From positions 12,783 to 56,638 of the forward strand of contig CAKKQZ010000011.1 in assembly GCA_919902445.1 (NCBI GenBank): a stretch of DNA of 43,856 bases. Reading direction: 5' to 3'. This DNA is from Omnitrophica bacterium GWA2_41_15 (lineage in GTDB: Bacteria > Omnitrophota > Gorgyraeia > Gygaellales > Profunditerraquicolaceae). This document shows positions 1 through 43,856 of the stretch, piece after piece. A program made the position numbers and the translations under genes. Position 1 is the stretch's first letter; each line of letters starts with the position of its first letter. Below the pieces are notes generated by a model, which saw only the letters and a program-made list of their open reading frames with translations, did not search any database and was not told the DNA's origin.

Positions 1-75
1 CTCTCCTTCTACGCCCTCAACAGGAAAAGCGATGGTAGGGCTTCGAAGAGATTCGCTATGGTGATAGGTTTTTAA
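1..75 (+). CDS. C-terminal fragment of an unidentified CDS running in from the left edge (...LSFYALNRKSDGRASKRFAMVIGF*)
   Basis: Open frame from base 1 to TAA at 73-75, immediately before a tRNA; too short to identify. Confidence 0.5.
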   Translation, partial: LSFYALNRKSDGRASKRFAMVIGF

Positions 76-79
76 ATTA

Positions 80-151
80 GGGCCCATAGCTCAGCGGTAG
101 AGCAGGTGACTCATAATCACTTGGTCGGAGGTCCGAACCCTTCTGGGCCCA
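80..151 (+). tRNA. tRNA-Ile2 (CAT anticodon, presumably lysidine-modified)
   Basis: Cloverleaf: acceptor GGGCCCA/TGGGCCC, anticodon loop CTCATAA. The AGAGCAGGTGACTCATAATCACTTGGTC segment closely resembles the bacterial Ile2 pattern. No encoded CCA. Confidence 0.88.
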
Positions 152-208
152 GTTGAAATTTTTAATCGGATTGAGAGGCCATAGGCCCAGAGCCGATAAG
201 ATTCAAAG

Positions 209-285
209 GGGCGATTGGCTCAGTTGGTTAGAGCGCCACACTCACATTGTGGAGGTCAGAGGTTCAAGTCCTCTATCGCCCACCA
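209..285 (+). tRNA. tRNA-Val (CAC)
   Basis: Acceptor GGGCGAT/ATCGCCC, anticodon stem CCACA-CTCACAT-TGTGG, T-loop TTCAAGT, encoded CCA. Confidence 0.93.
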
Positions 286-305
286 TTAAACCTAAGGAGA
301 TTGGT

Positions 306-1025
306 TTGACAGCTATTGACCTTAAAACACAGATAAGTAATTTAGTTAAGTTACAGACAATTGACAGCGAAATTTATTTCCTTAAGTATGAAAAGGAATC
401 TAAGCCTCGGGAAATAAAAACTATAGAGGCCTCTTTTGAAGAAAAAAAGAAGCATCTTTTAGAACTTGAAAAAAACCTGCTGGACCTACAAAAAGTGAGA
501 AAAGAGAAGGAATTAGAATTAGCCACAAAAGAAGAAAGCAACAAGAAATTGCAGGGCCAGCTCTATTCGCTTAAAACTAATAAGGAATACCAGCTAATGC
601 TGCAGCAGATTCAGTATGCAAAAGCAGACGCTTCAGTAATAGAAGATAATATCCTTCAGTTATTTGACCGGGCAGATAGGGGAAAAATAGAAATAGACCG
701 CGAAAAGCATCTCCTTCAAGAGGAAGAAAAATTATTCCTGGATCAAAAGAAGAAGGTTGAAGACAGGGTAAAAGATATCGATGACCGCCTTGCGCAGTTA
801 GAAGGTTTTAGAAAACAGGTGCTACCGGATATAGACTCTAAAATTCTTGTTCAGTACGAGAGAATATTGAAGAATAGGGATGGCTTAGCTATTGTTACGG
901 CAAGGGATAATTCCTGTCAGGGATGTAATATGTTTGTTCCGCCTCAAGTAATAAATCTGATTAAGATGTATGAACACCTGGTTACCTGCGAGATGTGTAA
1001 CAGGATACTTTACATCGAAGAATGA
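306..1025 (+). CDS. C4-type zinc-ribbon, coiled-coil protein (DUF164/zf-RING_7 family)
   Basis: Long coiled coil followed by CQGCNMFVPPQVINLI...LVTCEMCNRILY. ORF start at 153 is spurious (covers tRNA-Val). TTG at 306 preceded by AAGGAG is a better start. Confidence 0.82.
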   Translation: MTAIDLKTQISNLVKLQTIDSEIYFLKYEKESKPREIKTIEASFEEKKKHLLELEKNLLDLQKVRKEKELELATKEESNKKLQGQLYSLKTNKEYQLMLQQIQYAKADASVIEDNILQLFDRADRGKIEIDREKHLLQEEEKLFLDQKKKVEDRVKDIDDRLAQLEGFRKQVLPDIDSKILVQYERILKNRDGLAIVTARDNSCQGCNMFVPPQVINLIKMYEHLVTCEMCNRILYIEE

Positions 1026-1450
1026 AAGAATTAGATATTTATATCGACGGAGCTTCTAAGGGTAATCCGGGCCCGAGCGGCATAGGTGTGGTTATCTGCC
1101 GCAACGGAGAAACAATTAAAAATTTTTCTAGTTTTATCGGTAATACTACAAACAATGTTGCTGAATACACCGCTTTAATTTACGGATTGGAAGAAGCGCT
1201 TATGTTAAAGGCGGAGAGCGTTAAAATAAATACCGATAGCCAGCTTCTTTACAGGCAACTAAAAAAACTTTATAAGGTAAAGAGCCCTAACATTATCGGC
1301 TTGTATAACCAGGCCGAGCGCTTGTTTTCTCACTTTAAGCAGGCAACTTTAAAGAATATTCCCAGAGAAGAGAACAAAGGCGCTGATAAATTGGCAACAA
1401 AGGCAGTAAAGGATCAGATTAAAAAAGATAAATCTTTGAAAATTGGGTAG
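1022..1450 (+). CDS. rnhA: Ribonuclease HI family protein
   Basis: DIYIDGASKGNPGPSGIGVVI ... NNVAEYTALIYGLEEAL ... TDSQLLYRQL ... REENKGADKLA: RNase H motifs. Confidence 0.88.
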   Translation: MKELDIYIDGASKGNPGPSGIGVVICRNGETIKNFSSFIGNTTNNVAEYTALIYGLEEALMLKAESVKINTDSQLLYRQLKKLYKVKSPNIIGLYNQAERLFSHFKQATLKNIPREENKGADKLATKAVKDQIKKDKSLKIG

Positions 1451-1872
1451 GTAGGAGGTGGTCGCCCCGCGCTTTCAGCGCGGGGAGGAAAGTCCGGGCT
1501 CCGGAGGACAGCGTAGCGGGTAACACCCGCCCTTCGATTATTATTCGAAGAGGATTATCCCGCCAAGCGATATTGAATTGCGGGCGGGATCCCGCCAGAG
1601 TTTTTAGATAGACTAGCGGGAGAGCCACAGAGACGAGCACTTATTTTAGGGACAGTCCCTCTATAGGTGGTGAAACGGGGCAATCTCTACGCGGAGCAAG
1701 GTGAAATAGGAGATGAGCCCACTTAGAGTGCGTTGGTGGGCAGGTGCTGGTCCGGCACGTTGAATCTCGGGTAAGCTGCTTGTCGCCGGCAGCAATGCCG
1801 GTACTTAGAGGAATGACCGCTTTAGATGCGCATACTCGCATCAAGACAAAACCCGGCTTATTCTACCTGCCC
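1445..1872 (+). ncRNA. rnpB: RNase P RNA (bacterial type)
   Basis: Signature GAGGAAAGTCCGGGCTCC, GGAGCAAGGTGAAATAGG, GAGGAATGACCGC...ACAAAACCCGGCTTAT. P1 pairing GGGTAGGTAG/CTACCTGCCC brackets the gene. Confidence 0.95.
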
Positions 1873-1882
1873 CTATTTAAAA

Positions 1883-1921
1883 TTGTGTAATGTGTAAAGT
1901 TTTACATTACACATTACACAA
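1883..1921 (+). repeat. 15-bp perfect inverted repeat (TTGTGTAATGTGTAA / TTACACATTACACAA)
   Basis: Arms 1883-1897 and 1907-1921, just downstream of rnpB; no clear U-tract. Confidence 0.8.
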
Positions 1922-2003
1922 TAAACATAAAACAATCTTCATTTTTTAGCACCCAAACCTATCGGATGGTTTGGTGTAAGCTTGTGCTTAAGGAGGAGTA
2001 AAA

Positions 2004-2759
2004 ATGTCTGGTCATTCTAAGTGGAAGACGAATAAAGGTAAAAAAATGGAGGCTGACGCCAAAAAAGGAGCAACTTATACAAAAATTATTAAGGAGCTCA
2101 CTATCATTGCCAGAGAAGGAGGAGGTAATCCCGATACCAATCCGAGGCTGCGCGCAGTTATGCAAAAAGCAAAAGAAGCAAATATGCCTTCAGATAATGT
2201 AAAGATGGCAATAAAACGCGGTACTGGTGAAATCCCGGGTGTAGTTTATGAGACAGTCACATACGAGGCGTACGGCCCCGGAGGGGTTGCTATTCTAATC
2301 GAATGCCTTACTGATAATAAAAACCGCACCAGCGCAGAAATTCGTAATATCATGTCCAAGAAAGGCGGCAATTTTGCCGGAGCCGGCTCTGTAAGCTGGA
2401 TGTTTACCATGAAGGGTTATTTCCTCATTGAAAAATCCCAGGCAAAAGAGGATACGCTTATGGATATTGTACTTGATGCCGGTGCAGAAGATTTGAAATC
2501 CGATCAAAAGAATTATGAGATCTTTACAGCACCGCAGAACTTTGAAAAAGTAAAACAGGCCATTGCAGTCAAAGGGGTAAAGTGGCAGGATGCTGAAGTA
2601 ACGATGGTTCCTTCTTCAACTGTTAGGGTAACCGGCAACGAAGCAAAACAGGTATTGGCTCTGATAGATTCCTTGGAAGAGCATGACGATGTTCAGCAGG
2701 TTTATGCCAATTTTGATATACCCGATGAAATTCTGGAACAGGCAGCCTCTGCCGCTTAA
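2004..2759 (+). CDS. yebC: YebC/PmpR family protein (TACO1-like)
   Basis: MSGHSKWKTNKGKKMEADAKKGATYTKIIKELT... canonical family start. Confidence 0.97.
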   Translation: MSGHSKWKTNKGKKMEADAKKGATYTKIIKELTIIAREGGGNPDTNPRLRAVMQKAKEANMPSDNVKMAIKRGTGEIPGVVYETVTYEAYGPGGVAILIECLTDNKNRTSAEIRNIMSKKGGNFAGAGSVSWMFTMKGYFLIEKSQAKEDTLMDIVLDAGAEDLKSDQKNYEIFTAPQNFEKVKQAIAVKGVKWQDAEVTMVPSSTVRVTGNEAKQVLALIDSLEEHDDVQQVYANFDIPDEILEQAASAA

Positions 2760-2766
2760 ATAAAAG

Positions 2767-3249
2767 ATGAGGATTTTAGGGATTGACCCTGCTTTAACTG
2801 TCACAGGATACGGAGCCATTGATGCTAAAAAGAATAACATAACCCTGATAGAAGCAGGTATTATCAGCACTCATCCTAAAGAAGCATTGCCTAAGCGCCT
2901 CGATAAAATATACCGGGGAGTGAAAAAGTTGATATCCGATATGAAACCTGATGTAATGGTGCTGGAAAAACTTTACGTACATTACCGCCATCCTACAACC
3001 GCGTATATTTTAGGCCAGGCGCGGGGAGTAATATGCCTTGCCTGCGCAACAGAGAATATTGCCCTGGTTGAATATTCGGCAACAAGGGTCAAGAAGGCGA
3101 TAGTCGGCAAGGGGCTTGCTTCTAAAAGCCAAGTACAGAGAATGGTCGCTAGCATATTAAACCTTAATTGCCTGCCAAAATATAATGATGTTACAGATGC
3201 ATTGGCCTTAGCCATTGCACACAGTTTTATGACGAGGCCGGTATTATGA
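2767..3249 (+). CDS. ruvC: Crossover junction endodeoxyribonuclease RuvC
   Basis: MRILGIDPALTVTGYGAID...; acidic catalytic motifs; next to ruvA. Confidence 0.96.
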   Translation: MRILGIDPALTVTGYGAIDAKKNNITLIEAGIISTHPKEALPKRLDKIYRGVKKLISDMKPDVMVLEKLYVHYRHPTTAYILGQARGVICLACATENIALVEYSATRVKKAIVGKGLASKSQVQRMVASILNLNCLPKYNDVTDALALAIAHSFMTRPVL

Positions 3250-3872
3250 TTTCAAGAATTACTGGTAAAGTTATAGAAAAAGGCGCAAGGTATTTAATAC
3301 TGGATATCGGGAATATCTGCTATGAGGTGCTAATACCGCAGGCAGTAATGCAAAGGATGGATGAAAGTATAGACGGTAATGGTAAGGTGAGCCTGGTCAC
3401 TTTTCATTATCATCAACTTGAGCCGGCAAAAAGTATTCCGGTATTAATCGGATTTTTAAATGAGATTGAAAGAGATTTTTTTGAGATTTTTATTACCGTA
3501 TCAGGCATAGGCCCGAAGGCAGCGCTTAAGGCGCTTAATAAGCCCATATCGCAGATTGCACAAGCGATAGACGAGGGGGACTTGAGTTTTTTAAAGTCTC
3601 TTCCAGGAATAGGGGAGCAGAGGGCAAAAGAAATCATCGCCAAGCTTCAAAATAAAGTTGGAAGGTTCGGGCTCATACAGGATGGCAAGGCAAAAGAGGC
3701 AGCTACAAAAACAAAAGACATCGCTGAAGAGGCCCTTGCTGTCTTGATGCAGCTTGAGTATAAAAAGCCGGAAGCTTCGGTAATGATAAAATCAGCGTTG
3801 GAAAATTCTCCTGAAATGCAAACTACGGAAGAGCTGCTAAATATGGTCTATAAACAAAGGAAAATAAAATAG
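3246..3872 (+). CDS. ruvA: Holliday junction branch migration protein RuvA
   Basis: MISRITGKVIEKGARYLILDIGNICYEVLIP...; HhH motifs VSGIGPKAALKAL and LPGIGEQRAKEII. Confidence 0.96.
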   Translation: MISRITGKVIEKGARYLILDIGNICYEVLIPQAVMQRMDESIDGNGKVSLVTFHYHQLEPAKSIPVLIGFLNEIERDFFEIFITVSGIGPKAALKALNKPISQIAQAIDEGDLSFLKSLPGIGEQRAKEIIAKLQNKVGRFGLIQDGKAKEAATKTKDIAEEALAVLMQLEYKKPEASVMIKSALENSPEMQTTEELLNMVYKQRKIK

Positions 3873-3873
3873 C

Positions 3874-4506
3874 ATGCCTCAGGATAATATTACATCAGCT
3901 GTAGAGGCCTTACTTTTTGCCAGCGAAAAACCTTTAACCATTGAACAGGCAAGAGGGTGCCTTGATAATCTGGATCCGGTTATGCTGCGCAGGGTAATAG
4001 AGGATTTGCAATCCGAATATGAGCAGTCGAACAAGGGGATGCGCATTATTGAAGTAGCCGGAGGTTTTCAGATGATAACCGCTCCTAACTTTGCTCCTTT
4101 CCTGAAAAAATTATTTAAAGCCCGGCATGTAGAAAGATTATCAAAGCCGGCATTGGAAAGCTTAGCAATTATTGCTTATAAGCAGCCTTTGACAAAGCTT
4201 GAAATAGAGTCGCTTAGGAATGTAAACGTGGATGGTGTTATAAAAAGCCTCCTTGATAAGAATCTTATCCGTATTTGCGGGAGGAAAAAAGTAGTGGGAA
4301 GGCCTTTTGTTTTTGGCACGACTAAACAATTCCTGGAATACTTCGGCCTAAAATCTTTAAACGACCTCCCTAAAATGGAAGAGTTTTCAAATATGCTGAA
4401 TAAAAACATAAGAAAAGACCCTGAGAAAGATATTGAGCCGATAGCAGACCCTGCCCTTCTTTTAAGAATAACGGGCGGGGAGAATATAGGAAAGGAGGGG
4501 CGCTAG
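3874..4506 (+). CDS. scpB: SMC-Scp complex subunit ScpB
   Basis: VEALLFASEKPLTIEQ ... LSKPALESLAIIAYKQPLTKLEIE. Confidence 0.94.
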   Translation: MPQDNITSAVEALLFASEKPLTIEQARGCLDNLDPVMLRRVIEDLQSEYEQSNKGMRIIEVAGGFQMITAPNFAPFLKKLFKARHVERLSKPALESLAIIAYKQPLTKLEIESLRNVNVDGVIKSLLDKNLIRICGRKKVVGRPFVFGTTKQFLEYFGLKSLNDLPKMEEFSNMLNKNIRKDPEKDIEPIADPALLLRITGGENIGKEGR

Positions 4507-5562
4507 ATGAACTTAAAAACACTGCGTAAGAAAATCGACAGTATTGATAAGAGAATAATCCAACTGCTTAATATGCGCGCTAAGATTACGGTGGATATTG
4601 CAAAAATAAAGCAAAAAAGCGGAAGTAGTATATATTCTCCGGATCGGGAAAGGGAGGTCTTAAGCAAGATAAAAGCATTAAGCAAGGGGCCGTTGGGTGA
4701 AAGTGCTCTTGATGCAATATACAGGGAAATAATGTCCTCAAGCCTTGCGCTTGAAAAACCTTTAAAAATCGTTTACCTTGGCCCGGAGGCGTCATTCACC
4801 CATTTAGCAAGCTTAAAAAGATTCGGTTCTCAGGTTGCATATGTTGCGGCGAATAGCATTACGGATGTTTTCGAGGACGTGGAAAGAGGAGCTGCTGATT
4901 ATGGCGTTGTTCCTATTGAAAATTCCATAGAAGGAATAGTATCGCATACTTTAGATATGTTTGTGGATTCTGATTTAAAAATTTGCGCTCAAATAGTTTT
5001 GGATGTATCGCATAATCTTTTAGCAAAATGCTCCAAAGAAAAAATCAGGCGCTTATATTCTAATCCGCAGGTATTCGGACAGTGCAGGATTTGGCTGCAG
5101 GAGAATTTACCCGCCTTAGAGCTTATTGAAGTATCCAGCACAACGCGCGCAGCGCAGATAGCAGCAAAAGAAAAATATAGCGCATGCATAGCATCTTCCT
5201 TAGCGGCTAAGGTCTATAATTTAAGGGTCGTAGCATCCGATATCGAAGATTCACCGCATAATATCACGCGTTTTTTTATAATCGGAAAAACAGACGTTAA
5301 AGAAACTAATCACGACAAAACCGCCGCCCTTTTTTCCATAAAAGACAGGGTTGGGGCTTTGCATGATATGCTCTTGCCTTTCAAGAAATACAAGATTAAT
5401 CTTACAAAGATAGAATCCCGCCCTTCTAAAAAAAAGGCGTGGGATTATTATTTCTTTGTTGATTTAGAAGGCCACAGGGATAACCCTAAAGTAAAAAAGG
5501 CACTTTTGGAACTAGAGAATAAGTGTACTTTCTTAAAAGTCCTGGGTTCATATCCCGTGTGA
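4507..5562 (+). CDS. pheA: Chorismate mutase / prephenate dehydratase (P-protein)
   Basis: N-terminal chorismate mutase helices; YLGPEASFTHLA..., GVVPIENSIEGIVSHTLDMF, ESRPSKKKAWDYYFFVDLEGH ACT domain. Confidence 0.95.
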   Translation: MNLKTLRKKIDSIDKRIIQLLNMRAKITVDIAKIKQKSGSSIYSPDREREVLSKIKALSKGPLGESALDAIYREIMSSSLALEKPLKIVYLGPEASFTHLASLKRFGSQVAYVAANSITDVFEDVERGAADYGVVPIENSIEGIVSHTLDMFVDSDLKICAQIVLDVSHNLLAKCSKEKIRRLYSNPQVFGQCRIWLQENLPALELIEVSSTTRAAQIAAKEKYSACIASSLAAKVYNLRVVASDIEDSPHNITRFFIIGKTDVKETNHDKTAALFSIKDRVGALHDMLLPFKKYKINLTKIESRPSKKKAWDYYFFVDLEGHRDNPKVKKALLELENKCTFLKVLGSYPV

Positions 5563-5581
5563 GAATAATTACTTTTTTACC

Positions 5582-6682
5582 ATGAAAGAATTAGTAAGAA
5601 AAAATATTTTAAATCTGTCCCCTTATATTGCGGGAAAGCCAATAGAGGAGACAAAAAGGCAGTTTGGTTTAAAAGAAGTTATAAAATTAGCCTCTAATGA
5701 GAATCCTTTGGGCCCGTCTCCTAAGGCACTAGGCGCTATCAAGAAAAGCCTTTTAGGCATCAACCGTTATCCGGACAGCCAGGGGTTTTATTTAAAAAGA
5801 AAGCTTGCCAAGAGTTTAGGTATTGAGCCGGATAATCTTGTGCTGGGAAACGGTTCTGATGAGCTTATTGATGTCATCATCAAGACATTTGTGGAAGAGG
5901 ATGAAAATATTATCACGGCGGACGTTACATTCCTGGAATATGAGATTATAGCCGGAACAAACGGCCGCAGAGTCATTAAAACCCCTTTAAAATATTTTAA
6001 ATACGATTTGGAATCCATCAAGGGTAAAATCGATAAAAAAACAAAAATTATTTTTGTTTCTAACCCTAATAATCCGACCGGTACCTATGTTACAAAATAT
6101 GAGGTTGAAGAGCTTCTGGGAGGTTTACCGGATAATATTCTGTTGGTTTTAGATGAGGCGTACAATACCTTTATCGACGTTGATGATTTTCCTAATAGCT
6201 TAAAGTATTTTAAGAATAAAAACGTAATTGTATTAAACACCTTTTCGAAGGCATACGGCCTTGCGGGATTAAGGATAGGTTACGCAATAGCAAGGCGGGA
6301 ATTGACAACATATATGGAAAGGGTAAGGCAGCCCTTTAATGTAAACTTATTAGCGCAGGCAGCCGCAGCCGCTGCTTTGGATGATAAAGAATTCCTGCGT
6401 AGGACCAGAAAACTTGTCCTTGAAGGTAAAAATTACCTCTATGACGGGCTGACAGGATTAGGCCTTGCCTATGTGCCAAGCGCAGCAAATTTTATCCTTA
6501 TTGATGCCGGGAGAGATGGCGTAGAACTATTTAAAGAGATGCTTAAATTCGGAGTGATTGTGCGCGACATGAAACAATACGGCTTGAATAATTTCATCCG
6601 CGTTACCATAGGGACAAAAAAAGAAAACGCAAGATTCCTAAAAGTATTGAGGAAAGTTCTTTCTGGAGGTAAAAATCGATGA
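5582..6682 (+). CDS. hisC: Histidinol-phosphate/aromatic aminotransferase
   Basis: KLASNENPLGPSPKAL, VSNPNNPTGTYV, NTFSKAYGLAGLRIGY (PLP lysine). Confidence 0.94.
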   Translation: MKELVRKNILNLSPYIAGKPIEETKRQFGLKEVIKLASNENPLGPSPKALGAIKKSLLGINRYPDSQGFYLKRKLAKSLGIEPDNLVLGNGSDELIDVIIKTFVEEDENIITADVTFLEYEIIAGTNGRRVIKTPLKYFKYDLESIKGKIDKKTKIIFVSNPNNPTGTYVTKYEVEELLGGLPDNILLVLDEAYNTFIDVDDFPNSLKYFKNKNVIVLNTFSKAYGLAGLRIGYAIARRELTTYMERVRQPFNVNLLAQAAAAAALDDKEFLRRTRKLVLEGKNYLYDGLTGLGLAYVPSAANFILIDAGRDGVELFKEMLKFGVIVRDMKQYGLNNFIRVTIGTKKENARFLKVLRKVLSGGKNR

Positions 6683-7695
6683 TTATTGTTTTAAGGCCGG
6701 ATGCGACTGAAGAGCAGATAAGTCATGTTATAGACAGGGTTAAGAAGTTAGGGTTGACTCCCCATGTATCAAAAGGAACCGAACGCACCATTATCGGCGT
6801 AATTGGCCCGGAAGACATCCTTAGAGTAACTCCTTTAGAAGTTTTTCCGGGAGTTGAAAAGGTTATGGCTGTCCTTGCTCCTTATAAACTTGTTTCGCGG
6901 GAGTTTAGGAAAGAGCCTTCTGTCATAGATTTAGGTAAGGGCGTAAAAATAGGGGGGGGAAAAATAGTTGTAATGGCCGGCCCTTGCGCGATTGAGAATC
7001 TCGAGACATTATTTGAAGTTGCCAAGGAGGTAAAAAAGGCGGGAGCAACGGTGCTACGCGGGGGGGCATTCAAACCGCGCACCTCTCCATATGCTTTTCA
7101 GGGCTTAGGAGAAGAGGGCTTAAAATATTTAAAGAAAGTTGGGGATGATTTGGGGCTGGTGACTATTACAGAAGTAATGGATCCACGCGATGTCGGCCTT
7201 GTTGTTGAGTATGCCGATGTTTTGCAGATAGGCGCTCGCAATATGCAGAATTTTAATCTTTTAAAAGAAGTCGGCATTACAAAAAAACCCGTTCTTTTAA
7301 AGCGCGGGTTATCTTCGACCATAAAAGAATTGCTTATGTCAGCCGAATACATTTTAGCAGGCGGCAATTTTAATGTAATTTTATGCGAGCGGGGGATTAG
7401 GACTTTTGAGGATTTTACTCGAAACACCCTTGATATAAGCGCGGTTCCGGCAGTAAAACAGCTTTCGCATCTGCCGATAATTGTTGATCCATCCCATGCA
7501 GCCGGAAAATGGGGTTTGGTCGCCCCGCTTGCAAAAGCAGCGGTAGCAGTCGGAGCTGATGGGTTGATTATCGAAGTGCATAGCCATCCTGAAGACGCTG
7601 TTTCGGACGGAGCCCAGTCGCTTATACCTTCTAATTTTTCTAATTTGATGCAGGAGTTAAAGGCATTGGCAAAAGCCGCAGGAAGAGAGATTTAA
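6679..7695 (+). CDS. aroF: 3-deoxy-7-phosphoheptulonate synthase
   Basis: Ferredoxin-like N-terminal domain plus VVMAGPCAIENLE, LRGGAFKPRTSPYAFQGLGEEGL, PVLLKRGLSST, IIVDPSHAAGK. Confidence 0.95.
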   Translation: MIIVLRPDATEEQISHVIDRVKKLGLTPHVSKGTERTIIGVIGPEDILRVTPLEVFPGVEKVMAVLAPYKLVSREFRKEPSVIDLGKGVKIGGGKIVVMAGPCAIENLETLFEVAKEVKKAGATVLRGGAFKPRTSPYAFQGLGEEGLKYLKKVGDDLGLVTITEVMDPRDVGLVVEYADVLQIGARNMQNFNLLKEVGITKKPVLLKRGLSSTIKELLMSAEYILAGGNFNVILCERGIRTFEDFTRNTLDISAVPAVKQLSHLPIIVDPSHAAGKWGLVAPLAKAAVAVGADGLIIEVHSHPEDAVSDGAQSLIPSNFSNLMQELKALAKAAGREI

Positions 7696-7698
7696 CTT

Positions 7699-8523
7699 AT
7701 GTTTAGGAAAGTCGCAATCGTAGGCACCGGGCTTATAGGAGGATCCTTAGCCTTAAGCATTAAGAAGAAAAGGATCGCTTCAGAAGTTGTAGGGGTAAGC
7801 CGGCACAAAAAGAGCCTGGCTGCTGCAAAAAGAATAGGCGCCATAGATAAGGGCTCGCTAAACTTACGAATTATTAAAGATGCCGATTTAATAATATTAG
7901 CAACTCCCGTGAACATGATTTTGAATTTGGCTGCGAAAATATCGAAGATCTCCGGAACCGATGCAATAATTACTGATGTGGGAAGCACAAAACAGGAGAT
8001 CGTAGCTAAATTAGAGAGTATTTTTCCTAATTTTGTCGGAAGCCATCCTTTGGCGGGTTCTGAAAAAAGAAGTATTAGTAACGCTGACTCGGAAATGTTT
8101 ATAGGTTCTGTCTGTATACTCACACCAACAAGAAAAACGAAAAGGCCCGCTTTAAAAAGAATAAAAAGATTTTGGAATCGGCTCGGAGCAACCACAATTG
8201 ATTTATCTCCAGAAAATCACGATAAGATCCTATCCTTTACAAGCCATCTGCCTCATATCGCTGCCTTTTCTTTAATAGAAAGCGTTCCTCACCAATACCT
8301 TGAATTTGCCTCGGGAGGACTTAAGGACACAACGCGCATCGCGGCCTCTGATAGAGAATTGTGGGCGGATATATTTTTAAGCAATCGTAAAAACATCCTA
8401 AAGGGTATTGTGGTATTAGAGAAGAATCTCGCCAATATAAAATCTGCGCTGAACAATAAAGACAGAAAATCTTTGATCAAAATCCTAAAAAGAGCGAAGA
8501 AAAAAAGAGAAAAGCTACAATGA
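7699..8523 (+). CDS. tyrA: Prephenate dehydrogenase
   Basis: VAIVGTGLIGGSLAL, VGSTKQEIV, GSHPLAGSEKRS. Confidence 0.94.
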   Translation: MFRKVAIVGTGLIGGSLALSIKKKRIASEVVGVSRHKKSLAAAKRIGAIDKGSLNLRIIKDADLIILATPVNMILNLAAKISKISGTDAIITDVGSTKQEIVAKLESIFPNFVGSHPLAGSEKRSISNADSEMFIGSVCILTPTRKTKRPALKRIKRFWNRLGATTIDLSPENHDKILSFTSHLPHIAAFSLIESVPHQYLEFASGGLKDTTRIAASDRELWADIFLSNRKNILKGIVVLEKNLANIKSALNNKDRKSLIKILKRAKKKREKLQ

Positions 8524-9176
8524 TTGTTGCGATCGATGGGCCTGCGGGAGCAGGCAAGAGCACTATTGCTAAGATAATAGCCGAGAAGCTAAGGTTTCTT
8601 TATATCGATACAGGAGCAATGTATAGGGCTTTGACATTAAAGGTCATTGAACAGGATATTGATATAAAGGATACGCAACGTATCGTTGAAATTGCTGCTG
8701 ACTTAAGCATTGACTTGATAAATAATCCCGATGGCTCTTTAAAGGTATTTCTGGATGGCCGCGATGTTAGCAGGCAGATACGCGAACCCCGCATCACTAA
8801 ATTTGTTTCTGATATCGCTAAGCTAAAAGGGGTGCGCGATATCATGCTTAAGTTGCAAAGAGGCTTCGGCGAGAGAGGCAATTGTGTTTTAGACGGCCGC
8901 GACATAGGCACGATTGTTTTTCCTGATGCTAAAAATAAATTCTACCTTGATGCGCATTTTAAAGAACGCGTAAAGCGCAGGCATAAGGAGTTAAACGTGT
9001 CGGGTGAGGATGTGAGCGCTCAAGACGTAGAGTCGGATTTGCAAAACCGCGATAGCATTGATTCAACCCGTGAAATCGCGCCCTTAAAAAAAGCAGAAGA
9101 TGCAATTTATATAGATACGACTAATATAAGTATAGAGGAAGTAGTAAATAAGGTATTAAAAGAGATAAAACCCTAA
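8520..9176 (+). CDS. cmk: Cytidylate kinase
   Basis: MIVAIDGPAGAGKSTIAKIIAEKL...YIDTGAMYRALTLK...LDGRDIGTIVFP. Confidence 0.97.
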   Translation: MIVAIDGPAGAGKSTIAKIIAEKLRFLYIDTGAMYRALTLKVIEQDIDIKDTQRIVEIAADLSIDLINNPDGSLKVFLDGRDVSRQIREPRITKFVSDIAKLKGVRDIMLKLQRGFGERGNCVLDGRDIGTIVFPDAKNKFYLDAHFKERVKRRHKELNVSGEDVSAQDVESDLQNRDSIDSTREIAPLKKAEDAIYIDTTNISIEEVVNKVLKEIKP

Positions 9177-9190
9177 ATCCGAAACCAGTT

Positions 9191-10984
9191 ATGGATAAAG
9201 CTTTAATCAGAAATTTTTGTATAATCGCCCACATAGACCACGGCAAGTCAACCCTCGCTGATAGAATACTGGAACTGACAGGGGCTGTTGATAAAAGGCA
9301 TAAGGGGGAACAACTGCTGGATGATATGGAATTGGAGAAAGAAAGAGGGATAACTATTAAGGCCTCGATGGCACGGCTTAACTATCGGGCAAAAAACGGC
9401 AAAGATTATATTTTAAATCTTATAGATACTCCCGGGCACGTTGATTTTACTTACGAGGTCTCAAAATCACTGGCTGCATGCGAAGGCGCTATATTGGTAG
9501 TGGATGCCGGACAGGGGATTGAAGCGCAAACAGTGGCTAATTATTATCTGGCGCGGGCAAGTAAGCTAAAGATAATACCGGTAATAAATAAAATTGACCT
9601 GGTGTCTATAGACCTGCCGCGTGTAAAAGGTGAGATTACTCTAGTGTTGGATTTTTTGGAAGAGGATATTTTGCTAACTTCTGCAAAAGAAGGAATAGGA
9701 ATACAGGACGTTCTCGAAAGGGTCATTGAGGTTGTGCCGGGGCCTGCGGGAGAAATAGCCCACCCTTTAAAAGCGCTTGTGTTCGATTGCCTGTATGACC
9801 CTTTTAAAGGAGTTGTGGTTTTTGTCAGGGTTATGGATGGTAAAATGGATATGAATACGCAGCTGAATATGATGCATTCCGGGAAAATCTATAAAATTGA
9901 AGAACTGGGGACCCTTGAGAATTTAAAATACACAAAAGTAAAAGAGCTAACCGTCGGAGAAGTTGGTTATCTTACGGCGAATATACGCGATGCAAGGGAA
10001 GTAGTTATCGGAGATACTATAGCTGACAATAAAAATCCCTGCAACTCTCCCTTGCCGGGGTACAGGATACCTAAGCCGCTAGTTTTCTGCGGCATATATC
10101 CTGTCAATCCCGCTGATTTTACGGAATTAAAAGATGCGATGGACAAGTTGAAGCTTTCTGATGCCTCTTTTGTTTTTGAGCCTGAAAATTCGCAGTCATT
10201 TGGTTTTGGTTTCCGCTGCGGATTTTTAGGGCTTTTGCATATGGAGATAGTGCAGGAGCGCCTTGAACGGGAATATAACTTAAATCTCATCCTGACTGTC
10301 CCTAACGTAGTTTATAAGGTTAAGACAAGGGATGGAAAAATCATTGATGTTGATACGCCTGCAAAGTTTAATGTTGCCGATATCCAGGAGTCGCTGGAGC
10401 CATATGTAACATTGCTGATGATTATACCGGTTGATACAATTGACCCGGTGTGCGAATTGGCAAAAGCAAGGAGAGGGGTTTTTTGTTCAAGCGATTATCT
10501 GGGTGAAGACAGGGTAAAGCTTATATTTGATATACCGCTTTCCGAAATCATAGTAGATTTTTATGACCGGATGAAATCGCTTACTAAGGGTTACGGTTCA
10601 CTCGATTACGAATTCAAAGATTATTTTCCTGCACAGCTGGTTAAAATGGATATATTGATAAACTCAAACTCTTGCGATGCTTTTTCTTCCCTTATGCATA
10701 AAGAGAAGGCCGTGCAAAAAGCGCATGCATTGGTAAATAAACTCAAGGAATTGATTCCCAGGCAGGTATTTGAGGTGGTTATACAGGCTGCCATTGGTAA
10801 CCAGATACTCGCCTCAAGCAAGGTGAGGGCTTTGGCAAAACACGTTACCAGCAAATGTTACGGTGGAGATATCACCCGGAAACGCAAGCTTTGGGAAAAA
10901 CAGAAGGAGGGCAAAAAACGCCTGAAACAATTCGGAAGGGTTGAGATTCCGCAGGAGGCCTTCTTGGAGGTCTTAAAAATATGA
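9191..10984 (+). CDS. lepA: Translation elongation factor 4 (LepA)
   Basis: IRNFCIIAHIDHGKSTLADRILE; full-length LepA architecture. Confidence 0.98.
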   Translation: MDKALIRNFCIIAHIDHGKSTLADRILELTGAVDKRHKGEQLLDDMELEKERGITIKASMARLNYRAKNGKDYILNLIDTPGHVDFTYEVSKSLAACEGAILVVDAGQGIEAQTVANYYLARASKLKIIPVINKIDLVSIDLPRVKGEITLVLDFLEEDILLTSAKEGIGIQDVLERVIEVVPGPAGEIAHPLKALVFDCLYDPFKGVVVFVRVMDGKMDMNTQLNMMHSGKIYKIEELGTLENLKYTKVKELTVGEVGYLTANIRDAREVVIGDTIADNKNPCNSPLPGYRIPKPLVFCGIYPVNPADFTELKDAMDKLKLSDASFVFEPENSQSFGFGFRCGFLGLLHMEIVQERLEREYNLNLILTVPNVVYKVKTRDGKIIDVDTPAKFNVADIQESLEPYVTLLMIIPVDTIDPVCELAKARRGVFCSSDYLGEDRVKLIFDIPLSEIIVDFYDRMKSLTKGYGSLDYEFKDYFPAQLVKMDILINSNSCDAFSSLMHKEKAVQKAHALVNKLKELIPRQVFEVVIQAAIGNQILASSKVRALAKHVTSKCYGGDITRKRKLWEKQKEGKKRLKQFGRVEIPQEAFLEVLKI

Positions 10985-11553
10985 CAAAGAAAAAATCCGT
11001 ATTACGCGACTGGGCAGAATCGATTATAGTGGCGTTCTTGCTGGCAATGGTAATCCGTACCTTTGTTGTGCAGGCGTTTAAGATTCCAACCGGGTCTATG
11101 CGGCCTACGCTCTTAGAAGGAGATTTGATTCTGGTTAATAAGTTTATCTACGGCGCAAAAATTCCTTTTACTGACTTTAGGTTGCCGGCTGTTGCAGATC
11201 TTAAAAGGGGAGATGTTATTGTATTTATTTATCCTGAAGACCCGAAAAAGGATTTTATAAAAAGGCTTATCGGTTTACCAGGCGAAGTAGTTGAGCTTAA
11301 AAACGGGAGTATTTATATAAATGGCCAACCTTTATTAGATCCTTTGTTTAACCAAAGATATTATTATAATCGCGGAGATTTTGCCCTGGAGAATAGAAAG
11401 ACCGTGGTTTCTAAGGATGACTACTTTGTCCTGGGCGACAATTCTGCTTCATCCAAGGATAGCCGTTACTGGGGATTTGTCCCAAAAAATAATATTTTAG
11501 GAAAAGCCTTGGTAATTTACTGGCCGCCGCAGCGCATCAGGATAATTAAATAA
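10981..11553 (+). CDS. lepB: Signal peptidase I
   Basis: IPTGSMRPTLLEGDLILVNKF, KRLIGLPGE, VLGDNSASSKDSRYWGFVP. Confidence 0.96.
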   Translation: MTKKKSVLRDWAESIIVAFLLAMVIRTFVVQAFKIPTGSMRPTLLEGDLILVNKFIYGAKIPFTDFRLPAVADLKRGDVIVFIYPEDPKKDFIKRLIGLPGEVVELKNGSIYINGQPLLDPLFNQRYYYNRGDFALENRKTVVSKDDYFVLGDNSASSKDSRYWGFVPKNNILGKALVIYWPPQRIRIIK

Positions 11554-11606
11554 CTCTTTCATTTTAGGCATCGTAGGCCGGAAATGTTTTAGGAAGGAAG
11601 AGCAGC

Positions 11607-12194
11607 GTGAATTTTGCCAATAAAATTTCTACATTTAGAATTTTAAGCGTTCCTTTTTTTATAGCATGCCTAATCTATTATTCTCCCGAAAGGACTTATT
11701 TTAGATTTCTTGCTCTGTTTATATTTATTTTGGGTGTTATCTCTGATGCTGTTGACGGATATATAGCAAGGAAATCAAAACAGCAGTCAAAAGCCGGGCT
11801 TGTCTTAGACCCTTTAGGAGATAAGTTACTGCTTATGAGCGCTTACATTTTTCTTTCTCAGCTTTCGCAGTTCCCTTTGAAGTTTCCGCTTTGGGTTATT
11901 TTTATAATCATAAGCAGGGATGCGATTATTCTTATGGGTACGGTGGTGATTTACATGGTAAAGCAGAATATTGAGATTTATCCTACGCGCTGGGGGAAAG
12001 TTACAACTGCGTTGCAGATGCTTTCAGTGATACTGGTTCTTCTTCAATTCAAACTATCATTTATATCCTGGTGGCTGGCGGTTATATTTACGGTTATTTC
12101 AGGTATAGATTATATAAAGAGAGGATTTAAGACGCTTTATCCCGCCTTCGCAGAAGACCACCCCGCCGGCGAGAGTGGATGTCCGCCACAATAA
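11607..12194 (+). CDS. pgsA: CDP-diacylglycerol--glycerol-3-phosphate 3-phosphatidyltransferase
   Basis: CDP-alcohol phosphatidyltransferase motif SDAVDGYIARKSKQQSKAGLVLDPLGDKLL; GTG start. C-terminal ~16 aa derive from a repeat. Confidence 0.92.
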   Translation: MNFANKISTFRILSVPFFIACLIYYSPERTYFRFLALFIFILGVISDAVDGYIARKSKQQSKAGLVLDPLGDKLLLMSAYIFLSQLSQFPLKFPLWVIFIIISRDAIILMGTVVIYMVKQNIEIYPTRWGKVTTALQMLSVILVLLQFKLSFISWWLAVIFTVISGIDYIKRGFKTLYPAFAEDHPAGESGCPPQ

Positions 12195-12256
12195 GTGGCG
12201 GACCCGCCATGAATTATGGCGGGTACATAAAGGTACTACGGGCATGCCCGTGGGGA
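12143..12256 (+). repeat. Family C palindromic composite: tandem hairpins TCCGCCAC..GTGGCGGA + CCCGCCAT..ATGGCGGG, then GGGCATGCCC
   Basis: Arms 12182-12189/12195-12202 and 12203-12210/12216-12223; GGGCATGCCC at 12240. Diverged copy at 26531-26665. Confidence 0.85.
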
Positions 12257-12898
12257 ATGTTTTCCATGCTCTGGCTATTTACCGGAATCATCATTAGTTA
12301 TATTATCGGTTCAATTCCTACCGGTTATATCTTCGGGTATTTGCTTAAAGGTATAGATATCCGTAAGTTTGGCTCGGGTAATGTGGGAGCGACTAATGCC
12401 TGGCGAGTGCTGGGAAAACCGGCAGGGATAACTGTTTTAATTTTAGATATTTTAAAAGGTTACATCCCGGTTGTATTCTTAGGAAGTTTTTTAGCTTCAA
12501 GAATTAATCTTGCCGATAAAACTATTCTGCCGGTTTTACTGGGCCTAAGTTGTATATCCGGACATAACTGGACCTTATTCTTAGGATTTAAAGGCGGTAA
12601 GGGTATTGCTACTACTCTTGGAGTTTTGTTTGCTTTGTCAATGCAGGTATCCGGCCTAAAGTTAATCCTTCTTTTGTTAATCTTAACCTGGGTTTTAGTA
12701 TTCATAATAGCCAGAATAATATCCATTGCTTCGGTTTTGACCAGTATTGCCTTGCCTGTATACTCTCTAATTTTCAGGCAGTCAAATGTAGTAATATTTT
12801 TAAGTATCCTGCTTTGTATGCTTAGCATTCTGCGCCACAAATCCAACCTTAAAAGAATCTTCGAAGGAAAAGAATCTCGCCTTAAGTTTAGAAAGTAG
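12257..12898 (+). CDS. plsY: Glycerol-3-phosphate acyltransferase PlsY
   Basis: GSIPTGYIFGYLLKGIDIRKFGSGNVGATNAWRVLG, GHNWTLFLGFKGGKGIATTLG. ORF start 12179 falls in repeat; ATG 12257 (or 12266) preferred. Confidence 0.94.
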   Translation: MFSMLWLFTGIIISYIIGSIPTGYIFGYLLKGIDIRKFGSGNVGATNAWRVLGKPAGITVLILDILKGYIPVVFLGSFLASRINLADKTILPVLLGLSCISGHNWTLFLGFKGGKGIATTLGVLFALSMQVSGLKLILLLLILTWVLVFIIARIISIASVLTSIALPVYSLIFRQSNVVIFLSILLCMLSILRHKSNLKRIFEGKESRLKFRK

Positions 12899-13130
12899 AT
12901 CCTTCGCTACAAGTCAAAAAAAGCTTTGTGTCGGGATCAATTCGGTTAAACAGGTTTATGTTAGCTATCGCTTCATAAGCCTGGGACTCATTTTAGAAAC
13001 CGCTTTCTTTTTAACGGGTTATACCATTGAAAGAGGGCTATATCGGATGTTATACTTTACTCGAGAGATAAATTTTTTTACGCTATTTTTATTCGTATCG
13101 TCCCCACCAGCCACGAGAAGGTAGGGGGGA

Positions 13131-13200
13131 TAGCCGGGTTGCCAAAGAAAAATAGGAGGAATCTTATTAGGGGCAACCCGGTACTTTCTTGAAAGAGGCA
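13131..13200 (+). promoter_or_regulatory. Candidate structured 5' UTR element upstream of the 13205 ORF
   Basis: 10-bp perfect stem CCGGGTTGCC (13134-13143) / GGCAACCCGG (13172-13181), then CTTTC-TT-GAAAG adjacent to the Shine-Dalgarno sequence. Confidence 0.5.
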
Positions 13201-13204
13201 GAAA

Positions 13205-13534
13205 ATGAGAGATTTGTTGTATAAAAATCTAACCTCAAGCGACGGTAAAAAAAGGATACTCGCTAGCTCCGAGATAGTTGACAAGGAGGGGGTGCGTAGT
13301 ATCATAAGGCGCAAATTTGTCTGCATGGTAAAAGAGATAAAGGATAACAAGATGGGAGAAAAACCCCTGCCATACCTCTATGTCCTGAAAGAGCGTAATA
13401 CCTTTGAGCAAAAGGAAAGGTTCTACTGCAGACTAAAAGGGAGTGTATATGCTGTTTCAGGCAGAAGGCTCTTTCTTATCCTTTACACGCATTCCTTGAA
13501 GATCAGTCTCGCAACCCTTCAAAAGCAGCCTTAG
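13205..13534 (+). CDS. Hypothetical protein, 109 aa
   Basis: Good SD (GAAAGAGG) 7 nt before ATG; balanced composition (MRDLLYKNLTSSDGKKRILASSEIVDKEGVRSIIRRKF...). Confidence 0.7.
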   Translation: MRDLLYKNLTSSDGKKRILASSEIVDKEGVRSIIRRKFVCMVKEIKDNKMGEKPLPYLYVLKERNTFEQKERFYCRLKGSVYAVSGRRLFLILYTHSLKISLATLQKQP

Positions 13535-13584
13535 CGCATATAACGGCCAAGGCCTTTTAACTCAAAACTTCAAAAGATTTAACC

Positions 13585-13613
13585 TTGACAGCACTAAAAA
13601 AATAAGTTATATT
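13585..13613 (+). promoter_or_regulatory. Sigma70-type promoter TTGACA-N17-TATATT
   Basis: -35 at 13585-13590, 17-nt spacer, -10 at 13608-13613. Confidence 0.8.
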
Positions 13614-13689
13614 TAAATTAAAGTTTTTTATAGCAGAAAATCCGCATATCCCAATCTCGGAGGTGATTGGGAGTTTTAGTCTATAGCTT

Positions 13690-13728
13690 AACCGGATTGA
13701 CATTGGGTCGGTCCGGTTCTTTTATTTG
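13690..13728 (+). terminator. Intrinsic terminator / attenuator hairpin
   Basis: 12-bp stem AACCGGATTGAC-ATTGG-GTCGGTCCGGTT (two T.G wobbles) followed by CTTTTATTT. Confidence 0.7.
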
Positions 13729-13784
13729 TCAAGACATCATTAGTTTTACTTGACATTTGCAAGAAATCATATAAAAATACAAAT

Positions 13785-16574
13785 ATGCTAAAAAAGACTC
13801 TTTTCTTATCAACCTCTGTTTTTTTGTTATTTTCCCTTTTGGTCATTAATTCTTCTGTTTTTGCCGCTTCAGCTGCCTCTGAGTACCTCTGCGGCTTCGC
13901 TATGCAGTTTTACCGCATGGGAAGATATGAAGATGCCCTTTCAGAATTTAAAAAAGTACTACTTATCGACCCCGAAAATAAGACCGCTCAGGAATATATA
14001 AATAATATCTTTCAAAAGGAATCTACTTCCGCTGAAATAGCAGTTAGGCCCTTGAAGCAGCATCCCGCTGCTTTAAAGCAGCGGGATGAGGAAATATCTC
14101 CTCTGAAGAAACCAATTACAAGAGAAGAGGCGATAAATAAGGCCTTTAAAAGCCTCTCCAGAGAACAATTCAATAAGCAGATGGAAAATGGTTCTGAAAA
14201 AAACGGGCACAATATGGCAGGTATTAGGGTAGCCGGAAAGGCGCAGGTAAGTTTCGGAGTGACACCTGATGATGCAATTTGGAAGCGCGCAAACTTTGAT
14301 TTAAACGAAAAGGTAAAAAGCTGGCGCACGAGTTCAGATGCGGTTTTTAATAAAAGATTTAATACTTATGACCCTAGGGTTTACGATAGCTTAAGTGTGG
14401 ATTTGGACACTGAAAATAAAGATGGCTTAAATTTTCATTCCAACGTTACGGCTGATCCATGGAGCTTTGTTGGTAAGAGCAGTAAAACTACGGTTACTGG
14501 CTCAAATGGCGATACTGCAGAAATTGAACTTTTGTATTGGTCGAATACGGGTTATGTTGTTAACAGCACTGCTTATACTTTAAGGGGGGGTGAGACCTTC
14601 GGGATCCCCGAAATAAAAGTAAAGAATAGCAAGACAAGCCCTGCTACTATAACAGGGTTTAGAAATTCAGGTACTACTTTTAGTATTCCTGAGTTGAAGA
14701 TATACCGCGAGTTTCAACCTATCCGCGAGCTATGGCTGGATTATACCAATGATCAGATTAAATTGCGGGCTTTTCCTATGGCTTATCAGGACCAGGCTTA
14801 TTCCTCTGATGATCCGCTGGGTATAACTAACCACCATATTTGGTGGCAGGATAGCACTTGGCTGCGCAAGTATGTACCTGGAAATTACAATTCTACTGAT
14901 ACTCCCAACCCGAGTTTTACCAAAGGGTACTGGGATGATTCGCTTTCATTCCTGGCTAAAGATTCAACCGGAGCATATCTTACTGCCTTGCGCGGGTTTT
15001 CTTTTACTTTCCAGCCAAGAGACAAAACCTTGTTTGATACTACCATTGCTACTCCTAAACACCTCTGGCAGGATTACGCACAGGTCGATAACCTAATTAC
15101 CGCTAGCCGGGTTAAGCATTATTTGGATGAGAATTTCATGATTGGAGGAACTTTTACCAGCCGTTTAGGATTTAAGGTTGATGACAAAAGAAAACTGGAT
15201 AGCCAAAATTACGTGGGGGGCTTGGATTTAGGTTACGAGATAGCTGATGGATTAAAAGCTCAGGCAGAGGTAGTAACTTCGAAATCATTTTATGATCAGG
15301 TAAACCCTAATTATGAAACTGAATCCCGCGGCAACACTTATTATTTTTCTTTTGTTACACGTTATCCGCGGCAGAGCATCATGGATTTAAAATACGTTTA
15401 TGATGAGATATCTTTGGATAAAACCGAATCATTCTTGGTTAAAAGCAAATTCTACGCTGCGCGCATGGATAAAGGCTTTGATTCCTCGTTATCAAATTTC
15501 CATAACACCCGTCAAGATACATTTTGGTCCAGGCATATTAATTTCCGCAGGCCGTTTGATTATTATTACGCCGGGCTGACTAAGCCGACTAGTAAATGGG
15601 ATGAGCTTAATCCTATCAGAATCGGAGACGGTATTGACAACGGTAGGAATGTTTTGGGATTTAGGATCGAGTTTATAGCAGAAGATAAATTCTCCAATCT
15701 TTTTGATGTGCGCAACGTGCACAATGTCAACGGTAAATTTATCGAAAATGTGGTGCGTGATGAGGCTACGTCTAAAGTAACCGATAAGCTGACTGCTAAA
15801 GTTTTAGGTATTTATCAGAAACTCCCTCGTACTCTTGGCGGCTCCGGAGGCATCGATCCTTTTATTTATGATGGAAACACAGGAGAATTCTTTAATAATT
15901 CATCGGTTATAGACGGAAATGACCCTACGCTTAAAACCGGGTCTCTCGGCCTTAATTATGATTTTTTAAATTGGCTGAGCTTAAACGGCATATATGAACG
16001 CACCAATGATTATTTTCTGGCTTACGACGGTTTTCCGGCTAACACACTGAGAAACGATACGACCCTTGGCGGAACTTATTATCAGAATGATAAGCTTTAT
16101 CGTTTTCGCGACCCTTTTCTTTACAGCCAAGGTGGTTTTCCGCAAGCGCCTTATGAGTTTTATAATGTTTTTAAAGCTGGCTTAAGGATGCAGCCAGTGA
16201 ACAATATGGACATTTATTTAGATTACACGCGTAATATATTTGAGAGCGCTGGGCAAAACTCAGACGGCATGAATCATGTCGGCTTAGAGATGACCTACAT
16301 GCCAGCTAAAAAATTCGGCATGACGCTTAAATATACCTATTCCCGGTGGCAGGATACTGACCGCCTAGTCGCAGGCAGTACCAATCCTCTTGGCCATCAC
16401 AATTTTTTTGGAGAATTCAGATACCTGCCCTCAACAGACGATGAATTAATCCTGCAGTACGGGGAAGGTAATTCTAGTCCCATCGGTAATATGACCTTTG
16501 ACCCTTATGGTGGCGGGCTATTAACAATAGATACCCAGCACATCTTCCGCGCTTATTACCGCCGTAAGTTTTAA
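13785..16574 (+). CDS. Putative outer-membrane protein: signal peptide, short TPR, C-terminal beta-barrel
   Basis: Signal peptide; MGRYEDALSEFKKVLLIDPENKTAQEYI TPR; alternating aromatic/hydrophobic strands ending HIFRAYYRRKF. Confidence 0.8.
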   Translation: MLKKTLFLSTSVFLLFSLLVINSSVFAASAASEYLCGFAMQFYRMGRYEDALSEFKKVLLIDPENKTAQEYINNIFQKESTSAEIAVRPLKQHPAALKQRDEEISPLKKPITREEAINKAFKSLSREQFNKQMENGSEKNGHNMAGIRVAGKAQVSFGVTPDDAIWKRANFDLNEKVKSWRTSSDAVFNKRFNTYDPRVYDSLSVDLDTENKDGLNFHSNVTADPWSFVGKSSKTTVTGSNGDTAEIELLYWSNTGYVVNSTAYTLRGGETFGIPEIKVKNSKTSPATITGFRNSGTTFSIPELKIYREFQPIRELWLDYTNDQIKLRAFPMAYQDQAYSSDDPLGITNHHIWWQDSTWLRKYVPGNYNSTDTPNPSFTKGYWDDSLSFLAKDSTGAYLTALRGFSFTFQPRDKTLFDTTIATPKHLWQDYAQVDNLITASRVKHYLDENFMIGGTFTSRLGFKVDDKRKLDSQNYVGGLDLGYEIADGLKAQAEVVTSKSFYDQVNPNYETESRGNTYYFSFVTRYPRQSIMDLKYVYDEISLDKTESFLVKSKFYAARMDKGFDSSLSNFHNTRQDTFWSRHINFRRPFDYYYAGLTKPTSKWDELNPIRIGDGIDNGRNVLGFRIEFIAEDKFSNLFDVRNVHNVNGKFIENVVRDEATSKVTDKLTAKVLGIYQKLPRTLGGSGGIDPFIYDGNTGEFFNNSSVIDGNDPTLKTGSLGLNYDFLNWLSLNGIYERTNDYFLAYDGFPANTLRNDTTLGGTYYQNDKLYRFRDPFLYSQGGFPQAPYEFYNVFKAGLRMQPVNNMDIYLDYTRNIFESAGQNSDGMNHVGLEMTYMPAKKFGMTLKYTYSRWQDTDRLVAGSTNPLGHHNFFGEFRYLPSTDDELILQYGEGNSSPIGNMTFDPYGGGLLTIDTQHIFRAYYRRKF
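14061..14088. repeat. Perfect 28-bp palindrome CATCCCGCTGCTTTAAAGCAGCGGGATG inside CDS
   Basis: Sequence equals its own reverse complement. Confidence 0.95.
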
Positions 16575-16580
16575 TCTTTT

Positions 16581-19500
16581 TTATTCCAGATAAATATCGA
16601 TATTCTTGATTTGACGTGACCTTACCTGTTCAGCGTAAGGCGATGGGATAGTGTTTTGCGGTATTTCTACGGGTTTGCCTTCTTTATCCTTCATGATAAT
16701 CTTGGATATTTTAGCCGCATTACTGCCAAAGGTGTTTTTTCTTTTAAGGTTATGATATGCGACAAAAATTTTACTAAGAAAATTAAAGCTGTAAATGCCT
16801 TTGCGGTTAAATAACCAGCCGGGTAGGGCAGGCCTGAAGGCCAGGTTTAATTCACTCTGGTCATTAAGGAAGAAAGGGCTCTTGCCTACGTTCATGGTCA
16901 ACCAGATTTCCAGGAATTCTGCAGTTGAGCCTGAGAGACGGGCCACATAGCCGTTTCCGTGCAGGGCTTTATTGTGAAAAGCGCTGCTTACCAGAAAGGA
17001 CGAGTTCTCTAAAATACTGCGCCCATATTTTTTAGGGTCAAGAAAGGGGATAAGGATATTCTTAAATTCCGCATAAAAATCTTCATAAAGCCCCTGTTTT
17101 AAAATCTCCAGCAGGTATTTATATTCCATATGTAGCCAGATAGACTCATTTTCAAGCCAGCCAGGAGTAAATACGCGGCACCTTCCGATTTCCTCGGGCA
17201 TATCATAAAGAGGGGCGGTAACCTTGTACATCTTTAATTTTTTGTCATACAGCCGGCTTGTTTTAGTGGCTTTGTGCAACCTGGAAGCAGTATCTTTATT
17301 TTCCGCAAGGCGCAAGGCGTGCATCTGGCCTTCCAGGAATATAGGGACTTTTTTCTGGATAAATTTAAGGGGTTTTACAAAATGCTCTTTGATAATTTCG
17401 TATTCGGAGACTTCATTTATAAAGTATGAATAATAAACATTTTTTTCCTTATCAAGCGCCTTATCAATCCCTAAGGTTATCTTATCCAGGGCGTTACCGA
17501 CCATACCCTGCAGTAGGCCTGTATCAATTTCAGTTTCACTGCCGCTAAAACCCAGCCTTGTTTTATTCCTGTATTTTTCTTTCAGGGTATGAGATTCATC
17601 CCAGAAGGCGTAATCCTTATCCGCCGCGCCGCTGTTAAAATATGCGCTTATTAAGCCATCCAGCCCCGTTAGGAAATCCAGGATTTCTTCGCTGATATGT
17701 ATTTTTTCACTCCCTGACTTATCTAGGGCGCCTTTTATAATCAAGCACAGTCTTTTTAATTCAAACGTCTCGCATGCGGAAGAGCCGAATAAGGCCGGTA
17801 AGCCGTTGAGCGCGTCAAACCAGTTAGGCTTATCCGCTTCCATCTCAACGCCTGTGCCAAAGGGGTCAAGCGAGGCAAGCTTATTAACCAGGAGGCAGAA
17901 TAATTTGTTTATCAGGGTAGTCCGGTATACCTCGCCTTTGCCGTAATCAACCCTTACCAAATGCGCGTCCTTATGCCTTTTTCGGATAAGCTCTTTTTTT
18001 ACGGGGTCAGCATAGACCGAATGCAGCTGTTTTACGCAGCCGCCTAAAATTAGGAATTTGTCCTCCCTTGGCTTAACAATTTCAGTATTATCGAAGAAAG
18101 TAAATACCCTCTTTAAAAAAAATAACTCCTTTAATTTCTCGGGATAAAGCCCCAAATAGCTCTCCAGTAAATCAAGGTTATAAGTCCAGTGGTCTGTCCA
18201 GAAGCCCTCGGCGTGTTCCGCGCCCTGTATCTTTGTGGAATGGGATATGATAATATTAAGGAATTCGTCGCAGGGGCAGCCCAGCTTTATTTTCTTATCC
18301 TGCAGGAATAATATTAACTCTCCGGGGGTGTATGGCTTGCTTAAGAATGCGGCGATCTCGGGTATCGAATTTTCTTCCACTGTATTTTTCAGGATTTTTT
18401 CGAAGTCGGTTCCTTCATTGACGGCAAAAGTTATTCCCTTAACAACCAGAGGATTGAACCCATCTGCCTGGAGAAGGCTGAAGAAGGTAATTAAATTGTC
18501 ATCATCTATATCCGGATTAAACCAGATATCGCTCCTGCGGTTTTGGTTCGTATCCCTGTAATTGCCGTTGCCTTGAGAGAAGTATGTGGGCTGGATCTGG
18601 AATTTATTGTAATCTCGTTCTAGGTCCCCATGCTTACGGGAATAAAGGTAAAATACTGATTTTTTCTCTGCGGAATTAAAAATTACCGGGTATCCGCCGC
18701 GAATGACATTATCCAGGTATGTCTGCTTAGAGTAGAGGTTAAACTCCCGGGAGCTTGAATCGGTGTTTATATCCTGCGTGAGCCCGTCAATGAGGGTTAT
18801 GTTTTCTCTCTGTTTTTGCCTGAGGTATCCCGGTTTTGTGATTTTTCCTACAGATGCGTTTAGGGTTTCAATGCTGCGCATATAACCGATAACGGAATAG
18901 AGCGCATTTTCCTGTTTTGGAAATAATTCCAGGCTTAAAAAGGAAAATCCCGAAGGGGTCTTGCCCCCGGCCACATTATTGATATTGGTGAAATTATCAT
19001 TAGCCAGGAACTGGCGCGGGTAAGAAAAATCCGTAATCGGGCCGAATACGGCTTCGGCATCTACTATAGGTTTTATAATTTTAGGCCTATTTTTTTCATA
19101 GTGGAACCCCAGGTAAAAATTACCCTCTTTTATATGGACTACTTCAGGCCGGTCTGTGGGGTCTACGGCGAGCTTATAAAAAGGCACCCCTTCTTTAAGG
19201 TTTTCAACCTTCATCCAGGCTTCTATAGTGCGGCCTAATTTTTTTAAGAATAAGTTACTCGTGCCAAAGGGGACTATCTGCGGCAGGCCGTCGAGCAACT
19301 GGATTTTTTTAGGGAGATTCCCGAGATTTTGAATAGTTAATATCCTTGCAAGGCCGGCAAAGGTATCATTCGGAATGTTGAAATATTCGACTTTTATTTT
19401 GAGGCCTAAAGTTAAATTTTCTTCTTCTAAGATAAGTCCGTATGAGGTTATTCGCATACGGTTTTCAAGGTCAAACTCAAGGTTCACGCAACCATCAGAA

Positions 19501-19814
19501 AATGGTTCGTAAATTATGGTTTTTTTTCTGGAAAAAAATTTTATAAATGTGCGAAAACCTTGAGTGGAAACTAACTGCCAGGCTTTATTTGCAGGAAAAA
19601 ACTCCAGGATTGAATGGTCTTTATCTTTTATGCCGAAGCTGGATATGGCCTGTCCTCGGTTAACATAGAAAGTCCACATTGGTATGCCGTATTTTCCGGC
19701 AATCCCGGGGAAGAAGTTGGCAAAGGGTTTTGAAAAATTGTAATTCTCAATTACAAATTCGCCTTCCTTAAAAAGGCAATAATTAGGTTTTTTTTCTTTA
19801 ATTTTCTTCTGCAT
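16581..19814 (-). CDS. Cellobiose-phosphorylase-like giant glycosidase/phosphorylase (GH94-related)
   Basis: 1077 aa; [61 protein letters not shown]...[21 protein letters not shown] typical of large proteins annotated cellobiose phosphorylase. Confidence 0.78.
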   Translation of the reverse strand: [1077 protein letters not shown]

Positions 19815-19877
19815 TTTTCTTGTCTGGTTAATTGACTAAGACATTTTACACAATTTAGCGCTTTTGTCCATACTTTT

Positions 19878-19939
19878 TTAATGAGTGCATAACTTACGGA
19901 GTACTCGCTTGCGCTCGTTACGACGTAAGTTATTTGCAC
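19878..19939 (-). repeat. Family B bulged palindrome, copy B1
   Basis: GTGC-ATAACTTAC...GTAAGTTAT-TT-GCAC, flanked by TTAATGA (reverse of TCATTAA). Confidence 0.88.
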
Positions 19940-19947
19940 GAATTAAC

Positions 19948-19971
19948 CCAGCCCCTGCACGCGGGGGCTGG
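19948..19971. repeat. Inverted repeat CCAGCCCC/GGGGCTGG between family B copies
   Basis: 8-bp perfect arms 19948-19955 and 19964-19971. Confidence 0.75.
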
Positions 19972-19983
19972 GGAGGTTCGGTA

Positions 19984-20026
19984 GCATAACTTACAAACAC
20001 GTTTAGTGTGAGTAAGTTATCTGCGC
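19984..20026 (-). repeat. Family B bulged palindrome, copy B2
   Basis: GC-ATAACTTAC AA ACAC GTTTA GTGT GA GTAAGTTAT-CT-GCGC. Confidence 0.85.
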
Positions 20027-20060
20027 GAATTATTGAGTACATAAAGTTTCTATTAGCGAA

Positions 20061-20165
20061 ATCCCGTGTAAGCGGATGATCCCTGCATCTTGCTTTACAA
20101 GGGAACGGCGGGAGAAGTTCAGCCGCATCTTGTTTTCCTAAGGTAGTAGCGGGGAGGCCTTAGAC
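20061..20165. other. Unassigned structured-RNA-like intergenic segment
   Basis: Nested arms CCC/GGG, TGTAAGC/GCTTTACA, GATG/CATC, followed by CTAAGG/CCTTAG hairpin; no ORF. Confidence 0.35.
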
Positions 20166-20199
20166 ACAACTTGCCTTTAGCAGTGATGTATTGAGAATC

Positions 20200-20258
20200 G
20201 GGGACACCCTTCGCTTCAGGTCCAAGGGTGTCCCTGCTTCATGTCCAAGGGGGTCCCT
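20200..20258. repeat. Family A repeat (GGGACACCC...GGGTGTCCC...GGGGGTCCC)
   Basis: Inverted arms 20201-20209/20226-20234. Confidence 0.8.
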
Positions 20259-20264
20259 AATATA

Positions 20265-20293
20265 TTGACTTTTTGGAAGAAGGGTGATATTAT
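20265..20293 (+). promoter_or_regulatory. Sigma70-type promoter TTGACT-N17-TATTAT for gatCAB
   Basis: -35 at 20265, 17-nt spacer, -10 at 20288, 25 nt before the gatC ATG. Confidence 0.75.
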
Positions 20294-20317
20294 AACAGAC
20301 TAATATACCGGAGGGGT

Positions 20318-20605
20318 ATGGCAATAGATAAAAAAACAGTTGAATATGTTGCTCATTTGGCGCGTATCGAGCTTAAATCTCAGGAGTTAGAAAAACTCTC
20401 CCAGCAACTGCAGGATATCCTTAATTTTGTCGATAAGCTTAAAGAGATTAACATCAAGGATATTGCTCCTACAAGCCATATCCTGCCTATAAATAACGTG
20501 TTAAGAGAAGATATTCCTAAGGATTCGTTAGCCCCTAAAGATGCGCTCATCAATGCACCAGCCCAAGAAGGAAGCTTCTTTGTTGTCCCGAAGGTAATCG
20601 AATAA
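20318..20605 (+). CDS. gatC: Asp-tRNA(Asn)/Glu-tRNA(Gln) amidotransferase subunit C
   Basis: [34 protein letters not shown]...; next to gatA/gatB. Confidence 0.96.
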
Positions 20606-20607
20606 AA

Positions 20608-22047
20608 ATGGAACTTTATAAATTAACCGCTCACGAACTTATCAAAAAATTAAAAAATAAAGAAACCTCTGCGCAAGAGATTTTATCTTCACTAACAATA
20701 AGGATTAAAGAAATAGATTCAAAAGTTAACGGCTATGTCAGGCGCTCGAAAGAAAATATGGACAGTCCCCTCGTTCGCTCCGAGAACGATTCTCACTCGG
20801 GGACAGTCCCTATTTCGGTTAAGGACAATATCTGCACAGAAGGCCTTAATACCGAATGTTGCTCCAAAATATTAGGCGGGTTCAATCCTCCTTACGACGC
20901 TACTGTAATCAAAAAATTAAAAGAGGCAGGCATGCCGATATTTGGCTTAAAGACCAATATGGATGAGTTTGCCTTTGGTTCATCTACTGAAAACTCTTCC
21001 TTCGGCCCTACCCATAATCCATGGAATCTGGAGTGTGTCCCCGGAGGCTCCTCAGGAGGTTCTGCAGCAGTAGTCTCAGCTGATGAAGCGATATGGGCAT
21101 TAGGCTCTGATACAGGAGGTTCTATCCGCCAGCCGGCAGCATTTTGCGGGGTTGTGGGCTTAAAACCTACTTACGGAAGGGTCTCTCGTTATGGTTTAAT
21201 TGCCTTTGCATCAAGCCTTGACCAGATCGGGCCCATTACCAAGGATGTGGAGGATTGCGCTCTATTGATGAATATTATCAGCGGTTATGACCCTAATGAT
21301 TCAACATCCTCAGATACCGATGTCCCTGATTATGCAAAAGCACTGGTAAATGATGTAAAAGGGATAAAAATAGGAATTCCAAAAGAATACTTTGTTCAAG
21401 GGCTAGACCCGGAGGTTAAGTCAATAATAGAAGAAGCTATAAATAAGTTAAAAACCCTTGGGGCTTCATCCAAAGAAGTATCTTTACCCCACACGCAATA
21501 CGCCGTTCCCGTATATTATATTATTGCAACGGCTGAGGCAAGTTCAAATCTTGCAAGATTTGACGGAGTGCAATACGGTTTCAGGTCTGGAGGGCTAACC
21601 CTCATTGAGATGTATAAAAAAACGCGCCAAGAAGGATTTGGCGAGGAAGCAAAAAGAAGGATTATATTAGGGGCTTTTTCCTTGTCACACGGCTATTACG
21701 ACGCATATTATTTACGCGCCTTAAAGGTCCGTACTCTCATAAAACAGGATTTTGACGCGGTCTTTAAAGATTTCGATTGTATTATTACCCCTACCTCTCC
21801 AACTGCGGCATTTAAAATCGGAGAAAAAGTGGCTGATCCTTTAAAAATGTATCTTTCTGATATTTACACGATATCCGTAAACCTGGCGGGGTTACCCGCG
21901 GTATCTATCCCATGCGGTTTTACTAAAAAAGGTTTACCCGTAGGATTACAAATTTTGGCCAAACCTTTTAACGAAGAAATGCTTTTCAGGGTTGCCCATA
22001 CTTATGAGGAAAATAGCGAATGGCATAAAATGAAGCCGAAGGTTTAA
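20608..22047 (+). CDS. gatA: Asp-tRNA(Asn)/Glu-tRNA(Gln) amidotransferase subunit A
   Basis: [11 protein letters not shown]..., [70 protein letters not shown]. Confidence 0.97.
20760..20812. repeat. Family A palindromic repeat inserted in frame in gatA
   Basis: GGACAGTCCCCTCGTTCGCTCCGAGAACGATTCTCACTCGGGGACAGTCCCTA; encodes [17 protein letters not shown]. Confidence 0.88.
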
Positions 22048-22048
22048 T

Positions 22049-23482
22049 ATGGAATATGAAGTAGTTATTGGACTTGAGGTCCACCTGCATTTAAATACAA
22101 AGACAAAGGCATTCTGCGGCTGCAAAGCGGAATTTGGCAAAGAGCCGAATACTCAGGTATGCCCTGTATGCCTTGGATTTCCCGGCTCACTCCCTGTTTT
22201 TAATAAGACCGTTTTGGATTATGCTATCAAGGCCGCGCTTGCCTTGAATTGCAAGGTTCAGGAATATACAAAGTTTGACCGGAAGAATTATTTTTACCCG
22301 GACCTTCCTAAGAATTATCAAATATCCCAGTACGATTTACCTTTGTCGAAGGAAGGATTCCTGGATATTGATCTGGATGGCAAAAATAAACGTATTGGCA
22401 TAACGCGGGTGCATATGGAGGAAGACGCCGGTAAACTCATACACCGAGAGAAGGTGAGCCTGGTAGATTTCAACCGCACAGGAATCCCCCTTCTTGAGAT
22501 AGTCAGCGACCCGCATTTAAATTCACCGCAGGAGGCATACGAATACCTCTCTACTTTGAAAAGTACAATTCAATACCTGGATGTTTCCGACTGCGATATG
22601 GAAAAGGGGTCTTTACGCTGCGACGCAAACATTTCTTTAAGAAAGGCAGGCGAAAAAGAATTAGGGAGAAAAACAGAATTAAAGAATATGAATTCATTTA
22701 AAGCAGTTAAAGGCGCGCTATCTTTCGAAATACAGCGGCAGGAAGGATTATTAGATGAGGGCAAAAATATAGTTCAGGAAACAAGGCTCTGGGATCCAGG
22801 TGCTCAAGAAACCGCACCTATGCGCGCAAAAGAAGGGGCTCAGGACTATCGTTATTTTCCCGAACCGGATCTGCCGCCGCTTATAATCAGCAAAGAGAAA
22901 ATAGAAGAGATAAGAAAAACCATCCCTGAGTTGCCGAAGCAAAAATTCCTGCGTTTTATAAAAGACTACGGGTTATCTGCTTATGACGCAAAGATACTCG
23001 TTGCTTCAAAAAAAGGCGCTGATTTTGCAGAGGAATGCATGAGGGAATATCGCGGCAGCGATAAGAAAATGATTGTAAACTGGCTTATCGGCCCGGTCTC
23101 CTCCGAAGCAAATGCGAAGAACTGCGCGATTTCAGATTTAAAAGTAGCTGCAAAGGATTTGATAGAATTAGTTGGTTTCATAGAAAAAGATGAGATCTCT
23201 AACCTTTCGGCGAAAGTCGTGCTCACTGAAATGATTAACTCAGGTTTGCCGGCGCTAAAAATAATGAAAGAAAATAATTTAATCCAGATTTCAGATGCGA
23301 AGGCGTTGAATGCCATCATTGAAGAAGTTATAAAAGAGAATGAAAAATCTGTAAATGATTTTAAGTCAGGCAAAGAAGCGGCCTTGATGTTTTTGGTGGG
23401 GCAGGCGATGAAAAAAAGCGCTGGTAAGGCAAATCCGAAAACAGTCAAGAAAATGATAAAAGGGAGGCTGGCCAATGCGTAA
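22049..23482 (+). CDS. gatB: Asp-tRNA(Asn)/Glu-tRNA(Gln) amidotransferase subunit B
   Basis: YEVVIGLEVHLHLNTKTKAFCGC..., VCPVCLGFPGSLPV, DFNRTGIPLLEIVSDP. Confidence 0.97.
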   Translation: MEYEVVIGLEVHLHLNTKTKAFCGCKAEFGKEPNTQVCPVCLGFPGSLPVFNKTVLDYAIKAALALNCKVQEYTKFDRKNYFYPDLPKNYQISQYDLPLSKEGFLDIDLDGKNKRIGITRVHMEEDAGKLIHREKVSLVDFNRTGIPLLEIVSDPHLNSPQEAYEYLSTLKSTIQYLDVSDCDMEKGSLRCDANISLRKAGEKELGRKTELKNMNSFKAVKGALSFEIQRQEGLLDEGKNIVQETRLWDPGAQETAPMRAKEGAQDYRYFPEPDLPPLIISKEKIEEIRKTIPELPKQKFLRFIKDYGLSAYDAKILVASKKGADFAEECMREYRGSDKKMIVNWLIGPVSSEANAKNCAISDLKVAAKDLIELVGFIEKDEISNLSAKVVLTEMINSGLPALKIMKENNLIQISDAKALNAIIEEVIKENEKSVNDFKSGKEAALMFLVGQAMKKSAGKANPKTVKKMIKGRLANA

Positions 23483-24737
23483 GAAGGTCCTCGCCATTTT
23501 AATTTCAGGGTTAGTAATCTTTACATTTGTTTCACTTGCCATTTCGGGAGTAGAAAAAAAGAAAAAAGACGATTTATACCGTCAGGTGGAACTTTTTGCC
23601 GATTCTCTGGCAATTGTACAAAATGAATACGTTGAGGAGGCAAAGTCAAAAGACCTGATATATGGCGCATTGAAAGGGATGCTTGCAGCGTTAGACCCTC
23701 ACAGCCAGTTCATGGACCCTGATACGTATAACGAGTTGAAGGTAGACACCGAAGGAAAGTTCGGAGGTTTAGGAATTGAGATTACCATAAAAGACGGGCT
23801 TTTGACCGTAGTGACCCCCATCGAAGATACCCCGGCATGGAAGGCCGGTATAAAAACCAATGACCGGATTGTAAAGATCAATAACGAGATAACGCGCGAT
23901 ATGAGCCTTTCTGAGGCGGTTAAAAAAATGAGGGGTAAGCCGGGAGAGGCAGTAATTCTTACGATATTACGGGAATCTGAGAAAAGGATTTTAGAATTTA
24001 AGATTGTGCGCGATATAATTAAGATCAAGGGTATAAAAGAAGCAAGGATTTTAGAAGAGGGCATTGGCTATATTCGGCTGATTGAATTCAGGGAAAATAC
24101 CCCGCAGGATATAAATATCGTTTTAGACAAACTCATCAAAGAAGGAATGGCCGGGCTCATCCTTGACTTACGCAATAATCCGGGCGGCCTTTTGGATGTG
24201 GCGGTAAAAGTAGCTGAGAGGTTTATTGAAAAGGGTAAAATAGTAGTTTATACAAAGGGCAGGCAGCCCTCACAGAACATAGAATTCATTTCCCGCTCCT
24301 CTCATCCCCTGCTTAATCTGCCAATGGTGATATTGATTAATGAGGGCTCAGCTTCCGGCAGCGAGATAGTAGCCGGGGCCCTGCAGGATTACAGGCGCGC
24401 AATAATATTAGGGACGAAATCTTTCGGAAAGGGCTCAGTGCAGACTGTCATTCCTTTAAGTGACGGTTCGGCATTGAGGCTGACTACCAGTAAATATTTT
24501 ACTCCTTTGGGAAAAGTAATCCATGGAAAAGGCGTAATGCCCGATATTGTAGTTGAAGACGGAAGGATTGAACTTGCAAAAGCCCCAGAGAAAGCCGAAG
24601 TTTCAGAAAATGTATTTGAAGAGATAAAAAGTGCGCAAATTCCGGCGAAGGAAGAAAAGCCTTTTGATTATAAATCTGATAATCAGATTATGCGCGCAGC
24701 GGATATATTAAAAGCTGTTAAATTTTACAAGAAATAA
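23475..24737 (+). CDS. ctpA: S41 family C-terminal processing peptidase
   Basis: PDZ plus LILDLRNNPGGLLDVAV, INEGSASGSEIVAGALQDY, GTKSFGKGSVQTVIPL. Confidence 0.95.
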   Translation: MRKKVLAILISGLVIFTFVSLAISGVEKKKKDDLYRQVELFADSLAIVQNEYVEEAKSKDLIYGALKGMLAALDPHSQFMDPDTYNELKVDTEGKFGGLGIEITIKDGLLTVVTPIEDTPAWKAGIKTNDRIVKINNEITRDMSLSEAVKKMRGKPGEAVILTILRESEKRILEFKIVRDIIKIKGIKEARILEEGIGYIRLIEFRENTPQDINIVLDKLIKEGMAGLILDLRNNPGGLLDVAVKVAERFIEKGKIVVYTKGRQPSQNIEFISRSSHPLLNLPMVILINEGSASGSEIVAGALQDYRRAIILGTKSFGKGSVQTVIPLSDGSALRLTTSKYFTPLGKVIHGKGVMPDIVVEDGRIELAKAPEKAEVSENVFEEIKSAQIPAKEEKPFDYKSDNQIMRAADILKAVKFYKK

Positions 24738-24753
24738 AGATTTTAGTGAAAAG

Positions 24754-25533
24754 ATGCTGCGGCTAACTTTTTATAAGCTTGTTATCGGATTCTTGCTCCT
24801 TGTAATAATTATTATGGCGGTATTTATTTCTGTGAGCAGGCCAAAAAAAGCCCCACCGGTTCAAATCCCTAAGGTAAAGTGGAAGATTGCCATAGTGATT
24901 GATGATTGGGGATACACTTTAAAAAATATGCCGATAATGGATAATATAAAATATCCGCTAACTGCGGCTGTATTGCCTAATCTGCCTTATTCATCAAGAG
25001 TTGCAAAAGAATTATATGAACGCGGATTTGAAGTTATCCTACATTTACCCATGGAGCCAAAAGAGAAATATGCCTTGGAAAAGAATACAATTTTAATATC
25101 CATGGGCGAAGAAACTATCAAAAAGATTATCGCAGAGGCCTTGTCCAGTGTCAGTTATGCTAAAGGAGTTTCAAATCATCAGGGCTCTCGGGCAACCGAA
25201 GACCCCCGGATAATGGAGGTTGTTTTCAGGGAATTGAAAAAGAGGCGCCTGTATTATCTTGACAGTTTTGTAAGCCGTAATTCTGCCTGCACTGATTTGG
25301 CGCATAAGATGCATTTGCCGATTGCAAAAAGGGATATTTTCTTGGATAACTTTGAGGATCCGGTTTATATAAAACTCCAGATGAAAAAACTTAAAAATAA
25401 GGCCAGGATGCATGGTGAAGCTATAGGCATAGGCCATGACCGCAAAAATACTTTAAAAGTGATAAGCGAGGTAATGCCGCAGCTTGAAAAAGAAGGGTAT
25501 AGGTTTGTATTTTTATCGGAGCTTGAGAGATGA
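24754..25533 (+). CDS. Divergent polysaccharide deacetylase family protein (YibQ-like)
   Basis: KIAIVIDDWGYTLKN, AAVLPNLPYSSRVAKELYERGFEVILHLPMEP, GVSNHQGSRATED. Confidence 0.9.
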   Translation: MLRLTFYKLVIGFLLLVIIIMAVFISVSRPKKAPPVQIPKVKWKIAIVIDDWGYTLKNMPIMDNIKYPLTAAVLPNLPYSSRVAKELYERGFEVILHLPMEPKEKYALEKNTILISMGEETIKKIIAEALSSVSYAKGVSNHQGSRATEDPRIMEVVFRELKKRRLYYLDSFVSRNSACTDLAHKMHLPIAKRDIFLDNFEDPVYIKLQMKKLKNKARMHGEAIGIGHDRKNTLKVISEVMPQLEKEGYRFVFLSELER

Positions 25534-26543
25534 ACGTACTGGGCATAGAGACATCATGCGATGAAACTTCTGTGTCCATAGTCAGGGATGGGAAAGAGGT
25601 TCTTTCTAACACAGTCAGCTCAAGCGAAAAGTTTCACAAAATATACGGCGGAATTGTTCCGGAGATTGCTTCGCGTATGCAGCTTGAGGCAATAACAGCT
25701 GTTAGCGATTTGGCGATAAAAGAAGGCGCGATAATGCTGAAAGATATAGACTTGATAAGTGTTACCAGCGGGCCCGGGCTTTTCGGTTCTTTGTTAACAG
25801 GAATATCATTTGCTAAAGCCCTAAGCGCCAGTTTACATATTCCGCTTTTAGGAGTGAATCACATCCATAGCCACATCTATGCCAATTTTTTAAATGGGGC
25901 TGGAGTAAAACTTCCGTTTGTGGCATTAGTAGTCTCAGGAGGGCACACAAGTTTATTTTATGTGATGGACTTTGATAAAATAGAAATACTCGGAGAAACT
26001 CAGGATGATGCCTGCGGAGAGGCATTCGATAAGGTAGCAAAAATTTTAGGGCTAGGTTATCCCGGAGGGCCGCATATAGAAAAAATGGCCCTGCGAGGCA
26101 ACCCCGAAAAATTTAAATTCCGATGTTCGGGGACAAAAAGGCCGCTTGATTTCAGCTTCAGCGGAATAAAGACAGGGGTGTTATATTATCTTAGAGATAC
26201 GGGAAGCGGGATACGGGGTCGGGGATCCGTTATCCGTTACCCGCTACCCTTAGTTAAAGACATCGCTGCTTCTTTTCAAGAAACGGTCATAGATGTGCTT
26301 ATTCGGAAATCATTTCATGCATGTAAAGCAAAAAAGGTAAACCGCCTGGTTGTGGGTGGAGGAGTGGCCGCAAATAATAGAATGAGGGGATGTTTTTTTG
26401 AAGCGGCGAAAGATTCCGGTTTTAAGTGTTGGTTTCCAGCAAAAGAACTTTGTACGGATAATGCGGCGATGGTCGCGGGGTTTGGCTATCAATTATTTAA
26501 AAAAGGTAAAATTTCTGGTTTAGATTTATCCCCCTTCGCATAA
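25530..26543 (+). CDS. tsaD: tRNA N6-adenosine threonylcarbamoyltransferase TsaD
   Basis: NVLGIETSCDETSVSIV, GVNHIHSHIYANFL, VVSGGHTSL, VGGGVAANNRMR, CTDNAAMVAGFG. Confidence 0.97.
   Translation: MNVLGIETSCDETSVSIVRDGKEVLSNTVSSSEKFHKIYGGIVPEIASRMQLEAITAVSDLAIKEGAIMLKDIDLISVTSGPGLFGSLLTGISFAKALSASLHIPLLGVNHIHSHIYANFLNGAGVKLPFVALVVSGGHTSLFYVMDFDKIEILGETQDDACGEAFDKVAKILGLGYPGGPHIEKMALRGNPEKFKFRCSGTKRPLDFSFSGIKTGVLYYLRDTGSGIRGRGSVIRYPLPLVKDIAASFQETVIDVLIRKSFHACKAKKVNRLVVGGGVAANNRMRGCFFEAAKDSGFKCWFPAKELCTDNAAMVAGFGYQLFKKGKISGLDLSPFA
26201..26250. repeat. Palindromic in-frame insert in tsaD
   Basis: GGGAAGCGGG...CCCGCTACCC (9/10 paired), with inner ATACGG/CCGTTAT; encodes GSGIRGRGSVIRYPLP. Confidence 0.6.
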
Positions 26544-26665
26544 GACCACGTGTATGTATGTGTATGTCCGCCACAATACGTGGAGGATCCGCCATGAATT
26601 ATGGCTGAAATGCGAAGAAAGAGCTGCTTCGGGGGATGTCACTGGATGGGCAAGCCCGTGGGGGT
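26531..26665 (+). repeat. Family C palindromic composite, diverged copy over the tsaD stop codon
   Basis: CTTCGCATAAGACCAC, TCCGCCAC/GTGGAGGA, TCCGCCATGAATTATGGCTGA, GGGCAAGCCCGTGGGG; CTTCGCA (26534) / TGCGAAG (26611). Confidence 0.8.
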
Positions 26666-26708
26666 GCCCCATCTGCTCAATTAAATTAAGTCAAGGGAGG
26701 TGATCGAT

Positions 26709-27158
26709 ATGCTTAGCGACGCTCAGATTATCTTTCGTTTAATTTTAAGCGTATTCTTAAGCGGATTAATAGGCCTTGAGCGCCAAATGCATAAGCGCAC
26801 AGCAGGCCTGCGCACCCACATATTAGTATCTATGGGTTCCTGTCTTATCATGTTGACATCCTTCTATGTTTTTGATATATATAAAGATAAAGCTTCCATA
26901 GACCCTGCGCGGATAGCAGCCGGAGTAATCACGGGTATAGGTTTCTTAGGGGCGGGCGCAATTATCAGGGACAGAGCAGAAGTAAAAGGTTTGACTACGG
27001 CGGCCAGTCTTTGGGTTGTTGCAGGCATAGGTTTAGCTGTGGGGTGCGGTTTTAGCAAGGCAGCTATATATTCAACTGTATTAACACTAATAATCCTTTT
27101 CCTTTTAAGGCGGCTGGAAAGCATTATATTTTTTGAAGATAAGGATACGCGCAGATAA
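26709..27158 (+). CDS. MgtC/SapB family membrane protein
   Basis: LSGLIGLERQMHKRTAGLRTHILVSMGSCLIML..., GVITGIGFLGAGAIIRDRAEVKGLTTAASLWVVAGIGLAVG. ATG 26709 with GGGAGG SD preferred. Confidence 0.93.
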   Translation: MLSDAQIIFRLILSVFLSGLIGLERQMHKRTAGLRTHILVSMGSCLIMLTSFYVFDIYKDKASIDPARIAAGVITGIGFLGAGAIIRDRAEVKGLTTAASLWVVAGIGLAVGCGFSKAAIYSTVLTLIILFLLRRLESIIFFEDKDTRR

Positions 27159-27203
27159 CTTACGTCGTAACGAGCGTAAGCGAGTACTCCGTAAGTTATG
27201 CGG
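27149..27203 (+). repeat. Family B bulged palindrome, copy B3 (contains the MgtC-like stop codon)
   Basis: GCGC-AG-ATAACTTAC...GTAAGTTAT-GCGG; loop nearly identical to the B1 complement. Confidence 0.88.
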
Positions 27204-27211
27204 TTGAACCT

Positions 27212-27263
27212 ATCCTTGATACGAAACGACGACATTTGAATTTGAATCTTACGTATCAAGGAT
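27212..27263. repeat. 12-bp perfect inverted repeat ATCCTTGATACG/CGTATCAAGGAT
   Basis: Arms 27212-27223 and 27252-27263; sits between B3 and B4. Confidence 0.88.
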
Positions 27264-27269
27264 TAATTC

Positions 27270-27319
27270 ACACATTGACTTACTCATACTGGCGTATTCG
27301 TAAGTCAAGTGTTCATTAA
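27270..27319 (+). repeat. Family B bulged palindrome, copy B4
   Basis: ACAC-A-TTGACTTAC TCATACTGGCGTATTC GTAAGTCAA-GTGT TCATTAA; part of a 62-bp identity with 32976-33037. Confidence 0.92.
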
Positions 27320-27330
27320 GGAGGTGTGGC

Positions 27331-27834
27331 ATGGCCTTTAAAAAGAAGGTTGAGGAAAAGATTCTTGACGTCGATGCTTCCATGCAGGGGAGCCTCATTT
27401 TTAAGGACCCGGTAAACTTGCGCATCAACGGAAAATTCGAAGGTAATTTAGAAACCAAGGGCAATTTGACAGTTGGTTCAACTGCCGTGATATCCGCTGA
27501 TATCATAGGTGATAATATTATAGTCGGCGGAAAAGTCAAGGGAAGGATTACCGCTAAGGAAAGGCTGACGCTTTTGCCTTCGGCAGTTGTAGAGGGGTCG
27601 ATTTATCCTGCGAGATTAAATATTGCTGAAGGAGCTATCCTTGAAGGCAATTGCTATATGCTCCATGATTTTTTAAATGCCGAAGAACTTGCACGCTATC
27701 TTGAGGTTGACTTAAATTCTATTATGGAATGGGCTAATTCTGGGAAGATGCCCGGTCAAAAGGAAGGTAGCGACTGGAGATTTGAGAGGAAGGCGATTGA
27801 TTCCTGGGTTGCGTCGGGTAAGATCGAAAGATAA
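27331..27834 (+). CDS. Bactofilin (polymer-forming cytoskeletal protein) fused to a C-terminal excisionase/MerR-type HTH
   Basis: Bactofilin repeats LNLRINGKFEGNLETKGNLTVGSTAVISADIIGDNIIVGGKVKGRITAKERLTLLPSAVVEGSI; then FLNAEELARYLEVDLNSIMEWANSGKMPGQKEGSDWRFERKAIDSWV. Confidence 0.88.
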   Translation: MAFKKKVEEKILDVDASMQGSLIFKDPVNLRINGKFEGNLETKGNLTVGSTAVISADIIGDNIIVGGKVKGRITAKERLTLLPSAVVEGSIYPARLNIAEGAILEGNCYMLHDFLNAEELARYLEVDLNSIMEWANSGKMPGQKEGSDWRFERKAIDSWVASGKIER

Positions 27835-27842
27835 AACAACCC

Positions 27843-28154
27843 ATGGCTGAAGAAAAACTTTTGACGGTAAGGGAAGTAGCTTCATTATTGGGGGTATCGG
27901 AAAAAGAAGTGGTTGATTTAGCTGAAAGCGGCGCTATTCCGGCGTACAAAGTCGGCGGTGTATACTTAAGGTTTAAAAGGGAGCAGGTTAAGAATTTAAG
28001 AAAGTACAGCCGCGCTCCGGCTGCTAAGGTTGTGGCTAAGCAAAAAGCTTCATTTAAGGACCGGGTTAGTGACTTTTTCTATTTCAACGATTTTTATATA
28101 TTGGCAGGGATGTTGATAATTTTGCTTTTGTTAATCATATTCCAGGGAAATTAA
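27843..28154 (+). CDS. Excisionase-type HTH protein with C-terminal transmembrane helix
   Basis: LLTVREVASLLGVSEKEVVDLAESGAIPAYKVGGVYLRFKREQV...DFYILAGMLIILLLLIIFQGN*. Confidence 0.85.
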   Translation: MAEEKLLTVREVASLLGVSEKEVVDLAESGAIPAYKVGGVYLRFKREQVKNLRKYSRAPAAKVVAKQKASFKDRVSDFFYFNDFYILAGMLIILLLLIIFQGN

Positions 28155-28158
28155 GATA

Positions 28159-28830
28159 ATGGTTTTAAAATCTAAGTTTTGCGACTTAGGGTTTGCCAAA
28201 GTCGATATAGATAGAAAAAAACGAAGGGGCTTTGCAGAAGCAATATATTCTCCCGGAAAATCTAGGGAGCACTTAAAGAAGATATCCCGGGAATTAATTA
28301 AAAATAAACAGGATTTACTTTTAACTAGGTTAGATAAAAATACCTTTTCTTACCTAAAGAAATCAATCCCCGGATTAAAATACAATCCAAAAGCACGATT
28401 GGGATTCCTCATACAAAATGGAAGGGTTGTCGGCAAGGGCGTATCATTGGTGATTTGCGCGGGGACATCTGACATACCTGTGGCTGAGGAAGCAGCCGCT
28501 GTCCTTGAAGTAATGGGGAATAAAGTGGTCAGGCTTTTTGACGTAGGAGTGGCAGGGGTTCATCGCATAATGCAAAAAATTGAGGTTTTAAAGAAAGCAA
28601 AGGTGATTGTGGTAGTCGCCGGCATGGAGGGGGCATTGGCAAGTTTAGTGAGCGGGCTAGTCAGTTGTCCGGTTATTGCCGTTCCGACCAGCTGCGGTTA
28701 CGGCGCTAATTTTGGCGGGCTCTCGGCGCTATTAACCATGTTAAATAGTTGTTCTCCGGGGGTAGCAGTGGTAAATATCGATAATGGTTTTGGCGCGGGA
28801 TATTTCGCGAGCCTTGTTAACCGGCCATAA
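28159..28830 (+). CDS. larB: LarB-like nickel-pincer cofactor biosynthesis protein
   Basis: GTSDIPVAEEAAAVLEVMGNKVVRLFDVGVAGVHR, VVVAGMEGALASLVSGLVSCPVIAVPTSCGYGANFGGLSALLTMLNSCSPGVAVVNIDNGFGAGY. Confidence 0.92.
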   Translation: MVLKSKFCDLGFAKVDIDRKKRRGFAEAIYSPGKSREHLKKISRELIKNKQDLLLTRLDKNTFSYLKKSIPGLKYNPKARLGFLIQNGRVVGKGVSLVICAGTSDIPVAEEAAAVLEVMGNKVVRLFDVGVAGVHRIMQKIEVLKKAKVIVVVAGMEGALASLVSGLVSCPVIAVPTSCGYGANFGGLSALLTMLNSCSPGVAVVNIDNGFGAGYFASLVNRP

Positions 28831-28870
28831 GTTGTAAGCGGCTTAACCCTTGGGCCATAAGTTAAGAGCT

Positions 28871-29284
28871 ATGAAGATAAATTTAAAAGAGGCAATAAAA
28901 TTCCACGGCCATCTAGGGCCGTATCTTGTTTTGGGGCTTTTAGCGGGAGAAACAGCCCTTAAAAAATTAAAGTCAAAAAAATATTTCGGATTAAAGGTCA
29001 GTGTGTGGGGAGCAAATAAAAAGCCGAAATCCTGCCTCGTAGATGGTTTGCAATTATCTACAGGCGCAACCTACGGAAAAGGAAATATCCATAAATATAA
29101 TAGCAGGATAATTAAGATTTTATTTTTCGATAAGAACCGTAACAGGAGGCTAACTATTGCGTTAAAAAAAGATTTGATTTTTAAATTGAATACTTTAAAA
29201 GGACATAGGGACTCTGAGGCCTTTGCCAAAAAACTCTATAACCTAAAGCCTTTAAAAGTTTTTGACTTACAATCCATAACTTAA
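28871..29284 (+). CDS. FmdE family protein
   Basis: AIKFHGHLGPYLVLGLLAGETAL (FmdE signature). ATG 28871 preferred over ORF-track TTG 28850. Confidence 0.8.
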   Translation: MKINLKEAIKFHGHLGPYLVLGLLAGETALKKLKSKKYFGLKVSVWGANKKPKSCLVDGLQLSTGATYGKGNIHKYNSRIIKILFFDKNRNRRLTIALKKDLIFKLNTLKGHRDSEAFAKKLYNLKPLKVFDLQSIT

Positions 29285-29306
29285 AACTTACTACTGGAGA
29301 AAAAAC

Positions 29307-30638
29307 ATGGCGCTTTCAGGATTGGATATTTACAAATTATTGCCCAAGACAAACTGCCGGGAATGCGGGTTCCCTACCTGCCTTGCCTTTGCCATGCAGC
29401 TTGCAAAAAAGGCAATAAGTATTGATAAATGCCCGTACCTTAGCCAGGAGGCAAAAAAGGTTTTAGAGGCATCAAGCCAGCCGCCTATAAAATTGGTGAC
29501 GGTCGGCGTGGGTGACTCGAGGTTAGAATTCGGTAATGAGACAGTGATGTTTCGCCATGAAGAAAAATTTTTTCATCCCTGCGGAATAGGTTTTATTATC
29601 GAAGATAATTTAAGCGACTCTGAGATTTCGCGAAAGCTCGAGAGGATAAATAAGTTAAAGTTTGAACGCGTAGGACAGAAGATAGAGGTGAATCTTGTGG
29701 CGGTCAGGCAAACCAATGACGGGCAAAGGTTCGTTGACGCGGTGCAGTTAGTTTCAAGCGGCACTTCCTTAGGCCTGGTATTAATGAGCGATGAACCGGA
29801 GGCTCTAAAATCAGCATTAGAAATTACAAGAACAAAAAGGCCGTTAATTTACCATGCCACAAAAAATAATTTAGCAGCAGTTGCGCAGGTGGCCAAGGAA
29901 TTTAATCTGCCGCTAGTTGTTTCTGGCCCTGATTTAGATACTCTCTCAAACCTGACAAAAGAGTTGAATAGCCTGGGCGTTGCCGAGTTAGTTTTAGAGA
30001 CAGAGAAAAAAAACGTTGCGGATAAAATCTGGGATTTAACCCAAATACGAAGGCAGGCATTAAGGAAGTCAAATCGGGCTTTGGGTTATCCTGTTTTGGT
30101 TTTAGTGGAAAATTCCGATCCTTACGAAGAGGCTGTCGAGGCCGCGACTTTTATTGCAAAGTACGCGAGTATGCTTTTGATGAAAGGGACTGAATCCTGG
30201 CAGGTTTTATCGCTTTTAACTTTAAGGCAGAATATTTACACTGACCCGCAGAAACCCTTACAGATGGAGGCAAAGCTTTATGCTATTGGACAGGTAACCG
30301 ATAAATCTCCTGTGCTGGTTACAACTAATTTTTCTTTAAGCTACTACACTGTTTTAGGGGAAGTGGAGGCAAGTAAGATTCCAGCTTACATAGTTAGCGT
30401 AGATACAGAAGGTATGTCCGTATTGACTGCGTGGGCTGCTGAAAAGTTTACTCCGGATAAGATCACGGAGAATTTGGAAAAGTGCGAAGTAGCAAAGGCG
30501 GTTTCGCATAAACGGTTGATTATTCCCGGTTATGTTGCGGTTATGAGCGGCGATTTAGAAGAGAAATCCGGTTGGCAGGTCACTGTCGGGCCAAAAGAGG
30601 CTGCCGGGATACCCAGCTTCTTAAAGAATTTACAGTAG
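29307..30638 (+). CDS. acsC: Acetyl-CoA decarbonylase/synthase (CO dehydrogenase/ACS) gamma subunit, corrinoid Fe-S protein large subunit
   Basis: Cys cluster LPKTNCRECGFPTCLAFAMQLAKKAISIDKCPYLS plus TIM-barrel homologous to AcsC/CdhE. Confidence 0.94.
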   Translation: MALSGLDIYKLLPKTNCRECGFPTCLAFAMQLAKKAISIDKCPYLSQEAKKVLEASSQPPIKLVTVGVGDSRLEFGNETVMFRHEEKFFHPCGIGFIIEDNLSDSEISRKLERINKLKFERVGQKIEVNLVAVRQTNDGQRFVDAVQLVSSGTSLGLVLMSDEPEALKSALEITRTKRPLIYHATKNNLAAVAQVAKEFNLPLVVSGPDLDTLSNLTKELNSLGVAELVLETEKKNVADKIWDLTQIRRQALRKSNRALGYPVLVLVENSDPYEEAVEAATFIAKYASMLLMKGTESWQVLSLLTLRQNIYTDPQKPLQMEAKLYAIGQVTDKSPVLVTTNFSLSYYTVLGEVEASKIPAYIVSVDTEGMSVLTAWAAEKFTPDKITENLEKCEVAKAVSHKRLIIPGYVAVMSGDLEEKSGWQVTVGPKEAAGIPSFLKNLQ

Positions 30639-30700
30639 GAATTTCATAACGAAGAAAGTTCCTTTACAGCTTATCGCGGGATAGCTTTCGTCAAAGCTAC

Positions 30701-30752
30701 AGGGACTGTCCCCGTCAAAGCTATTGGTTGTATAACCAGAGGGACTGTCCCT
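30701..30752. repeat. Family A palindromic repeat in the acsC-acsV gap
   Basis: AGGGACTGTCCCCGTCAAAGCTATTGGTTGTATAACCAGAGGGACTGTCCCT. Confidence 0.9.
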
Positions 30753-30790
30753 GAACAGATTTAATGAAAACTGTCCCGACCAAATAAACA

Positions 30791-32719
30791 ATGGAAAAAT
30801 TCAAGATTAAATTTTATCCGGACAATAAGACAATCGAGGTTGAAAAGAGCAAGACTATTCTTTCAGCTGCGATATCCGCCGGGGTCTATATAAATTCCAG
30901 TTGCGGCGGCGACGGCGTTTGCGGAAGGTGTAAGGTGATTGTCAAGAAGGGTGAGGTTCTTACCCATCCCACCGGAAGAATAAGCCTGGATGAGAGGGCG
31001 CATGGAGTATATTTATCCTGCCTGACTACTGCGCAAAGCGATTTAGAGGTTGAAGTTCCTCCTGAGTCAAGATTGGATTTTGAGAAGTTATCTGCGCAGG
31101 AACTGGAGTTACGCCTTAAGGGGCTATACGAGGAATCCGAAGAAGTAGAGGAAGTGGTGCCTGTTAAGCCTGAAGAGATTTTTACCCACTCTCCTTTATC
31201 TACAAAATTATATTTGGAATTGCCAAAGCCCACCTTAAAAGATAATATCAGTGACCTTGAGCGGCTATACCGGGAAATAAGGCGTTTAAGCGATGTTCCC
31301 ATTATGCAGGCAGGGCTTGCCAATATTAGAAAACTGGGAGAGTTGCTGCGTGATTCTGATTGGAAAGTCACTGTTACTTTAGGAAAAAGAAATGAAACTG
31401 TTGAGATTGTTTTGGTTGAGCCGGGAGATACTCAAGCTAAAAATTTTGGCATGGCCTTTGATATAGGCACTACTACGATATCCGGGCAACTCGTGGATTT
31501 AAATAATAAAATGGTCTTGGGCACAAGGGCAACATATAATAAACAGGCAAGTTTCGGCAGCGACGTAATCACTCGTATAATCTATGCTCAGGAGGAGGAC
31601 GGTTTAGAAAAACTGCATCACGCGGTTATTGACACTATGAACCATATGATTCAGGATTTAATCCAGGAGTATAACGTTGATCTTAATGACGTAAACTGCT
31701 GTTTGTGCGCGGGAAATACTACTATGGCGCATCTTTTGCTTCGGGTCGACCCCACCTATATCAGAAGGGAGCCGTATGTTCCTACGGCAAATTTTGTGCC
31801 TGTTATACGCGCTGCAGAAGCAGGCATAAAGATAAATCCCCGCGGGCTTTTATCATGTGTTCCCGGAGTTTCCAGTTATGTGGGAGGAGATACTACCTCA
31901 GGAGTTTTATCGAGCGGCCAATATAAAGAAGGAGATTTAAGCATACTGATAGATGTCGGCACTAACGGAGAAATTGTACTTGGTAGTAAAGACTTCTTGG
32001 TAAGTTGCGCCGCTTCAGCAGGGCCTGCATTTGAAGGCAGCGGCGTTACCTGCGGCATGCGCTCGAGTAAAGGAGCGATACAAAAAGTAAAAATAGACCC
32101 TAAGGATTTTGATGTGGTATGCGATACTATCGGTGGGGCCCCAGCGCGCGGCATATGCGGTTCAGGTTATATTGATATCATCGCAGGGATGCTGAAAGTC
32201 GGTATTATCGATAAAAGCGGCAAGATTATAGCAGAAAATAAAAAACGTATCCGCGATAGCGACTTGGGGCGCGAATTTGTGCTTTATTTTAAAGAGCAGG
32301 CAGATTCAACGAGCGATATAGTCGTCAATGAGGCGGATATCGAAAATTTAAAACGCGCCAAAGGCGCAATTTATGCCGCGACTTCTATTTTAGTAAAGCA
32401 CATGGGCCTTGATTTTGCTTCGATAAAGAAATTCTTTATTGCCGGCGGATTCGGGACTTACCTTGATATTGAGAACGCTGTGCGCATCGGTTTATTGCCT
32501 GATTTAGAAAGGCAGAAATTTTCCTTTATCGGAAATAGTTCTCTGGCAGGCGCCAGGCAAATGCTTTTATCCTTTGAGGCAACAAAGATTGCTGAAACAA
32601 TTGCTAAAAAGATCACTTATTTTGAGCTTTCGGTAGACCCGGGCTACATGGATGAGTATATGGCGGCGCTTTTTTTCCCGCATACGGATTTGGAAAAATT
32701 CCCTTCATTAAAAGCTTGA
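30791..32719 (+). CDS. acsV: ASKHA-type reductive activator of corrinoid protein with N-terminal 2Fe-2S domain (AcsV/RACo-like, DUF4445)
   Basis: CGGDGVCGRCKVIVKKGEV ferredoxin motif; FGMAFDIGTTTISGQLVDL..., LIDVGTNGEIVLGSKD, GRICGSGYIDIIAGML-like region. Confidence 0.92.
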   Translation: MEKFKIKFYPDNKTIEVEKSKTILSAAISAGVYINSSCGGDGVCGRCKVIVKKGEVLTHPTGRISLDERAHGVYLSCLTTAQSDLEVEVPPESRLDFEKLSAQELELRLKGLYEESEEVEEVVPVKPEEIFTHSPLSTKLYLELPKPTLKDNISDLERLYREIRRLSDVPIMQAGLANIRKLGELLRDSDWKVTVTLGKRNETVEIVLVEPGDTQAKNFGMAFDIGTTTISGQLVDLNNKMVLGTRATYNKQASFGSDVITRIIYAQEEDGLEKLHHAVIDTMNHMIQDLIQEYNVDLNDVNCCLCAGNTTMAHLLLRVDPTYIRREPYVPTANFVPVIRAAEAGIKINPRGLLSCVPGVSSYVGGDTTSGVLSSGQYKEGDLSILIDVGTNGEIVLGSKDFLVSCAASAGPAFEGSGVTCGMRSSKGAIQKVKIDPKDFDVVCDTIGGAPARGICGSGYIDIIAGMLKVGIIDKSGKIIAENKKRIRDSDLGREFVLYFKEQADSTSDIVVNEADIENLKRAKGAIYAATSILVKHMGLDFASIKKFFIAGGFGTYLDIENAVRIGLLPDLERQKFSFIGNSSLAGARQMLLSFEATKIAETIAKKITYFELSVDPGYMDEYMAALFFPHTDLEKFPSLKA

Positions 32720-32739
32720 ACAAGATAAGCACTGCACAC

Positions 32740-32838
32740 AGGGACAGCCTTAAAACAGTTACGGGACACCTTCCATCAAAGCAATAAAAACAATAGCTCA
32801 ATGGAAAGTGTCCCGCCGATGAACAGGAGACTGTCCCT
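32740..32838. repeat. Family A nested palindrome downstream of acsV
   Basis: Outer AGGGACAG/CTGTCCCT; inner CGGGACACCTTCCAT/ATGGAAAGTGTCCCG (14/15). Confidence 0.88.
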
Positions 32839-32872
32839 CAATAATATAAGGGTTGCGGTGATAGATAAGTGA

Positions 32873-32917
32873 GGCCATAACTTATGGAGGCGTTTAGCCG
32901 ACATAAGTTATCTGGCC
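32873..32917 (-). repeat. Family B bulged palindrome, copy B5
   Basis: GGCC-ATAACTTATG GA GGC GTTTA GCC GA CATAAGTTAT-CT-GGCC. Confidence 0.87.
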
Positions 32918-32923
32918 GAACTT

Positions 32924-32979
32924 ATCCCGTTAGAAATTTTGCGTATTAATTATTGTCAATCTGGTATTTCTAACGGGAT
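32924..32979. repeat. 14-bp perfect inverted repeat ATCCCGTTAGAAAT/ATTTCTAACGGGAT
   Basis: Arms 32924-32937 and 32966-32979; sits between B5 and B6, positionally equivalent to 27212-27263. Confidence 0.9.
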
Positions 32980-32985
32980 TAATTC

Positions 32986-33035
32986 ACACATTGACTTACT
33001 CATACTGGCGTATTCGTAAGTCAAGTGTTCATTAA
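32986..33035 (+). repeat. Family B bulged palindrome, copy B6
   Basis: Identical to B4 over the 62-bp block; ends 10 nt before the acsD ATG. Confidence 0.92.
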
Positions 33036-33044
33036 GGGGTTGAT

Positions 33045-34034
33045 ATGGAATTGGCATTGGAGAAGTGGTCAGGGAGCGTTGCAGAGGTTTCTGTTGGTGC
33101 CACTAAAGATGAGGGGGGCACGCGTGCAAAGTCGATTAAGATAGGGGGGCATAAAACTCTGCCTCTTTTATTTAAAGAGAGCGCAATCCCTAATAGGCCG
33201 GTGGTAGCCTTTGAGGTCTGGGATATTGCGCCGACTGAATGGCCGGAAGAATTAATTAAGTCATATGGCGATAAATTAAAAGACCCTGTTGCCTGGGCTG
33301 ATTTTTGCGTGAAAGAATATAAGGCGCAGGTTTTGTGCATAAAGCTTCAGGGATCGCATCCTGATTTTGGGAATAAAACCCCTGATGAGGAAGCAAAGCT
33401 AATAGGCAAAATATTAAAGAGAGTGGATGTCCCTTTGGTAATATTAGGGAGCGGAGACGACTCAAAAGATAATTTGGTTTTGCCTGCAGCAAGCGAAGCG
33501 GCAAAGGGTGAGCGCGCCCTGGTAGGAGACGCGGTTCAGGACAATTATAAGACGCTTGTTGCCGCGGTCCTTGCCGATGGACATAATATTATCGCCGAGT
33601 CTCCGATAGATATAAATATTGCCAAGCAGTTAAATATATTGATTTCAGATATGGGCCTATCTTTAGAGCGTATTGTTATTAATCCGACTATCGGGGCTTT
33701 GGGGTATGGTTTGGAATATGCTTATTCTATTATGGAGCGCGCTCGCCTAGCCGCATTATCAGGGGATAAAACAGTAGCCAATCCTTTTGTATGTTTTGTG
33801 GGGCATGAAGCCTGGAGGGCAAAAGAGGCAAAGGCGAAAATAGCGGAATTTCCCTCATGGGGCCCTGAGCCTGAACGCGGCATAATCTGGGAGGTGATCA
33901 CAGCGGCCGCATTGATACAGTCAGGAGGAGACCTTTTGATTATGCGCCATCCTAAAGCGGTTGAAAAGGTAAATAAATATATAGATGAATTATTTAGGGA
34001 CGCTTCTCAAGTCAGCTATAAGGTGTCCCCTTAA
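33045..34034 (+). CDS. acsD: Acetyl-CoA decarbonylase/synthase delta subunit, corrinoid Fe-S protein small subunit
   Basis: PNRPVVAFEVWDIAPTEWPEELIKSYGD..., INPTIGALGYGLEYAYSIMERARLAAL, WGPEPERGIIWEVITA. Confidence 0.94.
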   Translation: MELALEKWSGSVAEVSVGATKDEGGTRAKSIKIGGHKTLPLLFKESAIPNRPVVAFEVWDIAPTEWPEELIKSYGDKLKDPVAWADFCVKEYKAQVLCIKLQGSHPDFGNKTPDEEAKLIGKILKRVDVPLVILGSGDDSKDNLVLPAASEAAKGERALVGDAVQDNYKTLVAAVLADGHNIIAESPIDINIAKQLNILISDMGLSLERIVINPTIGALGYGLEYAYSIMERARLAALSGDKTVANPFVCFVGHEAWRAKEAKAKIAEFPSWGPEPERGIIWEVITAAALIQSGGDLLIMRHPKAVEKVNKYIDELFRDASQVSYKVSP

Positions 34035-34072
34035 ATGGGGACAGTTTATATTCAACTTAAGAAACGTCCCTA
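34022..34072. repeat. Family A repeat overlapping the acsD stop codon
   Basis: GTGTCCCCTTAAATGGGGACAG...ACGTCCCTA. Confidence 0.7.
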
Positions 34073-34086
34073 ATTGGAGGTGAGGT

Positions 34087-34875
34087 TTGTTTATTATAGG
34101 TGAATTGATCAACGGGATGTATGCAAATATTGGCAAAGCAATCAGAGAAAAAAATAAAGCGGAAATTCAAAAGTGCGCCCTGGAGCAGATAAAGTGTGGG
34201 GCAGACGCCTTGGATGTTAACTGCGGCCCCGCTTCAAAAGAGCCGATTACTGATATTCAGTGGTTGGTCGAAGCAATTCAGGAGGTAACCGATGTGCCGA
34301 TATCTTTGGACTCCAGTAAGCCACAGGTCATTGAGTCTGGGCTCAAGGCAGCAAGGAATAAAGTAATTATTAATTCTGTAACCGCAGACCCTGACAAATT
34401 GGATATATTGGTACCTATGGCAAAGCAGCATAATGCTAAACTCATTGCTTTGACTATAAGCGCAAAGGGCATTCCTAAAGATAAGGATCAGCGTTTGGAA
34501 TTGGCTGCTACTATTGTAGCGGACTGTATTGATAAGGGCTTTCCCGTTGAGGATTTGTTCCTTGACCCTATAGTGCTTCCGCTGAATGTTGCACAGGCGC
34601 AGATGAAGGATATTTTAGAATCCATACATGAATTTAAAATTATTTCTGACCCTAGCCCAAAGACGATTGTTGGTTTAAGTAATGTCTCACAGGGGACAAA
34701 TGCCAGAAGCTTAGTTAACCGCACCTTTTTGACCATGGCAGCGGCATATGGACTTGATGCCGCAATATTGGACCCTTTAGATAAGGATTTAATGGACGCG
34801 CAGATTACCGCCGAGTTAATCTTAAATAAACATATCTACTGCGATTCGTTTCTCTACGCTTATAGAAAGAAATAA
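34087..34875 (+). CDS. acsE: Methyltetrahydrofolate:corrinoid/iron-sulfur protein methyltransferase
   Basis: IIGELINGMYANIGKAI, GADALDVNCGPAS, ISLDSSKPQVIESGL, PSPKTIVGLSNVSQGT; TTG start after GGAGGTGAGG. Confidence 0.94.
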   Translation: MFIIGELINGMYANIGKAIREKNKAEIQKCALEQIKCGADALDVNCGPASKEPITDIQWLVEAIQEVTDVPISLDSSKPQVIESGLKAARNKVIINSVTADPDKLDILVPMAKQHNAKLIALTISAKGIPKDKDQRLELAATIVADCIDKGFPVEDLFLDPIVLPLNVAQAQMKDILESIHEFKIISDPSPKTIVGLSNVSQGTNARSLVNRTFLTMAAAYGLDAAILDPLDKDLMDAQITAELILNKHIYCDSFLYAYRKK

Positions 34876-35259
34876 TTGGCAAACGGAAAAGTATTCAGGA
34901 ATATCTTAAGGGTTAACGGTTTTAGAAAAAGCGTAAAAATTGCGGCTAAGGGCATTGTTTACCTGTTTTTATACCATCGCAATATGCGGTTAATCTTTGT
35001 TGCGGGTTTACTTGCTTTTATTTTGGGCCTAACTTTTAAGCTTAGTGCTGTAGAATTAGTTGCCTTATGCGTTACTATAACACTGGTATTCATGGCGGAA
35101 ATATTTAATACGGCAATCGAACTTATGATGAATGCAATCACTGATAAATACCATACTAAGGTAAAATTAGTTAAAGATATTGCAGCGGCAGTAGTGATAC
35201 TTACGATTTTAAATTCTCTGGTAGTCGGTTATATTCTTTTTGTCAGAAAATTGTTTTAA
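34876..35259 (+). CDS. dgkA: Diacylglycerol kinase family protein
   Basis: FRKSVKIAAKGIVYLFLYHRNMRLIF...MAEIFNTAIELMMNAITDKYHTKVKLVKDIAAAVVIL; TTG start. Confidence 0.9.
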   Translation: MANGKVFRNILRVNGFRKSVKIAAKGIVYLFLYHRNMRLIFVAGLLAFILGLTFKLSAVELVALCVTITLVFMAEIFNTAIELMMNAITDKYHTKVKLVKDIAAAVVILTILNSLVVGYILFVRKLF

Positions 35260-35264
35260 GATCT

Positions 35265-35341
35265 GGCGGCGTAGCTCAGCCTGATAGAGCAGTCGGCTCA
35301 TACCCGATAGGTCACTGGTTTAAATCCAGTCGCCGCCACCA
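35265..35341 (+). tRNA. tRNA-Met (CAT, elongator-like)
   Basis: GGCGGCG/CGCCGCC acceptor, CTCATAC anticodon loop, encoded CCA; T-loop TTTAAAT. Confidence 0.9.
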
Positions 35342-35389
35342 GCCATTTTAAGATTACTAATTTACCCAAGGCACATCTGGTGAAAGCTC

Positions 35390-36361
35390 ATGCCCACAAT
35401 TAAATTCAAGGACACTATAAAGAAATATAATCTTATAAATAAAGGAGACAGGATTGTAATCGGCGTTTCTGGCGGCCCGGATTCCGTCTGCCTTGTTTAT
35501 TTGCTCGATGGATTGAAAAAGGAATTTAAGGCTATGCTTACAATCGCGCATTTAGACCATATGTTGAGAAAAGATTCCAGTAAGGACAGGGAATTTGTGG
35601 AAAAATTGGGAAAAAAATTAGAAATTAAAGTTATAAGCTCTAAGATTAATGTTAAAAAATTGGCTAAATTCGGCTCCCTTGAAGAAATTGCCAGAAACGC
35701 GCGTTTTGGGTTTTTATTCAAAGTTGCGCGGGATGTGAAGGCAAAAAAAATAGCCTTAGGGCATAATTTTGACGACCAGGCAGAGACCGTATTAATGCGC
35801 ATCATAAGAGGCAGCGGCTTAAGCGGCCTTTCAGGGATACTGCCCAAGAGAAATATCTCAGGCTTTGAAATTATCCGTCCGCTTATAGAGGTTAAAAGGA
35901 GGCAAATAGAGGCGTACTTAAAGAGAAAAAAAATCAAGGCCCGAACCGATGTTTCCAATAAGCAGGATTTATTTTTTAGGAATAAAATAAGGAATAAATT
36001 GTTGCCCCTGCTGGAGAGGGATTATAATAAAAATATCAGAGAGGTGCTGGCGAATATGGCACAAAATACAGGGAGCGATTATGATTATTTACAGCAAGCG
36101 GCAAAGCGTTCAATGAGGGGCGCAAAGGCAAAACTTAATCTCGATAGGCTAAGAGAGCTGCACCCTGCAATTCAGCGTTTAATCCTTAGGCGCGCATTTG
36201 CAACTATTAAAGGGGATACCAGGGGGATTACCTTTAAACATATAAGAGAAATAGAAGATTTGATTTTAAACAGGCCTAAAAATTCAGTGGTTGACCTGCC
36301 TAAAGGCATATCTGTAGTAAAGAAAAAACACCTCATTTTTTACCGCAGAGATTTTCAATAA
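35390..36361 (+). CDS. tilS: tRNA(Ile)-lysidine synthase
   Basis: IGVSGGPDSVCLVYLL PP-loop; ALGHNFDDQAETVLMRIIRGSGLSGLSG; RNKIRNKLLPLLE. Confidence 0.95.
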   Translation: MPTIKFKDTIKKYNLINKGDRIVIGVSGGPDSVCLVYLLDGLKKEFKAMLTIAHLDHMLRKDSSKDREFVEKLGKKLEIKVISSKINVKKLAKFGSLEEIARNARFGFLFKVARDVKAKKIALGHNFDDQAETVLMRIIRGSGLSGLSGILPKRNISGFEIIRPLIEVKRRQIEAYLKRKKIKARTDVSNKQDLFFRNKIRNKLLPLLERDYNKNIREVLANMAQNTGSDYDYLQQAAKRSMRGAKAKLNLDRLRELHPAIQRLILRRAFATIKGDTRGITFKHIREIEDLILNRPKNSVVDLPKGISVVKKKHLIFYRRDFQ

Positions 36362-36404
36362 CTACTTGATTTTTAAGGTAGTTAAATATATAATAAATAA
36401 TAAA

Positions 36405-36463
36405 TAGGGACAGCGACTATTTTTTCTGCGTATATTTACCTGAAAAAATAGTCGCTGTCCCTA
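36405..36463. repeat. 22-bp perfect palindromic repeat TAGGGACAGCGACTATTTTTTC/GAAAAAATAGTCGCTGTCCCTA
   Basis: Arms 36405-36426 and 36442-36463, between tilS and ftsH. Confidence 0.95.
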
Positions 36464-36482
36464 AGAAAAGAAAGGTTGCGAA

Positions 36483-38330
36483 ATGGCAAATAACCGTAAG
36501 CAAAAGATGAACAATATACTCAGGCGCTCTCCCTTCGGCTGGATATTGGCGATAATAATATTCTTCCTCTTGATTAACTCTTTAAATATTCCTATAACCG
36601 GCGTGCCTAAGGAGCTGTCTTATAGCGAGTTTTACCAGGTCCTAAAGAATGGCCCTGAAAAAATTAAGTCCGTAACCAAGGTTGAGTCTATCTTGCAAGG
36701 TGAATTTGCAGATGGTTCCAAATTCTTTGTCAATATTCCCGATAATGACCCTGAACTACTTAGCGCCATGCGCCAGAACCTTAAACATTTTGATGTTAAA
36801 CCGCCACGCACTTTCTGGATAAGCCTGCTTTTTAATTTAGGCCCTATTATGCTTCTGATTTTTTTCTGGTGGATGATGGCTGCGCGCGGCGAGCAGCTGG
36901 GAAACAGGATTATGGGTTTTGGCAAGGTGCGCCCTAAGATTCAAAGCGAAAGGGAGAAGGCAACCTTTAATGATGTTGCCGGGGTTGACGAGGCCAAAGA
37001 AGAACTAAAAGAGGTAATCGATTTTTTAAGCGACCCGAAAAAATTCCAGAAGTTAGGCGGGAAGATTCCGAAAGGAGTTTTGCTTGTCGGCCCTCCCGGT
37101 TGCGGTAAAACGCTTATTGCAAGGGCCGTTGCCGGAGAAGCGGGGGTGCCTTTTTTTAGCATATCAGGGTCGGATTTTGTTGAGATGTTTGTTGGCGTTG
37201 GGGCAAGCCGCGTCCGTGATTTATTTGAACAGGGCAGGCGCGCCGCAAAAGTATCCGGTAAAGGGTCAATAATTTTTATTGACGAAATAGACGCGGTCGG
37301 CCGCTTGCGTTTTTCCGGAATTGGCGGAGGCCATGATGAACGAGAGCAGACGCTGAATGCGTTGCTTGTGGAGATGGATGGTTTTGATACTGCCCAGGGG
37401 ATTATATTGATTGCCGCAACCAACAGGCCCGATACTTTAGATCCGGCCCTTCTTCGGCCGGGAAGGTTTGACCGGACTATTATTGTAAATTTACCCGATA
37501 TCAAAGGAAGAGAGGAGATACTTAAGGTCCATACCAGAAAGATTAAACTTGCGCCTTCAGCAGACCTTAAAGCTGTTGCCTCTTCTACTCCGGGTTTTTC
37601 CGGAGCTGACCTTGCTAATCTTTGCAATGAGGCTGCGCTTCTTGGGGCAAGGGCCAATAAAGAGGCAGTGGACGAAGTAGATTTTGATAAATCAGTTGAG
37701 AGAGTACTTATGGGCCCGGAAAAAAAGAGCCACATTATGTCTAAAAAGGAAAAAGATATTACATCTTTACATGAATCAGGCCATGCGCTCCTTTCTTTGC
37801 TTTTACCCGAGATAGACCCGCTTAAAAAAGTATCCATTATTCCAAGGGGCCTGGCAGGCGGTTATACTTTTACCGCTCCGATAGAGGACAGGCATTATTT
37901 AGGCAAAAAAGAGCTTTTTGCAAGGATTATGGTAATGCTCGGCGGCCGCGTATCAGAAGAGATTAATCTGGATGATATCACCACAGGTGCTCAGGATGAC
38001 CTGGAAAAGGCAACGCAGATTGCCCGGCATATGGTCACGCACTTCGGGATGTCCGAAAAGCTCGGACATATGACATTGGGCAGGCGCGAAGGGCTTTTGT
38101 TTCTCGGACGCGACATTATGGAGGAAAAGAATTACAGCGATGAAACCGCGCGGCTCATAGATGAAGAAGTTAAAAGAATAGTGGATGAGGCCTACCTTAA
38201 AGCAAAGGCACTATTGCAGCAGAATATCGATAAATTAAAGCTCCTCTCAAACACTTTACTGGAAAAGGAAGTGTTAAGCGGAGAAGAAGTAAAACGTTTA
38301 TTGGCAATGGAAAAAGCCGACCTCACCTAA
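36483..38330 (+). CDS. ftsH: ATP-dependent zinc metalloprotease FtsH
   Basis: [56 protein letters not shown] (HExxH), SRH region. Confidence 0.97.
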
Positions 38331-38341
38331 ACCCCTTAGAA

Positions 38342-39526
38342 ATGCGCGTACTCCAAACAGACCGCCCCGAATATATTAAACAAATAATGCAGGATATAAA
38401 AGTTGACCCCTATGGCATTGAGATCATGTATCCCAAAGCCATGCATTATCTTATCCGCATGAACTCAGTTTCAAATATCGCGGCAAACATACTCAAACAA
38501 GAGATGCTCTCTTTAGGTGGCGATGTGGCGGTAGCCAGAGGCGCGCTCACCGGCAAGGTGAATAAAACAGATTGCCTTGTAATGGGAAATCTTTCTCAGT
38601 TTAGCTTATTAAGTGAGAAGTTAAGCAGGCAGCCTTTCGGGTTAAATAGATTATCCGTAGAGCTTTCTTGTGTATTAAGCAATTATCAAAAAGAGAAGTT
38701 TGTCTTGGATTTGGGTAGGTATAAATTAAAGCTCGGTAACGGTACGCATATTATGGGAGTTTTAAACCTTACGCCCGATTCTTTTAGCGGCGACGGGCTT
38801 TATGGCAGAAAAACAGAAGAGATAATCGAGCATGCGCAAAGGCTAGCGAGCGACGGAGCTGATATCCTGGATATCGGGGGAGAATCGAGTAGGCCCGGAG
38901 CCGTTGTAGTTCAAGAAAAAGAAGAATTAAAAAGGGTAATCCCTGTAATAAAATTACTTGTGAAAAAAGTAAAGGTGCCTATATCCATAGATACTTATAA
39001 ACCGCAAGTAGCTAGGGCAGCATTGGATAGCGGTGCCCTCATTGTAAATGATATATCGGGATTAAGAAATCCAAGGATGGGGAGAATAGTTGCGCAATAT
39101 AGGGCCGCTGTTGTAATCATGCATAGGAAAGGAAATACTCTGTCGATGCAGAAGAACCCCCGGTATGAATCTCTAATAGACGAAATACTGCAGTATCTTG
39201 AAAAGGCAATCAACAGGGGAGTTGAAGCAGGGATTGATAAAGATAAGATTATAGTTGACCCAGGAATAGGTTTCGGAAAAACTACAGAGCACAACCTTGA
39301 AATATTACAAAACCTTAGTGATTTTAAAGCGCTCGGCAGGCCTATATTAGTAGGCACTTCAAGAAAATCTTTTATAGGCAAAATCTTAAATGCCAAACCA
39401 CGGGAAAGGATTTTTGGAACAGTATCCAGCTGCGTATTGGCGGTGAAAAACGGTGCCAAAATAATCCGCACGCATGATTGCCTAGAGATTAAACAGGCAT
39501 TAAGGGTATTAGATGAGGTGCGCTAA
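38342..39526 (+). CDS. folP: Dihydropteroate synthase with N-terminal extension
   Basis: IMGVLNLTPDSFSGDG, DGADILDIGGESSRPGA, ISIDTYKPQVARAAL, VDPGIGFGKTTEHN. Confidence 0.95.
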   Translation: MRVLQTDRPEYIKQIMQDIKVDPYGIEIMYPKAMHYLIRMNSVSNIAANILKQEMLSLGGDVAVARGALTGKVNKTDCLVMGNLSQFSLLSEKLSRQPFGLNRLSVELSCVLSNYQKEKFVLDLGRYKLKLGNGTHIMGVLNLTPDSFSGDGLYGRKTEEIIEHAQRLASDGADILDIGGESSRPGAVVVQEKEELKRVIPVIKLLVKKVKVPISIDTYKPQVARAALDSGALIVNDISGLRNPRMGRIVAQYRAAVVIMHRKGNTLSMQKNPRYESLIDEILQYLEKAINRGVEAGIDKDKIIVDPGIGFGKTTEHNLEILQNLSDFKALGRPILVGTSRKSFIGKILNAKPRERIFGTVSSCVLAVKNGAKIIRTHDCLEIKQALRVLDEVR

Positions 39527-39547
39527 GGGCAGGGTAAATAGATAGAG

Positions 39548-40318
39548 ATGGGCGAGTTGAGCATGCTAATAACCTGGAAACCGATAATTGAAATACTGAT
39601 ACTTTGGTTTGTGATCTATCACATTATGCTCTTCTTTGAAGGAACGCGCGCTATTTCTGTATTAAGGGGGATTGTAATTGTCCTAGTCGCATTCTTTTTA
39701 TTTGAAAAACTAAACCTACAGGTGTTAAACTGGTTGTTTACAAAATTATTCGGCATATCAATCATAGCTATTTTGATAATCTTTCATCCTGAAATAAGGC
39801 AGGGATTAGCGCGGCTTGGCCAGAGGCATCTTTTTTCTCCCGCTTTAAGGGAGGAAGAACTGGACTATATGCTACGAGAAATAGGCATTGCGGCGGATAG
39901 CCTCTCCAGGAATAAAATCGGGGCCCTTATTGCCATTGAGAAGAATGATCCGTTATCCGGCTATATTGAAAGCGGAGTTAGTGTTGATGCGCGCGTTAGC
40001 GCGGAATTAATCGAAGCGATATTTACTCCGAATAATCCGCTTCATGACGGAGGTTTGATTATTCAGCAGGGAAGAATCGCTGCAGCCGGATGTTTATTTC
40101 CGCTTTCAGAGAATAAAGAATTAAACCGTATATTCGGCACAAGGCATAGGGCAGCTTTAGGTTTAAGTGAAGAAACCGATGCCGTAGTAATCATTATTTC
40201 CGAAGAAAGGCAGGATATATCCTTAGTTTACAGGAATAGGTTATATAAAGATTTAAGCAGAGAAGATATGCTCCTTAAGATAAAAGAGGTTATAAAACTT
40301 ACAAAAGAGAATGATTAA
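39548..40318 (+). CDS. cdaA: Diadenylate cyclase CdaA (TIGR00159 family)
   Basis: Three N-terminal TM helices, NPLHDGGLIIQQGRIAAAGCLFPLS, GTRHRAALGLSEETDAVVIIISEE. Confidence 0.95.
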   Translation: MGELSMLITWKPIIEILILWFVIYHIMLFFEGTRAISVLRGIVIVLVAFFLFEKLNLQVLNWLFTKLFGISIIAILIIFHPEIRQGLARLGQRHLFSPALREEELDYMLREIGIAADSLSRNKIGALIAIEKNDPLSGYIESGVSVDARVSAELIEAIFTPNNPLHDGGLIIQQGRIAAAGCLFPLSENKELNRIFGTRHRAALGLSEETDAVVIIISEERQDISLVYRNRLYKDLSREDMLLKIKEVIKLTKEND

Positions 40319-40448
40319 AGAAAAAGCCAGTATTGTTTACAGGGTTAGGCATTTGTTTATTTATCATCCCTGGCTAAAAATCCTCGCTTTAATACTGGCG
40401 ATTATAGTATGGCATTATGCCAGTGATGAGATAAGCAGGTTTAACTAA
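40311..40448 (+). CDS. 45-aa TM microprotein resembling the N-terminus of CdaR/YbbR
   Basis: Overlaps cdaA stop by 8 nt: MIKEKASIVYRVRHLFIYHPWLKILALILAIIVWHYASDEISRFN*. Absent from the ORF track because it is short. Confidence 0.6.
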   Translation: MIKEKASIVYRVRHLFIYHPWLKILALILAIIVWHYASDEISRFN

Positions 40449-40451
40449 TTC

Positions 40452-40502
40452 GCGCAGATAACTTACTCGCACTGTCGTGTTCGTAAGTTATGCGCTCATT
40501 AA
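40452..40502 (+). repeat. Family B bulged palindrome, copy B7
   Basis: GCGC-AG-ATAACTTAC TCGCACTGTCGTGTTC GTAAGTTAT-GCGC TCATTAA; ends 2 nt before the pdxJ ATG. Confidence 0.9.
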
Positions 40503-40504
40503 AT

Positions 40505-41281
40505 ATGCCGAAATTAGGGGTAAACATAGACCATGTTGCCACTTTAAGGCAGGTTCGCCAGGGGATAGAGCCGGAGCCGGTATTGGCTGCATTAATCTGC
40601 GAGGCATCAGGCGCTGACGGGATAGTGGTGCATTTAAGGGAGGACCGCCGCCACGTTCAGGATAACGACGTTTATATTTTAAAAAAGTGCGTGAAGACAA
40701 AATTAAATCTAGAGATGTCTGTTGTTCCTGAGATTGTAAGGATAGCCTGCAAAGTAAAACCGGATCAGGCAACATTGGTGCCTGAGCGAAGGCAGGAATT
40801 AACTACAGAGGGTGGTTTGGATGTAGCTGCTAATTTCAAGAGAGTAAAACAGGCAGTAGAAAGATTGCACGAAAGCGGAATAAGGGTGAGTTTATTTATT
40901 GATCCCGATGAAAAACAGATAGATGCATCAAAAAAGTCCGGGGTTGGGATGATAGAATTGCATACCGGACGCTACGGCGATGCTAAAGGTAAGAAAAAGC
41001 AGGATAAATATTTTAAAGAACTTCAAAATGCAGCCGCCTTTGCTATAAACAAAGGCTTGATTGTAAACGCCGGGCATGGGTTGGATTATTATAATGTGGC
41101 GAGGGTTGCGAGAATCAAAGGTATAGAGGAATTGAATATCGGTTATTCCATTGTCTGCCGCGCTGTATTAGTAGGTTTAAGCAGGGCAGTAAAAGAGATG
41201 AAGGAATTGATTAGCACTGCAGTAGGGACTGTCCCCGTCAGAGCTAAGGCTACGCCTCGCAAGAGGGACTGTCTCTACTAA
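40505..41281 (+). CDS. pdxJ: Pyridoxine 5'-phosphate synthase
   Basis: MPKLGVNIDHVATLRQVRQGIEPEPVLAALICEASGADGIVVHLREDRRHVQD; ORF start 40490 lies in repeat; ATG 40505 preferred. Confidence 0.95.
   Translation: MPKLGVNIDHVATLRQVRQGIEPEPVLAALICEASGADGIVVHLREDRRHVQDNDVYILKKCVKTKLNLEMSVVPEIVRIACKVKPDQATLVPERRQELTTEGGLDVAANFKRVKQAVERLHESGIRVSLFIDPDEKQIDASKKSGVGMIELHTGRYGDAKGKKKQDKYFKELQNAAAFAINKGLIVNAGHGLDYYNVARVARIKGIEELNIGYSIVCRAVLVGLSRAVKEMKELISTAVGTVPVRAKATPRKRDCLY
41223..41279. repeat. Family A palindromic repeat forming the pdxJ 3' end
   Basis: TAGGGACTGTCCCCGTCAGAGCTAAGGCTACGCCTCGCAAGAGGGACTGTCTCTA. Confidence 0.9.
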
Positions 41282-41326
41282 GCGAGATAAGGATAGAAGG
41301 ACTAATTACGCCAAAGAGATGTCGAT

Positions 41327-41683
41327 ATGATTTTGGGTACAGGTGTAGATATTACTGAGGTCAGGCGCCTTAAACAGGCCGTAGAAAAATGGGGGAAGGA
41401 TTTTTTAAACAGGATATTTACAAAAGAAGAGCTGGAGAACGCTAAGACGCGCGGAAGCCTTTATCAGCATTTAGCCGGAAGGTTCGCAGCTAAAGAAGCG
41501 GTGTTTAAGGCAGTAGGGGATAAGAATTTAACCTGGAAGGATGTGCAGATTTTGAATGATAAAGAGGGAAAACCTCTTTGTGTCCTTTTAAATGGTAAAG
41601 GTAAGAGGCTGGACGTACATATATCCATTTCCCATGTGAAAACCTATGCGGTTGCCAACGCAATTATTACGCAGAAGCCCTGA
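41327..41683 (+). CDS. acpS: Holo-[acyl-carrier-protein] synthase
   Basis: ILGTGVDITEVRRLKQAVEKWG..., RIFTKEEL, LAGRFAAKEAVFKAVG, ISHVKTYAVANAI. Confidence 0.95.
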   Translation: MILGTGVDITEVRRLKQAVEKWGKDFLNRIFTKEELENAKTRGSLYQHLAGRFAAKEAVFKAVGDKNLTWKDVQILNDKEGKPLCVLLNGKGKRLDVHISISHVKTYAVANAIITQKP

Positions 41684-42509
41684 TGCGCATAAGGGGGACT
41701 TCGGGCATATTCTTATGCTGGCTGGTTCGGCAAGATTTTCCGGGGCAGCGGTTTTATGCGCTCAAGCGGCATATCGTTGCGGCGCAGGGTTAGTTACTCT
41801 GGGTATACCCAAAAGCTTAAATACAGCAATAATAAAAATAAAGCCCAAAGAGGCAATGACCCTGCCGTTACCGGAAACCAAAGAGGGCACTTTAAGTTCA
41901 GGCGCTTTTAAACAAGTAAAATATTTTTCTAAAAATATAGATGTTGTAGTGATAGGGCCGGGGCTTACGCAGAATAAATCAACTCAGGCGTTCGCAAGAA
42001 AAGTTATTTCCGGAATAAATAAACCGATGGTGATAGATGCCGATGGCTTAAATGCTTTAGCTGGCCACTTAAAGATTTTACGCACACCGCACAGCGCAGT
42101 CCGCACACGCGTATTGACTCCGCATCCCGGAGAAATGTCCAGGCTATTAGGGGTAAGTGTAAAAAAGGCTCAAAGCAGCAGGAAAGAAACCGCCATCAAT
42201 TTTGCTAAAGATTATAAAGTAACCTTGGCACTTAAAGGCCATAATACAGTAGTTGCGGATTACAATGGCAGCCTATATGTAAATAAAACAGGAAATCCCG
42301 GAATGGCGACAGCCGGAAGCGGGGATGTTTTAACCGGTATAATTGCGGCATTCCTTGGGCAGGGCCTTGACGCTTTTAGCGCGGCGAAGTTTGCGGTTTA
42401 TCTGCACGGATTAGCAGGGGATTTGGCAGCTAAAGAAAAAACTCAAACTAGCTTGATTGCTTCTGATATAATAGATAAGATACCGAAGGCGATAAAGAGG
42501 TGTAGTTAA
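41646..42509 (+). CDS. nnrD: ADP-dependent NAD(P)H-hydrate dehydratase
   Basis: HKGDFGHILMLAGSARFSGAAVLCAQAAYRCGAGLVTLG, VIGPGLT, LTPHPGEMSRLLG, GNPGMATAGSGDVLTGIIAAFL. Confidence 0.93.
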   Translation: MRLPTQLLRRSPDAHKGDFGHILMLAGSARFSGAAVLCAQAAYRCGAGLVTLGIPKSLNTAIIKIKPKEAMTLPLPETKEGTLSSGAFKQVKYFSKNIDVVVIGPGLTQNKSTQAFARKVISGINKPMVIDADGLNALAGHLKILRTPHSAVRTRVLTPHPGEMSRLLGVSVKKAQSSRKETAINFAKDYKVTLALKGHNTVVADYNGSLYVNKTGNPGMATAGSGDVLTGIIAAFLGQGLDAFSAAKFAVYLHGLAGDLAAKEKTQTSLIASDIIDKIPKAIKRCS

Positions 42510-42926
42510 ATGGCTATTACAAAACAAAAAGGGGATATTGCAGAGGCTTTTATTGTTTATTCACTCAAGCAAAATGGATTTAATGTTCTTTTGCCTTGGG
42601 GGGAAGATAATAGGTATGATCTTGTCAGCGAAAAGAACGGAGTCTTTAAGCGCATTCAAGTTAAGTATGCCACGCCTAAAGATGGCACAGTCGAAGTAAG
42701 AATGAGAAGTTGTAATAATTACAATATTATACATTACTCGCCAAAGGATATAGATATCATTGCTGTATTTTCTCCCAAAGAAAATAAAGTATATTTTGTT
42801 CCCTTAAATGGTTTTAAGAATAAAAGTACATGTAAATTGCGAATATCGCCAACAAAAAACAAACAAAAGAAACTTGTAATCATGGCTTCTAAATATGAAT
42901 CTAGATTCGATCTGCTTGAAAAATAA
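42510..42926 (+). CDS. PD-(D/E)XK nuclease-like protein (group I intron-associated endonuclease family)
   Basis: TKQKGDIAEAFIVYSLKQNGFNVLLPWGEDNRYDLVSEKNGVFKRIQVKYA: E...D...QxK arrangement. Confidence 0.78.
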   Translation: MAITKQKGDIAEAFIVYSLKQNGFNVLLPWGEDNRYDLVSEKNGVFKRIQVKYATPKDGTVEVRMRSCNNYNIIHYSPKDIDIIAVFSPKENKVYFVPLNGFKNKSTCKLRISPTKNKQKKLVIMASKYESRFDLLEK

Positions 42927-42930
42927 TTTT

Positions 42931-43003
42931 GCTGGCGTAGCTCAGTTGGTAGAGCTCCTCACTTGTAATGAGGAGGTCGCCCGTTCAATTCGGGTCGCCA
43001 GCT
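42931..43003 (+). tRNA. tRNA-Thr (TGT)
   Basis: GCTGGCG/CGCCAGC acceptor, CCTCA-CTTGTAA-TGAGG. Confidence 0.92.
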
Positions 43004-43021
43004 TTGATATAATTAATATTG

Positions 43022-43107
43022 GGGCAGGTACCCAAGCGGCCAAAGGGGACAGACTGTAAATCTGTTGCACTTGTGCTTCAGAGGTTCGAATCCTCTCCTG
43101 CCCACCA
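43022..43107 (+). tRNA. tRNA-Tyr (GTA)
   Basis: GGGCAGG/CCTGCCC acceptor, CAGA-CTGTAAA-TCTG, long variable arm, encoded CCA. Confidence 0.93.
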
Positions 43108-43141
43108 GCTTTTGTTTTACGAAAGCAAGGCAAAAGCGTAG

Positions 43142-43178
43142 TCCCGAGCGGCATTGATTTAATTGAAACCGCGAGGGA
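43142..43178. repeat. Hairpin with tandem G-A mismatch between tRNA-Tyr and tRNA-Gly
   Basis: TCCC-GA-GCGG / CCGC-GA-GGGA. Confidence 0.7.
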
Positions 43179-43202
43179 ACAAAGATTAACTTGTGGTACG
43201 AC

Positions 43203-43273
43203 GCGGGTGTAGTTCAATGGTAGAACAATAGCCTTCCAAGCTATATATGTCGGTCCGATTCCGATCACCCGCT
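43203..43273 (+). tRNA. tRNA-Gly (TCC)
   Basis: GCGGGTG/CACCCGC acceptor, ATAGC-CTTCCAA-GCTAT; T-loop TCCGATT. Confidence 0.88.
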
Positions 43274-43323
43274 AATAAAACAGGCGGATGGAGGAATAGC
43301 GCTGACGAATTGAGGAATGTGAT

Positions 43324-43856
43324 ATGTCTGAGGAACTTTTAAAGCCGGTTTTTATCGATGCCTTTGACCTGGATGATGCATGGTTTCAATGCCTATCGGA
43401 AATCCTGGAAAAAGGGCACGTATATACCATAACCCGCGGCAGCTATGAGGGGCAGAAGCGCCTGGAGTTTGATTTTGTAACAATTAGAGTCAGGAAACCA
43501 GCCCACCAAATTATACCTATAATACCGGAAGGAATGAGTATCCCTGTGCCTACCGATATGGATTATATTCAGGGTTATTTGAGTTATCTTTTAACCGGCT
43601 CAAAAACCCAAACAGAGGATTATACATACGGAGAGAGGCTGGTTGACCCTAAGGTAAGGATAAAACAGGATGTCGACGGAAAAGAGCTGGTTAAAGAAAT
43701 GCCTTTGAATGTTAATCAGGTTGAGGAGGTCATTAAGCTTTTTAAGGAAAAAGGCGAGGGGACAAACCAGGCAACTATGGAAATAGGCATGCCCGGAGAT
43801 ATAAAATTGGTTGATCCCCCTTGCCTCAGGATAATCGACACAAGGGTCAGATACGG
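43324..43856 (+). CDS. Thymidylate synthase (archaeal-like type), partial, runs off the right edge
   Basis: MSEELLKPVFIDAFDLDDAWFQCLSEILEKGHVYTITRGSYEGQKRLEFDF...YTYGERL...GTNQATMEIGMPGDIKLVDPPCLRIIDTRVRY. Confidence 0.75.
   Translation, partial: MSEELLKPVFIDAFDLDDAWFQCLSEILEKGHVYTITRGSYEGQKRLEFDFVTIRVRKPAHQIIPIIPEGMSIPVPTDMDYIQGYLSYLLTGSKTQTEDYTYGERLVDPKVRIKQDVDGKELVKEMPLNVNQVEEVIKLFKEKGEGTNQATMEIGMPGDIKLVDPPCLRIIDTRVRY

Follow-up and report, generated by a model that had tools for sequence, protein, structure and literature searches.

A putative cis-regulatory RNA family with a GGAGG-loop hairpin precedes genes for predicted exported proteins in one order of Omnitrophota

The leader of an outer-membrane-protein gene in the window (the whole stretch of 43,856 nucleotides analyzed here) is probably one copy of a cis-regulatory RNA family that has no Rfam entry and is characteristic of one Omnitrophota order. 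The best reading of its layout is a cis-acting transcription attenuator, which would be terminated by default and turned on when an antiterminator is stabilized. Switching between a terminator and an antiterminator is a well-known mechanism; what is new here is the family itself, together with where it occurs and which genes it precedes. Uncultured organisms thus contribute a populous regulatory RNA family, with covarying stems, that Rfam lacks; it marks a predicted regulon of giant exported proteins and, as an orphan sensor, offers an entry point to how small-genome Omnitrophota control contact with other cells.

Anatomy of the window copy

The element lies on the forward (+) strand and begins with a sigma-70-type promoter, TTGACA-N17-TATATT (13585–13613; −35 TTGACA at 13585–13590, 17-nt spacer, −10 TATATT at 13608–13613), which matches the consensus at 11 of 12 positions and predicts a transcription start near 13620. 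Downstream are the antiterminator 5′ strand AATCCG (13639–13644) and the hairpin P2 (13649–13672), whose covarying stem, formed by TCCCAATC (13649–13656) and GATTGGGA (13665–13672), closes a conserved purine loop, TCGGAGGT (13657–13664), with the GGAGG motif at 13659–13663. A joining region (13673–13689) leads into the intrinsic terminator (13690–13727), in which the primary sequence CCGGATTGAC...GGGTC is conserved. The terminator hairpin (13690–13718) comprises 12 pairs and a 5-nt loop, and is followed by CTTTTATTT; none of the other terminator-like sites within 4 kb, 12 in all with this one, is as strong. Part of its 5′ arm, CGGATT (13693–13698), is the antiterminator 3′ strand and is exactly complementary to AATCCG. 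The promoter, AATCCG, the hairpin and the terminator all lie where the preliminary description had placed them, and the leader folds to −34.3 kcal/mol (vs −22.2 kcal/mol), surpassing 200 of 200 dinucleotide shuffles (z = −3.6).

The gene downstream (13785–16574, + strand) encodes a 929-residue exported protein with an N-terminal TPR region, a beta-barrel-like part and a weak match to OMP_b-brl, and has close relatives in Candidatus Omnitrophota genomes. Between the terminator and its ATG at 13785 is a second promoter-like site, absent from the preliminary description (TTGACA-N17-AAAAAT, 13750–13778, + strand), which ends 6 nt 5′ of the ATG. The host genome is 1.29 Mb in size and 95% complete, with the window on contig 11.

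Distribution and consensus of the family

Among the upstream regions of homologous genes, several have the same arrangement and many do not. A pattern for the terminator core, CCGGATTGAC-N-GGGTC-N-CCGG, matches in 17 of 147 related genomes, at one or two places in each, and the reversed control pattern has no match in the 147; upstream of nearly all of the copies in those 17 genomes lies a GGAGG-like hairpin or a GCCACGG motif. With a covariance model of 12 related leaders (R1), about 100 copies were detected in 60 of the 147 genomes, nearly all of one order, with at most seven per genome; these genomes are assemblies from metagenomes, and the E-values are rough. A second model (R2), built from 92 copies and searched over a 384-genome sample of the phylum, gives strong matches only in families f1, f5 and f6, all of one order, and in one f39 genome, with weaker candidate matches scattered elsewhere in the sample. 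Conservation in homologous upstream regions had been set as the test of the original proposal; the same arrangement is present at about 100 loci, and its stems covary.

The preliminary description could name no family for the element, and the database agrees: at the gathering score, Rfam 15 has no match to the element at the window or at 12 related loci, and the E-value mode returns just weak, unrelated or off-element matches. In the literature searched, no description of an Omnitrophota riboswitch or an Omnitrophica noncoding RNA motif was found.

The consensus order, 5′ to 3′, is promoter, about 20–25 nt, AAUCCGG, hairpin, joining region and terminator. Within the 75 nt examined upstream, 75 of 90 copies have a promoter matching at least 10 of 12 consensus positions, and in most of these the −10 box ends 19–30 nt 5′ of the element. 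The hairpin combines a variable, covarying stem with a conserved loop of consensus UGGAGG; the loop contains exactly GGAGG in 70 of 92 copies, variants (GGGGG, AGAGG, AGGGG, GGAGA) in others and none of these in five. The joining region has a median length of 18 nt and carries CCACG or CCAUG in 48 of 92 copies. The GCCACGG joint, or a close variant, is absent from the other 44 and is common to the family, yet not defining. UCCGG and CCACG co-occur (Fisher p = 3e-4, uncorrected for ancestry). The terminator consensus, CCGGAUUGAC...GGGUC...CCGG followed by a U-tract, is unusually conserved in sequence (CC 98–99%, G 96%, distal GAC 79–97%), and two unpaired Gs in its loop are conserved in about 65–85%. 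Conservation of the apical GAC...GGGUC and these two Gs exceeds the needs of termination or of the antiterminator, and GAC...GGGUC is kept at one locus (L006) despite an altered lower stem.

The window copy itself is weakly placed in the family: it lacks the GCCACGG joint and has a second promoter between terminator and gene. Its scores are 73.8 bits (R1) and 62.2 bits (R2), partly by construction, as it is one of the seeds. A second, weaker copy in the window's own genome (L162, G000:C27:14776-14877; 37 bits with R2) precedes a giant-protein gene that is truncated at the contig end.

Covariation and the antiterminator

Across 96 aligned copies, the P2 pairs are kept in 92–94% of cells, with 28–43 double-sided changes per pair, and double changes occur at 23 of 23 pairs of the hairpin and terminator stems. 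Over the whole structure, 85.9% of cells are paired, against 73.6% when shuffled (0 of 500 shuffles reach the observed values) and 28–46% in slid control structures; the alignment was fitted to the model structure, and these counts lean towards it. RNAalifold, applied de novo to 92 copies, recovers the same two helices, the loop hairpin and the terminator.

For the antiterminator, the alignment columns show covariation no better than that of shuffles; since both strands are nearly invariant, it cannot be judged in this way. As a six-nucleotide complementarity in a single sequence may be due to chance, the decision falls to conservation, and this was assessed by a partner swap, in which the duplex energy between the 5′ segment of each copy and its own terminator 5′ arm was compared with that obtained with the arms of other copies. 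Own partners average −8.66 kcal/mol and swapped partners −7.61 kcal/mol (mean gain 1.05 kcal/mol, z = −6.3, 0 of 5000 permutations), and the excess persists when the set is reduced to 67 sequences that are less than 70% identical (z = −5.0, 0 of 5000); permutation tests of this kind correct only partly for shared ancestry. Three control segment pairs had no comparable own-over-swapped excess. The pairing of AATCCG with CGGATT, first proposed from one sequence, is maintained across about 100 loci, and a predicted AAUCCG/CGGAUU antiterminator is supported. Pairing of the 5′ segment with the GCCACGG joint (UCCG/CGGA) was also considered and looked convincing in some copies; own partners here have no advantage over swapped ones, and this helix was rejected. 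In a subset of copies, long AU helices link the 5′ segment and the joint.

These data bear on the simplest alternative, that an ordinary terminator happens to lie beside an unrelated stem and that the antiterminator complementarity arose by chance. A six-nucleotide complement alone is not rare, and terminator-like sites generally outnumber shuffle expectation in the window region; such a reading is nevertheless hard to square with about 100 homologous copies in which the stems covary and the complementarity is maintained. The viral data count against it as well: when viral contigs were scanned for the 15-base terminator core, at least 120 stretches matched, and among the viral matches listed (80 loci, on contigs selected for that core) none fits the covariance model. 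We regard coincidence as scarcely credible, and at the family level the comparative data already refute it.

When the window leader is folded step by step as it grows, the antiterminator has a probability of about 0.85 at 13700–13705, before the terminator 3′ arm emerges. Once the 3′ arm is complete, the terminator is calculated to be more stable by 13 kcal/mol, so that the intrinsic default would be termination unless the antiterminator is held.

Target genes

Nearly all copies with enough contig are followed by a co-directional ORF within 350 nt, at a median distance of 61 nt to the start codon. A signal-like N-terminal segment is present in 75 of 85 downstream ORFs, as called by a crude hydrophobicity rule and not by a signal-peptide predictor, and almost all of the targets are predicted to be exported proteins. 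Three families account for most of them: 34 of the 85 ORFs belong to one giant exported-protein family (990–3600 residues in the longer stretches read; N-terminal consensus ...FAQVA.ELN...DKFRPLHLRYFSYDS...LLDKGD), 24 to an exported family of about 465 residues (...SVTPYEGGYDLRFG...) and 13 to the TPR/outer-membrane-protein family of the window gene. The remaining targets include a polysaccharide export protein and two PilZ proteins. Two copies, L156 (in genome G091) and L160 (in G070), have GCCACGG, lack the GGAGG loop and are followed by a small PilZ-domain gene. Giant proteins of Omnitrophota have been proposed to serve adhesion or predation (PMC10066038).

Some of the giant exported targets contain domains of glycolytic enzymes (L232, L146:575-4072, L237:76-9099 and, on the minus strand, L231). 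The fullest set is in L232, a minus-strand ORF of 3600 residues (G100:C4:3000-21800) that combines a signal-like N-terminus with GAPDH (N and C), PGK, TIM and enolase domains; the others have PGK and/or TIM domains. A secreted fusion of lower-glycolysis enzymes, as predicted for L232, would be very unusual.

Cis-acting attenuator or small RNA

The proposed attenuator would work as follows. The transcript from the distal promoter would normally be about 110 nt long and end at the terminator. The antiterminator helix AAUCCGG/CCGGAUU, which encloses the hairpin and is mutually exclusive with the terminator, would be stabilized when some factor binds the hairpin loop and the joining region, and RNA polymerase would then read into the exported surface-protein gene. 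Candidates for the factor are a small molecule, an RNA-binding protein or another RNA, for example the 3′ end of 16S rRNA.

A leader of this kind had been described from the outset as either riboswitch- or attenuator-like or an sRNA of about 110 nt. A stand-alone, trans-acting sRNA with the GGAGG loop as a seed or ribosome decoy would fit the element's own promoter and terminator and the strong conservation of the terminator sequence, which extends to loop bases unneeded for pairing; a promoter downstream of the terminator, present in 19 of 22 copies before the 465-residue family and in the window, also fits. Against it, the element keeps a fixed position immediately before genes of a small number of families, the conserved antiterminator complementarity would have no role in such an RNA, and Hfq was found in none of 14 element-bearing genomes searched. 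Of the giant-protein targets, none of the 31 with room for a promoter between element and gene has a detectable one. Because these 31 of 31 genes lack a promoter of their own past the terminator, the attenuator is favored, and an sRNA seems to us unlikely.

Promoter placement in the remaining families is more varied. In the window gene's family, three of eight copies, the window included, have a promoter between terminator and gene. Where the element is missing from homologues of the window gene, there is mostly a strong promoter with a −10 box that ends 7–11 nt 5′ of the ATG, and the second promoter of the window is the counterpart of these; most element-bearing homologues lack a promoter so close to the start codon. 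We read the element and the start-codon-proximal promoter as what look like interchangeable upstream regulatory modules. As the window gene has its own ATG-adjacent promoter, the element would not be its sole control and may only add to its expression; in the window copy and in the 19 before the 465-residue family that have a second promoter, the terminated RNA could have a different function. Strong sigma-70 promoters with −10 boxes that end 7–11 nt 5′ of the ATG, for example at L003, L004 and L033–L052, imply leaderless or nearly leaderless mRNAs.

As an attenuator, the element shares with ON-type transcriptional riboswitches a basal helix that encloses a conserved core and has its 3′ strand in common with the terminator; it differs from them in having no known aptamer or Rfam match and few conserved nucleotides, most of which are in the loop. 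It likewise resembles the RAT targets of BglG, SacY and LicT, in which the antiterminator helix overlaps the terminator 5′ arm and would be stabilized by binding, but the BglG-type RNA-binding domain (CAT_RBD) is encoded in none of 14 element-bearing genomes, and a BglG-type protein was rejected.

Candidates for the trigger

Several other candidates were rejected. The loop resembles the CsrA-binding sequence ANGGANGU, but CsrA is encoded in only 7 of the 147 genomes and in none of the 60 that carry the element, and GGA is missing from a minority of loops. No conserved leader peptide is seen: an ATG lies 3–11 nt past GGAGG in just 8 of 85 copies, and the ORF lengths are scattered. Like the leaders recognized by RfaH and LoaP (ops, dRS), which act through antitermination, the element has a short, conserved, G-rich hairpin that precedes long genes for cell-surface proteins. 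It differs from them in that no second NusG-domain protein was found: each of 98 genomes has one NusG-domain locus at most, and a specialized NusG was rejected; the two partial matches at contig ends in G028 are probably one split gene.

An ANTAR antitermination protein that binds the loop hairpin together with a second hairpin and so blocks the terminator was also considered. ANTAR-domain proteins are encoded by 13 of 14 element-bearing genomes tested, and the leaders regulated by NasR, AmiR and EutV have a similar general layout, in which a hairpin with a recognized loop lies just 5′ of a terminator whose 5′ arm is held in an antiterminator that excludes it (PMC3369931). ANTAR target RNAs, however, consist of two hairpins with six-base loops in which the first base is A and the fourth is G (PMC3369931), a loop pattern seen in 1 of 92 hairpins; the element has one hairpin, with loop columns that read U-G-G-A-G-G, together with a frequent GCCACGG joint and a conserved terminator sequence. 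Genome G024, moreover, which is 96% complete, has six elements but no ANTAR match. An ANTAR trigger therefore appears highly improbable to us.

A small-molecule riboswitch, for instance a second sensor of c-di-GMP, would suit the surface-protein targets, the PilZ protein that is the target of two copies, and the genomes themselves, which have GGDEF proteins in 117 of 117 and c-di-GMP-I riboswitches (RF01051) in 137 of 147 cases. The c-di-GMP-I riboswitch is abundant in the same genomes, also precedes genes for surface or exported proteins, and in five genomes is convergent with the element at a distance of about 7 kb. The two RNAs nevertheless differ in structure, with no Rfam match of the element to c-di-GMP-I, and about 57 genes examined downstream of c-di-GMP-I include none from the target families of the element, indicating that the two are not swapped before the same genes. 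The argument for c-di-GMP from shared targets was rejected, as no target family is shared, and we consider a small-molecule riboswitch of this kind improbable.

Taken as a whole, the attenuator may belong to a new signal-sensing antitermination RNA class restricted to one order, in which a factor that reads the GGAGG loop releases transcription of giant surface proteins; we put this forward tentatively, as a proposal somewhat short of even odds. The reader of the loop is possibly the anti-Shine-Dalgarno sequence of the ribosome, a new RNA-binding protein or a new ligand. Whether the loop reads GGAGG or GGGGG, it can still pair with CCUCC, and this tolerance fits anti-Shine-Dalgarno pairing, which is offered here as an idea and not as a result.

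The facing pairs of element and c-di-GMP-I riboswitch, 6–8 kb apart, are found at G067:C14, G069:C90, G139:C46, G038:C53 and G080:C3, and the genes between them, where read, include Ig-like/SdrD_B-domain proteins. The c-di-GMP-I riboswitches number up to 17 per genome and, by eye, precede glycosidase, ribbon-helix-helix-like and haemagglutinin-like genes. Two of the GGDEF matches, in G033:C2 and G040:C2, belong to giant open frames that are 70,450 and 42,913 codons long (129–211 kb).

Follow-up and report, generated by a model that had tools for sequence, protein, structure and literature searches.

Hairpin arrays in front of the bactofilin and cdhD genes

The window analyzed here, a 43,856-nucleotide stretch of Omnitrophica bacterium GWA2_41_15 (source genome of 1.29 Mb in 97 contigs), contains two arrays of hairpins, each immediately preceding a protein-coding gene. 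Locus 1 lies 5' of a bactofilin gene (Pfam Bactofilin PF04519) and locus 2 lies 5' of the gene for the CO dehydrogenase/acetyl-CoA synthase delta subunit (Pfam CdhD PF03599), whose closest relatives are found in Omnitrophota MAGs. At locus 1, a 5' hairpin (27155-27199) with 10-bp perfect arms (27155-27164/27190-27199) is followed by a middle stem, which is a perfect 12-bp inverted repeat (27212-27223/27252-27263), and by a block starting at 27260 that is common to both loci. Locus 2 comprises a 5' hairpin at 32877-32911, a middle stem formed by a perfect 14-bp inverted repeat (32924-32937/32966-32979) and the common block from 32976 onward. The block spans 67 nt at 97% identity, holds a 3' hairpin and stops directly 5' of the SD of the bactofilin and cdhD genes, and the two inverted repeats both start with ATCC and finish with GGAT. 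Folding z-scores of -5.7 and -9.1 indicate that these hairpins are not due to chance.

We described the arrays using three modules, B, its inverted form A and a spacer stem S, and a covariance model of the B hairpin (R1) made from 23 sequences of the source genome, the E-values of which are rough. Locus 1 reads B-S-B. Its 5' B-type hairpin, with a long apical stem, matches the model on the + strand at 27150-27202 (21.3 bits) and overlaps at its start the stop codon of the upstream gene called at 26709-27158. The S stem (27212-27263, + strand) belongs to class S2, ATCCTTGATACG/CGTATCAAGGAT, which recurs elsewhere with compensatory arms (CTTGACACG/CGTGTCAAG and CTTGACGCG/CGCGTCAAG), and the 3' B hairpin (27264-27318, + strand, 80.8 bits) adjoins the SD and ATG (27331) of the bactofilin gene. 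Locus 2 reads A-S-B, with an A hairpin, TAAGTGAGGCC...GGCCGAACTT, matching the model on the - strand at 32867-32923 (44.2 bits), an S stem of class S3 (32924-32979, + strand; ATCCCGTTAGAAAT/ATTTCTAACGGGAT) and a 3' B hairpin (32980-33034, + strand, 80.8 bits) that adjoins the SD and ATG (33045) of cdhD. A preliminary description of this DNA had reported that the middle stems differ between the two loci while both pair perfectly, which we confirm. It had also placed the same B unit on both sides of the inverted repeat; the coordinates of that layout hold, but the 5' unit is direct at locus 1 and inverted at locus 2.

Three further places in the window match the model. A solo B hairpin (40446-40501, + strand, 82.1 bits) sits directly 5' of pdxJ (Pfam PdxJ), for which an in-frame ATG is found at 40490 or 40505. 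A reverse-strand array (19879-20075) consists of a module X (20025-20075), a B hairpin (19984-20024), an S4 stem (CCCAGCCCCCG/CAGGGGCTGGG) and a second B hairpin (19879-19945), with R1 matches of 37.1 and 50.3 bits and a match to X. A weak, degenerate B-like hairpin is present at 12938-12993 (+ strand, 27.3 bits).

Other small repeats share the window. A second palindrome family, based on GGGACWGTCCC, and a perfect 22-bp inverted repeat (36405-36463) are represented at 30701-30760, 32740-32840, 36405-36463 and 41224; the genome has four RAYT-type Y1_Tnp genes, for which these repeats are candidate REP elements. A third small hairpin repeat, GTCCGCCAC..GTGGCGGAC, is found at 12175-12220 and 26560-26605; similar GTCCGCC/GGCGGAC hairpins occupy the tips of A, B or S in relatives (L180, L184, L334 and L398), forming palindromes nested in palindromes. 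The Class A RNase P RNA at 1445-1876 is 432 nt long (model 367) and carries at 1649-1668 the palindrome GGGACAGTCCC, which matches repeats of the window at 20800 and 30741 and may represent a repeat that either entered an RNase P helix or grew on one.

Anatomy and spread of the hairpin family

The canonical unit is A-S-B, which is small, modular, made of hairpins only and devoid of genes. B is a conserved hairpin of about 55 nt whose stems covary and are interrupted by a 5' bulge and two internal TC/TC loops, and its consensus is roughly NAATTCGC.CA..ATAACTTAC TC NNAC TNNC GTNN TC GTAAGTTATG.GCTCATTN, closed by a covarying foot (TTAAT/ATTAA, TAAAT/ATTTA or TCAAT/ATTGA). A is the reverse complement of the B hairpin (TAAGTGAGGnC...GnCCGAACTTA), and S separates either A from B or one B hairpin from another. 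On the A strand, for example at 32867-32923, tandem GA/GA stands in place of both TC/TC loops and the apex reads GNNA, and some copies contain GCGAAGC, a very stable DNA minihairpin; these features may mark the strand that is recognized.

The B fold is supported by covariation in two sets of copies. Among the 23 own copies, 97.7% of the cells are paired, nine pairs show two-sided changes and 45 two-sided cells are observed versus 11.4 after shuffling. A second, independent set, comprising 61 copies of relatives whose alignment took no account of structure, yields 97.3% paired cells (88.0% shuffled; 19-42% in slid controls), 14 pairs with two-sided changes and 128 two-sided cells versus 31.9 after shuffling. 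In this alignment the foot reads NAATTCG...CTCATTN (NAATGAG on the other strand), and the outermost pairs are not constant but covary. Since covariation is strong in A and B, yet their orientation and asymmetric features (the 5' bulge and the two TC/TC loops) are kept, we favor selection for the folded shape of these two modules.

S follows different rules. It is separated from B by module X (CCCCGC..GCGGGATTTCGCTAATAGAAACTTTATGTGCTCAAT) in 23 of the 98 source-genome copies that have enough upstream sequence. Among the other 75, the stem terminates precisely at the B foot with 6 or more net pairs in 50 (null 45/294) and with 8 or more in 21 (null 5/294). In relatives, 65/104 copies have a stem with this end point and 8 or more net pairs, versus 1/264 shuffles, and 39 different 9-base arms are found. 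The source genome has a common class TCCCGC..GCGGGA, besides CCTTGAYACG/CGTRTCAAGG, CCCGTTAGAAAT, CAGCCCCTG and others. The preliminary description had proposed testing whether a perfect but sequence-variable inverted repeat precedes every copy of the block; this holds in general and not always. Copies without complementary arms, which had been put forward as its refutation, are a minority, namely X-bearing copies and solo B hairpins. Several S arms contain TTGACA; arms without this motif are equally common, and we rejected a promoter function for S.

The family is large and widespread. A 28-base pattern of the B hairpin returned 30 copies and its reversed control returned none; R1 gave 133 matches in the source genome, corresponding to 109 distinct places in 80 arrays. 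Matches were obtained in 45/58 relatives and, in a sample covering the phylum Omnitrophota and including other classes, in 172/286 genomes, with copy numbers of 0 to about 100 per genome that vary even among related species. The assemblies are MAGs, and genes were called using a simple hexamer caller. Contigs C19, C31, C34, C47, C64, C65, C91 and C92 of genome G000 end inside arrays, which seem to break short-read assemblies. At curated score, no Rfam 15 family matches the elements, and the window returns only tRNAs and RNase P. The literature naming Omnitrophota yielded no description of such repeats, and the family is apparently undescribed so far. Phage and plasmid collections gave no match to it, and neither type of vehicle was retained.

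Placement, occupancy and possible means of spread

The copies follow the stop codon of one gene and precede the SD or ATG of the next, and their 5' end often coincides with the TAA stop of the upstream gene. The orientation of the flanking genes relative to B is strongly biased in the source genome (++ 50, -+ 6, -- 6, +- 0) and in relatives (++ 64, -- 8, +- 1), corresponding to sense:antisense ratios of 50:6 and 64:8. In 49/68 arrays, the distance from the array 3' end to a start codon is at most 40 nt, versus 4/68 on the antisense side, and the distances peak at +3 and at +10 to +15. The ribosomal-protein operon of relatives harbors 18 matches versus 3.1 expected from genome-wide counts, an expectation that is somewhat low for the richest genomes as the genome-wide search scored the best 98 candidates per genome. 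At one locus (L309, about 1440-1513), the B hairpin lies directly 3' of an apparent tRNA gene, with the acceptor stem in place of S.

The strong orientation and the enrichment in translation operons could also be compatible with a cis-acting RNA function, in which a leader or intercistronic switch controlling translation would be under selection and S would be a tolerated variable stem. The adjacency to SD and ATG and the strong covariation agree with this explanation. We nevertheless consider it unlikely, given the sporadic occupancy of the elements. In a perfectly syntenic ribosomal-protein operon compared in 20 relatives, each genome has its own choice of occupied junctions. Across 27 genomes of one genus, ten species have a short rplS gap (n=23) with no element (for example tag|AAAGGAGTAACAGTA|atg), eight a filled one, one of these partially, and the rest other sequence; the rpmE gap (n=26) is empty in nine, filled in seven and occupied by other sequence in the rest. 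Filled gaps read ...CTCATTTAAAGGAG.... Occupation of only 8/23 species at rplS and 7/26 at rpmE, the diversity of the downstream genes (bactofilin, CdhD, PdxJ and ribosomal proteins) and the lack of a matching Rfam family all speak against a conserved regulatory role.

We next consider the elements as mobile, which is a reading of their pattern of occurrence because no transposase, integrase or reverse transcriptase is linked to the family. A classical MITE, mobilized by a DDE transposase and bounded by A and B as its terminal inverted repeats, would account for the inverted arrangement of B in A-S-B units, for the symmetrical ends (TAAGTGAG...CTCATTA) and for what looks like inversion of a whole element between loci L191 and L324. 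Comparison of filled and empty rplS and rpmE sites, made between species of one genus and not between strains, revealed no flanking or target duplication; moreover, the outermost bases are variable and covary, solo B hairpins exist and orientation is non-random, so that we regard this origin as improbable. The covarying outermost pairs, unlike the fixed ends of transposons, also count against the mobile-element reading as a whole.

REP/BIME/REPIN elements (PMC3733652, PMC2817692) likewise have short palindromes paired in inverted orientation about a spacer and occur in many copies, and RAYT-type Y1_Tnp genes, the Y1 transposases that would spread A and B as paired REPs, are common in these genomes. 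However, no R1 match was found in 33 RAYT (Y1_Tnp) loci and the copy numbers of R1 and Y1_Tnp are uncorrelated (Spearman -0.07): six genomes with 5-65 copies have no detected Y1_Tnp (one of them 98% complete), whereas seven genomes with 3-8 Y1_Tnp have 0-1 copies. The hairpins are about 55 nt long with covarying stems and have no GTAG/CGTC tag at their foot in the 61-copy alignment. The flank scan and the copy-number correlation therefore leave a RAYT/REP origin unsupported, and we deem it very improbable. Integron attC sites are recognized by structure; the consensus ends of the elements have no R boxes (RYYYAAC/GTTRRRY) and the elements reside in conserved operons instead of gene cassettes, so this candidate was rejected.

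The modular composition of the arrays, with small structured repeats, a variable number of middle modules and no gene of their own, is reminiscent of the BOX elements of Streptococcus pneumoniae (PMC3049150). BOX elements are over-represented between convergent genes and have fixed module sequences (PMC3049150), whereas here the flanking genes are co-oriented (0/62 arrays of the source genome and a single array in relatives lie between convergent genes), A is the inverted form of the B hairpin and the sequence of S is not fixed. The TAACTGA repeats of Beggiatoaceae also occur in many copies just 5' of start codons, including in ribosomal-protein operons, and sporadically across taxa, but are direct heptamers and not hairpins (PMC4679880). 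Judged by analogy of behavior, the closest published analogue is the mitochondrial double-hairpin element. Like the DHE of Allomyces and the RHE of sponges, the present elements are tandem intergenic hairpins with complementary stem substitutions, the occupancy of which differs between close genomes (PMC2800124). In contrast to these organellar elements, they belong to a bacterial phylum, enclose a free spacer stem between two mutually inverted hairpins, lie in sense orientation next to start codons and have inverted S loops.

Variation of the S stem and a putative mechanism

Elements compared at the same junction reveal how the stems change in place. Between rpsG and fusA, the same element in two species has two compensatory differences in B, and its foot is TTAAT/ATTAA in one and TAAAT/ATTTA in the other. 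In front of rpmE, the elements of two species are distinguished by a compensatory pair in S (ATCCCGCC/GGCGGGAT versus ATTCCGCC/GGCGGAAT) and by a nested stem in the S loop. Upstream of rplS, where we infer orthology from shared S sequence and synteny, three species (G326, G012 and G146) have one S in common and a fourth (G187) has a wholly different S, and the B tip of G146 has been exchanged for a different perfect stem, TTGATACTTGACA/TGTCAAGTATCAA, on the same foot.

S loops of 18-73 nt are found in both orientations within a genome, in four genomes, with identities as reverse complement of 0.97 (L348/L349), 0.92 (L324/L331) and 0.89 (L338/L342 and L016/L039, the latter being C11:45762/C65:3705). 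The last pair includes locus 2, the S loop of which is 0.89 identical as reverse complement, and 0.54 directly, to that of C65:3705 (L039), an array of the same genome with the same stem. The flanks of L338/L342 and L016/L039 keep their orientation, with A~A and B~B identities of 0.85 and 0.85 for L338/L342 and of 0.81 and 0.78 for L016/L039, versus 0.59-0.64 in cross comparisons, indicating that only S was turned over. Whole-element inversion suits L191/L324, so not every inverted loop is a flip of S only; as an explanation of all inverted loops it is rejected, since A and B stay in place at L016/L039 and L338/L342.

Template-switch evolution of RNA hairpins predicts one-step compensatory changes and full loop inversions (PMC8794818). 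S displays compensatory changes and loop inversions in keeping with this prediction. In rRNA, loop inversions are very rare and reach at most 7-8 nt (PMC8794818), compared with 18-73 nt in four genomes here. As the arms of S are nearly free in sequence yet usually perfect, and as S loops are inverted while their flanks are not, we favor regeneration of the S arms by template switching. The preliminary description had offered a selected hairpin and template switching as alternatives; both appear to apply to different parts of the element, template switching to S and a selected fold to A and B.

Taken together, these data make it probable, in our assessment, that the family consists of small non-autonomous mobile elements made solely of hairpins, with S perfected by hairpin-templated copying and A and B selected for shape. 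An enzyme supplied in trans would recognize A and B as a folded single strand of DNA or RNA, whereas S would need only to fold. A polymerase switching template inside the hairpin would recopy one arm from the other, thereby perfecting the arms, occasionally inverting the loop and producing apparently compensatory double changes in one step, so that S could drift freely and yet stay complementary. Small palindromes nesting in the S loop would supply new arms. Insertion inside essential operons may be tolerated because the hairpins would return the mRNA to its starting point, keeping the stop codon and the next SD and start codon close in the folded message.

For the DHE of Allomyces mitochondria, the absence of flanking duplications prompted the suggestion of an RNA intermediate (PMC2800124). 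A comparable route for the present family, in which folded intercistronic RNA would be copied back into transcribed operons in the sense direction and with no target duplication, and would survive as the fold keeps stop and start adjacent and translational coupling persists, appears rather unlikely to us. If true, a bacterial hairpin retroelement with a spacer stem rewritten by template switching would represent a new class of mobile element.

The family bears on the debate as to whether perfect stems result from selection on successive single changes or from one-step copying of one arm. Of the traces left by the latter, loop inversion is the most telling, and the long inverted loops lie beside conserved hairpins that keep their orientation and thus provide an internal control, making these elements a natural system for studying how hairpins are built and mended by errors of DNA copying. 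They also caution that covariation alone is no proof of RNA function. Finally, the presence of putatively mobile hairpins, throughout a phylum, in the operons with the highest expression bears on how much structured insertion an operon tolerates.
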